Part shown: positions 1 to 45,824 of the stretch, piece after piece | Numbering within the stretch: position 1 is the stretch's first letter | How the letters are laid out: each line of letters begins with the position of its first letter | Source: a virus | IMG/VR virus record: IMGVR_UViG_3300021368_001939 | Location: 1-45,824 of that record | Direction: 5' to 3' (one strand) | DNA: 45,824 nt | The notes under the pieces: generated by a model | Database searches by the model: none | Told to the model about the DNA's origin: nothing | The model's input: the letters and a program-made list of their open reading frames with translations, nothing else | Position numbers and translations under genes: made by a program

Positions 1-237
1 AACACCACTGGATCTAAAAATACTTTTATTGGTAAATGTACAGGATTCAACAACACCACCGGAAATTGTAATAACTTCTTAGGAACTTATGCAGGATCCA
101 CCAACACCACTGGAAATCATAATAACTTCTTTGGTGCTCTTGCAGGATACTTCAACAGCACTGGAACTCATAATAACTTCTTTGGGTTTAATGCAGGATG
201 CACTAATACAACAGGATGTAATAATATTGCTATTGGT
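1..237 (+). repeat. 51-nt tandem repeat array A in fibre gene
   Basis: Units begin at 1, 52, 103 and 154, with a degenerate unit at 205. Each encodes 17 residues of the NxTGxxNNFxGxxAG type. The array is in frame and coding, so it is a protein repeat, not a CRISPR. Confidence 0.85.
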
Positions 238-1443
238 TGCAATGTTCAACTTCCCGATCCCACAGGTAGTAATCAATTAGCAATTGGTGTTGGTAATACT
301 TCTTGGTTTAATGGTGACTCTAGTTTTAATGTCGGATTTGGAACTACTGTTCCGTCAGGTGCTGCTGATCCTGGTAATACTCAAATCGTTAATGCCGGTA
401 TTGTAACCGCTAATTTCTATTATGGTGATGGATCTAATCTAATAAACTTACCTACTTCTGGATTTGAGCAGGATGCAGATGGAAACCTAATTGCCGGTGG
501 TGGTGCTGGTGGTTCTTATGATCCTTCTACTGGAACTGCCTGCTTTAATATCTTTATGGGATGTAATGCTGGTAATAGCATTACTGAAGGTGATTATAAT
601 AACTTCTTAGGTAATAGTGCAGGAAAATGCAACACCACTGGAGGTTGCAATAACTTCCTTGGTAATAGTGCAGGATGCAAAAACACCAATGGAAGTAATA
701 ATAACTTCTTTGGCAATTTTGCAGGAAGAAACAACACCACTGGAGATTTTAATAACTTCTTAGGTTCTAGTGCAGGATCCAACAACACCACTGGATATTT
801 TAATAACTTCCTTGGTTTTCAGGCAGGAGTCTCCAACTGCACTGGAGGTGATAATAACTTCATTGGTACTAGTGCAGGAAGATGCAACACCACTGGATCA
901 AATAATACCTTCTTAGGTAATAAGGCAGGATGCAATAATTCAACAGGTTGTAATAATATTGCGTTTGGTTATAATGCTGGACAAACATCTGGATCTGGAT
1001 TTTTTCCAACAGGATTGATTAATCTGACGACAAGTGATAATTGTATTATAATGGGTAATTCAAATCACTCATGCGCCGCAATACAAGTAGCATGGACAGT
1101 TATTTCTGATATTAGAGATAAGTGTGTTTATGGTGATGTACCTCATGGAAGAGGATTCTTACAGAATATTAATCCTATCAAATATTCATTTAAGAATAGA
1201 GAAACGAATGAGGTTACTGATGAAAGAGTCAGATATGGATTCAGTGCTCAAGAGGTTGCAGAACTTGAAGGTGATGAAACAATCATTGCATCAAAATCTA
1301 ACATAGATAAGTGGGGTGTTACTCATGAGCACTTACTTCCTGTTCTTGTTAATGCAATCAAAGAACTTGATGTCGAAAACCAAGAACTCAAAGAAAGATT
1401 ATCTTCACTGGAAGAAAAAGTTAATTCTTTACTGAATAATTGA
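1..1443 (+). CDS. Tail fibre-like repeat protein with C-terminal S74 chaperone domain (5' partial)
   Basis: The reading frame is open from base 1, so the start lies upstream of the window; 480 codons are visible. Two arrays of a 17-residue repeat of the form NTTGxxNNFLGxxAGxx (about residues 1-79 and 194-329) suggest a beta-structured fibre shaft. The last ~115 residues look like a peptidase S74 intramolecular chaperone: the S-D-I-R-D-K motif supplies the Ser and Lys (five apart) expected for self-cleavage, followed by GFSAQEV, HLLPVLVNAIKEL and a coiled-coil tail. In this family the chaperone trimerises the fibre and is then cut off. The role is probably host recognition (inferred). Confidence 0.85.
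   Translation, partial: NTTGSKNTFIGKCTGFNNTTGNCNNFLGTYAGSTNTTGNHNNFFGALAGYFNSTGTHNNFFGFNAGCTNTTGCNNIAIGCNVQLPDPTGSNQLAIGVGNTSWFNGDSSFNVGFGTTVPSGAADPGNTQIVNAGIVTANFYYGDGSNLINLPTSGFEQDADGNLIAGGGAGGSYDPSTGTACFNIFMGCNAGNSITEGDYNNFLGNSAGKCNTTGGCNNFLGNSAGCKNTNGSNNNFFGNFAGRNNTTGDFNNFLGSSAGSNNTTGYFNNFLGFQAGVSNCTGGDNNFIGTSAGRCNTTGSNNTFLGNKAGCNNSTGCNNIAFGYNAGQTSGSGFFPTGLINLTTSDNCIIMGNSNHSCAAIQVAWTVISDIRDKCVYGDVPHGRGFLQNINPIKYSFKNRETNEVTDERVRYGFSAQEVAELEGDETIIASKSNIDKWGVTHEHLLPVLVNAIKELDVENQELKERLSSLEEKVNSLLNN
580..987 (+). repeat. 51-nt tandem repeat array B in fibre gene
   Basis: Eight in-frame units start at 580, 631, 682, 733, 784, 835, 886 and 937. They share a core reading NTTG..NNFLG..AG at protein level, with Cys, Asn or Lys variants at the unit ends. 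A non-repetitive Gly-rich linker separates this array from array A. Confidence 0.85.
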
Positions 1444-1451
1444 TTTTATGG

Positions 1452-1464
1452 TATAATATATAAT
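1452..1464 (+). promoter_or_regulatory. Tandem TATAAT -10 elements before sulfotransferase
   Basis: Two TATAAT hexamers (1452-1457 and 1459-1464) sit 20-30 nt upstream of the ATG at 1484, after the fibre stop. No good -35 is visible, so use is uncertain. Confidence 0.5.
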
Positions 1465-1483
1465 AGTATTGAATGATAAATGA

Positions 1484-2383
1484 ATGGATAAAACTTTTTA
1501 TTTTATGGCAGGGCTTCCCCGTTCGGGAAGCACTTTGCTTTCTTCAATCTTAAATCAAAATCCAAGATTTTATTCTGGACCATCAAGTCCAGTTCTTGGT
1601 GCAATGTTTGCCGTAGAGCAAAACTTTATGGGTAATGAGTTGTATCATGGATATCCAAAACCAGATCAAGTCAGAGAGATCATTGGTAGCATTCCACATC
1701 ATTTTTATAGTGATGTTCAAAAACCAGTTGTCTTTGATAAAAATCGTGCATGGACTGCAAGAGTTCCTTATATTGAAGGGTACATTGGACAACAGGCAAA
1801 GATTCTTGTTCCAGTTCGTAGAATAGATGAGATTCTAACTTCTATTCTGACAATGATTCATCGAAATCCTTTTCAGGAAGGCCAACCAAGAATTAATTTT
1901 GTAGATGAACAATTAATCAAAACTGATATACCTATTAATGATTTGAATAGATGTATGTATCTTCTAAATGATGGTGGTATTGTTTATGAGTCACTGAATG
2001 CAATTATGATGGGATTCCAACAAAATGTAAGTGACAAAATGCATTTTGTGGACTATAATGATCTTGTAGATAATCCTGAAAAAATAATGGAAGACATCTA
2101 TGATTTTCTTGGGGAAGAGTTTTATGATCATGACTTTGGATCAATCTCAAATATTCATAGGGAAGATGATTTGATAACTTATGGACTAAGTGATATGCAT
2201 CAGGTTCGTTCTGAGGTCAAGAAAACTTCTTCTCCACCAGCATCAATTCTTCCCGAAGAAATTCTTGATCTTTATGAACAAAACAAAAGACGACTTGAGT
2301 TTTGGGGAACACCTGATATTGTTACGGTAACCCCTAAGGTAAAGGCACCACCTACAAAGGATAATAATATTATCTTTAAATAA
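1484..2383 (+). CDS. Sulfotransferase family protein
   Basis: This is a 299-residue protein whose N-terminus carries GLPRSGST (residues 10-17), the 5'-phosphosulfate-binding loop of PAPS-dependent sulfotransferases. The family moves sulfate from PAPS to a hydroxyl or amine. A later stretch with VDYNDLVDNPEKIMEDIYDFLG (written here as its start VDYNDLVDNP) matches the usual C-terminal helix region. The acceptor cannot be read from sequence. It begins a run with a glycosyltransferase and a carbamoyltransferase, suggesting decoration of a glycan or surface structure. The ATG at 1484 was chosen because an ATG at 1480 runs into a stop after three codons. Confidence 0.85.
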   Translation: MDKTFYFMAGLPRSGSTLLSSILNQNPRFYSGPSSPVLGAMFAVEQNFMGNELYHGYPKPDQVREIIGSIPHHFYSDVQKPVVFDKNRAWTARVPYIEGYIGQQAKILVPVRRIDEILTSILTMIHRNPFQEGQPRINFVDEQLIKTDIPINDLNRCMYLLNDGGIVYESLNAIMMGFQQNVSDKMHFVDYNDLVDNPEKIMEDIYDFLGEEFYDHDFGSISNIHREDDLITYGLSDMHQVRSEVKKTSSPPASILPEEILDLYEQNKRRLEFWGTPDIVTVTPKVKAPPTKDNNIIFK

Positions 2384-2386
2384 ATA
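2380..2386 (+). promoter_or_regulatory. Late promoter motif ATAAATA
   Basis: ATAAATA overlaps the sulfotransferase stop, 22 nt before the ATG at 2409. It fits the T4-like late -10 box read by gp55 with gp33/gp45. Confidence 0.5.
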
Positions 2387-2408
2387 ATAGAGATTTAACT
2401 AAAACAAA

Positions 2409-2747
2409 ATGGCAATTACGCACACAAGAACAATTGAAAATCTTGAAGTCATAAATGATGGAAACAATGTAGTATGTGATATTCAAGTTAAATGGGTATC
2501 CTCTGATGATTCTGATGTAGAAAGAACTACAATTGAAGGTTTTGAAAATTATCAAGTTAATTGTGAAGATGTTACTCCAGATTCTGAAGGATTTGTTGCA
2601 TTTGCAGACTTGACTGAAGAGATTGTATTGGGTTGGATTGCAGATGAACTTGCAGAAGAAAGAGTCACTGCACAACACACTTCTTGGATCAATTCTGTTC
2701 TTAATCCCCCAGCACCTGTTACAGTAAACAAAGAAACTCCTTGGTAA
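2409..2747 (+). CDS. Conserved marine-phage protein of unknown function
   Basis: This 112-residue acidic protein starts MAITHTRTIENLEVINDG and alternates short beta-like stretches before a helical segment (EEIVLGWIADELAEERV). It has no catalytic motif, signal peptide or membrane segment. Similar small proteins starting MAIT.TRTI occur in cyanophages, often near fibre genes; that is recollection, not a search. A late promoter motif just upstream hints at a virion or late role. It separates two sugar-modification genes, so it may be a separate late unit. Confidence 0.7.
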   Translation: MAITHTRTIENLEVINDGNNVVCDIQVKWVSSDDSDVERTTIEGFENYQVNCEDVTPDSEGFVAFADLTEEIVLGWIADELAEERVTAQHTSWINSVLNPPAPVTVNKETPW

Positions 2748-2751
2748 TTTT

Positions 2752-3651
2752 ATGGCAAAACTTAAGTATTCTATATTTCATGTTCAAGGTGGCTTTGGTA
2801 AACATATTGCCGCAACAGCAGTAGCTAAATGTATTAAAAACAATCATCCAGGTAGACAACTTATTGTTGTTTCTGTCTGGTCTGAAATATTTCAAAATCT
2901 TCCATTTGTAGATAGAGTATATCAACTTGGCAATACAAGTTATTTTTATCAAAGTTATATTGAAAATGAGGATTCAATAATTTTCCATAATGAACCTTAT
3001 TTCACTACTGATCATATTCATAAAAAACTGCCTCTGATTCAAACTTGGTCTAAGATGTATGGATTAGAATATCGAGGTGAAATGCCAGATATTAAATTTA
3101 ATCCTTTACAGAAAAAGATTGCAAAAGAATTTTGGGAAAGTCGTGCAAACGAAAAACCTATTATGGTTCTTCAAACTAATGGTGGAATGTATAATGAACA
3201 GAGACCATATCTATGGGCAAGAGATATGCCTGTGGCACTTGCACAAAAACTTGTAGATCATTATTCTGATAAGTATCATATTTTTCAAGTCAAAAAACCT
3301 TCTTCTGAAGCATTAGATGGTGTGGAAGTGGTTCAAGATCCAATGAGTAATATGGAACTTGTAAGTATCTTACTGAATAGTGAGAAGAGAATACTTATTG
3401 ATAGTTGCCTACAACACGCAGCAACAGCATTGAAATTGCCTTCTGTGGTATTATGGAATGGAACTAGTCCAAAGGTCTTTGGATGGGATATACATACCAA
3501 TATTCAAGCAGAGAAACCTGCCAACTTTAAACTTCCAAATAGTTATTTGTTTGACTTTGATTTTACTGGAGTAGAAGCAGAGTATCCTTATGTGGATGAG
3601 GATGAAGAAATCTTTAACTTTGATAAAATTATAGAAGCAGTTGATAAATGA
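2752..3651 (+). CDS. GT9/heptosyltransferase-like glycosyltransferase
   Basis: The 299-residue protein begins with a Rossmann strand and a Gly-rich loop, HVQGGFGKHIAATA, like the N-terminus of ADP-heptose:LPS glycosyltransferases. Its C-terminal half has DSCLQHAATALKLPSVVLWN, the nucleotide-sugar-binding region typical of GT-B family 9 (Asp-Ser...Gly/Gln-His then a Pro-Ser-Val-Val-Leu-Trp strand). It probably moves a sugar onto a glycan; donor and acceptor are unknown. It overlaps the next gene by 4 nt, implying translational coupling with the carbamoyltransferase. Confidence 0.75.
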   Translation: MAKLKYSIFHVQGGFGKHIAATAVAKCIKNNHPGRQLIVVSVWSEIFQNLPFVDRVYQLGNTSYFYQSYIENEDSIIFHNEPYFTTDHIHKKLPLIQTWSKMYGLEYRGEMPDIKFNPLQKKIAKEFWESRANEKPIMVLQTNGGMYNEQRPYLWARDMPVALAQKLVDHYSDKYHIFQVKKPSSEALDGVEVVQDPMSNMELVSILLNSEKRILIDSCLQHAATALKLPSVVLWNGTSPKVFGWDIHTNIQAEKPANFKLPNSYLFDFDFTGVEAEYPYVDEDEEIFNFDKIIEAVDK

Positions 3652-5330
3652 ATGTTATTGGACTTTATGGTGCGATTGGATGGAATGTTTTAATTTCTAA
3701 TAATCCTAGTTTGAGGGAACAAATGAATGAAAGTTGGACACATGGTGCAAGTGTGTCTTTATTTTCTAATGGAAATCATGTAACTAGTATCAGTGAAGAA
3801 AGACTTACTGGTATTAAATATGATGGAAACTTCCCACGAAAATCGATAGACTATTGTTTATCGACAGGGAATCTTTCTAAAGAAGATATTGATGTAGTTG
3901 TCGTTCCATCGATGGCAAATATAAACTTCTATAAGAATTATATTAATCAAACTCTTCAATCTAAACTTAAAAGATATTTCCCAAAAGCAAAAGTTGAGAT
4001 AGTATCACATCATATGTGTCATGCATATTCATCAGTGTTCTCTTCAGATTACAATGAAGGAACATTTATTACGATGGATAATGCTGGATCTATTTTATTC
4101 AATTCTACTGGTAATGCTTTTTCTACAGAAAATCATTCTATAGGATACTTTAACAAAGAAAAAGGTATTTTTAGGTATCATCCCGGTATTCCTGAACTGA
4201 ATAACTTCGGAAACTATTATTGGATATGGGCATATCAAATTTATATTGAGATGGTTCAGAAACAAATTAATATTACTGATCCAGAGTATCGTGAGACATT
4301 CTGTGGCAAGGTCATGGGTCTTTCGGCATATGGTAATGTAAAAGAGTTTGAAAAAGATTATCGACAAACTTTTGAAGGTATTCCTTCAGTTACATTCAAC
4401 TCTTTTCCTGGACAGGATTATGTTTATGGAAACATGAGTCCAGAAAACAAAGCAAGAACTCTTCAACATAATTTTGAACAGGGAATGCTTGTTTATATGA
4501 AGACACTCAAAGAACAAGGATATATTGATGAAAATCTTTGCCTTGCTGGTGGCGTGTTTCTGAATATTCTCACAAACTCTGTCATTCGTAAGAATGAAAT
4601 TGTAAAGAATATGCACATCCCACCATTTCCTGATGATACTGGATTATCATTTGGTGCTGCATGTTATGGTGTTTTTAAGGCAAAAGAAAAAGTAACTCTC
4701 CCACACAATATTTCACTTCTTGGACGCACTTATAGTGAAGAAGAGATTGAGGAAGCACTTAAAGGGAAAAACTATAAGAAGTTTGATAACTTTGAAGAAC
4801 TGTGTGAGAAGGTTGCTAAACTTCTTGCTGATAATAAAATTGTTGGGTGGTTTCAAAATCGTTCAGAGTTTGGACCTAGAGCACTTGGTTCTCGTTCAAT
4901 TCTGATGAACCCATCAATAAAAGAAAATAAAAAGACAATCAATACTCGCATTAAACATAGAGAAGAGTGGCGTCCATTTGCAGGTATTATGCTTGAAGAA
5001 TATCAAGAAGAATACTTTATAGATGTATATCCAAATGAATATATGCTATACTCTCTGGTAGTAAAACCACATCAAAGAAAGAAACTTGGTGCGATCACAC
5101 ATAAAGATTTCTCATGTAGAATTCAAACTGTAAATGAAAAGTTGCATCCAGAAGTTGCAACACTTCTTCAAAAATATAATAAAGAAACTGATTGTCCGGT
5201 TCTTTTAAATACTTCTTTCAATGATAATGGTCAACCAATTGTAGAGAATCCAAAGGATGCGATCAAAACTTTTGAAAGTATTGATCTAGATTGTCTTGTA
5301 ATTGGAAATTATTTTTTAATCAGAAATTAA
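3648..5330 (+). CDS. Carbamoyltransferase (NodU/CmcH family)
   Basis: The length (560 residues) and two-domain layout are normal for the family. The N-terminal Kae1/HSP70-like half has SISEERLTGIKYDGNFP, HHMCHAYSS (metal-binding His pair), MDNAG and GKVMGLSAYG. The C-terminal half has GWFQNRSEFGPRALGSRSIL, WRPFAG and LLNTSFNDNGQPIVENP, all typical of O-carbamoyltransferases using carbamoyl phosphate and ATP. It probably carbamoylates a sugar hydroxyl. It follows the GT9-like gene with an ATGA overlap, so the two likely act on the same product. The target (phage, host envelope or nucleotide) is not indicated. Confidence 0.88.
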   Translation: MNVIGLYGAIGWNVLISNNPSLREQMNESWTHGASVSLFSNGNHVTSISEERLTGIKYDGNFPRKSIDYCLSTGNLSKEDIDVVVVPSMANINFYKNYINQTLQSKLKRYFPKAKVEIVSHHMCHAYSSVFSSDYNEGTFITMDNAGSILFNSTGNAFSTENHSIGYFNKEKGIFRYHPGIPELNNFGNYYWIWAYQIYIEMVQKQINITDPEYRETFCGKVMGLSAYGNVKEFEKDYRQTFEGIPSVTFNSFPGQDYVYGNMSPENKARTLQHNFEQGMLVYMKTLKEQGYIDENLCLAGGVFLNILTNSVIRKNEIVKNMHIPPFPDDTGLSFGAACYGVFKAKEKVTLPHNISLLGRTYSEEEIEEALKGKNYKKFDNFEELCEKVAKLLADNKIVGWFQNRSEFGPRALGSRSILMNPSIKENKKTINTRIKHREEWRPFAGIMLEEYQEEYFIDVYPNEYMLYSLVVKPHQRKKLGAITHKDFSCRIQTVNEKLHPEVATLLQKYNKETDCPVLLNTSFNDNGQPIVENPKDAIKTFESIDLDCLVIGNYFLIRN

Positions 5331-5333
5331 TTT

Positions 5334-5576
5334 ATGAATTTTAAAGTATATACAAAAGAAAATTGTCCCTATTGCTATAAGATTAAACAGGTATTAGAAC
5401 TCACAGGAACAGAATTTGATACTTATAATCTTGGAGAGGACTTTACACGAGAAGAATTCTATGCTAAATTTGGTATGGGTTCTACTTTTCCGCAGGTAGT
5501 ATGTGACAATAAAAAATTAGGAGGATGTATTGACACAATCAAATTCCTCAGAGAACAACAAGTCATCAAGTCCTAA
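5334..5576 (+). CDS. Glutaredoxin
   Basis: The 80-residue protein has the dithiol active site C11-P-Y-C14 after the first beta strand, the cis-proline motif TFPQV and the GGCIDT glutathione-binding end, so it is a complete glutaredoxin. Phage glutaredoxins usually supply electrons to ribonucleotide reductase; that is family knowledge. It lies 3 nt after the carbamoyltransferase and overlaps the next ORF. Confidence 0.9.
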   Translation: MNFKVYTKENCPYCYKIKQVLELTGTEFDTYNLGEDFTREEFYAKFGMGSTFPQVVCDNKKLGGCIDTIKFLREQQVIKS

Positions 5577-5763
5577 CATAAATAAATCAGAAGACCACAG
5601 AAATCGTGGTATTGAATTCTTGCTTAATGGAGGTAAGAGAAAGCAAACAGTACCATTTCACATTATGTTTGAAAAGATGGTTTGCTTTCTAATATGGAAA
5701 GTAAATATTCATTTTGAATTTTCTATCAAGACATCCCGGAGTAAGAAAAATGTTAGCAACTAG
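5530..5763 (+). CDS. Small basic/hydrophobic protein overlapping glutaredoxin
   Basis: A 77-codon frame starts at TTG 5530 inside the glutaredoxin gene. A perfect AGGAGG lies at 5519-5524, 5 nt before this TTG, which is the main argument that it is real. The N-terminus is Ser/Asn rich and polar. The C-terminal half (TVPFHIMFEKMVCFLIWKV) is basic and hydrophobic. It overlaps the next gene by 14 nt. No family is recognised. It could still be a chance overlap, since AGGAGG also encodes Gly-Gly of glutaredoxin. Confidence 0.45.
   Translation: MTQSNSSENNKSSSPNINKSEDHRNRGIEFLLNGGKRKQTVPFHIMFEKMVCFLIWKVNIHFEFSIKTSRSKKNVSN
5578..5584 (+). promoter_or_regulatory. Late promoter-like ATAAATA
   Basis: ATAAATA lies just after the glutaredoxin stop, 166 nt before the membrane-protein gene at 5750. 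It is weakly supported, since the motif is common in AT-rich DNA. Confidence 0.3.
5638..5690 (+). repeat. Perfect 11-bp inverted repeat
   Basis: AGAAAGCAAAC (5638-5648) is the exact reverse complement of GTTTGCTTTCT (5680-5690), with a 31-nt loop. It could form an RNA hairpin upstream of the gene at 5750; no clear U-tract follows. Confidence 0.6.
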
Positions 5764-5977
5764 TTTAGTATTTGGTTCATTTCTAACCATTTTATTTCTT
5801 ATGATGGGACTGATGATTGGTTGGACTTCCAGAGAATACATGATGAACTATAGAGAGGCACCGAGATATCATCCTGAAATGTTTGATGAGCAAGGAAATC
5901 TCATTCCAGATGAAGTAATCGCATTTAATTTTGAAAACTATGACGACAGCAACGAAGAAGAAAACGACAACGACTAA
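5750..5977 (+). CDS. Small single-span membrane protein
   Basis: The ATG at 5750 is preceded by GGAG at 5738-5741 (8 nt spacing), so it is preferred over upstream non-ATG starts. The 75-residue product has one transmembrane helix at about residues 3-24 (Leu/Phe/Met rich, ending GWTSREYM) and a polar, strongly acidic C-terminus (DDSNEEENDND). Topology is probably N-out or signal-anchored. The function is unknown. It overlaps the next gene by 38 nt. Confidence 0.65.
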   Translation: MLATSLVFGSFLTILFLMMGLMIGWTSREYMMNYREAPRYHPEMFDEQGNLIPDEVIAFNFENYDDSNEEENDND

Positions 5978-6521
5978 GGCAGTATCATTAGAACTTCCAA
6001 AAAATCCATTTGTCTTTGAAGTTTTAGATCTTGTTTCCAAACAGAGAAGTAAGGCAAAGAAGGTTGAAGTTCTTAAGAAGTATGAACATGTTTCTTTAAA
6101 AGCAGTATTGATTTGGAACTTTGATGAAAGCATAATTTCTATGCTTCCTGAAGGAGAAGTTCCTTATTCTGGATTTGAGGATCAGGCATCATCAAATGGA
6201 ACTCTGAGCACTAAAATCACAGAAGAAGTCCGTAGAATGCATGAAATGGATTCATTTTCTATGGGTTCGAGTGATAAGAACGGACACACTACAATTCGTA
6301 GAGAGTTTAAGAACTTCTATCACTTTCTTAAGGGTGGTAATGATGCTATGAGTGGTGTTCGTCGTGAAACGATGTTCATTAATATTCTTGAGGGACTTCA
6401 TCCATTAGAGGCAGAGATTATTTGTCTTTGTAAGGATAAAAAACTTTCCGATAGATATAAGATCACAAAAGAAATTGTAAGTGAAGCATATCCAGACATT
6501 ACTTGGGGAAATCGTTCATAA
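5940..6521 (+). CDS. Conserved cyanophage protein (possibly DUF6433 family)
   Basis: The 193-residue protein has a Lys/Thr-rich start, then LPKNPFVFEVLDLVSKQRSK, a helical body, and a C-terminal segment rich in Leu and charged residues (LEGLHPLEAEIICLCKDKKL). I associate this pattern with a conserved marine T4-like phage family of unknown function, tentatively DUF6433. No catalytic motif is visible. The start at ATG 5940 lies in the end of the membrane-protein gene; TTG 5931 is an alternative. Confidence 0.75.
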   Translation: MTTATKKKTTTTKAVSLELPKNPFVFEVLDLVSKQRSKAKKVEVLKKYEHVSLKAVLIWNFDESIISMLPEGEVPYSGFEDQASSNGTLSTKITEEVRRMHEMDSFSMGSSDKNGHTTIRREFKNFYHFLKGGNDAMSGVRRETMFINILEGLHPLEAEIICLCKDKKLSDRYKITKEIVSEAYPDITWGNRS

Positions 6522-6523
6522 TT

Positions 6524-6883
6524 ATGGCAAATAAATTGGGAGATGCTCCCACTAAAACAGAAGAGGAACAGTTTATGACCTCATGGACATCATCAGAAAA
6601 AGAAAACTCTAAATCCGTATACGGATGCGATATACTGATAGAGAATGGAACTTGGGAACAAGTATCTACTAAAGATTATCCTTATGATGCCATGATAATC
6701 ACCTATGTGGTTGATGGAGAAACGAGATATGATTTGACTCGCAGTCAAAAAGAAGTTCGTATCTTTAATATGTACTGGGATAAGTTTCGTGACAATCTAA
6801 AAGGTATTGACTTTGGTATGGGAAGAATCAATCCAAAACTATGGGGAGTAGAATCACCACCCCCAACCAAAAAGCGGAAATAG
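6524..6883 (+). CDS. Hypothetical conserved protein
   Basis: The 119-residue protein starts MANKLGDAPTKTEEEQF and ends in a Pro/Lys-rich tail (ESPPPTKKRK). The middle reads as a small alpha/beta domain (YDAMIITYVVDGETRYDLTR). No family is recognised with confidence. It is 2 nt after the previous gene and probably co-transcribed. The transcription unit then ends at the terminator at 6953. Confidence 0.65.
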   Translation: MANKLGDAPTKTEEEQFMTSWTSSEKENSKSVYGCDILIENGTWEQVSTKDYPYDAMIITYVVDGETRYDLTRSQKEVRIFNMYWDKFRDNLKGIDFGMGRINPKLWGVESPPPTKKRK

Positions 6884-6952
6884 TTCCAAAAAAGTCGAGA
6901 AAAAATCTCCAGCAATTTTTTGGTCTGTAGGGTCGATTATAAAATTGTCACA

Positions 6953-6977
6953 GCACCTCTTCACAGGGGTGCTTTTT
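6953..6977 (+). terminator. Rho-independent terminator
   Basis: GCACCTC pairs with GGGGTGC around the 6-nt loop TTCACA, followed by five T. It ends the unit that closes at 6883. Its loop also forms the -35-like hexamer of the next promoter. Confidence 0.85.
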
Positions 6978-6987
6978 CGTGTATAAT
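6960..6987 (+). promoter_or_regulatory. Sigma70-type promoter nested in terminator
   Basis: TTCACA (6960-6965, the terminator loop) and TATAAT (6982-6987) are 16 nt apart; GTG immediately precedes the -10. The start site would be near 6994, ahead of the ATG at 7012. Confidence 0.7.
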
Positions 6988-7011
6988 ACGGGAGTGCTTA
7001 ATAACAATAAC

Positions 7012-7575
7012 ATGACACTTGAAATGATTCCTCTCACTCCATCTGATCTTCAGGGACCAAAAAGAATTTCACCTTTAGTAGATTGTAAATTAAAACTTTT
7101 TTTGTCTTGTATTAATGATGTTTTACCTTTAAATTCCGAAAGTATTTCTGCATTATCAGATGATGAATTTTCTCTTGTGGATGAAGAAATTTGGTTATTG
7201 TATTCAACACTTAAAGTTAAAAAATCTTATTTTGAGTCTTTAGATTTGCCTGAGTATCATGATGATTATGAACAACTTGAAAAAATTATAAGAAAAATGG
7301 TTATTGCAAAAAGATTTATCAAAGAGATTGATAGAGAAAAATACTTTCGTCTTTTTAAAAGGTATGATCTACTTTCCGACAAATATACGAATAGAGAAGA
7401 ACTTAAATTTTTTATTCGTTCTATTAAATCTGAAATTAATGATTTGTTCACTAGTAAATCTCCTAGAATTTTTTCTAAAATGTGTGAATATATGCTTGAT
7501 AATTATGGTGATGAAGCATTGAATAAAATGACAACATCCGTCATTTTTGACAAATTTGAGTGTGGGGTTGACTAA
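7012..7575 (+). CDS. Hypothetical helical protein
   Basis: The ATG at 7012 is chosen because the longer frame (GTG 6979) begins upstream of, and runs through, the promoter -10. The 187-residue product is mostly alpha-helical and rich in Lys, Glu, Leu and Phe, with no recognisable motif, signal or membrane segment. It forms its own transcription unit between two strong promoters. No function can be assigned. Confidence 0.65.
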   Translation: MTLEMIPLTPSDLQGPKRISPLVDCKLKLFLSCINDVLPLNSESISALSDDEFSLVDEEIWLLYSTLKVKKSYFESLDLPEYHDDYEQLEKIIRKMVIAKRFIKEIDREKYFRLFKRYDLLSDKYTNREELKFFIRSIKSEINDLFTSKSPRIFSKMCEYMLDNYGDEALNKMTTSVIFDKFECGVD

Positions 7576-7596
7576 ATACAGTATAGGGTCTATAAT
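7568..7596 (+). promoter_or_regulatory. Sigma70 promoter TTGACT-17-TATAAT in a hairpin
   Basis: TTGACT (7568-7573) and TATAAT (7591-7596) are separated by 17 nt. Initiation is expected near 7603, just before the riboswitch-like RNA. The -10 lies within an inverted repeat (7583-7592 with 7596-7604, one bulged G). A CTAAATA late box (7572-7578) overlaps the -35. Confidence 0.8.
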
Positions 7597-7604
7597 AGAC
7601 CTAT

Positions 7605-7646
7605 CGTTCATCAGAGGAAACTCTGACGCAAGTAAGTCGCGGAACG
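7605..7646 (+). ncRNA. Glutamine-riboswitch-like leader RNA (glnA/Downstream-peptide type)
   Basis: P1 pairs CGTTC (7605-7609) with GAACG (7642-7646). After one A, P2 pairs TCAGAG (7611-7616) with CTCTGA (7621-7626) around a GAAA tetraloop. The next segment, CGCAAGTAAG, resembles the conserved CGGAAGTAGG of the glnA RNA class. The element starts about where the promoter should initiate. The last G of P1 is the first base of the Shine-Dalgarno GGAG (7646-7649) of the gene at 7657, so P1 formation could affect translation. The class assignment is from remembered consensus, not a covariance search. Confidence 0.65.
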
Positions 7647-7656
7647 GAGAATTGGA

Positions 7657-8250
7657 ATGATTTACTACACTTACTACTCTTACGAACCCTTTGGGAGAGG
7701 CTACATTGGTAGTAGAGGATGTGAGTGTAATTCAGTGGAGGAGGATAATTATTTTGGTTCCTACGGAGACAAAACATTTAATCCTTCCTGTAAAATCATT
7801 CTTACCGAACATACTACGAGAGAGGAAGCAGTTGAAGCAGAAGTAAAACTCCATAAGTTTTACCAAGTTGATACTAATCCTCACTTTGCTAATAAAGCAA
7901 GGCAAACATCTGTTTCATTCTCTTACTCTGCTCCAAAAGGAGAGAGATCTGGAGAAAAAAATCCTTGTTTTGGTAAAGTTCGTGTTACTGACGGTAAAAA
8001 TGAACGAGTAGTTTATGAGAATGACATTCCTTCTGGTTGGTGGAAAGGTAGAAGTCGTAATCCACAAGAATACACTGGTACTAAATCCATAAAATATAAC
8101 ACCATAAAATATAACAGAGGTAAAATGTATGATGACTTTCTAAAAGATATAAGTAAAGATGAATCTATTTTATCTTTACCTATTAGAAAACTTGCAGAAG
8201 TTTATCAAACATCTCATACTTCTATTCGTCGCTGGAAAAAATCACTTTAA
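7657..8250 (+). CDS. GIY-YIG family homing endonuclease
   Basis: The N-terminus YYTYYSYEP followed by GRGYIGSRGC (residues 3-22) matches the GIY-YIG nuclease core, with acidic and Arg residues downstream. The middle carries SGEKNPCFGKV, a NUMOD3-like DNA-binding motif. The C-terminus (RKLAEVYQTSHTSIRRWKKSL starts at ~residue 176; core LAEVYQTSHTSIRRWK) is a helix-turn-helix. This is a free-standing homing endonuclease of 197 residues. GGAG at 7646-7649 gives 7-nt spacing to the ATG. It has its own promoter and a riboswitch-like leader, unusual for a selfish gene. Confidence 0.85.
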   Translation: MIYYTYYSYEPFGRGYIGSRGCECNSVEEDNYFGSYGDKTFNPSCKIILTEHTTREEAVEAEVKLHKFYQVDTNPHFANKARQTSVSFSYSAPKGERSGEKNPCFGKVRVTDGKNERVVYENDIPSGWWKGRSRNPQEYTGTKSIKYNTIKYNRGKMYDDFLKDISKDESILSLPIRKLAEVYQTSHTSIRRWKKSL

Positions 8251-8251
8251 T

Positions 8252-8430
8252 CGTTCATCCCATGTTAGAACTATTATTCTACACAACTCTCACCTGTGCT
8301 CAAACTGATGCTATCATACTGCGAATGCAGACAAATGAAAATATTAGTAATGAGTTTAGGGTTGAGTTAGTTGAGACAATGAAGGAATCAAATCCTGAAT
8401 GTTATTGGGACGCAAACGACTAAAGGAACG
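8252..8430 (+). ncRNA. Second glutamine-riboswitch-like RNA with an ORF inside its P2 loop
   Basis: CGTTC (8252-8256) can pair with GAACG (8426-8430) as P1; TCCC (8258-8261) with GGGA (8407-8410) as P2. GGGA is followed by CGCAAACGACTAAA, parallel to CGCAAGTAAGTCGCG in the copy at 7605. The P2 loop (8262-8406) contains nearly all of a 53-codon ORF whose ATG starts at the base after P2. The pairing is seen; function and ligand are inference. Confidence 0.45.
8262..8423 (+). CDS. Small putative secreted/periplasmic protein
   Basis: The 53-residue product starts MLELLFYTTLTCAQTD, a short hydrophobic leader, and ends PECYWDAND. Two cysteines (about positions 12 and 47) could form a disulfide after export. 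I recall similar small proteins ending WDAND in cyanophages. There is no Shine-Dalgarno: CGTTCATCCC abuts the ATG. The gene is embedded in a potential RNA structure, and its last codons (GAC GCA AAC GAC TAA) form part of the RNA consensus-like core. Confidence 0.65.
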   Translation: MLELLFYTTLTCAQTDAIILRMQTNENISNEFRVELVETMKESNPECYWDAND

Positions 8431-8464
8431 GGCCTAAGAATCCAACTACTTTAGGAGTAAAATC

Positions 8465-8608
8465 ATGTCTACTATCACTTATCGTGGTGTTAAGTACAAC
8501 CCAGAAGCATACAAAGCTGCTGTGTTGGCAGAGCAAACTGCAACTCGTAACCACAATCTCATGTATCGTGGTATCAAAATCGAACGCAAGTTTGCATCAC
8601 AAAGTTGA
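8465..8608 (+). CDS. DUF4278-like small protein
   Basis: The 47-residue protein has two YRG motifs (TYRGVKY near the start, MYRGIKI near the end), the hallmark of the cyanobacterial DUF4278 family of unknown function. A strong TAGGAG lies 6 nt before the ATG. It follows the riboswitch-like element at 8252-8430 and would be its downstream gene. It ends just before a terminator at 8632. The family link is from motif recall. Confidence 0.7.
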   Translation: MSTITYRGVKYNPEAYKAAVLAEQTATRNHNLMYRGIKIERKFASQS

Positions 8609-8631
8609 CGATCATCGCACTTAACTTTCCT

Positions 8632-8656
8632 GAGGGTTGCAAGACCCTCTTTTTTT
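8632..8656 (+). terminator. Rho-independent terminator
   Basis: GAGGGTT pairs with GACCCTC around a GCAA tetraloop, followed by seven T. It ends the unit containing the DUF4278-like gene. Confidence 0.9.
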
Positions 8657-8666
8657 ATGCTATAAT
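8637..8666 (+). promoter_or_regulatory. Promoter nested in terminator, extended -10
   Basis: TATAAT (8661-8666) is preceded by TGC (extended -10). The TTGCAA at the loop (8637-8642) is 18 nt upstream and could act as a weak -35. Initiation near 8673 would serve the ATG at 8688. Confidence 0.65.
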
Positions 8667-8687
8667 GGTATCGAAGTAATATAGTGT

Positions 8688-8849
8688 ATGGAAAAAGAAA
8701 GAGTTAATTTGATTATTCGTAATTTGGAACTTCTTTTGGATTCTCTAAAGGCAGAAGTAAATTCTGATAGAGATGATAAGGTAGACTATAATCCATATAG
8801 TGAATATATTGAAGATTATGATGAAGTCTATGATGAGAAAAATGATTGA
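8688..8849 (+). CDS. Small acidic hypothetical protein
   Basis: The 53-residue protein starts MEKERVNLIIRNLELLLDSL (an amphipathic helix) and continues into a highly acidic, Tyr/Asp-rich tail (YIEDYDEVYDEKND). It is the first gene after the terminator-promoter at 8632-8666 and overlaps the next gene by 20 nt. It has no recognised family. Confidence 0.6.
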   Translation: MEKERVNLIIRNLELLLDSLKAEVNSDRDDKVDYNPYSEYIEDYDEVYDEKND

Positions 8850-9012
8850 AACAAAAAAAGCAAAAGAACTTGTAAAACTGCTTGAAAGACTGATCGAGAA
8901 AGATTACCTCTACAGTGAAGAAAGCATCAGAGAAATGAAATCACAACTGCGTTCGGTAAAACAGCAGATTGTTGATATAGATAAAAAGAACTCAAAGGGA
9001 TTTGGAAAATGA
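8830..9012 (+). CDS. Small coiled-coil hypothetical protein
   Basis: The 60-residue, lysine-rich protein is helical (KKAKELVKLLERLIEKDYLY, then REMKSQLRSVKQQIVDIDKK) and ends NSKGFGK. The start is uncertain: ATG 8830, 8833 and 8842 are all in frame, and the last overlaps the previous stop. It overlaps thyX by 4 nt, so it is probably translated together with it. Conserved small proteins of this type are common before thyX-like genes in cyanophages (recollection). Confidence 0.65.
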   Translation: MMRKMIETKKAKELVKLLERLIEKDYLYSEESIREMKSQLRSVKQQIVDIDKKNSKGFGK

Positions 9013-9662
9013 ATGTAAAATTGATCAGTGTTACTCCTGATGCGGAGAAAACTATGGCCTATGTTGCGAGAGTGTCAAATCCGAAAAATCAGACCAATGA
9101 AAACTATGTCAAGTTGTTGGGTTATTGTATCAAGCACAATCACTGGAGTGTCTTTGAGCAGTCATTCATGACTCTTGAGATTGAGACCACAAGAGGACTT
9201 GCAGCTCAAATCTTGCGTCATCGGAGTTTTACATTTCAGGAGTTTTCTCAGAGATATGCAGACTCATCTTTGTTGAGTACAAATATTCCTCTTCCTGAAC
9301 TTCGTCGTCAAGATACAAAAAATCGTCAGAATTCTATTGATGATATTGATAAATTTAAAGTTCAGAAGTATCAAATGTTGATGCAAGATTATTTTGCACA
9401 AGGTATGGATTTATATCAACAAATGCTTACCGATGGAATTGCAAAAGAATGTGCAAGATTTGTTCTTCCTTTAGCAACTCCTACCAGACTTTATATGAGT
9501 GGTTCTTGTCGTTCTTGGATTCATTATATTGCACTCCGAGAAAAATCAGGAACTCAAAAAGAACATATGGACATTGCCAAAGAATGTAAAAAAATCTTTG
9601 TAGAGCAGTTTCCAACTTGCGCCGAAGCACTTGGAGGTTTAGATGTGGACTGGGTATTGTAA
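9009..9662 (+). CDS. thyX: FAD-dependent thymidylate synthase
   Basis: The ThyX signature RHRSFTFQEFSQR (R70 onward) matches RHRxxSxxExSxR closely, giving the FAD/dUMP-binding loop. Other family features are present: HWSVFEQ, RFVLPLATPTRLYMSGSCRSWIHY and the C-terminal CKKIFVEQFP. At 217 residues it is full length. It makes dTMP from dUMP with methylene-tetrahydrofolate and NAD(P)H, supplying phage DNA synthesis. It overlaps the upstream coiled-coil gene by 4 nt. Confidence 0.95.
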   Translation: MNVKLISVTPDAEKTMAYVARVSNPKNQTNENYVKLLGYCIKHNHWSVFEQSFMTLEIETTRGLAAQILRHRSFTFQEFSQRYADSSLLSTNIPLPELRRQDTKNRQNSIDDIDKFKVQKYQMLMQDYFAQGMDLYQQMLTDGIAKECARFVLPLATPTRLYMSGSCRSWIHYIALREKSGTQKEHMDIAKECKKIFVEQFPTCAEALGGLDVDWVL

Positions 9663-9688
9663 TGTTCTGAAAGATCTTCAGAATGGAT

Positions 9689-9695
9689 CTAAATA
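9689..9695 (+). promoter_or_regulatory. Late promoter motif CTAAATA
   Basis: CTAAATA lies 21 nt before the TTG start at 9717, with GAGGTG in between as ribosome binding site. It suggests late expression of the next gene and possibly phoH. Confidence 0.6.
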
Positions 9696-9716
9696 TTTTA
9701 TATTGAGGTGAAAATT

Positions 9717-9965
9717 TTGGCAACATACCCAATTATTAATAAAGAAACTGGTGAACAGAAAGAAGTCGTTCTGAGTGTTCATGAATGGACAAAATGGTGT
9801 GATGATAATCCTGAATGGACACGAGATTGGTCAGATCCATCTACTGCACCTATGGCAACAGATGTTGGTGAATGGAGAGATAAATTGGTCGCAAAAAATC
9901 CTGGATGGAATGAAGTTTTAAATAAGGCATCAAAAGCACCTGGTTCGAGAGTAAGTAAAATCTAA
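9717..9965 (+). CDS. Conserved cyanophage protein starting MATYPIINKETGE
   Basis: A TTG start at 9717 is preferred: GAGGTG (9705-9710) is 6 nt upstream and it gives the typical N-terminus (TTG)ATYPIINKETGE; GTG 9708 lies inside that Shine-Dalgarno. The 82-residue product is Trp/Asp rich (HEWTKWCDDNPEWTRDWSD) and ends in a basic KASKAPGSRVSKI. The start resembles FmdB-type zinc-ribbon proteins but lacks their cysteine pairs. The function is unknown. Its stop overlaps the phoH start (TAATG). Confidence 0.7.
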   Translation: MATYPIINKETGEQKEVVLSVHEWTKWCDDNPEWTRDWSDPSTAPMATDVGEWRDKLVAKNPGWNEVLNKASKAPGSRVSKI

Positions 9966-10726
9966 TGGCAAGAAGAAAAAGAGCATCTGTAAATGATCAA
10001 CCCATTGGAGTTGGTCTTTCAACAAAGCAGATGAAAAAAAAGAAACCACTAAGTTCTTCTTACTTAGTAGACATAGACCCACTTAATGAAAATCAAAAAA
10101 GACTGTTTGATTCTTATAAGGAAGGAAAGCATTTAGTCGCATATGGTTGTGCAGGGACAGGAAAGACCTTTATAACCCTCTTTAACGCACTTAAAGATGT
10201 GTTAGATGAGAATACTCCTTATGAGAGAATATACCTTGTGAGGTCTCTTGTAGCAACCAGAGAGATTGGTTTTCTTCCTGGTTCTCATGAAGATAAGGCA
10301 GACATCTACCAAATTCCATATAAGAATATGGTAAAGTATATGTTCCAGATGCCTTCTGATGCTGATTTTGAGATGTTATATGGAAATCTAAAATCACAAG
10401 AAACTATTAAATTCTGGAGCACATCATTTCTTCGTGGAACAACTCTTGATAATGCGATTGTGATTGTTGATGAATTTCAAAATTTGTCCGGGCACGAATT
10501 AGATTCTATTATTACTCGTGTTGGTGAAAATACAAGAATTTGTTTCTGTGGTGATGCTACCCAGTCTGACCTTACTAAAATGGGTGAAAGGAATGGTATT
10601 GTTGACTTTATGAACATCTTGCGTAAAATGCCATCATTTGATATGATTGAGTTTGGTATTGAGGACATTGTTCGATCATCTTTGGTTAAAGAATATCTTA
10701 TTGCCAAAATAGAATTAGGACTTTAA
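9965..10726 (+). CDS. phoH: PhoH-like P-loop ATPase
   Basis: Walker A is GCAGTGKT (residues 61-68) and Walker B is IVIVDEFQN. Sensor-like GDATQSDL and the motif ARMYLVRS-like IYLVRSLVATREIGFLPG follow the PhoH pattern. At 253 residues with a basic leader (MARRKRA), this is the normal cyanophage form. PhoH proteins are predicted RNA-linked ATPases/helicases; the phage role is unknown despite the phosphate-stress name. It is probably co-transcribed with the preceding small gene. Confidence 0.93.
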   Translation: MARRKRASVNDQPIGVGLSTKQMKKKKPLSSSYLVDIDPLNENQKRLFDSYKEGKHLVAYGCAGTGKTFITLFNALKDVLDENTPYERIYLVRSLVATREIGFLPGSHEDKADIYQIPYKNMVKYMFQMPSDADFEMLYGNLKSQETIKFWSTSFLRGTTLDNAIVIVDEFQNLSGHELDSIITRVGENTRICFCGDATQSDLTKMGERNGIVDFMNILRKMPSFDMIEFGIEDIVRSSLVKEYLIAKIELGL

Positions 10727-10729
10727 TTT

Positions 10730-10861
10730 TTGACTGGTTGGGAAGGCAATTTGACACAAAAACAAATTGCCAAAATGTATAATGTTAGGCAAGGGCACAT
10801 AACTAAAATTAAAAATGGAAAAATGTGGTCTAATATCACAAAACATAATAATGTGCTATAA
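10730..10861 (+). pseudogene. Helix-turn-helix remnant of a homing endonuclease
   Basis: A 43-codon frame from TTG 10730 encodes NLTQKQIAKMYNVRQGHITK then IKNGKMW. This is the classic C-terminal helix-turn-helix (NUMOD-like) of phage HNH or GIY-YIG homing endonucleases. There is no nuclease domain and no Shine-Dalgarno. The frame starts right after the phoH stop and continues in phoH's own frame. It is most likely the tail of a deleted endonuclease, although a tiny DNA-binding protein cannot be excluded. Confidence 0.6.
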
Positions 10862-10862
10862 T
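10854..10862 (+). promoter_or_regulatory. Extended -10 promoter TGCTATAAT
   Basis: TGC plus TATAAT (10857-10862) lies 20 nt before the nuclease ATG at 10883. It resembles the extended -10s at 8658 and 42512. Confidence 0.6.
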
Positions 10863-10882
10863 ATGTACAAAGTGAGGTCTTA

Positions 10883-11563
10883 ATGTTTAATCATGTATAT
10901 TTGAATCTTCCTCAACTTGAGAGGGAGACTATTGATGGAGTTAGATACTACTTTGTTCCTGATGAAGAACAACTCTTAAAACTAGTTTCTATCACTTCGG
11001 TGACCAGTCATTATAATAAGGAGACTTTCGTAAAATGGAGAAAAAGAGTTGGTGATGAAGAAGCAAATCGAGTCACAAAGGCTGCAACACGTCGTGGTAC
11101 TGATATGCACACTCTTACTGAGTGTCACCTAAAAAACATAGAGTTGCCAAAAGTTCCTCCTATTTCCGAGTTCTTATTTAAGATTTCTAAGGGAACTTTA
11201 AAGAACATTGATAATATTCATGCTCTGGAAGCTTCCCTATATAGTAAGCAGTTAGGTATTGCTGGAACCGTCGATTGTATTGCAGAATACGAGGGTGAAT
11301 TAGCAATCATTGACTTTAAGACTTCAAAGAAACCTAAACCAAGAGATTGGATCGAAAACTATTTTGTCCAATGTGCAGCATATGGTTGTATGTTGTATGA
11401 AATGACTGGTATTCCCGTCAAAAAATTTGTAATCATTATGGCTTGTGAAAATGGAGAATGTGTCGTCTACGAAGAAAGAGACAAATCAAAGTACATCAAA
11501 CTTCTTACCGAATACATTAGAAAGTTTGTTACAGATAAATTGGAACTCTATGGATCAGAATAA
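10883..11563 (+). CDS. PD-(D/E)XK nuclease (RecB/MGME1-like exonuclease)
   Basis: The 226-residue protein has the nuclease core AGTVDCIAEYEGELAIIDFK (acid in GTVD, then IIDFKTSKK as the D-x-K motif), followed by a Gln-Tyr segment (FVQCAAYGCML) as in RecB-family motif QxxxY. The N-terminal SITSVTSHYNKETFVKWRKR and GTDMHTLTE also fit the MGME1-like group. It probably degrades or trims DNA during replication or host-genome breakdown. GAGG at 10874-10877 gives good spacing to the ATG. It heads the gp33-gp59 group and overlaps gp33. Confidence 0.82.
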   Translation: MFNHVYLNLPQLERETIDGVRYYFVPDEEQLLKLVSITSVTSHYNKETFVKWRKRVGDEEANRVTKAATRRGTDMHTLTECHLKNIELPKVPPISEFLFKISKGTLKNIDNIHALEASLYSKQLGIAGTVDCIAEYEGELAIIDFKTSKKPKPRDWIENYFVQCAAYGCMLYEMTGIPVKKFVIIMACENGECVVYEERDKSKYIKLLTEYIRKFVTDKLELYGSE

Positions 11564-11810
11564 AGAGTTAGAGAAGGCAATAGCAAGTAAATTTCTAACA
11601 CCATCTAAGTTTGCATTGGAAATTGAAAAGATTGTTGCCGAAGAAAAAATAAACTATATCGATGCCATTTGTCACTATTGTGAATTAAATGAACTTGATG
11701 TAGAATCAGTCACAAAACTTGTATCAAAACCACTGAAAGAAAAACTGAAGTGGGATGCTACGAGACTTAATTTTATGAAAGCGACTTCGAAAGCAAAACT
11801 GCCCTTATGA
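11550..11810 (+). CDS. gp33: Late-transcription coactivator gp33
   Basis: The 86-residue protein is small and helical, starting MDQNKELEKAIASKFLTPSK, then IEKIVAEEKINYIDAICHYC and a basic end. Its position immediately before gp59 and its size match cyanophage gp33. This protein bridges host RNA polymerase (beta flap) and the sliding clamp during late transcription. It overlaps the nuclease gene by 14 nt and gp59 by 4 nt. The assignment rests on context and remembered similarity. Confidence 0.8.
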   Translation: MDQNKELEKAIASKFLTPSKFALEIEKIVAEEKINYIDAICHYCELNELDVESVTKLVSKPLKEKLKWDATRLNFMKATSKAKLPL

Positions 11811-12400
11811 AAGTGACTCCATTTGATACCTACCAACATTATTTGTCACTTAAAAATCATTTTACAAACCCAAAATACGACTTCTTTCGATATGGTGCGA
11901 AGACCCGTGCAAGTATCTCTTCATTCAATAAAAGAAGAGATAAGTATTGGTTTGAAAAGACCAGTCGTAAATATAATGACGAAGAAGTTGTAAAATTTCT
12001 TGTGTCTAATTTCGCATACGCCGACAACCCGCAAAATTTATGGATTGGAGAAATTATCAGTTCTGGAGAAAGAACCTACCAAGATTGGACAAAAAGACAA
12101 CAGAGTTTGACTTACTTGTTCAAAGAACAAAGCAACGAATTACTCTCGAACAACGAATTAGAGAATCTATTCAGTTGTTCGAAAGGTCATCCAACAATCT
12201 TAAAACGATTTCTTGGTGGAGACATAAGTCTTGAAACTTTTGTAATCTATGATAGAATATTCTCATTCAGAAAGAAGTTTGATAAAGAACTGAAAGATCC
12301 TGTATGGGAAACCGTCAGTCTTAAAATACAGAAGTATTCTCCCTTTCTTCAAATAGATATCTTTAAATTTAAAAAAATTCTTAGAGATATTGTTGAATAA
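11807..12400 (+). CDS. gp59: gp59 loader of gp41 DNA helicase
   Basis: The 197-residue protein starts MKVTPFDTYQHYLSLKNHFT and contains YDFFRYGAKTRASISSFNKR and RRDKYWFEKTSRKY, the typical N-terminal signature of T4-type gp59 (T4: 217 residues). gp59 binds forked DNA and gp32 and loads the replicative helicase. The gp33-gp59-gp32 order is conserved. The start overlaps the gp33 stop (ATGA). Confidence 0.9.
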   Translation: MKVTPFDTYQHYLSLKNHFTNPKYDFFRYGAKTRASISSFNKRRDKYWFEKTSRKYNDEEVVKFLVSNFAYADNPQNLWIGEIISSGERTYQDWTKRQQSLTYLFKEQSNELLSNNELENLFSCSKGHPTILKRFLGGDISLETFVIYDRIFSFRKKFDKELKDPVWETVSLKIQKYSPFLQIDIFKFKKILRDIVE

Positions 12401-12419
12401 TTGCGGGCAGCAAAGTTGG

Positions 12420-12469
12420 GTAGGGGTATTTGACTTGTGTAAGACCCGTATAAATAGTATTACCCCTAC
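12420..12469 (+). promoter_or_regulatory. Late promoter TATAAATA in the loop of a 9-bp inverted repeat
   Basis: GTAGGGGTA (12420-12428) and TACCCCTAC (12461-12469) are perfect inverted repeats. Between them is TATAAATA (12449-12456), identical to the T4 late consensus. Initiation would fall in or just before the 3' arm. Confidence 0.7.
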
Positions 12470-12501
12470 TAAAAGAAAACATTGACGTGTTCAAATTCAA
12501 G

Positions 12502-12834
12502 ATGAGTGACTTTTTTGATTCTGAAATCATTCAGGAAGAACTGAGTGAAATTAATGAAATGCAGGAAAAAATCTACGAGAGTTTTATTACTTTTAGTAAT
12601 ATGTCCCGTGAACAAAAACTTGAGCACGTTGAAATACTTACAAACTTGCTTGAGAAACAGCAAGTAATGTATACTAGACTATCTCTTTCTGATGACCCAA
12701 AGGCTATCGAAATGAGAGATAATCTACGCAAGTCAGTTTCAATGATGGGTTTCCCACCAGAGACTGATATGATGACTTTATTCAGTAGTATGAATGCCAC
12801 AATCAAATCTCTCAAAGACTATATTGACGACTGA
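12502..12834 (+). CDS. DUF1825 family protein (cyanobacterial type)
   Basis: The 110-residue helical protein starts MSDFFDSEIIQEELSEINEM and has LLEKQQVMYTRLSLSDDP and MGFPPETDMM. This matches the layout of DUF1825 proteins, widespread in cyanobacteria and cyanophages (FF.SE.V..E...; ME.QK.F..RLELS; QL..FG.TP..M). The function is unknown. An alternative GTG at 12487 adds five residues. It sits between gp59 and gp32 with its own late-promoter hairpin. Confidence 0.8.
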   Translation: MSDFFDSEIIQEELSEINEMQEKIYESFITFSNMSREQKLEHVEILTNLLEKQQVMYTRLSLSDDPKAIEMRDNLRKSVSMMGFPPETDMMTLFSSMNATIKSLKDYIDD

Positions 12835-12861
12835 GAGAATTTCTTATATACTATCCGAGTA

Positions 12862-12897
12862 AATCTAAAATATTCAAACAAATCTAAGGTAATCTAA
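12862..12897 (+). promoter_or_regulatory. gp32 leader with three AATCTAA repeats
   Basis: AATCTAA occurs at 12862-12868, 12881-12887 and 12891-12897, ending directly at the gp32 ATG. The leader is unstructured and AT-rich. In T4, gp32 represses itself by binding such a leader, so this may be the cooperative autoregulatory site (inference). Confidence 0.5.
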
Positions 12898-13818
12898 ATG
12901 AGCTTTGCAGATCTTAAAAAGCAATCCAAACTAGGTTCTTTGACACAAAAACTGGTCAAGGAAGTCGAAAAAATGAATAATGCAGGTAGTTCAGGAGATG
13001 ATCGTCTCTGGAAACTAGAATGTGATAAAGGCGGTAATGGTTATGCCGTTATTCGTTTCCTTCCTGCTCCTGAAGGTGAAGATCTTCCATTTGTTAAACT
13101 TTATTCCCATGCCTTCCAAGGTCCTGGTGGATGGTATATTGAGAACTCTCTGACGACTCTGGGTCAGAAAGATCCAATGTCAGAATACAACACGATGCTG
13201 TGGAATAACGGCACTGATAGTGGTAAAGACCAAGCACGTAAGCAGAAACGTAAACTGACTTATGTTGCAAACATCTATGTCGTCAAGGATCCTGCTAATC
13301 CTGAGAATGAAGGTCAAGTATTCTTGTATAAGTTCGGTAAGAAAATATTTGATAAGATTACTGCCGCAATGCAACCTGAGTTTGAGGACGAGGAAGCAAT
13401 TGATCCATTTGACTTCTGGCAGGGTGCTAACTTCAAACTGAAGGCAAAGAATGTTGCTGGTTATCGTAATTATGATTCTTCGGAGTTTGCCCGTCAGGAT
13501 GCACTTCTGGAAGATGACGAAGCAATGGAAGCAATCTGGAAGAAAGAGTACTCTCTTGAAGAGTTTGTTGCTCCTGACCAGTTCAAGTCCTATGATGAAC
13601 TGAAGAAGCGTCTTGATTATGTTCTTGGTATCAAAGGAACAACTAAGTTCCAAGACCAAGAATCAGTTCAGGAAGAAGAAGAGTTCCGTCAGCAGAATCG
13701 TGGAGAATCAAATCCTGTCCCTCAGTCAATGAAAGAAGAATTGAATGACCTTTCTTCTACTAATACTGATGAAGATGATGATACTCTTTCATACTTTGCC
13801 GCACTCGCAGCAGATTAA
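12898..13818 (+). CDS. gp32: Single-stranded DNA-binding protein gp32
   Basis: The 306-residue protein starts MSFADLKKQSKLGSLTQKL, a basic N-terminus for cooperative binding. The core has RLWKLECDKGGNGYAVIRFL, FQGPGGWYIENSLTT and KRKLTYVANIYVVKDP as in T4 gp32. The C-terminus is acidic (DEDDDTLSYFAALAAD), the usual protein-interaction tail. It coats ssDNA in replication and recombination and recruits gp59. Codons look more GC-rich than in flanking genes, consistent with high expression. It ends against gp53 on the other strand. Confidence 0.96.
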   Translation: MSFADLKKQSKLGSLTQKLVKEVEKMNNAGSSGDDRLWKLECDKGGNGYAVIRFLPAPEGEDLPFVKLYSHAFQGPGGWYIENSLTTLGQKDPMSEYNTMLWNNGTDSGKDQARKQKRKLTYVANIYVVKDPANPENEGQVFLYKFGKKIFDKITAAMQPEFEDEEAIDPFDFWQGANFKLKAKNVAGYRNYDSSEFARQDALLEDDEAMEAIWKKEYSLEEFVAPDQFKSYDELKKRLDYVLGIKGTTKFQDQESVQEEEEFRQQNRGESNPVPQSMKEELNDLSSTNTDEDDDTLSYFAALAAD

Positions 13819-13831
13819 TTAGTCTGCGAGT
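13803..13831. terminator. Hairpin between convergent gp32 and gp53
   Basis: ACTCGCAG (13803-13810) pairs with CTGCGAGT (13824-13831). The hairpin spans both stop codons and could stop transcription from either side. There is no U-tract, so strength is uncertain. Confidence 0.55.
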
Positions 13832-14484
13832 ACAACTCTAGTATTATCAACACGAATGAGAGACTCAGTTACAAATTGTGAAGACCTATCATAAATCATA
13901 ATTTGTTTCATATCATTTAAAAACTTCTGTAAATATCCTCTTTTTAGTAAATAAATTGAGGATTTTTTATTATTTTTTATAGTCTCATATTCTAAATTGC
14001 TAATCCCTCTTCTTACATCACTACCAGATAGAGAAATTGCATTGCCATTATCAGTATAATTTAAAGTAAAATTTTCATCTACAATTTTACCTTCAGGAAG
14101 AATTAATCTACCACTTGAATTTTTGACTTCTATAGTTTCATAATAATTTACATTAGATAAGTTTTCTATACCATACTTATTTTCAATATATCTGTATAAT
14201 ACATAATTTGATAAAGGCCATTCATCTCTTACATTAATAATACCGGCAGTCATTAATACTACCCAATCAAGTTCTGCACTCCCATAAAATTCTTCGGCAA
14301 CTGTATCGGGTCTTGCACCTTCTACAATTTCATACTTATCAAAAATTGTAAAGACATTTTGTAAATCATCACGTAACTTATTTTTTCTGAATAAGTTTTT
14401 AACTCTCAAATATTCTTTAGATGAAATTGAATCAGAAAGAAATGACTGATAATCTACATCTGGTAGTTCTCTGAAATATGCCAT
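13819..14484 (-). CDS. gp53: Baseplate wedge subunit gp53
   Basis: The 221-residue protein starts MAYFRELPDVDYQSFL and has VFTIFDKYEIVEGARPDTVA followed by EEFYGSAELDWVVLM, the LysM-like signature of T4 gp53 wedges (YxVxxGxRPDxVAxxxYGxxxLDWVVL). gp53 completes the wedge and triggers hub-wedge assembly. It is last in the minus-strand cluster, directly after gp48. Confidence 0.93.
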   Translation of the reverse strand: MAYFRELPDVDYQSFLSDSISSKEYLRVKNLFRKNKLRDDLQNVFTIFDKYEIVEGARPDTVAEEFYGSAELDWVVLMTAGIINVRDEWPLSNYVLYRYIENKYGIENLSNVNYYETIEVKNSSGRLILPEGKIVDENFTLNYTDNGNAISLSGSDVRRGISNLEYETIKNNKKSSIYLLKRGYLQKFLNDMKQIMIYDRSSQFVTESLIRVDNTRVVLAD

Positions 14485-14485
14485 T

Positions 14486-15382
14486 TTAGTATCCTGTTCC
14501 TCCTTCTTCGTTTTGATCTACATCATAAACTGGTTCAATTTCTTTAAAAGATAAGTCCATAATCATCGCAACAGGTGTACCATCATCATAAGTACTATAA
14601 ACTCCGGCACCTGTATAATTTACATTAATACTTTCTAAGAAGCACTGTTTAAATTTATGTAAGTATGAATGATCTTTACTGCCTTGTTTATATGTTAATT
14701 CAAATACACTTGGAGTTCTTAAAAAAGTATCTTTAATTGATGTACCTTCTACTCTCGGTGCCATATATTGTTTAAATGCTCTTATTATTTTCTTAATTTG
14801 CTTACCTTCGTCTTCGGATCTTGGCACCATTTTAAATTGAAATCTAAAAGTTCTAAGAGTTGGACCATCAAATAATAATTCTAAATTTGGATTTAAAATT
14901 TCTCCCGTAGTTCTTGCCAATAGTTGAGAAGGTGTTATATTACCACCTATAATACCAATTGCACTCGAAGCAAGTTTCCTTGTTGCAAAACCCTGAATTC
15001 CACTTAATCCACCAGCAGCAGTCGTGACGTTCGATGCAGTGTTCTCCGCCTCTGTGATAGCGGTTTTGATTTTTTGTGCAAAGTCTCCCTCTGTAGCACC
15101 ACTTTCCATAATACCAATTACACCACTAGCAGCAGCACCGATAATACTATTCAAACGGGATTCACCATATTTTACGGCATTATTATCTGAGATATTGGAT
15201 GGTATTGGAAGTAAAATTACTTCCTTTAAGTTTTTGCCTCTATTTTTTCTAGATTGTGGTGATCCAACTAATGATTCGTTATTAGAGTTTTGTCCAATAG
15301 ATATATAATCAATAATAGCAATTTTCAAATAGTCAGTTTTATCTGTAAATGTTGTTAGTGGATATCTTAAAGGTTCTGCCAT
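14486..15382 (-). CDS. gp48: Baseplate tail tube cap gp48
   Basis: The 298-residue protein begins MAEPLRYPLTTFTDKTDYLK and has a C-terminal tube-like domain (RTFRFQFKMVPRSEDEGKQI, then INVNYTGAGVYSTYDDGTPV). This gp19-like fold is expected for gp48, which sits between hub and tail tube. A Gly/Ala-rich insert lies in the middle (residues ~85-150). It is 1 nt from gp53. A minus-strand CTAAATA box lies 15 nt upstream. Confidence 0.85.
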   Translation of the reverse strand: MAEPLRYPLTTFTDKTDYLKIAIIDYISIGQNSNNESLVGSPQSRKNRGKNLKEVILLPIPSNISDNNAVKYGESRLNSIIGAAASGVIGIMESGATEGDFAQKIKTAITEAENTASNVTTAAGGLSGIQGFATRKLASSAIGIIGGNITPSQLLARTTGEILNPNLELLFDGPTLRTFRFQFKMVPRSEDEGKQIKKIIRAFKQYMAPRVEGTSIKDTFLRTPSVFELTYKQGSKDHSYLHKFKQCFLESINVNYTGAGVYSTYDDGTPVAMIMDLSFKEIEPVYDVDQNEEGGTGY

Positions 15383-15396
15383 TTATCTTTTTCTAG

Positions 15397-15687
15397 TTAT
15401 TTAGAACGAACTTTGGCAAAACCGAGTTCTATCACATCAGATATCTCTTCTGGATAGATTTCGTATAGTCCACCAATTATCTGATTATAATCATATTGTC
15501 TTCCTATATTTAATGTTGATGGCGGTTGTTCTCCTCCATCTCCTGGAGATCCTTCTCCTGGTTTTGCAACTGTTGCTGGTGGATTTGCTGGAGTCAATTT
15601 GCCAGCATCCAAATCAGCAATATATTTATCACCTTCTGGTCCGGATAAGTTTATAGGAATTTGATCAAGGGGAACAGTATACTCCAT
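15397..15687 (-). CDS. Small structural protein with Pro/Gly-rich centre
   Basis: The 96-residue protein starts MEYTVPLDQIPINLSGPEGD, has a Pro/Gly-rich centre (GEGSPGDGGEQPP) and ends GGLYEIYPEEISDVIELGFA. Its C-terminus resembles the end of the neighbouring 15699-16220 protein (YEIYAGEIADLREI). The YEIY..EI.D..E pattern suggests a shared baseplate-attachment tail or duplication. The function is unknown. It has its own minus-strand CTAAATA box at 15704-15710. Confidence 0.65.
   Translation of the reverse strand: MEYTVPLDQIPINLSGPEGDKYIADLDAGKLTPANPPATVAKPGEGSPGDGGEQPPSTLNIGRQYDYNQIIGGLYEIYPEEISDVIELGFAKVRSK
15398..15404 (-). promoter_or_regulatory. Late promoter CTAAATA for gp48-gp53
   Basis: TATTTAG on the plus strand reads CTAAATA on the minus strand, overlapping the end of the upstream gene and close to the gp48 ATG at 15382. 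Confidence 0.6.
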
Positions 15688-15698
15688 CTATCTTTTTT

Positions 15699-16220
15699 TT
15701 AAGTATTTAGAAACTTTCCATAAGGAATTTCTCTCAGGTCGGCAATTTCACCTGCATATATCTCATAAAATTGTGTATCTGCTCTACTTAGTTTATAGTT
15801 TCTTATTTTTCCCCAGTGATAATTAAAACCAATAAATGCAAAATCATTGGGTACACTGTATATATCTGTACAAGCAATTAATGGATGTTGGTCATATTGT
15901 ATATTTGGTGATCTTGCAGTGTAAATATAAGTATAAAATTTTCCAGGAATGGGAACAGGAGTTACAGAATCTTTAACTGCCTCTAATATTTTTGACATTA
16001 ATTCATCAGGTGTTTCAATACCGATTAAATTTCCAACAATATTTCTTACTCGATTATTGTCATCATCTGTTGGTCTATTTGGATTTTTTAGGACTCCATC
16101 ATCATAAACATTAGAACCTACTTTTACATTTGGATCACTACTTGTAGTTACTTCACCAGTTTGAGAAACATAATAATATGATCTTCCTATTCTTCCTCCT
16201 CTTTTTATTGTTCTTGCCAT
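15699..16220 (-). CDS. Conserved virion structural protein (gp2- or gp3-position)
   Basis: The 173-residue protein has a basic start (MARTIKRGGRIGRSYYYV), then a C-terminal domain with PGKFYTYIYTARSPNIQYDQ, HPLIACTD and FIGFNYHWGKIRNY, a pattern I associate with small T4-like head/tail completion proteins. It shares its last ~20 residues with the 96-residue neighbour. In T4, gp2 and gp3 lie beside gp4, so DNA end protector or tail completion protein are candidates, but I cannot choose. It overlaps gp4 by 1 nt. Confidence 0.65.
   Translation of the reverse strand: MARTIKRGGRIGRSYYYVSQTGEVTTSSDPNVKVGSNVYDDGVLKNPNRPTDDDNNRVRNIVGNLIGIETPDELMSKILEAVKDSVTPVPIPGKFYTYIYTARSPNIQYDQHPLIACTDIYSVPNDFAFIGFNYHWGKIRNYKLSRADTQFYEIYAGEIADLREIPYGKFLNT
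15704..15710 (-). promoter_or_regulatory. Late promoter CTAAATA
   Basis: Plus-strand TATTTAG reads CTAAATA on the minus strand, 16 nt before the ATG at 15687 and inside the end of the upstream gene. Confidence 0.6.
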
Positions 16221-16660
16221 TACTTAATACCAAGTTCGTTTTCTGTAAGGACCTTAAACTCATAACCATGATCTAAACACCATTCTTTGGCGGCATTCCA
16301 CTTTGCCTGATTTTTAGCATACTCAACGACTTCATAGATATAACCTTTCGTCTTTCTTTGTTTGACTTTAGGTTCGATACACTGCTTAAATGGTTTGATT
16401 TCAATAATTGACTTTTTAATTTTTCCGTTATTATCTTTATATTTGATATAAAAATCTGGGAAGTATCTCCTTACTTTATTTGTAGTTGGATCATAGTATG
16501 GAATTATGGCCTCTTCACTACTCCAAGATAATATATTTTCATTTGTATCACAATATTTCATAAATTTGCGCTCCCATAGAGAACGATATATAATATTTCT
16601 ATGGTCTCCAACATATTTTTGAGGGTATAGTGGTTGGTATCTTCCTTTATAGGATGCCAT
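16220..16660 (-). other. gp4: Internal ORF for native-length gp4
   Basis: An in-frame ATG at 16658-16660 (minus strand) is preceded 6 nt upstream by GGAGAGGTC (16667-16675), a strong Shine-Dalgarno. The resulting 146-residue product matches normal gp4. The fused and unfused forms could both be made. Confidence 0.7.
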
Positions 16661-17131
16661 TATTTTGACCTCTCCGTTATCAATCATCCGAATTCTGGTA
16701 TCGGACATTTTTTTCTTAGTTTGCTTGCTATGCTTTTTACCTTTCCAACTTGGAGGACGCCTATTTAATACCTCCTCTGTTTTTGGATATGGATTTTTAT
16801 TTTTGGTTCCTTTTTTGCGTCCATTTACATTTTGATATTTTTTAAAGGATTCTCTATGCTGAGATTTTCTTTTTTGAACCTCATTGCTATCGGAAGACCA
16901 GTAATTAGTAGTATTAATTTTGCCTGCACATTTAGTAGAACAAAACTTATTATACCCTTGGGTATAGCTTATAAACTGGGTCTTTTCACCACAACACTTA
17001 CATATACCATCACCATCATACTTTTTATATTCATCATACAGTTTTTGAGTTGTATATCCGTGTGTCTTTATATGTGCCATCAATCCGCGAATTGATGAAA
17101 AAGACTTATCGCAAACTGGACAGTATGACAT
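16220..17131 (-). CDS. gp4: Head completion protein gp4 fused to homing-endonuclease-like zinc-finger/NUMOD N-terminus
   Basis: The 303-residue frame has two parts. Residues 158-303 start MASYKGRYQPLYPQKYVGD and contain IIYRSLWERKFMKYCD, PDFYIKYKD and IEIKPFKQ. This is the T4 gp4 (gp50/65) head completion protein with its nuclease-like fold, at normal length (146 versus 150). Residues 1-157 are foreign: a C2H2-type finger (CPVCDKSF..H...H, residues 4-24), a second Cys cluster (CKCC...FCSTKC) and a NUMOD3-like WKGKKHSKQTKKKMSDTR. Those modules belong to phage homing endonucleases. A strong internal ribosome site precedes Met158, so native gp4 may be made separately. Confidence 0.85.
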   Translation of the reverse strand: MSYCPVCDKSFSSIRGLMAHIKTHGYTTQKLYDEYKKYDGDGICKCCGEKTQFISYTQGYNKFCSTKCAGKINTTNYWSSDSNEVQKRKSQHRESFKKYQNVNGRKKGTKNKNPYPKTEEVLNRRPPSWKGKKHSKQTKKKMSDTRIRMIDNGEVKIMASYKGRYQPLYPQKYVGDHRNIIYRSLWERKFMKYCDTNENILSWSSEEAIIPYYDPTTNKVRRYFPDFYIKYKDNNGKIKKSIIEIKPFKQCIEPKVKQRKTKGYIYEVVEYAKNQAKWNAAKEWCLDHGYEFKVLTENELGIK

Positions 17132-17138
17132 CTAAATA
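17132..17138 (+). promoter_or_regulatory. Divergent late promoter CTAAATA (plus)
   Basis: CTAAATA lies 33 nt before the GTG at 17172. It faces the opposite-strand copy at 17164-17170. Confidence 0.65.
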
Positions 17139-17163
17139 ACTAATAATCAAGTAGTAGTATAGG

Positions 17164-17170
17164 TATTTAG
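17164..17170 (-). promoter_or_regulatory. Divergent late promoter CTAAATA (minus)
   Basis: TATTTAG reads CTAAATA on the minus strand, 32 nt before the gp4-fusion ATG at 17131. The two boxes form a symmetric pair in the 40-nt divergent intergenic region. Confidence 0.65.
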
Positions 17171-17171
17171 A

Positions 17172-18035
17172 GTGGCTCGTCCTTATGTAAAAAGTATAAA
17201 AACACAAGAAGCAAAAGATATATTCGGGAGACTTTCACAATCTAATCAATATCAAGTAACTTTCAGTGGTCTTCCAGGAGAAGTTGTTAAAAATATAGAG
17301 AGTAAAACTGGAATAAGGAATATAGTCAATTATATGAGTCGTAAAGGAAGTCTTCTTTGTTCTGAAGCTTCACTTCCATCTAGTTCTCTTGCAACTACTG
17401 AAATAAAAAATGACTTTATTGGAATTCCTCAAGAATTTGCACATACTAGATTATACACTGATATTGATTTTAGTTTTTATATTGATTATGATTATAAAAA
17501 TTTAAGAATATTTGAGGGTTGGATTGATTATATTGCAGGAGGAAGTGAATCTAAGGATGAAATGGAAGAACAAAATGGAAATTATTATCGTAGAATGAGA
17601 TATCCTGATGATTATAAGGCACAGACAATGTTTATTTCAAAATTTGAGAGAGATAATGGTCCCCAATTAGATTATCAGTTTTTTAATGCATTTCCGAAAT
17701 TAATAACTTCTATTCCACTTAGTTATGGTGAAGCTAGTATATTAAAAGTTAATGTTTCTTTTAATTATGATCGATATATTATAAATCCAAAAACTACTAA
17801 TAATGAAAATAAAAAAAATACTTCAACATTGACATTTGATAGGGCAAATTCAGAAGCAAAATCAAAGGTTCCTGGAACAAAAGTAGTAATATCAAAGGCA
17901 CCAACGAAGCAAGAAGAACCGAAAACGCCAGCACAACGAGCAGCAACACCAACTGAACAACTAAGAAATACTGGACTTGGTAATGATGGATCTTTTGGTG
18001 CAGGAACATTTGGAGCAGGTAGACCTTCAGGTTGA
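17172..18035 (+). CDS. gp54: Baseplate tail tube initiator (gp54-like)
   Basis: The 287-residue protein starts at GTG. The body has SNQYQVTFSGLPGEVV, CSEASLPSSSLATTEIKNDF and KLITSIPLSYGEASILKVNV, typical of the tail-tube fold shared by gp19, gp48 and gp54. An Ala/Thr/Pro-rich tail follows (residues ~240-287, ending FGAGTFGAGRPSG). With gp26 and gp51 next, gp54 is the best fit; it would start tube polymerisation on the hub. Another tube-like baseplate protein is possible. Confidence 0.72.
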   Translation: MARPYVKSIKTQEAKDIFGRLSQSNQYQVTFSGLPGEVVKNIESKTGIRNIVNYMSRKGSLLCSEASLPSSSLATTEIKNDFIGIPQEFAHTRLYTDIDFSFYIDYDYKNLRIFEGWIDYIAGGSESKDEMEEQNGNYYRRMRYPDDYKAQTMFISKFERDNGPQLDYQFFNAFPKLITSIPLSYGEASILKVNVSFNYDRYIINPKTTNNENKKNTSTLTFDRANSEAKSKVPGTKVVISKAPTKQEEPKTPAQRAATPTEQLRNTGLGNDGSFGAGTFGAGRPSG

Positions 18036-18039
18036 CCAT

Positions 18040-18046
18040 CTAAATA
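18040..18046 (+). promoter_or_regulatory. Late promoter CTAAATA
   Basis: CTAAATA lies 26 nt before the gp26 ATG at 18073. Confidence 0.6.
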
Positions 18047-18072
18047 AAAATAACTGAATTGTATAAATTACT

Positions 18073-18795
18073 ATGCCTTTACCTAAGATTAATACTCCAA
18101 CGTATGATTTGACGTTGCCTTCGACAGGAAAGAAAATTAAATATAGACCTTTCCTTGTGAGAGAAGAAAAGATTCTAATTATGGCAATGGAATCTGAAGA
18201 TATGACAGAGATTACCAATGCAATTGTTCAAATTCTTTCAGATTGTATTATTTCGAAAGATGTTAAAGTAGAATCTCTTGCGACTTTTGATATTGAGTAT
18301 CTATTTCTAAATGTTAGATCAAAGTCTGTTGGTGAAACCGTTGATGTAAATATTACTTGTCCTGATGATGGAGAGACTCAGGTAGAAATGTCGATTGATA
18401 TTGATTCGATTAAAGTTCAGAAGAATAAGGGGCATAAAAATATTATCAAACTTGATGATGAACTCTCATTGAAACTCAAGTATCCATCACTGGAACAATT
18501 TGTCGAGAATAATTTTGAAACAACAGAAGGTACAAGTGAAATTGGACAATCACTTTCAATGATTACATCTTGTGTTGAAATGATTTATAATTCTGAAGAA
18601 AGTTGGGAAGCATCAGAATATTCAAAGAAAGAAATGGATGAGTTTATTGAACAATTGAATACTAAACAATTCAAACAAATTGAGAAGTTCTTTACTACGA
18701 TGCCAAAACTTTCTCATACTATTGCTGTAAAGAATCCAAAAACTGGTGTAGAGTCTGAAATTGTTCTGGAAGGATTGGCAAGTTTTTTCAGTTAG
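18073..18795 (+). CDS. gp26: Baseplate hub assembly protein gp26
   Basis: The 240-residue protein starts MPLPKINTPTYDLTLPSTGK and continues KIKYRPFLVREEKILIMAME, the N-terminal signature of the T4 baseplate protein family containing gp26 (PF12322-like). A CPDDGET stretch lies in the middle and the C-terminus is helical. T4 gp26 helps assemble the central hub. It is followed 2 nt later by gp51, as in other T4-like phages. Confidence 0.88.
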   Translation: MPLPKINTPTYDLTLPSTGKKIKYRPFLVREEKILIMAMESEDMTEITNAIVQILSDCIISKDVKVESLATFDIEYLFLNVRSKSVGETVDVNITCPDDGETQVEMSIDIDSIKVQKNKGHKNIIKLDDELSLKLKYPSLEQFVENNFETTEGTSEIGQSLSMITSCVEMIYNSEESWEASEYSKKEMDEFIEQLNTKQFKQIEKFFTTMPKLSHTIAVKNPKTGVESEIVLEGLASFFS

Positions 18796-18797
18796 GT

Positions 18798-18977
18798 ATG
18801 GCTCATACAAATCTTGAGTCATACTACAAGATAAATTTTGCTTTGATGCAACATCATAAATATTCATTAACAGAACTAGAAAATATGATTCCGTGGGAGA
18901 GAGAAGTTTATCTTGCTCTACTTCAACAATACATTGAAGAAGAAAACCTAAAGGCACAACAAAAGAGTGGAATCTAA
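18798..18977 (+). CDS. gp51: Baseplate hub assembly catalyst gp51 (short form)
   Basis: The 59-residue protein starts MAHTNLESYYKINFALMQHH and has LENMIPWEREVYLALLQQYI, the conserved tail shared by gp51-type hub chaperones. T4 gp51 is longer; cyanophage versions are short. It overlaps the next gene's GTG start by 11 nt, like a G/T-type arrangement before a tape measure. Confidence 0.75.
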   Translation: MAHTNLESYYKINFALMQHHKYSLTELENMIPWEREVYLALLQQYIEEENLKAQQKSGI

Positions 18978-20658
18978 CTTAAACATAAAGAAACCTGATA
19001 CACCTAAGTTGAATATAGAGACTGTTTCATCAGCAGTCTTTGGAAAAGAGGATGGTGCTGGAGGAGGTTCTGGAGAATCGATTAAAAATATTCATAAGAC
19101 ATTAAGTAAATTATCTGGTCATATAAGAAAGTCTTTAATTCGTATTAAGGCATTAGAATTTAATTTACAAAAAATAATTCCTAAAGTTGAAGAAGTAGAA
19201 AAGAAAGTAATAGTTAATTCTGAAAAAACGACTGAAGTAGAAAATAAATTAGTAGTTAATACTGAAAAAATTACAAGAATTAAAAAAATATTAAAAGAAC
19301 AAAAAAATAATATAGGAAAAAAACTTCCTGGTAGTAATCAAGATGATTTAAATAAGAGTTTAATAGAAACAAATAAGATTCTTGTTCAAATTCAACAGGA
19401 ACTTATGAGAAGTTCTGCATTGAGATCAGAACAAGAAAAAAATCAAATTAGTAAGCAAAAAAAAGCTGCTTCAAAAGCAAAACTTGGTAAAGAAGAAAGT
19501 GAATTAGAACAATCATCAAAAAAACTTGGGTCTAATATAGCAAAAATATCCGATAAAATTCTTTCTCCTGTAAAAGGAATTTTTGGTAAGATTATGGATT
19601 TTGTTGGAACTCTTGCACTTGGGTTTGCTACAAATGCAATATTTGAATGGTTGAAGGATAAAGAAAATCAAGAAAAAGTGCAGGGATGGTTTAATTGGAT
19701 TAAAGATCATTGGAAATGGGTTGCTGCGGGTATTGGTGTATTGTTTGCATTACCTTTGGTTGGAGCAATTGGAGGAGTAATTGGTACAATTGGAACTTTG
19801 GCTAGTGTCATTGGAGCACTTGCCACACCATTATTAGGATTGATGTTAAATCCATTATTCTGGAAGATTTTATTGGCAATTGGTGCTGGCATTCTGATTT
19901 ATAAGGGAGGAGAATGGGTAATAAAAGGGATTAGAAATGCGATGACTGGTGGTGAGGATTTTAGTGAAGCACATTCTGAAATAGACGAGAAACTAAAAAA
20001 TGCTGGAGTTGTAGTGAGAGGACGAAATGCAGGAAAGGTGAGGGTAGGTAGTGGTAGAAAACAAACATATAGAGATCCTAAAGATCCAGAAAAAATAAAA
20101 CTTGTAAAGGGATTACTTGATAAAAGGGCAAGATTAAAATCACTCGCAAAAGAACAGAAAGAAGAAATAGAATTAAAGAAAAGTCAATTACCTCATATAG
20201 AAACACCACGTGGAAGAAAGAAACGAGATTATGTAGATCCTAATATTAAAGCAAGAGCGAGAGTTACAAAAGAAGTTAAAGAATCATACATTCCAAAAAT
20301 TCAATCTATAATGGGTTCTGGTGGGATAGAAGCAAGAGCAATGGGTGGTCCAGTATCTGCGGGAACTCCATATCTGGTCGGAGAAAATGGGCCGGAAATA
20401 TTTTCTCCAAATATTGATGGATCTGTTGTAAATAATATGAGAACAGAAAAAATATATGAGATGATTACCTCTAAGAAAAGAGGTCGTGGAGGAGTAAATA
20501 TACAAACTCTTCCAACAATTACAAATCAACTGCCACCACCAGAAATGCCAAATATGGGTGTTGGAGACGGAGCAACTGAAGTTCCTAATATTTCTAGTGT
20601 AAATATGGCAGATCCATATCGTCAATTGACACCGATGTTATATGGTATAACAGTGTAG
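18967..20658 (+). CDS. gp29: Tail tape measure / hub protein (gp29-like)
   Basis: The start is GTG 18967 inside gp51. The 563-residue protein has a long coiled coil (residues ~30-190), a helix LALGFATNAIFEWL, two or three strongly hydrophobic Gly-rich segments (~260-320) and the tape-measure C-terminal motif GGPVSAGTPYLVGENGPEIF. Position after gp26/gp51 and similar length to T4 gp29 (590) fit a tail-length and DNA-channel protein. It shares a hydrophobic module with the next two genes. Confidence 0.75.
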   Translation: MESNLNIKKPDTPKLNIETVSSAVFGKEDGAGGGSGESIKNIHKTLSKLSGHIRKSLIRIKALEFNLQKIIPKVEEVEKKVIVNSEKTTEVENKLVVNTEKITRIKKILKEQKNNIGKKLPGSNQDDLNKSLIETNKILVQIQQELMRSSALRSEQEKNQISKQKKAASKAKLGKEESELEQSSKKLGSNIAKISDKILSPVKGIFGKIMDFVGTLALGFATNAIFEWLKDKENQEKVQGWFNWIKDHWKWVAAGIGVLFALPLVGAIGGVIGTIGTLASVIGALATPLLGLMLNPLFWKILLAIGAGILIYKGGEWVIKGIRNAMTGGEDFSEAHSEIDEKLKNAGVVVRGRNAGKVRVGSGRKQTYRDPKDPEKIKLVKGLLDKRARLKSLAKEQKEEIELKKSQLPHIETPRGRKKRDYVDPNIKARARVTKEVKESYIPKIQSIMGSGGIEARAMGGPVSAGTPYLVGENGPEIFSPNIDGSVVNNMRTEKIYEMITSKKRGRGGVNIQTLPTITNQLPPPEMPNMGVGDGATEVPNISSVNMADPYRQLTPMLYGITV

Positions 20659-20662
20659 AAAT

Positions 20663-22381
20663 ATGGTAGCACCACTTCTTACTGGATTAGGAAAAGCACT
20701 TGGAGGTAAGGCAACTAAACAAGTTGCGAGAAAAACGGTTAAAAAAATAGCAAAGGATAAAGTAAAATCTGCTGCAAAAAATAAAAAAAATAATAAAATA
20801 TCTAAAGATTCTTCACCACTGACATTAAATACTAGTAGTGGTGATATAGAAAAAAAAATATATGATAAAGAATCAAATGTAAATAGTTCACAAAAATCAA
20901 AAACACCGATTTTAAAAATAAAATCAGTATCAAAAACTGCTTCTCCGATACAGCAGTTAAAACTTAATGCGATTAACATTCGAAATTTTTTAGTTCAAGA
21001 AAATAAACAAAAAATTAAATTACAAAAAGAAAATCAGAGAAGAATTTTTGAGGAAATAAGTAAGCAAAAGAAAAAATTAAAAGAGAAAAAAATAGAATTA
21101 CCCATTAATAAATCAATAAAAAATATAAAAAAATCAACTTCAAGTAAAAATCAAGGAAGTATTCTTGATAATTTATTAGAATTTATTGGACTTATAATAG
21201 GAGGAATTATAGTTAATGCACTTCCTGATATTATATCAAAAGTCAAAGAAGTTGTTGATAATATTGTAAATTTTCTAACGCCAATTCAAAGTGGATTTAA
21301 TTTGATTAAGGGATTTTTTACTGGAGAGTTAGATCAAAAAGAGTATGATGTAGATAGAAAGAGAATTGATGATGCACTTGAATCATTTCAAGCAGATGGT
21401 GGATTAGTGGATCAATTTGCAGAAAAAATGGGACCTCTTGGAGCTCTTATTAAGCAATTGAAACCATTTATTGGTATGGTTAGAAAAGAAGTAAAAGGAA
21501 AAAATATAACTCTTGCTATAGTAGGAGGCAAGGAGGGAGTATTAAATACAGAAACTAATGAATTTATAGCAAAAGAATGGACATCAGCAGAAAGAAAAAA
21601 AATGGGTGGTGGAGAAAGTTCACCTACTACAAGTGGTGTTACTAGTTTTACTATTGATTCGGGTGATTCAGGTCGTGAAGGAGATACTGTCACTTCTCGT
21701 GGTGAAACAACCCAAAATGACGTTTCAGGATTTCCAATCACTAGTCATTTTGGTCAGAGATGGGGTAGAATGCACGGAGGTATTGATGTTGGAACACCTA
21801 CAGGAACATCATTAGCTCTTGCTCACGCAGGAAAAATTATGTATGCAGGATTAAATGGTGGATATGGAAATATGATTGATGCATGGGTTCCTAATCTCAA
21901 TGTTCAGTTTAGATTTGCTCACCTAACAAGTTTACTAAAAAAAACTGGAGACAATTTTAAAGCAAATGAAATTTTAGGTAAAACTGGTGGTGGTGCTGGA
22001 GATCCTGGAAGAGGTAGTTCAACAGGACCTCACTTACATTATGAGATTGATACTCAAAAAAATGGAACAACATATGGTGGAGCTAAAAATAGAAAACTAT
22101 TATATGATATGGCAAAACATATAATTCTTGGAACTTCTTCATCTTCATCTAGTGGTGAAGGTGGTAATATAATTCCACCAATTAGAGGAAATATGCCATC
22201 AGATGAAGTTGTTGGAAGAATATCACATTCTACAATATCTGATCAAAATACTTCTACATATTATTATATTCAACCAATTGATACCGTTCAGAGTCAAGTT
22301 GTGCCATTTCCAGTTCTAATGAAAAAAACTTCAAATACTCCTATAGAACAATCTGAATTAAATCCAATATGGACGAAGTAA
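20663..22381 (+). CDS. Tail-associated M23 (LytM) peptidase protein
   Basis: The 572-residue protein has a lysine-rich coiled-coil N-terminus (1-165) and a hydrophobic module FIGLIIGGIIVNALPDII followed by TPIQSGFNLIKGFFTGE. A C-terminal M23 metallopeptidase domain (about 360-480) follows, with HGGIDVG (H371, D375), FAHL (H420) and HLHYE (H457, H459), all expected zinc/catalytic residues. It would cut peptidoglycan cross-links during DNA injection. The end carries YIQPIDT. The N-terminal two-thirds is paralogous to the next gene. Confidence 0.85.
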   Translation: MVAPLLTGLGKALGGKATKQVARKTVKKIAKDKVKSAAKNKKNNKISKDSSPLTLNTSSGDIEKKIYDKESNVNSSQKSKTPILKIKSVSKTASPIQQLKLNAINIRNFLVQENKQKIKLQKENQRRIFEEISKQKKKLKEKKIELPINKSIKNIKKSTSSKNQGSILDNLLEFIGLIIGGIIVNALPDIISKVKEVVDNIVNFLTPIQSGFNLIKGFFTGELDQKEYDVDRKRIDDALESFQADGGLVDQFAEKMGPLGALIKQLKPFIGMVRKEVKGKNITLAIVGGKEGVLNTETNEFIAKEWTSAERKKMGGGESSPTTSGVTSFTIDSGDSGREGDTVTSRGETTQNDVSGFPITSHFGQRWGRMHGGIDVGTPTGTSLALAHAGKIMYAGLNGGYGNMIDAWVPNLNVQFRFAHLTSLLKKTGDNFKANEILGKTGGGAGDPGRGSSTGPHLHYEIDTQKNGTTYGGAKNRKLLYDMAKHIILGTSSSSSSGEGGNIIPPIRGNMPSDEVVGRISHSTISDQNTSTYYYIQPIDTVQSQVVPFPVLMKKTSNTPIEQSELNPIWTK

Positions 22382-23848
22382 ATGAATAAGAATTTAGACC
22401 AGGTTAAAAAAATAAAACTAAACGCTTCCAATATTCGTAGTATTCTAATAAAACGTAATAAGGATCAGAAAAAAGCAATTTTAAAAAAAGAGAAATTATC
22501 TTTAAAGAAAGAAAGTAAAGAAAAAATTAAAAAGAAAGAGAAAAAAATAGAATCTCCAATCAAATCCTCATTAAGTGAAGTTAAAAAATCTGTCGGTTCT
22601 CCATCTGGTGGTAGTATTTTTGATAAATTTTTTGAATTTTTGGGATTGATGCTCACAGGAATTATAGTTAATGCTGCTCCCGAAATAATTGAAAAAGTTA
22701 AGGAAGTATTTGATATTGTTGTGGAAGTATTTACTCCAATCCAGAGTACATTTAATTTGATAGTTGGGTTTATGACTGGAGAAATTGATGACTCAAGATA
22801 TGATGCAGACAAAAAAAGAGTTGATGGTGTAATTGAAAAGTTGAATTCACCGGGTGGTAAAGTAGATAAATTAATTAGTAAAACTGGATTATTAGAACCA
22901 TATATTAGAAAGTTTACAAAAGCTTTGAATATGGGATCAAAAGGTGTTGTTCTTGCAAAACAAGGAGGTATGGAAGGATTTAAAGATACAAAAACTGGAA
23001 AATTTACAAAAAGACAATGGACAACTTCCGAAAGAAAATCATATGAATCATCAAAAATAACTAAAGTATCTGATGGAGAACAATATACTAGAGATCCTGA
23101 ATCAGAATCTTCTAGAGATAAACCATCAAATAGTGGTGGTCAATATACTGGACAAATTCCACCAGCAGGATCAAATGCAAAAGCATTACTGAATACTATT
23201 AGGTTTGCCGAAGGAACATCACACGATCAAGGTTACAATACTTGGTTTGGTGGTAGAAGTGATATGGATTTAACATCCATGACAATTAATCAGGTTGTTG
23301 AAGAACAGAAGAAAAGACTTCGTAATGGTGAAGCAACTTATGGAAGATACACATCTGCTGCGGTAGGCGCATATCAGATGATGACACCTGAGGTTTTTGC
23401 CAGAACTGCAGGTTTTGATCCAGAAAAAACTTTGTTTAGTCCTGAAGTTCAGGATTCAATGGCAATTGCTGGTTATATGAAAGGGCAAGCAAGAATGTCC
23501 CAAGCAGAAATTGATGCACCTATCAATAGAAAACAAATTGCAAAAATGGCACCAGTTTGGGCTTCATTGCCAATGATGAATGGTAAAAGTAGATATAATC
23601 AACCTGTCAAAAGTTTTGATTTATTGAGACAGGTATATAACAAAAGTCTGAATAATGGTGGTTCGACAACAGGTGAAGGAGGATCTCTTAGTATGTTTAC
23701 ACAAGTAAGACTAAACGAAAGAAAAATGGCAGCAATTAATCAACCAATGTATGAAGATTTGGATGATGAAGAAGAAATGGTAAATGTTTATATACAACCA
23801 ATAAATACTACGAGAACAGTATATAATTATCAACCAATACCTGTATAA
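22382..23848 (+). CDS. Tail-associated lysozyme-like protein (paralogue of upstream gene)
   Basis: The 488-residue protein repeats the upstream N-terminal architecture: IKLNASNIRSILI, a coiled coil, FFEFLGLMLTGIIVNAAPEI, TPIQSTFNLIVGFMTGEIDD and a WTTSERK segment. Its C-terminal domain (about 265-415) is lysozyme/transglycosylase-like: RFAEGTSHDQGYNTWFGG with candidate catalytic E277, then SAAVGAYQMM. The tail has YIQPINT. It may supply the muramidase activity that T4 places inside gp5. It starts directly after the upstream stop. Confidence 0.82.
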   Translation: MNKNLDQVKKIKLNASNIRSILIKRNKDQKKAILKKEKLSLKKESKEKIKKKEKKIESPIKSSLSEVKKSVGSPSGGSIFDKFFEFLGLMLTGIIVNAAPEIIEKVKEVFDIVVEVFTPIQSTFNLIVGFMTGEIDDSRYDADKKRVDGVIEKLNSPGGKVDKLISKTGLLEPYIRKFTKALNMGSKGVVLAKQGGMEGFKDTKTGKFTKRQWTTSERKSYESSKITKVSDGEQYTRDPESESSRDKPSNSGGQYTGQIPPAGSNAKALLNTIRFAEGTSHDQGYNTWFGGRSDMDLTSMTINQVVEEQKKRLRNGEATYGRYTSAAVGAYQMMTPEVFARTAGFDPEKTLFSPEVQDSMAIAGYMKGQARMSQAEIDAPINRKQIAKMAPVWASLPMMNGKSRYNQPVKSFDLLRQVYNKSLNNGGSTTGEGGSLSMFTQVRLNERKMAAINQPMYEDLDDEEEMVNVYIQPINTTRTVYNYQPIPV

Positions 23849-23877
23849 TTTTTGGCATTATGGAGTGCATAAAATAA

Positions 23878-25158
23878 ATGGCAAACGCAGCAGACGCAGC
23901 AAATTATCAATTACTCACACTTACAAAAGGTGATAAGGAAATTGTTTTAGAAGGAAAAACAACGAGTTTTGATTATTATGAAAGTTTATTATCTCCAAAT
24001 ATTACTGCAATAATGACAATTGTTGATACTGGTGGAAGTATAGAATATGATAGTGAATATGATAGGCAGGAAAGATTTGGTGGAATTTATAATGCACTTC
24101 CTCTAACTGGTGACGGATCTGAAGAAGTAAAATTTAAAATTGCAAATGCACTTGGAACACTTGATTTCACAAGAAAACCATTATATGTTAATTGCTCAGT
24201 GAATCCAGATCAAGAATCACAAAGAGAATCTATTATTTTAAGTCTTGTTTCAAAATCTGCTATTGTGAATCAAGAAACTCATGTTAAACAAAATTATTCA
24301 GCATCATCAAATAATTCAGAATCCGTTAGATCAATAGCAAAAAACTTATTGCAGATAGAAAACAATAATATTGAAATAGAAAAAACAAGTAATAAGTATC
24401 CATTTGTTGGTAATAACAAATCACCTTTTGATGTGATTTGTATGTTAGCATCAAAATCGGCACCAGAAGATGGAAATCCTGGTTTTTTCTTTTACGAGAA
24501 TCGTGATGGGCATAAATTTAAATCTATTGATAGTTTAATTGATCAAGAACCAGTTCAAGAATATTATAAGACTGATGTTAATCGTTCAAGTATTAACACT
24601 GACACTAATTTTAAAATTTCATCATTTAGTGTTAATAAAAATCAAAATTTAATTAATGCATTAAAATCTGGTGTTTATACAAATCGCACAGTATTTTTTA
24701 ATCCTAAGACATTTAAAGAGGAGGAAGTTTCATTTAATTTAGGAACTCTTGAAAAATCTCTTGGTAAAAATGAAGTACCTAAACCAGTAAATCGAGGGTA
24801 TACAAGAACTCTTTATAGTGTTAAAGATGTTGGTGCATTATCACCAAAAGTTGAAGAAGAAAATTTATCTGGACAACCTGAAACTTGGCAGGGAAAGGTT
24901 CAAATGAGGTATAATTTATTATTCAATCAAATGGTAAAAATACAAGTTCCTTGTAATCCAAATCTTAAGGCAGGTGATGTAATTAAATGTTATTTTGAAA
25001 CAATTACTACTGATGAAAAAATTCAAGGATCATCTGATCCCGTTCAAAGTGGAAAATATTTAATTTTGGATTTATGCCATCATTATGATACTCAGAGATC
25101 ATATACGGCAATGACTCTTGTTCGTGATGCATACGGTCTATATACTAATAAAAGCTAG
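23878..25158 (+). CDS. Baseplate hub protein (gp27-like)
   Basis: The 426-residue protein starts MANAADAANYQLLTLTKGD and has features of the gp27/VgrG N-terminal family: an early beta domain with SPNITAIMTIVDTGGS, a middle NNKSPFDVICMLASKS segment, and a C-terminal beta barrel with KIQVPCNPNLKAGDVI. Order before a gp5-type OB protein supports hub identity. It would form the trimeric ring linking tube and spike. Assignment is by layout, not strong sequence motifs. Confidence 0.7.
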   Translation: MANAADAANYQLLTLTKGDKEIVLEGKTTSFDYYESLLSPNITAIMTIVDTGGSIEYDSEYDRQERFGGIYNALPLTGDGSEEVKFKIANALGTLDFTRKPLYVNCSVNPDQESQRESIILSLVSKSAIVNQETHVKQNYSASSNNSESVRSIAKNLLQIENNNIEIEKTSNKYPFVGNNKSPFDVICMLASKSAPEDGNPGFFFYENRDGHKFKSIDSLIDQEPVQEYYKTDVNRSSINTDTNFKISSFSVNKNQNLINALKSGVYTNRTVFFNPKTFKEEEVSFNLGTLEKSLGKNEVPKPVNRGYTRTLYSVKDVGALSPKVEEENLSGQPETWQGKVQMRYNLLFNQMVKIQVPCNPNLKAGDVIKCYFETITTDEKIQGSSDPVQSGKYLILDLCHHYDTQRSYTAMTLVRDAYGLYTNKS

Positions 25159-25160
25159 AA

Positions 25161-25664
25161 ATGGCAAGTAATCAAGGATATGATATTGGTACAAATAAAT
25201 GGTTTTTAGGTCAAGTACCACCCAATCAAAATCAGCATGTAAAGAGTCCTAAGTGGGTTGATACGCATGGAGATAGGGTAAAGGTCAGAATACCTGGAAT
25301 GCATCCTATGTCGAGTTCTGAGGATGCAACTGAACTTGTTGATGATAAATTACCATGGGCAATCGTTGCAAAACCAACAACACATGGAAATCGTAATAAT
25401 CAATCAACAGGTATTTGGGGTGGAGAATGGGTAATTGGATTTTTTCTTGATGAAGATTGTCAAATTCCAGTAATTACTCAAGTTCTTGGTAATAATTATC
25501 CGGGAGAAATTAGAGAATCTATAAATGGAACAACTTATGGTAAACCGGTTAAAAGATATCAACCAAGCAATCCTTCAATTGATACACAAATTGCATCTTC
25601 TGGAGACGTAAGATCTTTATATCAAAATGTCAATCCAAACTTTTATCAAAATGCCAAAAAGTGA
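25161..25664 (+). CDS. gp5: gp5 N-terminal OB-fold hub protein
   Basis: The 167-residue protein has WVDTHGDRVKVRIPGMHP, LPWAIVAKPTTHGN and GEWVIGFFLDEDCQIPVITQ, the signature of the gp5/VgrG OB domain that contacts gp27. Unlike T4 gp5 (575 residues) it has no lysozyme and no beta-helix; those occur on nearby genes (22382-23848 and 27473-28069). It lies 2 nt after the gp27-like gene. Confidence 0.82.
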   Translation: MASNQGYDIGTNKWFLGQVPPNQNQHVKSPKWVDTHGDRVKVRIPGMHPMSSSEDATELVDDKLPWAIVAKPTTHGNRNNQSTGIWGGEWVIGFFLDEDCQIPVITQVLGNNYPGEIRESINGTTYGKPVKRYQPSNPSIDTQIASSGDVRSLYQNVNPNFYQNAKK

Positions 25665-25671
25665 ATAAATA
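25665..25671 (+). promoter_or_regulatory. Late promoter ATAAATA
   Basis: ATAAATA follows the gp5 stop; AAAGGAG (ribosome site) lies between it and the ATG at 25697. Confidence 0.6.
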
Positions 25672-25696
25672 TCAAAATAAAGGAGTAAAATCATAA

Positions 25697-27472
25697 ATGT
25701 CTGCTGGAATTGGAACAACTTTACCATTATCAAACGCCAGAGAAACCACTAAGGGGATGAACTTAGAGGATTCTCCATTTAATGAAAAATTTATCAATTC
25801 TGTTTCTTTTGCAGAAGCAATAAAACTATATGAAAAAATTAGACCCTTACCAGATCCTTGTGGGGACTCTGAATTATCACAAATTAATTCAGCATTAAGT
25901 AACTTTTTTAATACTGTCAAAGGATTACAAGCATATGCCGATCTTTATATAAATGGTGCTATTAATAAATTAGAAAATCTTACTTCTTTAATAAGAAGCA
26001 CCGCACAAATTATTGGTGGAATTCTTAAAACTCTAATAAATCGATTGAGAGATTTTTTAATTTCTCAAATTTATGGCAAGATTCAAGAAATTATAGATAC
26101 AGTTCTTCCTGTAGTTGCTAAAAGTGTTAAAAATAGTATAATTCAAATAATTGTTGATAATATTTTTTGTGCCTTTAAAGATATTATTAATGGTCTTGTA
26201 AATTTGATTACAGATTTCTTATTTGAGTTGGTAGGTAAAATTGTTAATGTTCCTTTTTGTGCAGCACAACAATTTACAAATGCTCTTGTGAATAATATTG
26301 CCGCAGTTGTAGACGGAGCTGTAGGACCTTTATTGGATGAAATTAATGATGTTCTTGGTGGAATAGTACAAGTTTCTGGAAGTGTGTTCGAAGCACTTGA
26401 TTATATTTTAGGATTTGAATCATTCTTATGTGCAAAACCAAATTGCCCAGAAATAAAGGAATTTAAAGCCAGTCCTTGGGGTGGTCCAACACCATCTCAA
26501 ATTGACCAATTTCAAAATTTTGTCAATGTTCCGACAGCAGAAGGTGTTATTGGAAGTGTTGATGATTATACAAGTAATATTGAAATATTTGGTCAAGAAA
26601 TTGGAGATGCCGGATTTGTAGATTCTCTTGGAGAAACTAATTGTGATCCATCAGTATTTGAATGTGGTCCTCCGAATGTTGAAATATTTGGTGGTGGTGG
26701 AATTGGAGCAGCAGGAGAAACTATCTTAGATCAAACTGGAAGAATAATTGGAGTAAATATTACAAATCGTGGTTCTGGATACAAAACACCTCCTTTTGTT
26801 GCTTTTGTAGATAGTTGTGAAAATACATTTACGACTGGATATGCAGTAATTAGTGAATCCAATTCCTCCAATAATGCTGTTGTTTCTGATACAGGTGGAA
26901 CTAATAATGGTCTAAGTGATACAGGTGGAAATAGTAATGCTTCGTTTGGTTCTGGATTTACTGGAAGCAGAGCATCAGATGGTGAAGTAATTGAGATAGT
27001 TTTGACATCAAATACATGGGCTCGTCCAAAAGATGGTTCAACTGAATTTAACCGAATACCAGTTGAAACTATCGATAGTTCGAGTGATTTTGTTGTTTGT
27101 TTAGATGGATTTAGAATTTCAAATAGTGGAACTGGATATAGTGTTAATGATAGCATATCTATTACTCCAGATATTCCAAATCTACAAGCAAATGTGAGAA
27201 TATCAGATACTGGTCAAATCTTAGAGATTCAATTAACAGATACTATTTGTGGTATTTCCGGTTATCCAGAGATACAAATAAATAGTCCTACTGGTGAAGG
27301 TTTTGTTATCGAACCTAAACTTTCATTCATACCAATACCAGAATCTCCAGATGTTGTTGATGGTATAGATATAGTTGAGATAGATTCGAGTATATCGAAA
27401 CCTATACCAACTAATCAAGAGTTGGCAACTCTTAGAGGAAAAGTTGTTCGTATTGTAGATTGTGTAAGTTAA
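25697..27472 (+). CDS. Large virion structural protein
   Basis: The 591-residue protein has a helical N-terminal half (~80-250) rich in Ile/Val/Leu. The C-terminal half is beta-rich, with repeats such as ITNRGSGYKTPPFVAF and ISNSGTGYSVNDSISI that recur in cyanophage structural proteins. A Ser/Asn/Gly linker lies at ~385-425. It sits between the OB-fold gene and the beta-helix gene, so it is probably a hub or spike component. GGAG at 25682 supports the start. Confidence 0.75.
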   Translation: MSAGIGTTLPLSNARETTKGMNLEDSPFNEKFINSVSFAEAIKLYEKIRPLPDPCGDSELSQINSALSNFFNTVKGLQAYADLYINGAINKLENLTSLIRSTAQIIGGILKTLINRLRDFLISQIYGKIQEIIDTVLPVVAKSVKNSIIQIIVDNIFCAFKDIINGLVNLITDFLFELVGKIVNVPFCAAQQFTNALVNNIAAVVDGAVGPLLDEINDVLGGIVQVSGSVFEALDYILGFESFLCAKPNCPEIKEFKASPWGGPTPSQIDQFQNFVNVPTAEGVIGSVDDYTSNIEIFGQEIGDAGFVDSLGETNCDPSVFECGPPNVEIFGGGGIGAAGETILDQTGRIIGVNITNRGSGYKTPPFVAFVDSCENTFTTGYAVISESNSSNNAVVSDTGGTNNGLSDTGGNSNASFGSGFTGSRASDGEVIEIVLTSNTWARPKDGSTEFNRIPVETIDSSSDFVVCLDGFRISNSGTGYSVNDSISITPDIPNLQANVRISDTGQILEIQLTDTICGISGYPEIQINSPTGEGFVIEPKLSFIPIPESPDVVDGIDIVEIDSSISKPIPTNQELATLRGKVVRIVDCVS

Positions 27473-28069
27473 ATGTCAAAAAAACCAGAACAAATTATAA
27501 CAGATAATGAATTTGGAACTATTTTAATGGGTCCTATTGGTGAAGAAGGTGAAATTGGAGAAAACATAGGCACAAATATGATTATGAGCCTTAAAGCAGG
27601 GCATAATCAAACATATACAATGACAGGGAATAAAGGAGAAATTGTTCCTGGATCTTCTCATGAAATAGTAGGGACAAATCTTAAACAAGATAGAAATGAA
27701 AGTGAAAAAGAAAATATTGCAAAATCTATTAATGCCGAGAATGGTGATATTGTATTAACTGCAGAAAATGGCAATATAAAATTAAGAGCAAAAAATATTT
27801 ACATTGAAACTGTTGGTCCAGATAGTGATGGTTCAGTTTTGATAAGAGCAAATGACCATATTATTATAGGAGCAAATGAACAGATTAATCTTGTTGGAGG
27901 TAAAGTTTGTGTGACATCATCTGATAGTATTACACTTAATGCAACAGGATTTATAAGATTACTGTCTAAAGATATTATACAAGGATCTCCATTTTCTGCA
28001 TTAAGTTCGATATTTTCTGGAATTAATGTTGCATCTTTAATTGAAAGTATTGCAAATAGTTGTAAATAG
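27473..28069 (+). CDS. gp5-like beta-helix spike protein
   Basis: The 198-residue protein has a run of short beta-repeats from about residue 85: NGDIVLTAENGNIKLRAKNI, then SDGSVLIRANDHIIIGANEQ, ending INLVGGKVCVTSSDSITLNA. This regular alternation is the triple-stranded beta-helix seen in the gp5 C-terminus and VgrG needles. It may be the separate needle module of the split gp5. It starts directly at the previous stop. Confidence 0.72.
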   Translation: MSKKPEQIITDNEFGTILMGPIGEEGEIGENIGTNMIMSLKAGHNQTYTMTGNKGEIVPGSSHEIVGTNLKQDRNESEKENIAKSINAENGDIVLTAENGNIKLRAKNIYIETVGPDSDGSVLIRANDHIIIGANEQINLVGGKVCVTSSDSITLNATGFIRLLSKDIIQGSPFSALSSIFSGINVASLIESIANSCK

Positions 28070-28078
28070 GAGATTATT

Positions 28079-28957
28079 ATGCCATTCGAAAAACTAGAAA
28101 CAGGTGTTCTTGATTGTTTCAGTTCTCTTCCAGTCGAAGGAAGTTCTTTAGAAGTTCCAAAATCTTTCTGGAGACCAGGATCAGGAGCAATTTATAATGC
28201 TTATACAGGAAAATCTTCATTACTTGTGTATGGGCAGGGGGCAATAAATGTTGGAATGAACCCAACAAATGTATTTGCTTATTGCGGAGCACCAGGAAAT
28301 ATAAATTATCATCGAGAATCAATAACTACTTATGTTGGTGATCATCGTGTAATTGGAAGATCTTCTGTTCAGGGTATAGAATTTAGAACAAACGTTTCAA
28401 ATTTACAGTTGATTGGAGCAGTTTATTCACAAATTTCTGCAGGAAAAGTTTCCGTTCAATCTGTAACAAATACTAATATTGGTGCAGGTGCTCTTGTTGA
28501 TATTAATGCATCAACTATCAAATTAAATGGTAGGGATTGGGATCCGGCAACGAAATTCTGGGACTCTAAGAAAAATTTCGACATTCCACATCCAACCAAA
28601 AAAGATCATCGATTAAGATATGTTTGTCTAGAAGGACCTAGTGCTGATGTTTTTGTAAGAGGTAGACTTAAAGACTCTAATGTAATTAAATTGCCCAATT
28701 ATTGGAAAGATTTAGTTGATGAAGAAAGTATTACTGTAGAATTGCAACCTATTGGATCTAGACATTATCATCTTAATGTAGAAAAATTTAATAATAAAGA
28801 AATACATATAAAAGAATCTGATGATAAACCTATTGATTGTTTTTATCATGTATATGGAGAAAGGAAAGATACTACAAAAAATATACCTGAATATAAAGGC
28901 TTGACAATTCATGACTATCCAGGAGATAATAGGGAATGCCGTATTAATATTAAATGA
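28079..28957 (+). CDS. Spike/fibre protein with conserved C-terminal head domain
   Basis: The 292-residue protein has an N-terminal beta region (GSGAIYNAYTGKSSLLVYGQ) and repeats like GIEFRTNVSNLQLIGAVYSQ. The C-terminal domain starts at KNFDIPHPTKKDHRLRYVCL and has EGPSADVFVRGRL, LPNYWKDLV and CFYHVYGERKD. It matches a domain common at the ends of marine phage fibres (D.PHP.......LRH.C.EGPE...Y.RG). It may cap the spike or bind host. GGAG at 28069-28072 supports the ATG. Confidence 0.7.
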   Translation: MPFEKLETGVLDCFSSLPVEGSSLEVPKSFWRPGSGAIYNAYTGKSSLLVYGQGAINVGMNPTNVFAYCGAPGNINYHRESITTYVGDHRVIGRSSVQGIEFRTNVSNLQLIGAVYSQISAGKVSVQSVTNTNIGAGALVDINASTIKLNGRDWDPATKFWDSKKNFDIPHPTKKDHRLRYVCLEGPSADVFVRGRLKDSNVIKLPNYWKDLVDEESITVELQPIGSRHYHLNVEKFNNKEIHIKESDDKPIDCFYHVYGERKDTTKNIPEYKGLTIHDYPGDNRECRINIK

Positions 28958-29631
28958 ATAAAGTTCATGAAGTTTTTCCTTTGATTGTTTATCAAGGAAG
29001 TGTTGACTGTCATGAAGAATTTAAAGAAAAGAATATAGATTCTCTTCGTGATTATTGGTTTAATGGGTATGAAAATGAAAGTCCAGAATATTCAGGAAAA
29101 ATTTTCGCACATTTAAATCCAGATTATAAAATTTTTTTTGAGTCCTTAAAGAAAAATATAAAAGAATATCTTGAACATTTAAATGTTGATCATAAATTGA
29201 TTGATTCACATATTGTTAAGTCATGGGTTGGATGCCATTTTGATGATATTACTCCACAACTAAACCCACATTATCATAATGAATCTAATATAAGTTTTGT
29301 GTATTATCTTAAAACTGATTCAACATCAGACAAATTTTGTGTATCTCAAAAAAATAATCAAAACGAATTTTCTGGAGGTTTATTCGAAACTTCAAAATAT
29401 AAAAATACGATTACAGGATTTAATAAGTATAATTGCAATCACTATACAATTACCCCAATTGAAGGAAGTGTGGTAATGTTTCCGAGTAATATTCTACACC
29501 AAACACAAAAATTTACAAAAAGAGTAAGTGAAAGAATCGTAATTGCTGGTGATATTCGCACTACATTATCTAAAAATAATCCAGATTATCACCAAGGATG
29601 TCCTCACCCATCACAATGGTTAGAGATATGA
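28954..29631 (+). CDS. 2OG-Fe(II) oxygenase
   Basis: The 225-residue protein has NPHYHNESNISFVYYLK and a later GSVVMFPSNILHQTQKF followed by RIVIAGDI. This fits the phage 2OG-Fe(II) oxygenase family (PF13759-like), where the first His/Asn cluster and the distal His bind iron and the downstream Arg binds 2-oxoglutarate. The substrate is unknown; phage members may hydroxylate protein or glycan. It overlaps the spike gene by 4 nt, so it may modify a tail protein. Confidence 0.75.
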   Translation: MNKVHEVFPLIVYQGSVDCHEEFKEKNIDSLRDYWFNGYENESPEYSGKIFAHLNPDYKIFFESLKKNIKEYLEHLNVDHKLIDSHIVKSWVGCHFDDITPQLNPHYHNESNISFVYYLKTDSTSDKFCVSQKNNQNEFSGGLFETSKYKNTITGFNKYNCNHYTITPIEGSVVMFPSNILHQTQKFTKRVSERIVIAGDIRTTLSKNNPDYHQGCPHPSQWLEI

Positions 29632-29633
29632 AT

Positions 29634-29640
29634 CTAAATA
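29634..29640 (+). promoter_or_regulatory. Late promoter CTAAATA
   Basis: CTAAATA follows the oxygenase stop, 27 nt before the ATG at 29668. Confidence 0.6.
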
Positions 29641-29667
29641 ATTGTATCATAAAAAATATGTTATAAA

Positions 29668-30537
29668 ATGGCAATTTCCGATGGAATAATGGGAAAATTA
29701 AAATTCTCATTAGAGACGGTTGAAAATTTTGGAACTGATGCAAGTAAAGGTATTGAATCACCAAAAGAAGTTAGTGTTATTTCTATTAACCCAACATCTG
29801 ATGGGAAATGGATTGAAACCGGAACTACAGAACCATCTCCTGTAAAGAAAGATCTTGAGGCAAGAGATGATGAACTTGAATTTTACAAAGGAGAATTGGA
29901 AAATTTTGCCAAAATAACTGAACCTAATGATTTAGAATTGGTGACTATAATAGGAAATATAAATCAGAAGAAGCAAGAAATTTTAGATACAATTGGTGCT
30001 GCTATTGGAGCAGGATGTTCTGCTGGTATTAATACAACACCTGGATATAATGCTACTGTAAATGGTGTAGTTATAGGAGTAGGTAATCAAGTAGTAGAAG
30101 ATTATGCTTTTGCTAGTGTTTATCCTAATATAGAAGATACTTCTGCAGAAGCACCATTTAAAAATCCAACGGATGTTGAATTAACTACAAGTAATGTGGG
30201 TATTGGATATTCAACAAATTATGAAATTAATTCTTCCGAAGGAGATGTCATAACAAATCCAGGTGTAGGAGTAACTTTTAAAGAACTTTCACCTACACAA
30301 CCATTAGGTCTGACAACATGTACCGATGCTATCAATACTGTAAATCAATTAGCCACTGATATTGAAAATCTTAGAAATTCTATTAATAATCAAAAAATTG
30401 AAGAAATAAATATGATAAAATCTATGAAAACTGAATATCAATTATTTGTATGGACTTATGAAAATGCAGATGCTAGAGCAGCAGAAAGTAAATCGAGAAT
30501 TGTTGATGCAATGAATTCTGTCGAAGCAATTAGTTGA
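29668..30537 (+). CDS. Virion structural protein of unknown function
   Basis: The 289-residue protein begins MAISDGIMGKLKFSLETVEN. It has helices at both ends (GELENFAKI, IGNINQKKQEILD; then DIENLRNSINNQKIEEINMI) and a Gly/Val-rich middle. It has no enzyme motif. The late promoter and place at the end of the tail block suggest a structural protein, perhaps a trimeric coiled coil. The last codons hold no terminator. Confidence 0.6.
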   Translation: MAISDGIMGKLKFSLETVENFGTDASKGIESPKEVSVISINPTSDGKWIETGTTEPSPVKKDLEARDDELEFYKGELENFAKITEPNDLELVTIIGNINQKKQEILDTIGAAIGAGCSAGINTTPGYNATVNGVVIGVGNQVVEDYAFASVYPNIEDTSAEAPFKNPTDVELTTSNVGIGYSTNYEINSSEGDVITNPGVGVTFKELSPTQPLGLTTCTDAINTVNQLATDIENLRNSINNQKIEEINMIKSMKTEYQLFVWTYENADARAAESKSRIVDAMNSVEAIS

Positions 30538-30561
30538 AGACCACATCTCCAACCGGCACAC

Positions 30562-30590
30562 TTGACACCAGCACTCAGATGCCTTATAAT
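30562..30590 (+). promoter_or_regulatory. Perfect consensus sigma70 promoter TTGACA-17-TATAAT
   Basis: TTGACA (30562-30567) and TATAAT (30585-30590) match both hexamers exactly with the ideal 17-nt spacer. The ATG at 30579 lies inside the spacer, so a transcript from here would serve an internal ATG (30615) or the next gene at 30804. Confidence 0.75.
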
Positions 30591-30803
30591 ATCAAGGTAA
30601 GCAACCAAGGCAAGATGCAAGACGAGTTTCTCACACAATGTGTTGTAGACCCTAACAAACGCACATTCTACATCTATTCTAGTGAAGGAGACGCCAAAGA
30701 AATTGTTTGTGATACTGTAGACCAGTTCATGAATGTTCTTAAGGTCATCCATAATACTTGTCCCAAAGATGCTTTGGTTTATGCAGAACCACTGGAGGTG
30801 TAA
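30579..30803 (+). CDS. Small conserved hypothetical protein
   Basis: The 74-residue protein starts MPYNIKVSNQGKMQDEF and has FYIYSSEGDAKEIVCDTVDQ, ending YAEPLEV. The N-terminus looks conserved in cyanophage homologues I remember, favouring ATG 30579 despite no clear Shine-Dalgarno; ATG 30615 is an alternative if the overlapping promoter is used. The function is unknown. The GC content is higher than in the tail genes and similar to early genes. Confidence 0.65.
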   Translation: MPYNIKVSNQGKMQDEFLTQCVVDPNKRTFYIYSSEGDAKEIVCDTVDQFMNVLKVIHNTCPKDALVYAEPLEV

Positions 30804-30977
30804 ATGGAAGTTTTTACCTTGAAAGAATGGGAAGAAAACTTCGATTCCCTCCTTGAGAGGGTAGAAAACGGAGAGCACATTGGCATTGTCAAAGAAGATG
30901 GTACAGCAGCAATAATGATACCTGCAAATGATGAACTTATACGAATATACACTGAGAATAATAACGAATCTCAGTAG
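30804..30977 (+). CDS. Phd/YefM antitoxin-like small protein
   Basis: The 57-residue protein reads MEVFTLKEWEENFDSLLERV then ENGEHIGIVKEDG and AAIMIPANDE. This follows the Phd/YefM pattern (FRxNFxxLLxxVxxGExxxIxxxxGxxAVxxP). No toxin gene is adjacent. It may be an orphan antitoxin blocking host toxins, or only share the fold. GGAGGTG lies just upstream. Confidence 0.6.
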   Translation: MEVFTLKEWEENFDSLLERVENGEHIGIVKEDGTAAIMIPANDELIRIYTENNNESQ

Positions 30978-31041
30978 TTCATCATCTGCTCGTAAGACTT
31001 GGTAGTCAGGGGAGTTTTATAAACTCTTTGCACCCGATTAG

Positions 31042-31353
31042 TGCCTTCCTGTAATCAAAGACAGAAACACTTATACCGAACAAAAAGCAAGAGGTTATTC
31101 CAATAAATGGAAAGCACTTCAATACAAAGGTGGTAAGTGTCAAACTTGTGGTGAAGATAGACCCGCAACTCTATGCTTTCATCACAGAGATCCATCAGAA
31201 AAATCATTTGCTCTTGATGGGAGAACCTTTGCAAATAGAAAGTGGGACTTTGTTAAGGAGGAAGTTGATAAATGTGACCTTCTTTGCCACAACTGCCATA
31301 ATATGATATACTATGGGGACAGTTGGGAAGAATTCCTAAACGAGCAGGCTTAG
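31042..31353 (+). pseudogene. HNH endonuclease lacking a start codon
   Basis: The open frame encodes GGKCQTCGEDRPATLCFHHR and later CDLLCHNCHN, a small HNH domain with CxxC/CxxC zinc ligands and the HH catalytic motif. It is related to the HNH gene at 41910. Between the in-frame stop at 31039-31041 and the conserved part there is no ATG, GTG or TTG. It is therefore a decayed copy or uses an unusual start such as ATC 31054. The stop codon lies inside tRNA-Met. Confidence 0.65.
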
Positions 31354-31416
31354 CACTTCGGTAATTGCGATCGTCTCATAAACGATAAAAAACTGGTTCG
31401 ACTCCAGTAGCCTGTA
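31344..31416 (+). tRNA. tRNA-Met (CAT)
   Basis: Acceptor GCAGGCT pairs with AGCCTGT (one G-T). The D stem is GCA/TGC, the anticodon stem is ATCGT/ACGAT around CTCATAA (anticodon CAT), and the T arm is ACTGG-TTCGACT-CCAGT. The discriminator is A and no CCA is encoded. It could be an elongator Met tRNA or, if lysidine-modified, Ile2. Its first 10 nt overlap the HNH remnant's end. Confidence 0.88.
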
Positions 31417-31620
31417 TTGACAATCAGCACTCTGAGTGTTATGATTGTCTCATCGAGAGTTCGATCATCTCAAGAAGTATTAGACGGGGAATGAGCTCGC
31501 CCGCGACGGTGCTAACCACACTGTGATCTAGAGAGTTGGTTACTTTCTTTTTGCTCCATTACAAACTGTCAGTATGTTGGGTGTAACGCCCACATAGCAT
31601 ACGGATAAGTGTAATGTCTT
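31417..31620 (+). other. Structured non-coding spacer between two tRNAs
   Basis: No ORF of note is visible. GACAATCA (31418-31425) pairs with TGATTGTC downstream to form a strong hairpin. GAGAGTTCGATCATCTC resembles a decayed T arm. A third hairpin, GTATG..GGGTG..CGCCC..CATAC, lies near 31572-31603. It may hold decayed tRNAs or an unknown RNA. Confidence 0.45.
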
Positions 31621-31695
31621 GCCCGTGTAGTCCAATTGGCAGTAGACACGAAACTTAAAATTTCGACAGTATCGGTTCGAGTCCGATCACGGGTA
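31621..31695 (+). tRNA. tRNA-Leu (TAA) with short variable loop
   Basis: Acceptor GCCCGTG pairs with CACGGGT. The D stem is GTC/GAC, the anticodon stem is CGAAA/TTTCG around CTTAAAA (anticodon TAA, reads UUA), and the T arm is ATCGG-TTCGAGT-CCGAT. The discriminator is A. The variable region is only 5 nt (ACAGT), whereas bacterial Leu tRNAs normally carry a long variable arm. UUA is a frequent codon in this AT-rich genome. Confidence 0.85.
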
Positions 31696-31697
31696 TT

Positions 31698-31737
31698 AAA
31701 AGGCAAACTTTACTAAATAGTATTAAGTCTGCCTTTT
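31698..31737 (+). promoter_or_regulatory. Late promoter in hairpin loop (and tRNA terminator)
   Basis: AAAAGGCAAACTT (31698-31710) pairs with AAGTCTGCCTTTT (31725-31737), 12 of 13 bases. The 14-nt loop contains CTAAATA (31713-31719). The hairpin may end tRNA transcripts. Late transcripts starting near 31726 would lack the 5' arm. Confidence 0.7.
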
Positions 31738-31742
31738 AAGTA

Positions 31743-32207
31743 ATGAGACAATATAAAAACTATACCGATGAGGAATTTATAGAAGCATGGACTAATAGTG
31801 GATCTATAAGACAAGTTCTTAGTAAGATTGGATTGAGAGAGGCAGGAGGCAATTATGCTTGTGCTAAAAGAAAAGCAGAGACTTTGGGATTAACAAAGGA
31901 ACATATGCACGGACAAGCTCACCTAAAAGGTAAAACTCATACCTATACAACAAAACCAATCGAATATTATTTGACAGAAAACTCCTATCATTCATCTCAT
32001 AAACTTAAGTTGCGTTTGATTTCTGAAGGTCTAAAGGAACACAAATGTGAAGGTTGTGGTATTACAGAATGGAATGGTAAACCCACTCCAATTGAACTTG
32101 ACCACATCGATGGAAACAGGTATAATAATACCATAAACAACCTTCGCATCTTATGTCCTAACTGCCATGCTCAAACAGATACTTATCGTGGTAAGAATAA
32201 AAAGTAG
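31743..32207 (+). CDS. HNH homing endonuclease
   Basis: The 154-residue protein has an N-terminal helix-turn-helix-like part (YTDEEFIEAWTNSGSIRQVL) and a C-terminal HNH domain: CEGCG, ELDHIDGNRYNNTINNLRIL and CPNCH, giving the two zinc knuckles and the DH/N catalytic residues. This is a free-standing homing endonuclease beside tRNA genes, a common insertion site. It is preceded by a late promoter inside a hairpin. Confidence 0.88.
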   Translation: MRQYKNYTDEEFIEAWTNSGSIRQVLSKIGLREAGGNYACAKRKAETLGLTKEHMHGQAHLKGKTHTYTTKPIEYYLTENSYHSSHKLKLRLISEGLKEHKCEGCGITEWNGKPTPIELDHIDGNRYNNTINNLRILCPNCHAQTDTYRGKNKK

Positions 32208-32224
32208 TCTCCCTATTCGCATTT

Positions 32225-32246
32225 CTAAATAGTCAAAAAGACTATG
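32225..32246 (+). promoter_or_regulatory. Late promoter overlapping start-codon hairpin
   Basis: CTAAATA (32225-32231) overlaps ATAGTC (32229-32234), which pairs with GACTAT (32240-32245). The right arm includes the AT of the ATG at 32244. Read-through RNA would hide the start codon, while RNA starting near 32238 would not. Confidence 0.6.
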
Positions 32247-32585
32247 AAATATTTTCAGCAATTTTCAGAAGATATGGCACAAAGACGTGCTGAACTTGCA
32301 AATAAACAAAAAGAATATGTTCAAAATTATCAGGATAATTTAGCACGAGATTCTGAAGAATATGCTAAAGATTCTGAAGAAAGAAGAGAAGAACAAGAAG
32401 CAGAACAAGAAGCAAGAAATAAAGAACAGGAACAACTGGCGCAAAAAAGAATAGAAGAACGTCAACAAAGAAAAGCAGAAAGAGAAGCAAAAAGAGAAGC
32501 AGAAAGAGAAGCAAGAGAACAACAAGCACAAGATGAATACTTGAGATCGTTAGAAGCAAGAGTTGCTGAAAAAGAAAATAAATAA
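32244..32585 (+). CDS. Highly charged single-helix protein
   Basis: The 113-residue protein is made almost wholly of Glu, Arg, Lys, Gln and Ala (for example REEQEAEQEARNKEQEQLAQ), typical of a long single alpha helix or coiled coil. It has no cysteine, signal or membrane segment. The function is unknown; a scaffold or assembly role before the fibre genes is possible. The start codon is inside a small hairpin. Confidence 0.6.
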   Translation: MKYFQQFSEDMAQRRAELANKQKEYVQNYQDNLARDSEEYAKDSEERREEQEAEQEARNKEQEQLAQKRIEERQQRKAEREAKREAEREAREQQAQDEYLRSLEARVAEKENK

Positions 32586-32601
32586 AAGAAAGAATAATAT
32601 T

Positions 32602-32910
32602 ATGTCTTATGTAATAACCACTAAGAAGTGTTGGTATAATGACTATAAGATGATAGTCAAAATGTTCTTCTTGAATGATGTTCCATTTACATTTGATGAT
32701 TTGCCTGTAGGATATTTGTATGATAGAGAAATAGTAAGAGAGGCATATAGTAATAAAGATTATTCTGTAGAAGATATTTACAAGGGTTCCAATTATTTGA
32801 TATTGGAAAATTGTCATCCTTGCTTTGATGATATTGAGATATTAAATCCTGAAAATTTGCCAGAAGAAATACAAAGTTTTTATAATGGAGAAGAAGATTT
32901 ACTAAGATAA
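32602..32910 (+). CDS. Hypothetical acidic protein
   Basis: The ATG at 32602 gives 102 residues starting MSYVITTKKCWYNDYKMIVK; the upstream part of the frame overlaps the previous gene and is unlikely. The protein is aromatic and acidic (YLYDREIVREAYSNKDYSVE, ENCHPCFDDIEILNPE). No family is recognised. It precedes the giant fibre gene and may be expressed with the charged-helix protein. Confidence 0.6.
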   Translation: MSYVITTKKCWYNDYKMIVKMFFLNDVPFTFDDLPVGYLYDREIVREAYSNKDYSVEDIYKGSNYLILENCHPCFDDIEILNPENLPEEIQSFYNGEEDLLR

Positions 32911-32916
32911 TAAATA
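32910..32916 (+). promoter_or_regulatory. Late promoter ATAAATA
   Basis: ATAAATA overlaps the stop of the previous gene, 30 nt before the TTG start at 32947. Confidence 0.6.
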
Positions 32917-32946
32917 AAGCATAGGAACAGTAATTGGTGTGGAAAA

Positions 32947-35900
32947 TTGCCATTAAATAAATTAGATTCAATTATCAAAAATACTGATGGTCGTATAATC
33001 TACGTTAGTCCTTCCGATTTAGATTCTACCGATAGTATTGATAATCAAGGAAACTCACTAAATCGTCCATTTAAGACTCTTCAAAGAGCACTGATCGAAT
33101 CTGCAAGATTCTCATATGTCAGAGGAAGTAGTAATGATATAGTAGAGAAAACTACAATTCTCTTAATGCCTGGAAGTCATGTTATAGATAATCGTCCAGG
33201 ATATACAATTGACAGTGGAGGAGCAGTTATAACCTCTGAAGGAGATTCTTCCTCTAGAAGTACTTTTAATTTATCATTAAATTCTAATTTAGACTTAACA
33301 GACAAAAATAATGATCTTTATAAGTTTAATAGTGTTTATGGTGGTGTAATTGTTCCTAGGGGAACTTCAATTGTTGGTCTTGATTTAAGAAAAACTAAAA
33401 TAAGACCTCTTTATGTTCCTAACCCAACATTCTCTTCAATTTCTAATAGTGCAATTTTAAGGCTTACTGGAGCTTGTTATGTTTGGCAGTTCTCTATTTT
33501 TGATGGGGATGACTCTGGAACTGTTTACACGCAACCAGATAATTTTGATATTAAATCTATCCCAACTTTTTCTCACCATAAGTTATCAGTATTTGAATAT
33601 GCCGATGGTGTCAATGAAGTTGGAACTAAAGGTCTGACCGACCTTCAAATGTATTATGCCAAATTGTCATATGCATATTCCTCAAGTTCGGGTAGAGGAA
33701 TTAATACTGCGGATGAGTATCTTGAAAATCCTGAAGGATTTAGTCCAAGAAGACCTGAATATGAAATTGTTGGAGCATTTTCCGCAGATCCTATTTCAAT
33801 TGCATCTATCATATCCGGTGATGGATTAACTGCATCAAGAGTCATTACAGTTACTACAGTTACTCCTCATGGATTGGATAAAGGAACTCCAATTCGTATT
33901 AGTGGTGTTTCGCAAGATCAATATAATATTTCAACTAAAGTTGCATCAATTAGTGATACTAATGATAGTGTATTTACTTATGTAATTGAATCTGATCCAA
34001 GATTTTTAACTCCATCATTAACGAGTCAAGGAATAGTAAATGTAGATACTGATACAGTATCTGGTGCCTCTCCTTATGTTTTTAATGTGAGCATGAGATC
34101 TGTTTGGGGGATGAATGGATTAATTGCTGATGGAAACAAGGCAACTGGATTCCGTAGCATTGTGATCAGTCAATTCACTGGAATTAGCCTCCAAAAAGAT
34201 GATAGGTCTTTTGTCAAATATGATGCATCTAATGGTAGAACTTATAGTGGATTAACAATCACTGAACAGTCAGGAAGTGAGTTATCGGCAAATTCTTCTT
34301 CGAGTGGAATAGTTTATCATCTAGATTCTGATTCGGTTTATAGGAAAGATTGGCAACAGTCTCATATTAAAATAAAAAATGATGCTATTTTACAAATAGT
34401 ATCAGTCTTTGCAATTGGATATAGTACGCAGTTTGTTTCCGAATCTGGTGGTGATGCATCGATAACGAACTCTAATTCAAATTTTGGTCAACTATCTTTA
34501 GTTTCTGAAGGATTTAAAAAAACAGCATTTGATAAAGATAATAAAGCATTTATAACTCATATTATTTCACCAAGAGCAGTTGATCAAATTGAAGATAGAG
34601 TTGATTGGTTGTCAATTGATGATGGAGTAACAACATCTGTTGGTGATAGTAATAAAATTTATCTTGCCGGATTTAAAAACGAAACAGTCCCTCCACCATC
34701 ATTAACACAAGGATATCGTATTGGAGCAAGAGTATCTGATAAACTTTATTTAACTCTCAATAATGTAGAATATTCTGCAGATATTGTAATTCCATCTAGT
34801 AATCAATCTTCATTTGAAGAATATCTTGTAGGAGAACCTTCTTCAAATATATTCACTCTTTCTTCTGGAACTCATAGTTTATCTACAGGCGAAAAAGTTA
34901 TTATTATTAGTGAAGATGCAGATCTTCCAGAAAATTTAAGAACAAATGTAATCTACTATGCAATTACTCCTTCAAATAATACAATTAAACTTGCCGCAAC
35001 AGAGTCTGAAGCACTTTCTGGTCAAGAAATTAATGTTTTTGGTGGAACTAATTTAAAAATACAATCAAGAGTTTCTGATAAATCATCTGGTGATGTTAGA
35101 CATCCAATTCAATGGGATTCAATTCGTGAGCAATGGTATATCAATGTAATTAATAATTTAATTACCCCGCAACTTTCTGGATCTGGAATAACAGAACCAC
35201 TTTTTGTTAAAAGAATATCTGATTCTAGAAGTCTTGATGAAAAAATTTATAAGGTCAGGGTAGTAGTTCCGAGACAACTTACAAATGGAAAAAATCCAGA
35301 ACCTGGATTTGTTATTCAAGAATCAAGTTCTACAGGATTTTTTGAAGATGATGATGGAACGAAAACAACTATTGATTCTACAGATTTTGATTATAATAAA
35401 AATCTAAGATTTATTAGTACTTGCTCTTTCTCATCACCAACGGTAACAGTAATTTCAGAAATTCCTCATAACTTAAATGTTGGAGATACAGTAATAATTA
35501 AAAATGTTACAGATTCTAGTGTTAGTGGTCTTGCATATAATGGAACTCATACCGTAACTTCTATTACCAATGAATTGACATTTACTTATGATACAGAATT
35601 AACTCCTGGATCTTTTACAAATGACACTTCTGTTAGAACAAAATCACTCCCAAGATTTGAGAGAAATGATTTACAATCAAATCTCTACATTTATAGAAAT
35701 GAAATTATTTCAGAATATGATGAAGGAGAAAGAAATGGTGTATATAATTTTTATGTATTAAATTCCAATAATCAAGTTCAAACTGAATTTACAGATCTTA
35801 AATATGGACAAAATGTAGTTGACTTATATCCACAAAATGATAGAGATAATATTAGCGAAAACCCAAGATCTGCAAAATCATATGCACTAAGATCACCAAT

Positions 35901-38148
35901 TGGAGATGTTCAGACAAATGATCTCAGAAATAGTATTACAAGAGAAAGTATTGATTTATTTGTCAAAACATTAGGTATTGGAAATAAAATTTCATCAATT
36001 TCTGGTGCGGGAACTACTAATCCGATCATAACTTTCGATAGAAATCATAATTTTAATAGTATTGTAATTGGAAGTATTAATGCTTCCCCAACAGGATTTA
36101 CTGCCGGAACATATTATAATGTAAAAATTTATAATAATTCTTTATTAACAATTTGGAATGGTGCTACTGCGAAAGTGATTGTTTCCGGTGCAGGTAATAT
36201 AACATCTGCGGAAATTATAAATGGAGGATCTGGATATTCTGCCGGAACATATTACTTAGATACTAATATTATTGGTTCTGGATCTAATAATGATTTTACT
36301 GTTGCTTCTGATGGAATTTCTTCACCAATAGGTCAAGTTGTTCAATTTACTGGTGTTGGAACTACATCAGATAATTATCATCGTATCTCAGCAGTTAATT
36401 CTGCAAATCAAATAACAATTGAAAGGTCTACGAGTGAACCAGTTATTGTTACAGATCAATATGCTCTTTTAGTTGCACCTTCAACATCATTCACCAGTAT
36501 TGGCAATACAATTACTGCACCTAGTCATGGATTGGTAGTTGGAAATAGATTTAAATCAATTGACTCTTCAAATAATAATCTTGGAGATTATATTGTTGAT
36601 AGTGTAATTAATGTTAATACCTTTACTATTTCTGGTGTAATGGGATCAACTTCTGGATTTATTCTGAAGCACGGATTATCATCTAATGCGGGTATTTCTG
36701 ATGGTTCAAATGAAAATCTTGAGGTAAGAGGAATCACTATCTTTGATGGAGAAAAGTTAACTCTTACAGAATCTGGAGGTATAGACAGTTCAGAAACGCA
36801 ATTTAGTGTTAGTCATTCTGGTATTGGTACTGCAGAAAGATTCTCACTAGGTTCTTATATTAAAGTTGATGGTGAGATCATGAGAATTGCAAGTAATTCT
36901 CTTAGTGGAGTTCCTGCGGATAAAATTACAGTGATTCGTGGAGTATTTTCATCTAAACAAAAATCACACCCTGAGAATTCATTAATCACTAAAATTAAAA
37001 TTCCTGCGGTCGAATTTCGTAGACCATCAATTATTCGTGCTTCTGGACATACTTTTGAGTATCTTGGATATGGTCCGGGAAATTATTCTACAGCACTCCC
37101 ACAAGTCCAGAATAAAACTTTATCAGAAAGAGAAGAATTTTTAGTTCAATCTCAAGAAAGATCATCTGGTATTGTTGTTTATAATGGTATGAACAATAAA
37201 GGAGATTTCTTTATTGGCAATCAAAAGAAGTCTTCTACAACAGGTGAGGAAACAACTTTTGATACCCCAATTCCTACTGTAACTGGACAAAGTGTATCAA
37301 GATTAAGTGAAGTATTTGATGAAGTCACAATTAAGGAGAGATTAATTGTAGAAGGAGGAGACTCTGGACAATCACTTTCTCAATTTGATGGATCTGTTAC
37401 ATTTAATTCAGAAACTAGATTTACAAATTCTAATGGAATAGAAGGATCTGCAGCAATAAATGTTTCTAATACAAAACAATCAACAGCAACAAATTCTGGA
37501 GCACTTATTGTTGCAGGTGGAGTTGGTATTGGAAAAGATTTATATGTTGGAGGAACAATATATGGTCTTGGTGGTTTATCTATTAGTTTGATAAACATAT
37601 CTCCAAAACAAGTTCTTTTTTCAAATTCCAATTCTTTTCTTGATGGTGATAATAAATTTACTTTTGAACAATCAACATCAACATTAGGAATTAATAGTAT
37701 TTCAGTATATGAATCTGGCGGCAATTCTTATATTGAAGAAATTGATTCTAAAGATTTAATATTAAAAGCATATTCTTCAGATAAATTAATTATTAATGGA
37801 GTAGGAGTTAGTATTACTGGAAATCTTGATGTTACTGGAGATGTAAATTCTTTCTCAACATCTGATGAGAAGTTAAAAGATAATATTATCCCAATTCATA
37901 ATCCATTAGAAAAAGTTATTTCGATTAGTGGAAATACTTTTGATTGGAATGAAAATTCTAATAAAGAAGGTCATGATGTTGGATTGATTGCACAAGAGAT
38001 TCAAAAAATTCTTCCTGAGGCAGTTAAGGAAAGAGATGATGGTTATCTTGCCGTTGATTATAAAAAGATAATTCCTCTGCTTGTAGAATCTATTAAAGAA
38101 CTTTCTAATAAGGTCGAATCGATTGAGCATCAATTAAAGAATAAATAA
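32947..38148 (+). CDS. Giant tail fibre / structural protein with S74 chaperone domain
   Basis: The 1733-residue protein starts at TTG 32947; no ATG exists upstream in frame before a stop. The N-terminal part has GNSLNRPFKTLQRALIESAR, a pectate-lyase-like fibre-attachment segment common in cyanophage fibres. The middle is beta-rich with repeated PHGLxxGTxIRIS-type modules (near 290, 835 and 1190). The C-terminus (~1640-1733) is an S74 chaperone: SDEKLKDNI supplies Ser and Lys, then GLIAQEIQKILPEAV, DYKKIIPLLVESIKEL and a coiled coil. It likely forms the long fibre used for adsorption. Confidence 0.88.
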   Translation: MPLNKLDSIIKNTDGRIIYVSPSDLDSTDSIDNQGNSLNRPFKTLQRALIESARFSYVRGSSNDIVEKTTILLMPGSHVIDNRPGYTIDSGGAVITSEGDSSSRSTFNLSLNSNLDLTDKNNDLYKFNSVYGGVIVPRGTSIVGLDLRKTKIRPLYVPNPTFSSISNSAILRLTGACYVWQFSIFDGDDSGTVYTQPDNFDIKSIPTFSHHKLSVFEYADGVNEVGTKGLTDLQMYYAKLSYAYSSSSGRGINTADEYLENPEGFSPRRPEYEIVGAFSADPISIASIISGDGLTASRVITVTTVTPHGLDKGTPIRISGVSQDQYNISTKVASISDTNDSVFTYVIESDPRFLTPSLTSQGIVNVDTDTVSGASPYVFNVSMRSVWGMNGLIADGNKATGFRSIVISQFTGISLQKDDRSFVKYDASNGRTYSGLTITEQSGSELSANSSSSGIVYHLDSDSVYRKDWQQSHIKIKNDAILQIVSVFAIGYSTQFVSESGGDASITNSNSNFGQLSLVSEGFKKTAFDKDNKAFITHIISPRAVDQIEDRVDWLSIDDGVTTSVGDSNKIYLAGFKNETVPPPSLTQGYRIGARVSDKLYLTLNNVEYSADIVIPSSNQSSFEEYLVGEPSSNIFTLSSGTHSLSTGEKVIIISEDADLPENLRTNVIYYAITPSNNTIKLAATESEALSGQEINVFGGTNLKIQSRVSDKSSGDVRHPIQWDSIREQWYINVINNLITPQLSGSGITEPLFVKRISDSRSLDEKIYKVRVVVPRQLTNGKNPEPGFVIQESSSTGFFEDDDGTKTTIDSTDFDYNKNLRFISTCSFSSPTVTVISEIPHNLNVGDTVIIKNVTDSSVSGLAYNGTHTVTSITNELTFTYDTELTPGSFTNDTSVRTKSLPRFERNDLQSNLYIYRNEIISEYDEGERNGVYNFYVLNSNNQVQTEFTDLKYGQNVVDLYPQNDRDNISENPRSAKSYALRSPIGDVQTNDLRNSITRESIDLFVKTLGIGNKISSISGAGTTNPIITFDRNHNFNSIVIGSINASPTGFTAGTYYNVKIYNNSLLTIWNGATAKVIVSGAGNITSAEIINGGSGYSAGTYYLDTNIIGSGSNNDFTVASDGISSPIGQVVQFTGVGTTSDNYHRISAVNSANQITIERSTSEPVIVTDQYALLVAPSTSFTSIGNTITAPSHGLVVGNRFKSIDSSNNNLGDYIVDSVINVNTFTISGVMGSTSGFILKHGLSSNAGISDGSNENLEVRGITIFDGEKLTLTESGGIDSSETQFSVSHSGIGTAERFSLGSYIKVDGEIMRIASNSLSGVPADKITVIRGVFSSKQKSHPENSLITKIKIPAVEFRRPSIIRASGHTFEYLGYGPGNYSTALPQVQNKTLSEREEFLVQSQERSSGIVVYNGMNNKGDFFIGNQKKSSTTGEETTFDTPIPTVTGQSVSRLSEVFDEVTIKERLIVEGGDSGQSLSQFDGSVTFNSETRFTNSNGIEGSAAINVSNTKQSTATNSGALIVAGGVGIGKDLYVGGTIYGLGGLSISLINISPKQVLFSNSNSFLDGDNKFTFEQSTSTLGINSISVYESGGNSYIEEIDSKDLILKAYSSDKLIINGVGVSITGNLDVTGDVNSFSTSDEKLKDNIIPIHNPLEKVISISGNTFDWNENSNKEGHDVGLIAQEIQKILPEAVKERDDGYLAVDYKKIIPLLVESIKELSNKVESIEHQLKNK
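38141..38147 (+). promoter_or_regulatory. Late promoter ATAAATA
   Basis: ATAAATA overlaps the stop region of the giant fibre gene, 18 nt before the ATG at 38166. Confidence 0.55.
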
Positions 38149-38165
38149 TTGTAAAAGATTAAATA

Positions 38166-39419
38166 ATGGCAAATATTAGAAAGTCATTCAATTTTAGAAA
38201 TGGTTTACAAGTAGATACTGATAAGTTTGTAGTAAATTCCAATGGACTTGTTGGAATAGGAACATCAAATCCTAAAAATTATTCTTTAAGTGTTCATGGT
38301 GACACTAAAATTGTTGGTATTATTACAACAAAACACATATTTGTAGAACAAAATGTAATTTCTCTTGGTAAAATTGGTATCCATACCACAAATCCAACTT
38401 CTAAATTTCATATATCAGGAATTGGAGTTACCAATCCTAGTGGTATTGATGCTGGAAACAGAATTAGGATAGGTGATTTTCATTGGGATAATACATTTAC
38501 TAGTATTCATGCAAAGAAAGTTAGTAATCAATGGTGGTTAGAACAAAATTCTCCTGATAATGATGGTACAGATTTAGTATTTTATAAGTCGAGAGGTTTA
38601 CCAAACCAAGAAGAACCAGTTCAGGTTGGAGACAATTTATTCAGATTAACTGCAAGAGCATATAAACCAAATGGAGTTGGAATAGGAACTACTATTTCTC
38701 TTAGTGATTATAGTGGTGATTTTTCAGGTCAAATTGCTTTTGATGTAGATAGTATTGATGGTAATAATGTAGCATCTTCTATTGTTGTAAAAACTGCCGG
38801 AGAAAGTAGGTTAATTGTAAAAGGTGATGGTAAGATTGGTATTGGAACTATTTTACCAACACAAAAATTAGATGTAATAGGTAATACATATGTTTCCAAT
38901 TCTGTTGGTATTAGAAGTACAGCACCAACAGAAGCACTAGATGTAAATGGAAATATTAAATCTTCTGGCACTGTTACAGCAACAACATTTAGTGGTAGTT
39001 TACCAACAACTGATCTTACAGGAACTATAACCAATACACAGTTAGCAGGTTTTATTGATAACTCTAAGTTAGTTAATGATAGTGTTTCTTATGGTGGGGT
39101 ATCTGTTGACTTAGGTGCTTCTGATGATACTCCAGCATTTGATTTGACTAATGCTACTAACTATCCCTATACATCGCTGACTGGTATAACAACAAGTGTT
39201 GTAGGAGATACTACTCCTCAGTTGGGTGGTGACTTAGATCTGAATGGTAAATTTATAACAGGACTCGGTGGTATTAGTATTTCTTCTGGTGTTACAACAT
39301 GTACTGATGGATTTACAAGTGGTATTGGAGTAACAACTCCAGTCCAAATATCAGTCACTGGTTCTACATTAACATTTAATGTTGTTGGAGTTGGAAGCAC
39401 AAGCTTGACACTATCGTAA
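38166..39419 (+). CDS. Tail fibre protein with VGIGTxxP repeats
   Basis: The 417-residue protein begins MANIRKSFNFRNGLQVDTDK, typical of cyanophage fibres. It repeats VGIGTSNPKNYSLSVHGDT-like units (LVGIGTSNP, KIGIHTTNP, KIGIGTILPTQKLDVIGNT, VGIRSTAPTEALDVNGN), a beta-helix pattern. It lacks an S74 domain and stops at STSLTLS, unlike the two S74 fibres. A variable host-range fibre is likely. Confidence 0.8.
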   Translation: MANIRKSFNFRNGLQVDTDKFVVNSNGLVGIGTSNPKNYSLSVHGDTKIVGIITTKHIFVEQNVISLGKIGIHTTNPTSKFHISGIGVTNPSGIDAGNRIRIGDFHWDNTFTSIHAKKVSNQWWLEQNSPDNDGTDLVFYKSRGLPNQEEPVQVGDNLFRLTARAYKPNGVGIGTTISLSDYSGDFSGQIAFDVDSIDGNNVASSIVVKTAGESRLIVKGDGKIGIGTILPTQKLDVIGNTYVSNSVGIRSTAPTEALDVNGNIKSSGTVTATTFSGSLPTTDLTGTITNTQLAGFIDNSKLVNDSVSYGGVSVDLGASDDTPAFDLTNATNYPYTSLTGITTSVVGDTTPQLGGDLDLNGKFITGLGGISISSGVTTCTDGFTSGIGVTTPVQISVTGSTLTFNVVGVGSTSLTLS

Positions 39420-39571
39420 AAACCCTGTAGACTACCTTTGTTAGGGTTGAAGAGGAGGGGCTAAGCTCTTAAAGAAATCCACTCCCACAACTGTCACACC
39501 AATTCATGCCTGGTCTCAGTTTTCGTTGTATACTTACGAAGTAGTCAATCGGACAACCATTCAATGCTCGC

Positions 39572-39736
39572 ATGATCACACGAACACTAGGAATTATCGC
39601 AGGCATTGCTATAATTCTCCTTATCCTTTTACTCAGAGGAGTTACGGTAGCATTATTCTTTCTTAAGATTCTACCTCTTCTAATTCTTTTAATTCTTGCA
39701 GCAGTCATTATCTATGCTGCTGTTACAAACGACTAA
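39572..39736 (+). CDS. Small two-helix membrane protein
   Basis: The 54-residue protein starts MITRTLGIIAGIAIILLILL and has two hydrophobic helices around a short RGVTVALFF turn, ending VIIYAAVTND. The function is unknown. Its stop lies 15 nt before the SPFH gene, so the two membrane proteins are probably co-expressed. A TATACT -10-like box is at 39529. Confidence 0.6.
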   Translation: MITRTLGIIAGIAIILLILLLRGVTVALFFLKILPLLILLILAAVIIYAAVTND

Positions 39737-39751
39737 TCTTTTTTTATTATC

Positions 39752-40606
39752 ATGAGCACACTCGTTAAAATCGGTATCGGTGCCGGTGTCGGTCTTCTTG
39801 CACTTACTCTTACCGCAGGTCAATTCACCACACTCAAAACTGGAGAAAATGGACTCTATGTTGGTTTTGATGGACAGGTAAAAGACAGTATCATTCAACC
39901 TGGTATTCATTTCGATGGATTGGGTTCAATCAAAACCTTCAATACTCGTAAGATTACTGTTGCTGCGAATGATCTTCGTCCGAAGACCAAAGACAACACA
40001 ATCATGAAGGACATGGATGTGGTTGTAACTTATGCCATCAATCCTGGTTCTCTCTATCGTTTCTATACTGATTACGATATGTCTAATCATGATATGTATA
40101 GGAATGGACAGATTCAACTGATGTCCAACTACATTGGTCGATTGATTGCTTCTGCTGTAAACCAATCTGTTGATGAGTTTCCTGCTCTGGAAGTGAATAG
40201 CAGTCTTGATAGGATTCAAGAAGTTATTAAGACTAATCTTCAAGGACAACTGATCAAGAATGGTCTTGATTCTGGTATTCAAGTTGAAAGTGTTGTTGCC
40301 GTAAAGGCAGATCTTCCTGATACTTTAGTTGAAAGTGTCAATCGTGTTGTTGCTGCTCAGTCTGATAAGAAAGAAAAGACTGTTCGTAATGAAACTATTC
40401 TTCTTACACAGCAAACTAAAACTGATGTAGCAAAACTCAAAGCAGAAGAAAACAAGGCACTGGAGTCATCTATCACTCCCAGGTATCTTGAGTATCAACG
40501 CAATGAGATCATGAAAGAAGCATTTGCTAATGGTCAAATTGAGAAAATGATTATCGTAAATGGTTCTCCACTGGAAATGCTTCCTACTGGTAAAATCGGT
40601 AATTGA
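39752..40606 (+). CDS. SPFH/Band 7 (prohibitin-like) protein
   Basis: The 284-residue protein has an N-terminal signal anchor (residues ~6-23, IGIGAGVGLLALTLTAG), then the SPFH domain with NGLYVGFDGQVKDSIIQPGI, HFDGLG, NTRKI and MKDMDVVVTYAINPG. A C-terminal helical/coiled part follows (RNETILLTQQTKTDVAKLKA). Cyanophages often carry such prohibitin homologues. The function is unproven; membrane scaffolding or protection of host proteases is suggested in the family. Confidence 0.9.
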   Translation: MSTLVKIGIGAGVGLLALTLTAGQFTTLKTGENGLYVGFDGQVKDSIIQPGIHFDGLGSIKTFNTRKITVAANDLRPKTKDNTIMKDMDVVVTYAINPGSLYRFYTDYDMSNHDMYRNGQIQLMSNYIGRLIASAVNQSVDEFPALEVNSSLDRIQEVIKTNLQGQLIKNGLDSGIQVESVVAVKADLPDTLVESVNRVVAAQSDKKEKTVRNETILLTQQTKTDVAKLKAEENKALESSITPRYLEYQRNEIMKEAFANGQIEKMIIVNGSPLEMLPTGKIGN

Positions 40607-40636
40607 TACTAAAGGGATAGTTTTCAAACTGGCACA

Positions 40637-40662
40637 CCACCTCTTCATAGGGGTGGTTTTTT
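40637..40662 (+). terminator. Rho-independent terminator
   Basis: CCACCTC pairs with GGGGTGG around loop TTCATA, then six T. It ends the SPFH unit and is near-identical in design to the one at 6953. Confidence 0.88.
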
Positions 40663-40672
40663 AATGTATAAT
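40644..40672 (+). promoter_or_regulatory. Promoter nested in terminator
   Basis: TTCATA (the terminator loop, 40644-40649) and TATAAT (40667-40672) are 17 nt apart. Initiation near 40679 would drive the helicase gene. Confidence 0.7.
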
Positions 40673-40696
40673 AAGTCCATAGTTCACCACACACCA

Positions 40697-41866
40697 GTGA
40701 CAATCACTCTTCGTCCACACCAGCAAGATGCCACCAAGGCAATGCTGAAGCATGATCGTGGGCAGATCATAATTCCAACTGGTGGTGGAAAGACCATGTG
40801 CATGATTCATGATACTCAGACACATTTCAAACTATTTGACAATCAAGTTCATGTGGTAGTCGCACCACGAATCTTGTTAGCAGATCAATTGTGCTCTGAA
40901 TTTCTAGAACACATCAATGCTCATGTGCTCCATGTGCATAGTGGAGATACAGAGCACTTTAGCACCACAAAAGCAAAGACCATCAAAGCATGGTCTGAGA
41001 ATGTTGGTGGTAATCAACTCATCTTTACGACTTATAACTCTCTTCATCGTATTGAAGAATCTGGTATTAAAGTAGATTCGATTTACTTTGATGAAGCACA
41101 CAATAGTGTCAAGAGAAACTTCTTTCCTTCTACTGAGTTTTTCAGTCATAATGCTGATCGTTGTTATTTCTTTACGGCAACACGTCGTACTTCTGCAACT
41201 ATTTTTAAACCCGGTATGAATGATACTGAGGTATATGGTGATGTAATTTATCGTGTTCCTGCACCTAAGTTGGTTGAGGAAGGATACATTCTTCCCCCCC
41301 AAATCAAATCAAAAAAGTTTGAGTTATTAAATCCTAAGGAAGTTACTTCCGAATGTGATTGTAATAATATTGTAAGGACATTAAAAGAAAATAACAAAAA
41401 CAAAATTCTTATTTGTGTTAAGAGCACAAAGCAACTTACTCACCTGATGTCAGAAACTGATTTTGCAGTTCAACTGTATGATATGGGATATTCAGTCCTT
41501 AGTATTACATCAAAAACTGGTGCTATTATTGATGGACAGGAAGTTGATCGTGAGGAGTTTTTTAGGACTCTGAATGCATGGGGCAAAGATCCAAACAAAA
41601 AATTTGTTTGTCTTCATCATTCAATTTTGAGTGAGGGAATTTCTGTTAATGGTCTTGAGTCCGTTATTTTTCTTCGCAATATGAATATTGTTGAGATGAT
41701 ACAAACAATTGGTAGAGTTCTTCGAACCGCTCCTGATAAAACTTATGGACTTTGTGTCGTCCCAGTGTATTCGAAAAATGGCATTTCCACTGAAAAGTCA
41801 CTTCAAAATGTTGTTGATACTGTTTTCGGTCGTGGTGAGATGCTTGATTCTGTTGTTCGGAGGTGA
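40697..41866 (+). CDS. uvsW: SF2 helicase, UvsW-like
   Basis: The GTG at 40697 gives 389 residues starting (GTG)TITLRPHQQDATKAM. ATG 40664 is in frame, but it lies upstream of the predicted transcription start and overlaps the -10. Motif I is PTGGGKT, motif II DEAH, motif III TATRR, and motif VI QTIGRVLR, all of superfamily 2. It is shorter than T4 UvsW (503), lacking the N-terminal domain. UvsW-type helicases process forks and R-loops and help switch replication to recombination-dependent mode. It ends 43 nt before an HNH gene. Confidence 0.85.
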   Translation: MTITLRPHQQDATKAMLKHDRGQIIIPTGGGKTMCMIHDTQTHFKLFDNQVHVVVAPRILLADQLCSEFLEHINAHVLHVHSGDTEHFSTTKAKTIKAWSENVGGNQLIFTTYNSLHRIEESGIKVDSIYFDEAHNSVKRNFFPSTEFFSHNADRCYFFTATRRTSATIFKPGMNDTEVYGDVIYRVPAPKLVEEGYILPPQIKSKKFELLNPKEVTSECDCNNIVRTLKENNKNKILICVKSTKQLTHLMSETDFAVQLYDMGYSVLSITSKTGAIIDGQEVDREEFFRTLNAWGKDPNKKFVCLHHSILSEGISVNGLESVIFLRNMNIVEMIQTIGRVLRTAPDKTYGLCVVPVYSKNGISTEKSLQNVVDTVFGRGEMLDSVVRR

Positions 41867-41871
41867 TGAAA

Positions 41872-41905
41872 ATGACTCATTTTACATATAATATAGATGA
41901 GTCAT
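41872..41905 (+). promoter_or_regulatory. TATAAT inside a perfect 9-bp hairpin
   Basis: ATGACTCAT (41872-41880) pairs with ATGAGTCAT (41897-41905) around a 16-nt loop holding TATAAT (41887-41892). Initiation would fall in the 3' arm, near the ATG at 41910. Confidence 0.65.
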
Positions 41906-41909
41906 CTCT

Positions 41910-42359
41910 ATGAATTATAGTAAAGAAACCACTACCATATGGCATCGCACCAAGTACACCAATGATTCTGATTACAAGGAACAGAAACTCGCCAGTAATG
42001 ATGCTTGGCGTAAAGCAAACCAAAGCAAAAAGACTGAGGGTCTTAGAAGGCGAAGAGAGCGTAATAAGCAGGACAGGATAGAGTATCTGGGTGGAAAGTG
42101 TGTGGGGTGTGGTACAACTGAGAACCTACAGTTTGACCACAAGGATAGAACAATCAAAGAGTATAATATCTCTCACAAACCTGACCATACATTAGATAAG
42201 ATTAAACCGGAGTTGGATAAGTGTCAGTTACTATGCAAATGTTGCCATGCTATTAAGACCAGAGAAAACCATGATAATGCTGAGTTACTGAAAGGTTACG
42301 ACCTTAAATCCATCACCGATGATGTAAATACTATCACCATTGTTTACCAAAAATCATGA
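41910..42359 (+). CDS. HNH homing endonuclease
   Basis: The 149-residue protein has a basic N-terminus (SKKTEGLRRRRERNKQDRIE) and an HNH domain: GGKCVGCGTTENLQFDHKDR, then CQLLCKCCHAIKTRENHDN with two CxxC pairs and the DH catalytic residues. It is related to the HNH remnant at 31042. It lies just after the helicase gene with a hairpin-promoter leader. Its stop overlaps the next small ORF (ATGA). Confidence 0.87.
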   Translation: MNYSKETTTIWHRTKYTNDSDYKEQKLASNDAWRKANQSKKTEGLRRRRERNKQDRIEYLGGKCVGCGTTENLQFDHKDRTIKEYNISHKPDHTLDKIKPELDKCQLLCKCCHAIKTRENHDNAELLKGYDLKSITDDVNTITIVYQKS

Positions 42360-42460
42360 AAAAACAATTCATTTGTGTTCAACCCAAGTCCAAAAAAGCA
42401 AAGAATCGCTTTGCCAATATGATGGACAATCTGCACTCTTGTACTATTGAAAAACGATAA
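42356..42460 (+). CDS. 34-residue peptide, possibly truncated
   Basis: The frame reads MKKQFICVQPKSKKAKNRFA then NMMDNLHSC, ending TIEKR. I recall longer cyanophage proteins with ICVQPK...AKNRFAN.MD.LHSC followed by a FL.S....YFFW region; if correct, this copy has lost its C-terminus. It is translationally coupled to the HNH gene. It may be a pseudogene. Confidence 0.5.
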   Translation: MKKQFICVQPKSKKAKNRFANMMDNLHSCTIEKR

Positions 42461-42511
42461 GAAGATGAAGTGCTCTCAGACCCTCCTAGAACACCCTCCA
42501 CAGTAGTTTCA

Positions 42512-42520
42512 TGCTATAAT
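42512..42520 (+). promoter_or_regulatory. Extended -10 promoter TGCTATAAT
   Basis: TGC plus TATAAT (42515-42520) lies about 95 nt before the ATG at 42616. The long leader has no obvious uORF. Confidence 0.55.
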
Positions 42521-42615
42521 AGGATCAATACGGCAAAGAGTGTTTAAAGTGTCGTAGAGACGGTTTTTGAGCATGGAGAACCAGCAATTTCAGTAATTAA
42601 GAGGTAATTTATTTT

Positions 42616-43245
42616 ATGCAGCAAACGGACATTAATCTTGAAGGAGCACTGGATAGACTCAAAACAATTAAAGCACCAAGTCGAAAGAAGATTGAAATAT
42701 ATGCGAAGAGGTGTTATCAAGTTACAATGAGTGATGATACTCTGAAATGGTGGAATGATGAAAAGTCTGATAAGGATGTAGCCCGTGCAATCACACGACC
42801 ATTTTATGATCTTGTTCATTCCTGTTCAGTACCTACAGGTTTGATTACTAAGAATGCATTTGAGAATCGTTTGCAAGATCGTACTTATATTCCTACCAAA
42901 GATCATATTTTTCGTCCACAATTCATTTGTCGATATATGCTAGATAATTCTAGTAAATTCAAAGATTTTTCTATCTTTCGTGAGTGGATGATTATGTGTT
43001 GTTCTACTACATTAGTGACGAAAGAAGAAAATGCCGATCTTCGTATCTCTGGAACAAATAATAGGGGTGAGGATTATGTTCTTCTAAGTTCGACTGATAG
43101 TCAGTACAGAAAGATTGAATTAAAATTATTTTCTCATAGTAATCATAGGTCTTGGAGTGATCGTACAATTCAAGAGTCTTCTAATCTTATTAGTCCCCCA
43201 CAAGAACTATTAGAGTATGAAGTGCCATTTTTAGACAATCTTTAA
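42616..43245 (+). CDS. Conserved hypothetical protein
   Basis: The 209-residue protein starts MQQTDINLEGALDRLKTIKA and has KDVARAITRPFYDLVHSC, TKDHIFRPQFICRYMLDN and FREWMIMCCSTTLVTKEENA. The second half (GEDYVLLSSTDSQYRKIELK) could be a beta core, but no D-x-K nuclease motif is clear. I recognise the style as a conserved cyanophage protein without a known role. It has its own promoter and long leader. Confidence 0.65.
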   Translation: MQQTDINLEGALDRLKTIKAPSRKKIEIYAKRCYQVTMSDDTLKWWNDEKSDKDVARAITRPFYDLVHSCSVPTGLITKNAFENRLQDRTYIPTKDHIFRPQFICRYMLDNSSKFKDFSIFREWMIMCCSTTLVTKEENADLRISGTNNRGEDYVLLSSTDSQYRKIELKLFSHSNHRSWSDRTIQESSNLISPPQELLEYEVPFLDNL

Positions 43246-43260
43246 ACTGGCACTCTGTCC

Positions 43261-43289
43261 TTGACTCTGCCCTGACTCTGCCCTATAAT
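43261..43289 (+). promoter_or_regulatory. Sigma70 promoter built from 11-nt repeats
   Basis: TTGACT (43261-43266) and TATAAT (43284-43289) are 17 nt apart. The spacer and -35 are made of repeated GACTCTGCCCT units; a similar arrangement occurs at 45209-45248. Confidence 0.8.
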
Positions 43290-43315
43290 ACAAAGGTAAT
43301 CAAGGGAACACCACC

Positions 43316-43459
43316 ATGAAATGCAAAGTCGAACTCTATGTTGCTGGCACTGTCTTTTATGAGACCGTTCATGCCCGTGACTATCAAGAAGCAAAAAAAG
43401 TAGCACTGGCACGTAATCCGAATGCTACTGTTGTTTCTGTCAATGCATCTTTCTTCTAA
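43316..43459 (+). CDS. Small hypothetical protein
   Basis: The 47-residue protein reads MKCKVELYVAGTVFYETVHA then RDYQEAKKVALARNPNATVV. It is a compact beta-alpha-beta-type sequence ending NASFF. It is the first gene of a small-ORF operon from the strong promoter at 43261. Its stop overlaps the next start (TAATG). The function is unknown. Confidence 0.65.
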   Translation: MKCKVELYVAGTVFYETVHARDYQEAKKVALARNPNATVVSVNASFF

Positions 43460-43671
43460 TGACTGAACAACAACTGACTGACGCAATCTGCGACCAAATT
43501 CAAGATTCAGTCCACCGCTGGGGGCGCGACAACATGCGAGCTGGCGCTGATTGGCAGATGCAGCAGGCTATTCGGCGCTTTGATGACTGGCATCTTAAGA
43601 CTCACGGATGGTCTATCGCAATTATTGAACTTGAGAGATTGTTGCGCCCCACCACACAGGAAGACAACTGA
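43459..43671 (+). CDS. Tandem paralogue 1 (MT..QLTD...DWQ...RP family)
   Basis: The 70-residue protein starts MTEQQLTDAICDQIQDSVHR, has AGADWQMQQAIRRFDDW in the middle and ends LERLLRPTTQEDN. The LTD start, ADWQxxQxI core and RPTTQE end are shared with the next three genes. Function is unknown. Start and stop are coupled to neighbours by TAATG and TGATG overlaps. Confidence 0.7.
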   Translation: MTEQQLTDAICDQIQDSVHRWGRDNMRAGADWQMQQAIRRFDDWHLKTHGWSIAIIELERLLRPTTQEDN

Positions 43672-43955
43672 TGACTAACCAACACCCACTGACTGACGAC
43701 ATCATTCGATACGATAAAAAACTAGGATGCCAGGATTTTGGCACTTGGATTTACACCGAAAATGATCTACGGGCTGCTACTGATTGGCAACTGAAGCAGG
43801 TGCTTGAATGGTTAAAAACTAATACTGAAGATTACGTATTAGAAGATTATTACAGCACTTATTTTCTTATCGAAGCTTTTCTTGATGACTTCAAGAAAGC
43901 AATGCGCCCCACCACGCAGGAGGAAAACTGATGACTGACCAACACCCACTGACTA
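43644..43955 (+). repeat. Repeated gene-junction cassette (two ~52-nt copies)
   Basis: 43644-43696 and 43904-43955 are near copies: GCGCCCCACCAC, a Shine-Dalgarno stretch, ACTGATGACT and CAACACCCACTGACT. They end one paralogue, carry the ribosome site and start the next. Shorter copies occur at 44140, 44320, 44570 and 45140. Confidence 0.75.
43671..43931 (+). CDS. Tandem paralogue 2
   Basis: The 86-residue protein starts MTNQHPLTDDIIRYDKKLGC, has LRAATDWQLKQVLEWLKTN and ends KAMRPTTQEEN. The variable middle (TEDYVLEDYYSTYFLIEAFL) distinguishes it from its neighbours. It overlaps both neighbours by one base (TGATG). Confidence 0.7.
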   Translation: MTNQHPLTDDIIRYDKKLGCQDFGTWIYTENDLRAATDWQLKQVLEWLKTNTEDYVLEDYYSTYFLIEAFLDDFKKAMRPTTQEEN

Positions 43956-44161
43956 ACAAAGATTTAGAAGATCTTGAAAAGTTATTGACCAGTAGCGTAC
44001 TGGGGCAACTTGTTCTGCCTTCTGACTTTGAGCTTGCCCGTGCCGCTGCTGATTGGCAGTTGGAACAGTGTATTGCCTGGTTAGATGACACCGATTGCGA
44101 TAATCCACAAGAAACAGCACAAAGATTGAGAGAAGCAATGCGCCCACAGGAGGACTCATGA
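43931..44161 (+). CDS. Tandem paralogue 3
   Basis: The 76-residue protein starts MTDQHPLTNKDLEDLEKLLT, has ARAAADWQLEQCIAWLDD and ends REAMRPQEDS. It shares ends and core with the adjacent copies. Its stop overlaps the next start by 4 nt. Confidence 0.7.
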   Translation: MTDQHPLTNKDLEDLEKLLTSSVLGQLVLPSDFELARAAADWQLEQCIAWLDDTDCDNPQETAQRLREAMRPQEDS

Positions 44162-44319
44162 AAACTATGATCACTATTTCGCTAACAAAAGAAGAAGCTA
44201 TCTACCTTACAAAGATTCTTTATGACAATAGTTGTGGTAACGAACGTAGTACTTCAGAGAATGGATCGTTATTAGATGAACTTGTAGATTTATTAGAAGT
44301 AAAACCGTGGGATCTATAG
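44158..44319 (+). CDS. Small hypothetical protein within paralogue cluster
   Basis: The 53-residue protein reads MKTMITISLTKEEAIYLTKI and ends LDELVDLLEVKPWDL. It looks helical and is not a member of the flanking paralogue family. CAGGAGG precedes the ATG, and a GGAGG follows for the next gene. Function is unknown. Confidence 0.65.
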   Translation: MKTMITISLTKEEAIYLTKILYDNSCGNERSTSENGSLLDELVDLLEVKPWDL

Positions 44320-44330
44320 GAGGATAACTG

Positions 44331-44567
44331 ATGACTGAACACCCACTGACTGACTCTTTCCTTCAAAGTTACTACAAATACGGCGATGGTCCTTACGATG
44401 AGGATCAAATGCGTGATGTTGCTGATCGGCAGTTGGAGCAGGTGATTGCTTGGTTGGAAGACAATCTAGGTTCTAGAATGTACTTGCATCTGGATGAAGA
44501 CAGCGGTACAGAAGTGAACGTTGGTTACGTTATTCAACACCTTCGCGAAGAAATGCGCCCATTATGA
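44331..44567 (+). CDS. Tandem paralogue 4
   Basis: The 78-residue protein starts MTEHPLTDSFLQSYYKYGDG, has RDVADRQLEQVIAWLEDN and ends HLREEMRPL. It is the most diverged copy, with RQ for WQ in the core. TAGGAGG lies 10 nt before the ATG. Confidence 0.7.
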   Translation: MTEHPLTDSFLQSYYKYGDGPYDEDQMRDVADRQLEQVIAWLEDNLGSRMYLHLDEDSGTEVNVGYVIQHLREEMRPL

Positions 44568-44590
44568 AACAACAAACAGGAGAACAACTG

Positions 44591-44878
44591 ATGACTGACC
44601 TATCACCAGCCGCGCAAGCTGTGCTGGACGCCTTCGGTAAGCACCCCCTGCACGCCGATCACATAGACAACAATCTGATACACGGCGCCCTTCCCGCCGC
44701 CCTGGAGACTGTTGCGGATCAGGTGGTGCCATTTGCTGAGATTACTCCTCAAGAGGATCTTGAAAGCCGCAGAGAAGCAATGGCCTGGGGGATGCAACAC
44801 CAGGCCCAGCTCACCCGTCAACAACTCCTCGCCATCGCCGCTGAGCTGCGCACTAACCTTATTGAGCCAAAGAACTAA
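44591..44878 (+). CDS. GC-rich Ala-rich hypothetical protein
   Basis: AGGAG lies 8 nt before ATG 44591, preferred over the in-frame ATG 44564. The 95-residue product starts MTDLSPAAQAVLDAFGKHPL and ends RQQLLAIAAELRTNLIEP. By hand count it is about 57% GC, far above most of the window, suggesting recent transfer or host origin. Similar Ala-rich SPAAQAVLDAF proteins occur in cyanophages (recollection). Confidence 0.68.
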   Translation: MTDLSPAAQAVLDAFGKHPLHADHIDNNLIHGALPAALETVADQVVPFAEITPQEDLESRREAMAWGMQHQAQLTRQQLLAIAAELRTNLIEPKN

Positions 44879-44943
44879 TGGAATTGCTACTACTTGGAAG
44901 GATCTGAAAGAGACAATGATTGAACAACAACACAGGAAGACTC

Positions 44944-45108
44944 ATGATTAGGCTAATTCAATTTCTTTTCTCTGGATGCTTCAATCAATGGAAAATTATT
45001 AAACAACAACTAACAAACTTTGACTATGGGTGGTGTAATGGAACCGCCATTAAGTACACTTTACGATGCAAAAAGTGTGGAGCTATGAAAACCTTCCTCG
45101 CAAAATAA
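44944..45108 (+). CDS. Small single zinc-knuckle protein
   Basis: The 54-residue protein reads MIRLIQFLFSGCFNQWKIIK and ends RCKKCGAMKTFLAK. One CxxC pair plus upstream C12 and C31 could bind zinc or form a half zinc ribbon. AGGAAG lies just upstream of the ATG. Similar RCKKCG proteins are common in cyanophages (recollection). The function is unknown. Confidence 0.62.
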   Translation: MIRLIQFLFSGCFNQWKIIKQQLTNFDYGWCNGTAIKYTLRCKKCGAMKTFLAK

Positions 45109-45109
45109 A

Positions 45110-45166
45110 CGATGGTTTCTAAGAAGAGAACTCAAAAAAGCAATGCGCCCACAGGATAACAAATAG
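45110..45166 (+). pseudogene. Fragment of a tandem paralogue C-terminus
   Basis: The frame gives RRELKKAMRPQDNK then stop, matching the (L)REAMRPQE end of the paralogues at 43459-44567, but no start or core is present. It is probably a remnant of a deleted copy. Confidence 0.5.
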
Positions 45167-45220
45167 TGGAGTCACTAGAAGAACGATTTGAGGACACTCC
45201 CTGAACTGTCCACTCTGCCC

Positions 45221-45248
45221 CTGACTCTGCCCCACTCTGCCCTATACT
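45221..45248 (+). promoter_or_regulatory. Promoter CTGACT-16-TATACT built from repeats
   Basis: CTGACT (45221-45226) and TATACT (45243-45248) lie in a run of CACTCTGCCC/GACTCTGCCC units, like the promoter at 43261. It would drive the gene at 45273. Confidence 0.65.
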
Positions 45249-45272
45249 AAGTTCATCAACGCAACACACATC

Positions 45273-45545
45273 ATGTTCCACTACACACCGACCGTCAAGG
45301 AGTGTAAAGACTACCTGATCAACGAAAAGGGTTGGACATTCGTTAAGAAGTGTCCAAATCTGCATTATTACTATTGGAAGACCAATGGTAATGATAACTG
45401 GTCTCATAGTAAAATCTGGACTATGAAAGAAATGCGTCATGGTGTTGAGCGTATGAGGATGCAAGATTGGTTGGATGCTGAGTATGAGAAACTTCGTCAA
45501 GGTATTCAACTGTCAATGTTCAATGATTGGGAGTATGTAAACTAA
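45273..45545 (+). CDS. Hypothetical protein
   Basis: The 90-residue protein starts MFHYTPTVKECKDYLINEKG and is Trp/Tyr/Lys rich (CPNLHYYYWKTNGNDNW), ending MFNDWEYVN. The pattern suggests a small folded domain, but no family is recognised. Its stop overlaps the next start (TAATG). Confidence 0.65.
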   Translation: MFHYTPTVKECKDYLINEKGWTFVKKCPNLHYYYWKTNGNDNWSHSKIWTMKEMRHGVERMRMQDWLDAEYEKLRQGIQLSMFNDWEYVN

Positions 45546-45824
45546 TGAAGTTCAACTCTGTTGATGAAATTAAGGTAGGTGATTACGTTACCTTCCTTAA
45601 TGGTAAAAAAATCATCGAAGTCACTGAAATTCGTGCAGATTACAGTAATTATGTCAAGGGAGTTTATGTAGAAAGTGGTAAAGCAATTAAGGAACATTAT
45701 TCCCACTTCTCTCCCGCACCTGAAGAAAACACTAACACTAAAACAATGAAAGAACAACTCTACACCTGGAACGACCCTCAGAATAACGCAGTTTATGGCA
45801 CTAAACTTGCTATGAACAGTGCTG
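45545..45824 (+). CDS. Hypothetical protein (3' partial)
   Basis: The frame starts at ATG 45545 (MKFNSVDEIKVGDYVTFLNG) and is open to the window end, 93 codons. The N-terminus (VDEIKVGDYVTFLNGKKIIE) looks like a small beta-barrel or SH3-like fold, followed by a linker with PAPEENTNTKTM. The rest lies outside the window. Confidence 0.6.
   Translation, partial: MKFNSVDEIKVGDYVTFLNGKKIIEVTEIRADYSNYVKGVYVESGKAIKEHYSHFSPAPEENTNTKTMKEQLYTWNDPQNNAVYGTKLAMNSA

Follow-up and report, generated by a model that had tools for sequence, protein, structure and literature searches.

Stem-loops that couple a terminator to a promoter are reportedly known from RB49/phi1 and T4 as PeSLs (promoter-early stem-loops), said to have been described in 2010 by Arbiol and in 2014 by Comeau. 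They are said to consist of a terminator and an early sigma-70 promoter between genes, to be present in many copies and to act as gene-swap points, and KVP40 and nt-1 are reportedly counted as PeSL phages in the 2014 work. The cyanophage cassette described here resembles PeSLs in being an intergenic terminator-like stem-loop with a putative sigma-70 promoter, present in many copies and found at gene-swap points, but it differs from them in geometry. In RB49, the promoter stands in tandem with the terminator, the -35 starting 12-42 nt past the stem in 14 of 14 cases and never inside it, and both cases in T4 are likewise tandem (15 and 19 nt), whereas the promoter of the cyanophage cassette is nested. 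The tandem layout of RB49 was therefore rejected as a model for the three sites analysed below, in which the promoter does not lie downstream of the stem. We regard nested and tandem placement as two geometries of the one PeSL kind, the -35 on the loop being what distinguishes the cyanophage cassette.

The Vibrio phage KVP40 also has what looks like a partly nested promoter: GGGTTGAC(T/G) or GGGTTGCTTCGG hairpins are followed by a T-tract and TATTAT, with a -35 to -10 spacer of 17-18, in ten copies over 200 kb, most of which share a downstream ATCGAAACGA. Unlike in cyanophages, however, its -35 lies mostly in the 5' arm and not squarely on the loop, its -10 is TATTAT and its sequence family is unrelated. 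KVP40 was not retained as a statistical confirmation, its elements being suggestive by eye but weak by permutation (21 of 179 permutations reach the count at 9/12). In the haloarchaeal virus HGTV-1, a repeated inverted repeat with a TATA-box-like motif precedes many genes and has been likened to PeSLs (PMC3950731), although these motifs are archaeal promoters.

Regarding cyanophages, the consulted sections of Puxty et al. 2015 (PMC4503421) cite the PeSL papers, note the S-PM2 stem-loop at 11369-11391 as a possible PeSL and judge PeSLs too sparse in S-PM2 to account for gene gain; the same sections make no mention of a nested -10 or -35 in S-PM2 stem-loops. This stem-loop corresponds to a hairpin at 11368-11392 in our analysis, with TATAAT 7 nt after it. 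A literature search for promoters overlapping terminators found none.

Three sites and two designs in the window

The window, that is the whole stretch of DNA analysed, is the 45,824-nucleotide virus contig IMGVR_UViG_3300021368_001939 of IMG/VR. The closest named relative is a T4-like cyanophage, the Synechococcus phage S-SKS1 (Llyrvirus); matched pieces share ~91% identity with it over the first half of the window and ~78% over the second. A sequence-only reading of the window had proposed three places where TATAAT follows a hairpin and a T-tract and where the loop overlaps a -35-like hexamer. This description matches the sequence at all three; the sites lie where it had placed them, apart from a shift of 0-1 base outwards in where the hairpins start.

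6503..6883, plus strand: gene upstream of copy 1 (PHROG 485, unknown function), whose transcript copy 1 would end
6937..6990, plus strand: cassette copy 1 (site 1), homologous to copy 3
6952-6973, plus strand: site 1 hairpin, AGCACCTCT-TCAC-AGGGGTGCT, followed by the T-tract TTTT at 6974-6977
6960-6965 and 6982-6987, plus strand: site 1 promoter signals, TTCACA on the loop and TATAAT, spacer 16
7012..7575, plus strand: gene downstream of copy 1, without a PHROG match, predicted 5' leader of ~15-19 nt
8632..8666, plus strand: site 2 element, of a second design (hairpin, T7, TTGCAA, extended -10)
8632-8649, plus strand: site 2 hairpin, GAGGGTTGCAAGACCCTC, i.e. GAGGGTT-GCAA-GACCCTC, followed by T7
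8637-8642 and 8661-8666, plus strand: site 2 promoter signals, TTGCAA on the loop and TATAAT (as TGC-TATAAT), spacer 18
8688..8849, plus strand: short ORF directly 3' of the site 2 element, leader of ~15 nt
40621..40680, plus strand: cassette copy 3 (site 3), with the conserved upstream AACTGGCACAC, hairpin and T-tract
40636-40657, plus strand: site 3 hairpin, with TTCATA on the loop at 40644-40649, spacer 17 and TATAAT at 40667-40672
40698..41866, plus strand: UvsW-type helicase gene, downstream of copy 3

At each site, a stem of 7-9 bp and a run of 4-7 T precede an exact TATAAT, and of the eight hairpins in the window that qualify as strictly terminator-like, only these three are followed by this hexamer. 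The predicted RNA stems of sites 1, 2 and 3 reach -12.9, -11.1 and -13.7 kcal/mol (z of -5.5, -3.6 and -4.8, respectively), that of site 1 including one G-U pair, possible in RNA only. The orthologues of sites 1 and 2 are found on the minus strand of S-SKS1, at 198132-198111 and at 197054-197037, the latter with the loop TCGCAA. The site 2 promoter probably relies mainly on its extended -10 (TGC ahead of TATAAT). Concerning uvsW, its start is likely GTG 40698 rather than the ATG 40664 given by the ORF caller, as the latter overlaps the spacer and the -10 of copy 3 and the S-SKS1 homologue begins at a TTG equivalent to GTG 40698.

The three sites had also been taken for independent copies, a claim that does not stand: with 83% identity over 41 nt, sites 1 and 3 are, on this measure, copies of one cassette, and the window contains two designs, not three. 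One cassette family is thus present there as two copies and a decayed third, and the evidence of independence comes instead from related genomes. The initial reading also makes no mention of PeSLs, the nearest known kind, or of a part played by the cassettes in gene shuffling.

Two other features of the window were recorded. A homing-endonuclease gene (PHROG 314) at 7650-8251 is a clean insertion, its flanks (5333-7649 and 8252-10731) being contiguous in S-SKS1 (197435/197434) with nothing lost. Besides, positions 43459-44567 hold a row of short ORFs with a repeated 52-nt coding motif (GCTGATTGGCAG...) in four copies, resembling tandem paralogues.

Promoter-like signals around cyanophage terminators

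A terminator finder was written and run on 160 environmental loci, which had been retrieved through the ThyX or UvsW proteins they encode and were thus chosen independently of the motif. After the terminators of these loci, exact TATAAT forms a sharp peak 7-13 nt past the stem, where it is found in 37 of 350 independent cyanophage terminators against 1.8 expected from positions 25-113, i.e. a ~20-fold enrichment at a fixed offset. This enrichment is specific to the T-tract side and to that distance from the stem, and permuted hexamers show no such peak after the same terminators. In loci from cyanobacterial genomes, the arrangement occurs in just 3 of 392 terminators, two of the three lying in one contig that is labelled as a gammaproteobacterial MAG and has a phage-like psbA, and an origin in host DNA was rejected on these grounds.

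The -35 was evaluated on 65 hairpins followed by TATAAT. Among 180 letter orderings, TTGACA ranks first at 16-18 nt upstream, its single-spacer profile peaking at 17, whereas it ranks 157th in terminators of the same genomes that have no -10. Counted over independent clusters, terminators with a -10 show 3.44 matches to TTGACA versus 2.39 for those without (p ~1e-8), and at least four of the six positions match in 24 of 54 terminators with a -10 versus 33 of 278 others (p ~1e-7). When the loop letters alone are shuffled, the score falls by 8 standard deviations (z = 8; 0/2000). In addition, the loop -35 is weaker in promoters whose -10 is extended (TGn; p = 0.006), which is the trade-off expected of real promoters. 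When the search starts from promoters, a stem surrounds the -35 in 8.7% of them versus 1.1% once the left flank is shuffled, and in RB49 the same test returned no promoter with a stem around its -35. Individually, roughly every second nested -35 agrees with TTGACA at just 2-3 of the six positions; the signal is modest in the S-SKS1 genome alone, 7 of 179 permutations scoring equally well, and S-PM2 has too few elements for a permutation test of its own.

A matched comparison of hairpins points in the same direction. In the family with a TTCAYA loop, to which sites 1 and 3 belong, a -10 matching at least five of six positions stands at the right distance in 14 of 14 independent IMG/VR contexts, while a comparable stem capped by a UUCG loop is followed by exact TATAAT in 0 of 37 cases and by a loose match in 5 of 37; this UUCG set apparently comes largely from other virus groups and therefore backs, but does not replace, the comparison within cyanophages. 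Taken together, these data show, at the level of sequence, selection on the hairpin, T-tract, -35 and -10 together. The stems vary freely in sequence between copies.

Gene context, spread and exchange at the uvsW junction

The cassette elements consist of an intrinsic-terminator-like stem-loop and T-tract between genes, and 57 of 65 elements have a stop codon on their upstream side and a start codon on their downstream side. They follow the stop codon by a median of 21 nt, and their -10 precedes the next ATG by a median of 22.5 nt (quartiles 21 and 34 nt, versus 19 and 100 nt for terminators that have no -10), the elements of the window having predicted leaders of ~15-19 nt. Such a placement fits both terminator and promoter function, and what appears to be a strong sigma-70-type promoter lies in the same element as the terminator. 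Sequence statistics thus support a single element of ~35-40 nt that combines an intrinsic terminator with a sigma-70-type promoter, in line with the terminator-nested promoter first proposed for the window, and gene placement agrees with it.

S-SKS1 carries at least a dozen terminator-promoter elements, among them some with TATAAT boxes at about 28,010, 82,040, 197,020 and 198,095 (minus strand), and related cassettes are present in eight more named Kyanoviridae (S-CAM7, S-CAM8, S-CAM9, Syn1, S-SSM5 and ACG-2014f/h/i), the named carriers spanning several genera of this family. Their aligned loops mostly read TTGACA, TTGACT, TTGACG or TTCACA, with ATCACA in S-CAM9 and, in ACG-2014f, CTCATG in a cassette without a -10. 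In several named phages, psbD directly precedes the cassette.

Some further observations were made during these searches. A 70-nt cassette query also matches eight Staphylococcus phage records with E up to 1, possibly by chance. A second class of elements, in which the hairpin is followed by TTTCTGCTATAAT, has an extended -10 instead of a loop -35 and is carried by the loci L102, L139, L159, L170 and L172 and by S-SKS1 (minus strand, 169900-169700, upstream of uvsW). Finally, the loci L307 and L244, assigned to a gammaproteobacterial and a euryarchaeal MAG, respectively, carry a psbA that shares 93% identity with the protein of S-SKS1; L307, which also has two terminator-TATAAT elements, may be a mis-binned cyanophage.

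One junction was followed in detail, between a tail gene and uvsW. Across genomes, this gap measures 85, 1223, 1549, 1767, 2069 or 3514 bp and holds from zero to several genes, with a cassette ahead of uvsW in every version and more cassettes inside some of them.

39489..39534, plus strand (window): remnant of a decayed cassette (AACTGTCACACCAATTCATGCCTGGT...GTATACT), to the left of the inserted gene
39752..40606, plus strand (window): inserted gene between the tail gene and uvsW, 284 aa, PHROG 200 'lipoprotein'
L096 junction, 85 bp: cassette alone
Window junction, 1223 bp: one gene and a cassette
L210 junction, 1549 bp: the inserted gene of the window, with a cassette on each side
Other junctions, 1767 or 2069 bp: other genes and a cassette
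L212 junction, 3514 bp: three cassettes

The inserted gene of the window is absent from this junction in S-SKS1 and L096, and L210 has an intact-looking cassette where the window has the decayed remnant. In L199, two cassettes flank an extra insert of ~290 bp at a place where the window has one cassette. At the uvsW junction, related phages hence differ by the gain, loss or swap of genes, and the cassettes bound these genes. A recombination step at the cassettes would account for these end states, from which it is deduced, and segmental duplication could be an alternative origin of homologous cassette copies. Conservation spans ~55 nt across 15 independent contexts, and AACTGTCACAC (AACTGGCACAC in the window, 40628-40635) is strongly conserved just 5' of the hairpin, outside promoter and terminator. 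A divergent promoter in AACTGTCACAC was considered and rejected, as by eye the spacing yields no -10.

Interpretations of the nested layout

In the light of these data, the sites are best read as the cyanophage form of PeSL composite cassettes, which would end one transcript, start the next from the host sigma-70 polymerase and serve as a recombination joint, a reading to which we assign a probability of roughly 0.82; termination, initiation and recombination are functions that we infer from the sequences. Once transcribed along with the upstream gene, the hairpin with its U-tract would release RNA polymerase, while in the DNA the loop and stem top would provide the -35, and the 3' arm and T-tract the 16-18 bp spacer before TATAAT. 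Selection on these letters suggests a promoter for a host sigma-70-type RNA polymerase, from which the downstream gene would obtain a separate transcript with a short leader; single genes or small operons would thereby each form a self-contained module. As near-identical cassettes recur at many places, they would also act as homology joints for gene gain, loss and swap. The 3' arm and offset average 17.5 nt, about the length of a sigma-70 spacer, so that the nested layout is explained without coupling of the two events: there is no need for a physical link between them, nor do the observations require the extrusion of a cruciform from arms of 7-9 bp, although a polymerase might be used again right after it has terminated.

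The match between arm and spacer is equally what would be expected if a compact genome simply packs its signals, the loop -35 being kept since arm and T-tract make up the spacer and the cassette being two separate signals only. As each signal alone accounts for its own conservation, this economy has a substantial, albeit less than even, chance of being the whole explanation. It is hard to tell from the composite-cassette reading, but near-identical cassettes are widespread and flank inserted genes on either side, which suggests a further role in shuffling.

Another alternative is that the nesting exists for passing polymerase between units, the enzyme staying at the T-tract after release and re-initiating with sigma at the promoter beneath. 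In vitro, E. coli RNA polymerase usually stays on DNA after intrinsic termination and diffuses along it, and with retained or supplied sigma it can reinitiate at nearby promoters (PMC6978380, PMC6978322). These single-molecule data make such a handover thinkable, and the nested geometry offers the shortest possible distance between terminator and promoter; the restart in PMC6978322 is nevertheless mostly antisense. Moreover, RB49 and T4 achieve the same layout with a promoter 12-42 nt downstream, and a terminating polymerase might just as well occlude the promoter, which leaves the handover unlikely. The idea that nesting is an evolved coupling device, by which polymerase held at the terminator is handed to the overlapping promoter and reads a chain of swappable modules, is rated lower again, as improbable.

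Palindromes overlapping a -35 are typical operators, and a repressor dimer bound to the hairpin sequence could block the promoter without any terminator being involved. A T-tract on the coding strand always follows by virtue of the search rule, yet TATAAT is enriched on that side and at that distance specifically; furthermore, the free variation of the stems leaves no shared operator, site 1 needs its G-U pair and the elements trail stop codons closely, which together make a DNA operator very unlikely. Lastly, chance in AT-rich phage DNA full of TATAAT and T-runs, which would suit a plain promoter scan of the window (97 matches versus 85.7 in shuffles), is ruled out by the offset, permutation and shuffle controls (the ~20-fold enrichment, the 3/392 in cyanobacterial terminators and the loop-shuffle z of 8), in keeping with the initial argument against chance and its call for a scan of cyanophage genomes against shuffled sequence.

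For the T4-like cyanophages, which are among the commonest viruses of the ocean, the composite cassette provides a unit of gene punctuation that is concrete and can be searched for. This unit also marks places of gene exchange and adjoins the photosynthesis gene psbD in several phages, and it calls into question the view that PeSL-type elements are too rare in cyanophages to matter. Finally, the cassettes constitute natural templates for testing the re-use of a terminating polymerase at an overlapping promoter.

Follow-up and report, generated by a model that had tools for sequence, protein, structure and literature searches.

Can a whole protein-coding gene reside in the loop of a ligand-binding RNA? 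The question arose from a stretch of viral DNA of 45,824 nt (IMG/VR record IMGVR_UViG_3300021368_001939; the window), in which the first-pass annotation had proposed a glutamine-riboswitch-like RNA with a 53-codon ORF filling its P2 loop. All letters named there are present: CGTTC at 8252-8256 and GAACG at 8426-8430, an ORF of 53 codons (8262-8423) whose ATG directly adjoins CCC at 8259-8261, and GGG at 8407-8409, which leaves a P2 loop of 145 nt. In 80 loci selected by protein similarity (50 distinct flanks), conservation of these letters around the ORF, here ORF2, is above chance expectation. We found that the likeness to a glutamine riboswitch and the ORF in the P2 loop hold, but that the single aptamer has to be replaced by a composite of two domain-swapped ones. 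The observation is thus real but covers roughly the 3' half of a larger composite element, which starts at 7605, about 650 nt further upstream in the window. A twin glutamine riboswitch with nested ORFs is the best explanation of the whole, to which we assign a probability of about 0.7.

At the gathering score, Rfam recognized nothing in the window but two tRNAs (tRNA genes are located at 31344-31416 and 31621-31695), and only chance matches were obtained in 7900-8900, including the 8252-8430 region for which the first-pass annotation had suggested this comparison. Positions 7603-7650 scored 24.7 bits against glnA (RF01739, gathering cut-off 35 bits) and 21.4 bits against glutamine-II (Downstream-peptide, RF01704, cut-off 33 bits), both under the cut-off, which pointed to a second, complete-looking aptamer half just upstream, with an endonuclease gene between the halves. 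By score the element falls short of membership in glutamine-II (21.4 and 26.8 bits). None of the sequences scored here has a half that reaches the gathering cut-off, and no glutamine-riboswitch match over the cut-off was present in the 11 genomes scanned. Phage glutamine riboswitches are already known (PMC9964418; PMC9004378), and the Rfam-annotated glnA riboswitch of isolate S-CREM1 (44.0 bits over 99 nt, PMC9964418) corresponds to the whole twin element, the halves of which gave 33.5 and 20.4 bits when rescored here against glnA.

The strands of the element follow each other in the order a-P2A-core1-c-a'-b-P2B-core2-c'-b' (Table 1). Strand a pairs with b' to form the outer P1, c with c' to form a shared P3, and a' with b to form the inner P1, termed P4. 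All helices of the composite are nested, and there is no downstream helix enclosing the 3' strand. The outer unit A keeps the glutamine-I order and architecture, with a-b' as P1 (CGUUC/GAACG), a hairpin P2 and a three-way junction with P3, and the inner unit B is circularly permuted. Core1 (ACGCAAGTA) comprises the ligand-pocket G, the long-range C and an E-loop-like AGTA. Judged by sequence comparison, this fold, in which two glutamine-aptamer units swap domains within one chain, is almost certainly correct. As P2B has to close about 145 nt with 3-4 bp, it may form only in untranslated mRNA. A small hairpin after strand b' (within 8427-8464 of the window, and in homologues), with a covarying G-run and C-run, would compete for the long-range G and is a possible expression platform. 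G-type lineages (L259-L427, variant scans) have a longer P3 of 8 positions with two conserved A-C mismatches, the orientation of which can flip (AGCCGACG/CGCCGACT, GGACGACG/CGCCGCCC).

Table 1. Features of the composite element and its transcription unit, in window coordinates.
Feature	Position	Strand	Evidence or remark
Promoter-like TTGACT-17-TATAAT	7568..7596	+	11/12 matches
Strand a (CGTTC), 5' strand of outer P1	7605..7609	+	pairs with 8426-8430; CGTTT with AAACG in 16 loci; 100% paired
P2A hairpin CAGAG-GAAA-CTCTG	7612..7625	+	compensatory changes; ORF1 possible in loop in other phages
Core1, outer unit A: ACGCAAGTA	7626..7634	+	core1/b'-flank C-G or G-C covaries across halves
Strand c (AGTCG), shared P3	7635..7639	+	pairs with 8417-8421; AGTCG/CGACT, AATCG/CGATT, ATTCG/CGAAT, AATCT/AGATT
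Strand a' (GAACG + long-range G), 3' strand of inner P1/P4	7642..7647	+	7642-7646 pairs with 8252-8256
Insert with homing-endonuclease ORF (7657-8250), P4 loop	7650..8251	+	phrog_314 homing endonuclease, E 1.1e-8
Strand b (CGTTC), 5' strand of inner P1	8252..8256	+	pairs with 7642-7646; CGTT[C/G] 10 nt before ATG invariant in protein-selected loci
P2B 5' strand (CCC)	8259..8261	+	directly before ORF2 start; CCC/GGG vs CCT/AGG
ORF2, 53 aa, small two-cysteine protein in P2B loop	8262..8423	+	phrog_504, E 1.4e-30
P2B 3' strand (GGG)	8407..8409	+	inside Trp and Asp codons; CCC/GGG vs CCT/AGG
Core2, inner unit B: ACGCAAA, inside codons DAN	8410..8416	+	core2/a'-flank C-G or G-C covaries
Strand c' (CGACT), P3	8417..8421	+	overlaps last codon and stop of ORF2; covariation with c
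Strand b' (GAACG + long-range G), 3' strand of outer P1	8426..8431	+	pairs with 7605-7609; covariation
DUF4278-like gene, 47 aa, AGGAG ribosome site	8465..8608	+	PF14105, E 3.4e-5, 24.6 bits vs cut-off 25.3
Intrinsic terminator	8632..8656	+	closes the transcription unit

Pairings were counted in 228 instances, not de-duplicated, of which 143 are distinct. P1, P3 and P4 are paired in 100% of the distinct sequences, and equally so in a 49-row alignment of distinct sequences, with compensatory pairs in each helix. Among the 228 instances a'/b reads GAACG/CGTTC in 189 and CAACG/CGTTG in 39, with no mixed case. For a/b' we counted CGTTC/GAACG 210 times and CGTTT/AAACG 16 times, two more a strands being apparently misplaced. 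The forms of c/c' are AGTCG/CGACT (207), AATCG/CGATT (13), AATCT/AGATT (3), ATTCG/CGAAT (3) and the G-U intermediate AGTCG/CGATT (2). As many letters were prescribed by the instance finder, a fair test requires scans in which only one side is fixed: where position 2 of c is not G, a matching change in c' was found in 20/20 loci holding both halves, in three forms, and where position 1 of b' is not G, strand a is CGTTT in each of the 16 loci where it could be read. Along the ORF2 tree, a'/b switched state 18 times, and both sides change together in 7/7 independent supported-branch pairs. The distant pairs c/c' and a/b' nevertheless weigh more, as the neighbours a' and b could travel together by recombination. 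In the protein-similarity-selected loci (50 distinct flanks), neither CGTT[C/G]AT before the ATG nor AAGGAACG behind the stop codon varies, whereas sequence further out drifts; near the C-terminus, GAC-GCA is frozen at its wobble positions (80 loci). We consider an RNA structure to be strongly supported by these comparisons.

The P1 of the first-pass annotation did not survive the comparison of homologues: 8252-8256 and 8426-8430 are complementary in letters, but the former covaries with 7642-7646 and the latter with 7605-7609. Its P2 was supported, CCT pairing with AGG in other ORF families. That P1 belongs to a more general reading, a plain tandem of two conventional glutamine aptamers (a pairing with a' and b with b'), the second of which has the ORF in its P2 loop. 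The letters permit both readings in about 82% of loci, the glnA model matches each half separately (30.9 and 19.8 bits in locus L122), and tandem glnA RNAs have been reported (PMC2864571). Read as a tandem, however, P1 has 0 compensatory pairs and 13-14 mismatches in the 49-row alignment, P3 is left unexplained and stability drops by about 7 kcal/mol, the composite fold winning by 6.9-9.0 kcal/mol in each ORF-less example. Independent tandem aptamers are largely refuted by this covariation and appear highly improbable to us.

The ligand pocket leads to the same swapped topology. In the crystal structure of glutamine-II it consists of C1, G2, G18, C39, G40 and the long-range pair 19:41, with variable 5:36 and 4:37, and the glutamine-I pocket is nearly identical (PMC6698751). 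The element keeps these five letters and the complementarity of 19:41, and in the protein-selected loci pocket letters are invariant for the 5' part of unit B and the 3' strand of unit A. Variant scans at 19:41, which yielded the strongest evidence, showed that with G in both core1 and the a' flank, the b' flank is C in 120/120 loci and core2 is C in 119/120, and that with C in both, the b' flank is G in 54/54 and core2 is G in 51/54. Position 19:41 is complementary (C-G or G-C) in 170/174 loci of these scans, and only when core1 is combined with the b' flank and core2 with the a' flank; separate tandem aptamers would have G-G and C-C in 170 loci. Since only the swapped pairing satisfies this covariation, the domain-swapped topology is fixed at the pocket. 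In four loci of the scans core2 is A, which leaves the inner unit without the standard long-range pair; L383 and L419 are twin elements with core2 = A, and one of their pockets is possibly degenerate.

Binding of L-glutamine by the element is predicted for each unit, and we regard it as quite probable. The same folded RNA could also have ceased to sense glutamine and serve constitutively, to protect the 5' end, stabilize the mRNA or bind a protein, with the ORFs tolerated, a reading that fits the scores under the Rfam cut-offs and the weak appearance of P2B with its 145-nt loop. We judge it unlikely, given that both units have retained the pocket letters, as well as the ligand-proximal pair, in a phage locus that evolves fast, that the DUF4278-like gene downstream matches the cellular glutamine riboswitches, and that the annotated riboswitch of S-CREM1 is the same element.

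The family of ORF2, phrog_504, occurs in 318 phage records; in IMG/VR we found it in 167 stretches, from which 80 loci were kept. Coding by ORF2 is supported, with a median dN/dS of 0.17 (1108 pairs), and loop lengths vary mostly in threes. The P2A loop holds either a hairpin or ORF1 (65-75 codons) and the P2B loop either a hairpin or ORF2. Nested ORFs in P2 loops are about 50-70 codons long and start at the P2 strand, and the first base of CGTTC nearly always precedes the start codon by 10 nt. A phage lineage with a G-type core carries an ORF1 of 68-71 codons after TATAAT...CGTTCATCCT-ATG, which stops just before the core. In L095, L115, L122, L123 and the isolates ACG-2014f and S-CREM1, loop 2 is an ORF-less, tight hairpin; the twin elements of three of them lie near 211365 in ACG-2014f (KJ019066), at 1400-1481 in L122 and at 164232-164330 in S-CREM1. 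We rejected the idea that the core is coding sequence only, as ORF-less copies keep the core and different ORF families share it. The final codons of ORF2 had been thought to replace the conserved core, but GACGCAAACGACTAA is the core itself, with the ACGC of glutamine-II, together with one P3 strand. As translation runs through core2 and c', loop-2 ORF families of different kinds end in DAND or DAHD, and the ends shift exactly with c' or core2: c' CGAAT gives DANE, c' AGATT gives DAKD, and G in core2 gives DGND. DAND/DAHD-type residues are missing in ORFs that stop before the core (L126, L144). The nested proteins have a hydrophobic, signal-peptide-like N-terminus and two invariant cysteines about 32-36 residues apart, and an alpha hairpin is predicted for ORF2 (pLDDT 83). 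ORF2 subfamilies are clearly related (98.6%), the relation of ORF1 to them being weaker (81.8% for one group of ORF2 and 13.6% for the second); this kinship of the families suggests that the twin was born by duplication of an ORF-bearing aptamer.

Across loci the P4 loop contains either a few bases or an endonuclease gene. S-SKS1 represents the empty site, from which the window differs by a 602-nt insert between GGAACGGAG and CGTTCATCCC. In relatives without the endonuclease the halves are adjacent, in the order promoter, CGTTCATC-hairpin-GACGCAAGTAAGTCGCGGAACGGAG, few bases, CGTTCATCCC, ATG. The endonuclease ORF apparently uses the a' flank GGAG as ribosome site and stops just before strand b. 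Related inserts are present in S-B43, RN05-S and Sf-CH5, and the ORF2 behind the insert of S-B43 is of another family. In L011-L015 a second insertion comes just behind strand b', ahead of the downstream gene; it contains an HNH-like ORF (MRQCSKCSEYK...) and repeats parts of the module sequence (CGACTGAAGGAA, CGTTCATCCC). Variable loop contents (hairpin, several ORF families, endonuclease) in constant frames, and an endonuclease inserted at one exact point, would also be expected of a DNA-level recombination or homing site, that is, short conserved repeats where phages swap small ORF cassettes and homing endonucleases. Coordinated changes in strands about 200 nt apart, with G-U intermediates, and a pair covarying across the halves are, however, unexpected from DNA-level conservation, and the element lies right after a promoter and before the DUF4278-like gene, which makes such a site very improbable.

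The twin riboswitch appears to open a transcription unit. Of 156 distinct upstream sequences, 116 have a TATAAT-like -10 that precedes strand a by 7-9 nt, and transcription is expected to begin only a few nt from P1. The DUF4278-like gene that the first-pass annotation had placed after the ORF was borne out (Table 1), a protein with the YRG motif (DUF4278) being encoded by the next gene in 158/159 distinct loci. Glutamine riboswitches are activators of expression, and the genes they chiefly accompany are of the DUF4278 type (PMC6316151). The element occurs once per genome in 11/11 T4-like cyanophage records checked, and both halves are found together in all but three of 206 occurrences. A scan of 84,980 species yielded the pattern in four contigs only (L243-L246), labelled Saprospiraceae, Nonlabens and Euryarchaeota. 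A cellular origin was rejected on this count and on the phage-type arrangement of the two contigs read, L243 and L244. Given this arrangement, and the 188-kb length of the L244 contig, L243-L246 are probably phage contigs inside these assemblies. The element is spread among marine and probably also freshwater phages, the latter judged from lineage divergence and not from metadata.

We propose that the transcript, from about 7600 to 8656, opens with the composite riboswitch of two glutamine-aptamer units. With plentiful glutamine both pockets would be stabilized and the fold would lock, burying the ten bases before the nested start codons as well as the ends of the nested ORFs. At low glutamine ribosomes would enter the nested ORFs, and a ribosome finishing ORF2 would cover core2, c' and b' and keep the aptamer open. 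Folding and nested translation would therefore exclude each other, which we hold to be somewhat more probable than the contrary; a conflict of this kind had been foreseen for the single aptamer and is expected for the composite as well. Under high glutamine the nested ORFs would be closed and the DUF4278-like gene favoured, as in cellular ON switches. This direction of control is tentative, with chances slightly below even: in a simple calculation, freeing or sequestering b' made no difference to how accessible the ribosome site downstream is predicted to be (0.45 vs 0.40), so that the ON direction for the DUF4278-like gene is without computational support. The endonuclease gene in the P4 loop would be a passenger tolerated by the fold.

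Domain-swapped dimers are known from crystals and were thought to be absent in vivo (PMC7357161). A literature search, which covered few subscription papers, returned no description of a riboswitch whose domains are swapped within one molecule, nor of ORFs nested in the loops of one. The locus indicates that evolution has realized the domain-swapped dimer within one chain; the compensatory changes, being recurrent, open this swap to tests with short natural RNAs. It also shows protein-coding genes in riboswitch loops, the final residues of their products being dictated by RNA pairing, and a common phage locus would be tied to the nitrogen status of the host. We lean moderately towards this full picture, in which whole ORFs lie in the loops of a two-site, domain-swapped riboswitch, ligand-stabilized folding and translation of the nested ORFs are exclusive, and the core dictates the C-termini of unrelated proteins.

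Compared with known systems, the outer unit follows the order of glutamine-I (glnA, RF01739), CGUUCAUC-P2-GACG[G/C]AAGUA-P3-GAAGGAACG, with a DUF4278 gene downstream; unlike glutamine-I, the element holds a second, circularly permuted aptamer in its P3 and whole ORFs in its P2 loops, and its halves score under the Rfam cut-off. With glutamine-II (RF01704) it shares the pocket letters CGUUCA...CGC...GGAACGG, the C:G long-range pair, the variable 5:36 pair and the domain swap seen in the crystal dimer. It differs in having neither a P2-type helix around the 3' strand nor a pseudoknot, in a swap that is intramolecular and supported by evolution, and in peptides encoded inside the element and not only downstream. 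As in tandem riboswitches such as those for glycine, two aptamers for the same presumed ligand occupy one leader, but here the units exchange strands and share a helix. An ORF in a loop and an RNA fold that survives it are also combined in group I introns whose peripheral loop encodes a homing endonuclease. The present element, in contrast, is no ribozyme; its nested ORFs code in most cases for small two-cysteine proteins and are not removed by splicing.

Follow-up and report, generated by a model that had tools for sequence, protein, structure and literature searches.

A DNA-targeting module fused in frame to gp4 of a T4-like cyanophage, a candidate intronless homing element with no nuclease domain of its own

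Intronless and collaborative homing are already known (PMC2988022, PMC6083498). SegF, SegG, Mob and Hef of T4-like phages are optional genes that lie beside a conserved gene and are transferred with flanking sequence of their target gene (PMC2988022), and the Seg (GIY-YIG) and Mob (HNH) enzymes carry their own nuclease domain. In the collaborative homing of F-CphI in cyanophage S-PM2 and the trans homing of MobE/I-TevIII the functions needed for mobility are split between two genetic parts, with an intron involved and a dedicated homing nuclease. Homing enzymes near essential genes are known too, in an account where head completion proteins go unmentioned (PMC10448857). Head completion protein gp4 of T4-like phages is described as TnsA-like in fold and as a non-specific DNase whose activity is required in morphogenesis (Benler et al. 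2020, Virology 543:7, as cited in PMC7824862). Its known form is non-specific and about 145-150 aa long. The free-standing endonucleases of PHROG 15137/15427 and a protein of Vibrio phage pv27 combine, in this order, a C2H2 finger, a Cys cluster, a linker and a TnsA/gp4-like nuclease; they stand as separate genes, each with a diverged nuclease of its own. The pv27 protein (L090 2501-3415), annotated as hypothetical, is itself likely to be a PD-(D/E)XK homing endonuclease. By analogy only, engineered zinc-finger nucleases likewise join a specific DNA-binding part, the zinc fingers, to a non-specific nuclease, FokI.

The window, by which we mean the whole stretch of 45,824 nucleotides analysed here (IMG/VR virus record IMGVR_UViG_3300021368_001939), derives from an ocean phage, a T4-like cyanophage near Synechococcus phage S-SKS1. 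It encodes a full gp4 with 157 DNA-targeting residues ahead of it in frame, laid out as follows.

17162-17170 (-): CTAAATACC, a late-promoter-like motif upstream of gp4
16220-17131 (-): fused ORF of targeting module and gp4, ATG start, 303 aa, free of internal stops
17124-17131 (-): ATGTCATA, by comparison with empty alleles what remains of the native start of gp4 (MSY), now the start of the fused ORF
17060-17125 (-): C2H2 zinc finger, residues 3-24
16928-17002 (-): Cys4 cluster, residues 44-68 (C44, C47, C64, C68)
16703-16753 (-): NUMOD3 DNA-binding motif, residues 127-143
16223-16660 (-): complete gp4, a TnsA-like PD-(D/E)XK nuclease by PHROG 218 and Pfam, residues 158-303
15699-16220 (-): gp2-like DNA end protector (PHROG 429, E 5e-15), next gene downstream of gp4

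Residues 1-157 carry DNA-binding modules typical of intronless homing endonucleases. The finger matches PF00096 at E 2e-5, at the cut-off of that family; the NUMOD3 motif (PF07460) falls just under its cut-off in the window (E 0.0026) and lies above it in the homologues L073 (E 3e-5) and L017. The Cys4 cluster matched no Pfam family above cut-off; its spacing, C44-x2-C47...C64-x3-C68, is invariant in 7/7 aligned copies of this module type, which we call type B (C2H2, Cys4, NUMOD3), and the finger ligands C4, C7, H20 and H24 are likewise invariant in the alignment. The N-terminus is matched by the homing endonuclease profile PHROG 3339 (E 8e-5), and PHROG 15427 follows the window protein along residues 43-300. 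A sequence-only reading of this DNA had described an extra N-terminus of 157 residues made of a C2H2 finger, a Cys cluster and a NUMOD3-like motif and had likened it to homing endonucleases; the domain calls and, on the strength of NUMOD3, the finger and PHROG 3339, the likeness were both borne out. We found no nuclease domain in the module, and the sole nuclease is that of gp4 downstream. PHROG 218 ('head closure') covers residues 159-301 with positions 2-142 of its 148 (E about 1e-55), and Pfam places Tn7_TnsA-like_N at residues 197-297 (E 3e-22). Residues E187, D226, E244 and K246 are intact and are invariant across 51 gp4 sequences with and without modules. An AF2 model of the gp4 domain reached a pLDDT of 84-93, its best Foldseek match in the PDB being TnsA (1f1z, E 4e-4), whereas the packing of module against gp4 in the long form was modelled without confidence (linker pLDDT <50, pTM 0.47).

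The neighbours of this gp4 are the usual ones, gp2 next to it and gp48 close by (the order after gp4 is gp2, a short unassigned ORF, gp48 and gp53), and the record, a 45.8-kb fragment, contains no other copy. By its resemblance to T4-type late promoters CTAAATACC is a putative one, and it is also present in empty alleles. Elsewhere in the window an ORF at 31743-32207 (+) encodes an HNH endonuclease (PHROG 10822, E 4e-46), probably another homing endonuclease. The locus differs from the PHROG 15137/15427 and pv27 enzymes in that its nuclease is the essential gp4 itself, and from engineered zinc-finger nucleases in being a natural fusion whose nuclease is an essential morphogenesis protein and whose specificity is putative. 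The gp4 modules lack the nuclease domain that Seg and Mob genes and other homing endonucleases have, sit at the start codon of their target gene and rebuild it, unlike SegF, SegG, Mob and Hef, and, unlike F-CphI and MobE/I-TevIII, were found with no group I intron. The open-access literature searched contained no report of gp4 carrying a fused or coupled targeting module.

The fusion is conserved well beyond this record. The N-terminus recurs, fused in frame to gp4, in the IMG/VR contigs L004 and L005 at 99-100% identity (in L004, an independent contig, 100% over 157 residues) and at about 60-64% identity in L017, L070/L073/L098, L097, L099 and L100; in these diverged contigs gp4 is, where measured, 70-77% identical to that of the window. 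All eight Cys/His ligands are invariant across the fused copies. Pairwise dN/dS among the diverged copies is 0.09-0.23 for the module and 0.06-0.20 for gp4 where computable, synonymous sites being near saturation in the widest pairs, which shows purifying selection on the N-terminus as strong as on gp4. Because the fusion is kept across diverged loci it is more than chance, and the protein is a maintained one; an open frame alone would be weak evidence. A decayed remnant was considered for the window module and rejected, as we saw no relaxed selection, broken frame or lost ligands. The suggestion, made from the sequence, of an endonuclease remnant that had landed in frame thus fails against the dN/dS of 0.09-0.23, the retention of every metal ligand and the horizontal movement described below.

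Most gp4 genes have no module. Among the loci retrieved, 72 are empty alleles in which gp4 stands directly at TTTAG-ATG, so that a search for gp4 with and without the N-terminus among relatives, as had been proposed, returns both forms: empty loci and conserved fusions. An ancestral origin of the module as part of gp4 is ruled out by this majority and by the existence of empty sites. Where the empty alleles L011, L028 and L071 read TTATTTAG ATGTCATATAAGGG, the window reads TTATTTAG ATGTCATACTGTCC; it keeps the first eight bases of the native start (ATGTCATA), followed by the module and then by a second gp4 start, ATGGCATCCTATAAAGG. In L017 a native start remnant ATGTCTTATAAGGGAAAATA is followed by a TATAAATA box, by the module with its own ATG and then by the new gp4 start, an arrangement that looks like an earlier state of the insertion. 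Compared with the empty loci L049/L056, L017 carries the insertion after 20 nt of gp4; the last 100 bp of the left flank are 94-98% identical, the first ~180 nt (~60 codons) of gp4 only 69-82% and the remainder mostly 84-100%. These alignments place the insertion within the first ~20 nt of gp4. A group I intron or an intein was also considered and rejected: there was no Rfam match to a group I intron, the gp4 start is duplicated and not split, and intein motifs were covered by the Pfam search.

The second gp4 start is preceded by a ribosome-binding site, and a short repeat marks the edges of a deletion seen in L006-L008.

17079-17085 (-): GATTGAT, left copy of a 7-bp direct repeat, left edge of the deletion in L006-L008
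16679-16685 (-): GATTGAT, right copy of the repeat, right edge of that deletion
16669-16675 (-): GGAGAGG, internal Shine-Dalgarno at the module/gp4 junction
16658-16660 (-): internal ATG, second gp4 start (M158), the sole ATG usable by gp4 in L006-L008

L006-L008 match the window exactly or almost exactly at the 5' end of gp4 and have lost the module by deletion between the two GATTGAT copies; what these loci retain is a true remnant of the module. The internal start must be usable there, since gp4 has no other ATG. The Shine-Dalgarno and ATG that had been read as preserving native gp4 at the junction are therefore real and serve gp4 in these module-deleted relatives, and a GGAG-type motif and its distance to the ATG are kept in L017, L073, L097 and L099. 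As the internal start works, the window is likely to make both the long form and the short gp4. In window-type loci the Shine-Dalgarno also encodes the in-frame linker GEVKI, so conservation of the frame could partly follow from the keeping of that start.

Type B is not the only module at this position. In S-SKS1 (L001 2641-2979) a different ORF, with a NUMOD3-like motif, an I-HmuI-type NUMOD and no nuclease, lies at the gp4 start; it belongs to type A, a second module family unrelated to type B. The annotated gp4 of that phage (HQ633071; L001 2976-3416) is a 63-aa protein with two apparent one-base losses in A-runs, probably homopolymer sequencing errors. Scans with the type A family gave partly overlapping sets of 30 and 40 loci, and in 29/30 and 37/40 of these the type A ORF abuts or overlaps gp4, stopping between -20 and +1 nt from the gp4 match; as the searches were seeded with gp4-linked proteins, these counts show where the family is located and not an unbiased frequency. 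The exceptions (1/30 and 3/40) are not near gp4, and 3/4 of them, including 2 of the 3 in the larger set, are GIY-YIG-like by sequence. A related protein in cyanophage S-H34, encoded elsewhere in the genome, has an HNH domain; another, in S-B68, shows nothing beyond a weak and partial GIY-YIG match. A hidden nuclease in the type A proteins was sought and rejected, none appearing in Pfam, PHROGs, NCBIfam, AF2 or PDB searches, and their N-terminal half held no invariant candidate residues for a nuclease. Comparison of an AF2 model with the PDB gave weak matches to an I-HmuI entry (1u3e, E 1e-3) and to the I-TevI DNA-binding domain (E 0.2). Type A dN/dS is 0.15-0.40, and many of the ORFs open with the native gp4 start (MSYKG...). 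In L086, L103-L106, L114 and L116 the gp4 start ATGTCATATAA, read in the other frame, ends the type A gene with a TAA. An N-terminal stretch of about FDTxxISxxLNIxxxGxIxxDT, predicted to be beta-alpha-beta, is conserved in type A alignment A5 (for example L119, L103 and L107) and is a candidate gp4-contact element.

A further case is Stenotrophomonas phage Marzo (L089 2501-3112), where an unannotated C2H2/Cys ORF of 203 aa is read from the start codon of gp4 and overlaps that gene in a different frame; YB07 and other near-identical phages are without it. The overlap includes an in-frame A AAC CCA heptamer that could allow a -1 shift into gp4, which we leave as a curiosity because the heptamer is not rare by chance and its bases are already in the empty relative. 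Searches for relatives found none of the Marzo module in IMG/VR and none of the window module in contigs from bacterial or archaeal genomes; in annotated phages the window module has weak matches, best in Marzo, pv27 and HGTV-1. By these comparisons the gp4 start is a recurrent landing site, a wider pattern that the sequence-only reading had not picked up. Independent insertions have repeatedly brought in two or more unrelated kinds of module, most of them encoded by separate genes that overlap gp4.

Close relatives are polymorphic for the module and include intact empty sites. In Synechococcus phage ACG-2014f, isolates US36, US44 and C8 have type A modules and the other matched isolates are annotated without one. 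The proteins concerned (L130, L131 and L136), annotated as 'group I intron endonuclease', lie beside gp4 and are without a nuclease domain; a search of L130 for a group I intron found none, and the annotation looks wrong. Against the empty isolate US17, US36 and US44 are 97-100% identical in the left flank up to the ATG. Between US36 and US17, 22/36 of the first gp4 codons then differ (16 of them synonymously) and the following 108 codons are identical; between Marzo and YB07 the first 48 gp4 codons have diverged. A module followed by 36-60 diverged gp4 codons reads as the mark of one-sided gene conversion. Transfer of module and gp4 start is also indicated by islands of identity: in L073, L097 and L099 the module and the first 180 bp of gp4 are 99-100% identical, with most flank windows at 67-93% and the gp4 end at 72-94%, and in the window, L004 and L005 the module and the whole of gp4 are 94-100% identical between unlike flanks (<65%). 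As a control, 2/23 near-identical pairs of empty alleles also lay in unlike flanks, and mosaicism alone therefore explains some islands. A one-sided diverged tract at the gp4 5' end, as co-conversion would leave, is present in three phage groups, a pattern that mosaicism can mimic in 2/23 pairs; mosaicism would not explain how insertion and one-sided recoding coincide in all three. No recognition site could be defined for the module, which we consider very probably mobile.

We favour the view, one of two raised by the sequence-only reading, that the fused protein is a new chimeric site-specific nuclease, because T4 gp4 is reported to be a non-specific nuclease, the catalytic residues are intact and the adjoining modules have no nuclease. 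The locus would then be an intronless homing element whose own contribution is confined to DNA targeting, with gp4 as the cutter, a reading to which we assign a probability of about 0.5; the role of gp4 as cutter is itself evenly poised. The internal start would yield gp4 of normal length for use in the virion, and the fused start would yield the long form. In the long form the module would bring the otherwise non-specific nuclease of gp4 to the gp4 5' end of a co-infecting phage that has no module, and repair of the break, with the genome that has the module as template, would copy both the module and the recoded gp4 start next to it. The interruption and recoding of the resident gp4 start would keep the element from cutting its own DNA. 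In type A the targeting protein, encoded by a separate gene overlapping gp4, would be a partner of gp4 and not a fusion; since type A and Marzo modules are unfused, physical partnership with gp4 is assumed there. Since the catalytic residues are kept in all gp4 sequences, they do not discriminate between readings. More tentatively, gp4 may be a shared nuclease that several unrelated selfish modules have recruited independently, through fusion (window type) or translational coupling (type A), to cut the gene 4 start of rivals while carrying a recoded, cut-resistant start.

The same signs of mobility would fit equally a homing element that lost its nuclease, or never had one, and that another phage endonuclease spreads in trans; the fusion to gp4 would then simply follow from where the element landed. 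A defunct endonuclease, I-TevIII, is known to be moved in trans by MobE (PMC2988022), collaborative homing occurs in cyanophage S-PM2 (PMC6083498), and the HNH protein encoded at 31743-32207 lies in the window as well. Purifying selection and the retention of all metal ligands are unexpected for such cargo, however, and two unrelated nuclease-less families at one gene, itself a nuclease gene, would have to be a coincidence; we consider this account unlikely.

Somewhat less probable still is a role in site-specific DNA binding alone, by which the module would shield the gp4 start against a rival homing endonuclease or repress the late promoter of gp4 in the manner of I-TevI autorepression. Intron endonucleases do act as autorepressors (PMC2988022), and nuclease-less binding proteins adjoining the presumed site and coupled to gp4 translation would suit either role. 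Neither role accounts for the in-frame fusion to a nuclease, nor, unless another enzyme cuts, for the one-sided transfer of module and recoded gp4 start between near-isogenic phages. Ordinary recombination at gene borders, shuffling modules beside gp4 with neither drive nor joint function, is improbable to a greater degree: cyanophage genomes are mosaic and islands do occur in 2/23 empty pairs, but unrelated DNA-binding modules came repeatedly to the very start of one gene, creating a new gp4 start each time, and the one-sided pattern recurs in three phage groups. That a sequencing or assembly error joined two frames, conceivable for an IMG/VR virus record that is probably a metagenome assembly, is ruled out for practical purposes by independent contigs sharing the frame at 100% and about 60% identity.

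Current models do not account for a family of nuclease-less homing modules tied to a single gene, and this holds whether or not gp4 is the cutter. If gp4 does act as the shared cutter, this would be a new kind of system beyond intronless homing. The enzyme that cuts would be a structural-assembly protein essential to the phage, and a phage that gave up the nuclease to evade the element would not survive. The element would carry a replacement for the sequence that it attacks, a natural counterpart of 'cleave and rescue' drives, in a design resembling that of zinc-finger nucleases. Such a system would account for the high variability of the gp4 start in marine cyanophages and would add to the evidence that homing enzymes take part in competition between co-infecting phages (compare PhiPA3 gp210, PMC11620839).

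Follow-up and report, generated by a model that had tools for sequence, protein, structure and literature searches.

The DNA analysed here, called the window throughout, is a 45,824-base virus record that reads as a contig of a Synechococcus-phage-like virus. A helicase gene at 40664-41866, carrying ResIII/DEAD and Helicase_C domains, is predicted to be UvsW-like from its similarity to the S-SKS1 helicase and from gene order. It is followed by a 209-aa gene, the 47-aa phrog_685 gene and, further downstream, an array of small genes. Related contigs carry L numbers. The elements of the region are as follows:

43234..43300, + strand: promoter cassette upstream of the operon, with a candidate promoter TTGACT-17-TATAAT at 43261-43289 and CTCTGCCC repeats
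43316..43459, + strand: phrog_685 protein, 47 aa (E=4e-27), opening the operon and bordering the array on the left
43459..43671, + strand: paralogue w1 (HMM E=4e-18), with N cassette DAICDQIQDSVHRWGRDN, hinge and a unique C cassette
43671..43931, + strand: paralogue w2, with the N cassette of L006/L008/L009 and a C cassette whose DNA matches L004:6001-6276 at 100% identity
43931..44161, + strand: paralogue w3 (HMM match), both cassettes unique in this sample
44158..44319, + strand: 53-aa gene inside the array, unrelated to the paralogues, its start overlapping the w3 stop (ATGA)
44331..44567, + strand: paralogue w4, 100% identical in DNA to L017:1110-1361 over the N cassette and most of the hinge, with abrupt divergence thereafter
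44591..44878, + strand: member of a third family, LSPAAQAVLDAF...LLAIAAEL, with C cassette PQEDLESRREAMxWGM
44920..45108, + strand: ORF with a CxxC pair, 62 aa, phrog_8294-like (E=3.1e-5), its start possibly at 44944-44946
about 45128..45166, + strand: orphan end anchor reading ELKKAMRPQDNK*, the fragment of the original prediction
45193..45275, + strand: second promoter-like cassette with CTCTGCCC repeats, at the right border of the array

The candidate promoter at 43261-43289 matches the consensus at 11 of 12 positions; it is predicted to be of the host-type early kind, and the array is predicted to be expressed from it. The surrounding cassette may be a mobile early promoter, since similar DNA is found at various places in 31 Synechococcus phage records. 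Two promoter-like copies with CTCTGCCC repeats, at 43234-43300 and 45193-45275, flank the array. The phrog_685 region at 43316-43459 is labelled 'RNA polymerase inhibitor' in some cyanophage records.

The original prediction, made from the letters of the window, described four intact paralogues and one fragment, and the ORFs, the HMM and the orphan end anchor all agree with it. The intact ORFs encode 70, 86, 76 and 78 aa. One of them used as a query matches two others (E = 2e-6 and 3.6e-6), and all four are retrieved by an iterative HMM, at E = 4e-18 or better, together with dozens of relatives, which indicates that the paralogy is not due to chance. The shared starts, cores and ends described earlier hold in general, with MT(x)(Q)HPLTD-like starts, an ADWQLEQ-like core in all four and an MRP end, but w1 departs from this pattern at both extremities (MTEQQLTD at the start, LLRP at the end). 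Each gene is laid out as an HPLTD start anchor, an N cassette, the hinge MRAAADWQLEQVIEWL, a C cassette and an AMRP end anchor whose tail codes a Shine-Dalgarno (SD) sequence. Hence what had been described as different middles is indeed variable, but consists of two separate cassettes, one on either side of the core. This two-cassette mosaic, which had been overlooked, is the main feature of the array.

The junctions between the genes are nearly identical in DNA, as had been noticed: a 55-nt repeat occurs at 43643-43697 and, with 91% identity, at 43903-43957; the start segment recurs at 44328-44354. Paralogues w1 and w2, as well as w2 and w3, are joined by TGATG overlaps. The conserved tail QE(E/D)N is coded by CAGGAGGA-type DNA, which is the Shine-Dalgarno sequence of the next gene. 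Indeed, AGGA lies within the last eight codons in 51 of 57 full family members, as against 3 of 30 other window ORFs, and this coding-embedded ribosome site accounts for part of the shared ends. The small genes inserted in the array had been taken as unrelated, which is true of the 53-aa gene (no significant family match among PHROG and Pfam profiles) but not of 44591-44878, which belongs to another cassette-shuffled family. The small CxxC protein at 44920-45108 has relatives in other arrays (L011, L018, L046 and L055) and possibly represents a further array family.

Relatives were collected by two IMG/VR scans, which gave 18 and 39 loci and 40 distinct contigs in total; the query of the 39-locus scan was the consensus protein, no alignment stretch of 7-10 columns being conserved enough. 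With the window and the isolate S-SKS1, the sample comprises 42 contigs and 82 ORFs, among them 57 full members; it is nearly all metagenomic, and flanks stop at contig ends. Fixed, syntenic single-copy orthologues, named in the original prediction as an argument against dynamic expansion, were not seen: copies range from 1 to 5 per locus. A single copy is present in 19 of the 42 contigs, many of these being contig ends, and the tandem array is thus not essential. S-SKS1 is the only isolate found with this family; its single copy occupies the same position, after the helicase and phrog_685. In L004 and L053, the order is helicase, 209-aa gene, phrog_685 and array as in the window, the phrog_685-array order being common to the window, L004, L053 and S-SKS1. 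Other loci mostly have no helicase within the fetched flank; either the family is also located elsewhere or these contigs end too early.

At one and the same locus, even near-identical phages differ in what the array contains. Around the helicase gene, the window and L004 share 97-99.7% identity, but their arrays have entirely different content; identity is 88.6% over 42641-43470, up to the first bases of the array, and beyond this point only cassettes and anchors match. The same holds more broadly for the window, L004, L053 and S-SKS1, which share the locus and differ in content. The description of this region as a diversification hot spot is therefore well founded.

Comparison at the DNA level reveals how the halves of the genes are separated. 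Paralogue w4 is identical to its counterpart in L017 over the start anchor, the N cassette and nearly the whole hinge, and departs from it immediately afterwards, while in w2 the C half is identical in DNA to L004 and the N half matches L008, not L004. The N cassette of w1 is common to L004, L016 and L049, with a different C cassette in each. Likewise, the C2 cassette is found as 100% identical DNA in three contigs, each time behind a different N cassette. The near-identical phages L004 and L017 illustrate an exchange of this kind: they are 98.8% identical over 855 b up to a hinge, then 638 b are replaced by 126 b, and identity resumes at 98.5%; the replaced segment begins in a hinge and finishes in a PKPPSLK anchor. 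When shared coding segments (at least 60 nt, at least 85% identity) were considered, 43 of 52 internal segment ends fell in the hinge plus or minus two codons, a zone of about 30% of the length (binomial 5e-15, the pairs not being independent). As every member has a conserved hinge, it is there that shared segments tend to stop, and the informative part of this count is how seldom breaks occur within cassettes. Phages exchange cassettes with one another, and the breakpoints lie in the hinge and at the junctions. The junctions are also crossed between families, as in the fusions of L004 and L017. At L004:6529-6918 and L017:969-1115, the HPLTD start anchor is fused to the end part, with PKPPSLK, that belongs to the phrog_32006 family.

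It is most improbable that these mosaics are chimeras in which the assembler joined unrelated fragments at short repeats such as the hinge and the junction: although the relatives are nearly all metagenomic contigs and the breakpoints fall in repeated DNA, the copies of most shared cassettes diverge by between a few and 15%, mainly at synonymous positions, which mis-joined reads would not yield, some combinations recur in independent assemblies (L004/L012 and L032/L033), the isolate S-SKS1 has a C cassette (C6) that also stands behind two other N cassettes, and the V2 cassette of the isolate S-CBS2, from the sister family described below, is about 80% identical to cassettes with other partners.

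To describe the pairing of cassettes, the 57 full members were split at the conserved hinge, with cassette borders set by pattern rules; identical proteins were merged beforehand, so the figures refer to distinct proteins. Cassettes were called alike at 60% identity or above and unrelated below 35%, thresholds of our own choice, and the pairs are not independent. N cassettes are alike in 26 pairs, and in 24 of these the C cassettes are unrelated. Conversely, among pairs with alike C cassettes, the N cassettes are unrelated in 28, and both cassettes are alike in 2 pairs. The members form 40 N clusters and 32 C clusters, assembled into 55 distinct N-C combinations among 57 proteins; nearly all multi-member N clusters are paired with more than one C cluster, and the reverse also holds. 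Repeated combinations were observed twice against 0.76 expected at random, a value reached by 17% of shuffles. In this sample, N-C pairing is indistinguishable from free assortment. By a rough Chao1 estimate, the family has about 100 N cassettes and 64 C cassettes. No convincing case was found of a cassette that had switched position, from N to C or the reverse, or had passed from one family to another, the best scores coming from a mis-parsed member.

These counts also bear on the possibility that the array arose by ordinary tandem duplication and divergence, its conserved ends being structural remnants. The tandem genes, with their shared anchors and near-identical junction DNA, would fit such an origin, but in none of 42 pairs do two genes of the same locus have a cassette in common (the between-locus rate would predict 1.97, a difference not significant alone), whereas cassettes are shared between contigs 73 times. 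Moreover, identical cassettes adjoin unrelated partners, and the mosaic counts largely refute this explanation, which we consider very unlikely. Variety is drawn mainly from a population-wide pool rather than from local duplication; since no same-locus pair shares a cassette, local tandem expansion is not its main source. The proposal that copies expand and recombine through their junctions is thus correct as to exchange at junctions, but the principal process is exchange at the hinge from a shared pool.

The ratio pN/pS is 0.05 for the start anchor, 0.19 for the end anchor, 0.21 for the hinge, 0.31 for the N cassettes and 0.43 for the C cassettes. Anchors and cassettes are under purifying selection, and these values indicate that both are maintained as protein. 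Furthermore, the hinge has 47 distinct DNA forms for 28 peptides, its protein sequence being conserved. Recombination debris is frequent, for instance a hinge-less gene (L006:6263-6436), a doubled start (L005:6949-7320) and a short deletion form (L056:360-500). Such debris, including fusions and orphan ends, together with the fast turnover of the array, would be in line with selfish or neutral shuffling, in which the anchors are merely recombination-prone repeats, the proteins have little function and genes turn over in a ratchet-like manner. In addition, an S-PM2 mutant without a large ORFan region, at another locus, outgrew the wild type in culture (PMC4503421). However, the pN/pS values of 0.31-0.43 in cassettes and 0.05-0.21 in anchors reveal selection on the proteins, and the hinge is kept as a peptide while its DNA varies. 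Neutral shuffling is therefore an unlikely account of the array.

A sister family with the same construction was found via L005:4734-5048. It corresponds to phrog_32006, is present in at least 547 IMG/VR stretches and follows the pattern HPITPPPELV...ELEACCEWL...RRPKPPSLKEQAL...IRRALE, with three cassettes (V1 to V3). Among pairs alike in V1, V2 is unrelated in 27 of 32 and V3 in 19 of 22; when V2 is alike, V1 is unrelated in 73 of 79 and V3 in 54 of 62; when V3 is alike, V1 is unrelated in 31 of 33 and V2 in 26 of 33. The isolates S-H1, S-CBS2 and S-RIP1, the last in Autographiviridae, have one match each. Profile comparison aligns the present family with phrog_32006 over both anchors and the hinge (hhalign 96.8%, E=2e-10). 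At E<=0.01, the phrog_32006 profile matches 51 of 51 sister proteins and 0 of 54 members of the present family. As judged from these profiles, the present family is a distant homologue of phrog_32006 and not a member of it. Both come from Synechococcus phages and follow the same anchor-cassette plan, but phrog_32006 has three cassettes and, in addition, a further anchor at the C-terminus.

At 44591-44878, the window encodes a member of a third family, relatives of which are present in 28 of the 86 loci that carry phrog_32006-like genes. Its C cassette is also found in L064 and L117 behind other N cassettes, the comparison with the window being made by inspection, and the family shows the same cassette behaviour in a small sample (31 parsed members). 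Host genomes gave no match for the present family when scanned, and a single one for the sister family, in L145, a contig of a Cyanobium MAG. There, sister and third-family genes are accompanied by two ORFs, one exonuclease-like and one large and portal-like; judged by inspection, L145 is probably viral and not host. The families are phage-restricted and confined to cyanophages, the sole host-genome match being this phage-like contig.

The AlphaFold2 model of w2 (mean pLDDT 81) contains a helix at 9-18, a long helix at 30-55 running over the hinge, a helix at 67-77 and a beta hairpin within the C cassette. The model of a sister protein (pLDDT 85.6) has helices at 11-22, 32-59 (long) and 63-75 and two more, and its start is like that of w2. 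A fold search of the PDB with window and sister models returned no significant match; in BFVD, only the S-SKS1 relative stands out (E=4.7e-3), and the sister model had no fold match. The top Foldseek matches are mostly histone H4 at E>=2, with VIA-align Z of at most 4.6, a level common for helical models; the resemblance to the histone fold, with its short, long and short helices, is too weak to use. Pfam, PHROGs (for function), PADLOC and PDB sequence searches returned nothing informative for the array proteins, and no PADLOC model or known anti-phage defence protein matched at E<=1. No database or fold match thus speaks for or against the anti-host factors suggested in the original prediction. 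The proteins are acidic, with a mean net charge of -8.5, which is compatible with many roles.

Several known systems resemble the array in part. In HsdS, the specificity subunit of type I restriction systems, TRD1 and TRD2 are swapped by recombination in conserved parts (PMC3077401). The array works like HsdS, with two variable segments lying between conserved regions and exchanged at conserved segments, without being a member of it. HsdS is far larger and has HsdM and HsdR as partners, whereas the array proteins have 70-104 aa and their cassettes are short (mostly 13-50 aa) and fixed to the N or C position. Furthermore, the array proteins carry no HsdS-type Pfam domain, and no restriction-modification gene stands beside the array in the window. 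The PeSL cassettes of T4-type phages are, in the account given by PMC4503421 of Arbiol 2010 and Comeau 2014, small early genes shuffled at short conserved junctions. Recombination at short junctions and a flanking promoter cassette bring the array close to these hyperplastic regions as described there. However, in that account T4 moves whole genes at intergenic promoter-terminator motifs, whereas the array also breaks inside genes and has as junctions a start anchor with a coding-embedded SD sequence. Membership, which would call for an early promoter with a stem-loop where the genes meet, was rejected, as the strong promoter stands only upstream of the operon and promoter-like matches near the genes are at chance level. 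The cassettes do not form the template/variable repeat pair, differing at adenines, of diversity-generating retroelement targets, being unrelated sequences of differing length rather than adenine-substituted copies. Smug et al. 2023 (PMC10684548) described how phages have recently exchanged fragments of their proteins, a process linked to arms races; it concerns mainly receptor-binding proteins, endolysins and replication proteins, whereas the array consists of tiny arrayed proteins in which two or three cassettes assort nearly at random. In the literature searched, which covered few subscription papers, the motif strings of the family were not found. Broader searches of it returned only general mosaicism and T4 cassette work, and we found there no publication that describes these families or reports free assortment for phage proteins this small.

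Collectively, these data favour, with a probability of about 0.62, a reading in which the array encodes small acidic phage proteins built from interchangeable cassettes, shuffled by recombination and probably acting on the host, the last point being a putative role. Each gene combines an ATG/HPLTD start anchor and an N cassette with a hinge predicted to fold as a long central helix, followed by a C cassette and an AMRP end anchor whose tail codes the Shine-Dalgarno sequence of the next gene. T4-like phages recombine at high rates, and exchange would proceed by homologous recombination at the short conserved anchors between co-infecting cyanophages. Since each unit brings the ribosome site of the next, an imported unit could be expressed at once from the upstream promoter. 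The anchors would then act as a constant scaffold, and the cassettes may be variable surfaces binding varying host targets, a putative role in host takeover or counter-defence favouring their diversity.

Alternatively, the proteins could target rival co-infecting phages, through superinfection exclusion or phage-phage immunity, which would favour diversity drawn from a shared pool. The passage of cassettes between distinct phages implies frequent co-infection, and the families are confined to cyanophages, both of which suit this role; but an operon with a host-like promoter upstream is equally expected of host-directed early genes, and we regard a rival-phage target as rather improbable. Beyond the preferred host-directed reading, it is conceivable, and we propose it only tentatively, that a shared open cassette pool, two or three cassettes being combined on a constant helical scaffold, serves as a population-wide combinatorial binding repertoire against host or rival-phage targets across unrelated Synechococcus phage groups.

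The array appears to be a so far unrecognised means by which viruses of aquatic cyanobacteria produce protein variety. Synechococcus phages are rich in small genes of unknown function, and at least three families of such genes are built in one way, from constant anchors and cassettes that assort freely, phrog_32006 being an abundant example. Since genes of this type resemble unrelated ORFans in ordinary clustering, part of the apparent wealth of ORFans may stem from recombination within a limited pool of cassettes. Should the cassettes be recognition surfaces, cyanophages would run a combinatorial arms race of a kind not described in the literature searched.

Two minor observations can be added. 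The 1733-aa protein at 32947-38148 of the window carries a Peptidase_S74 (endosialidase chaperone) domain at its C-terminus and is probably a tail fibre or spike. In the closely related contigs L020 and L021 (6236-6424 and 6236-6403, respectively), the threonine run that follows AMRPA differs in length, which suggests slippage in the tail repeat.
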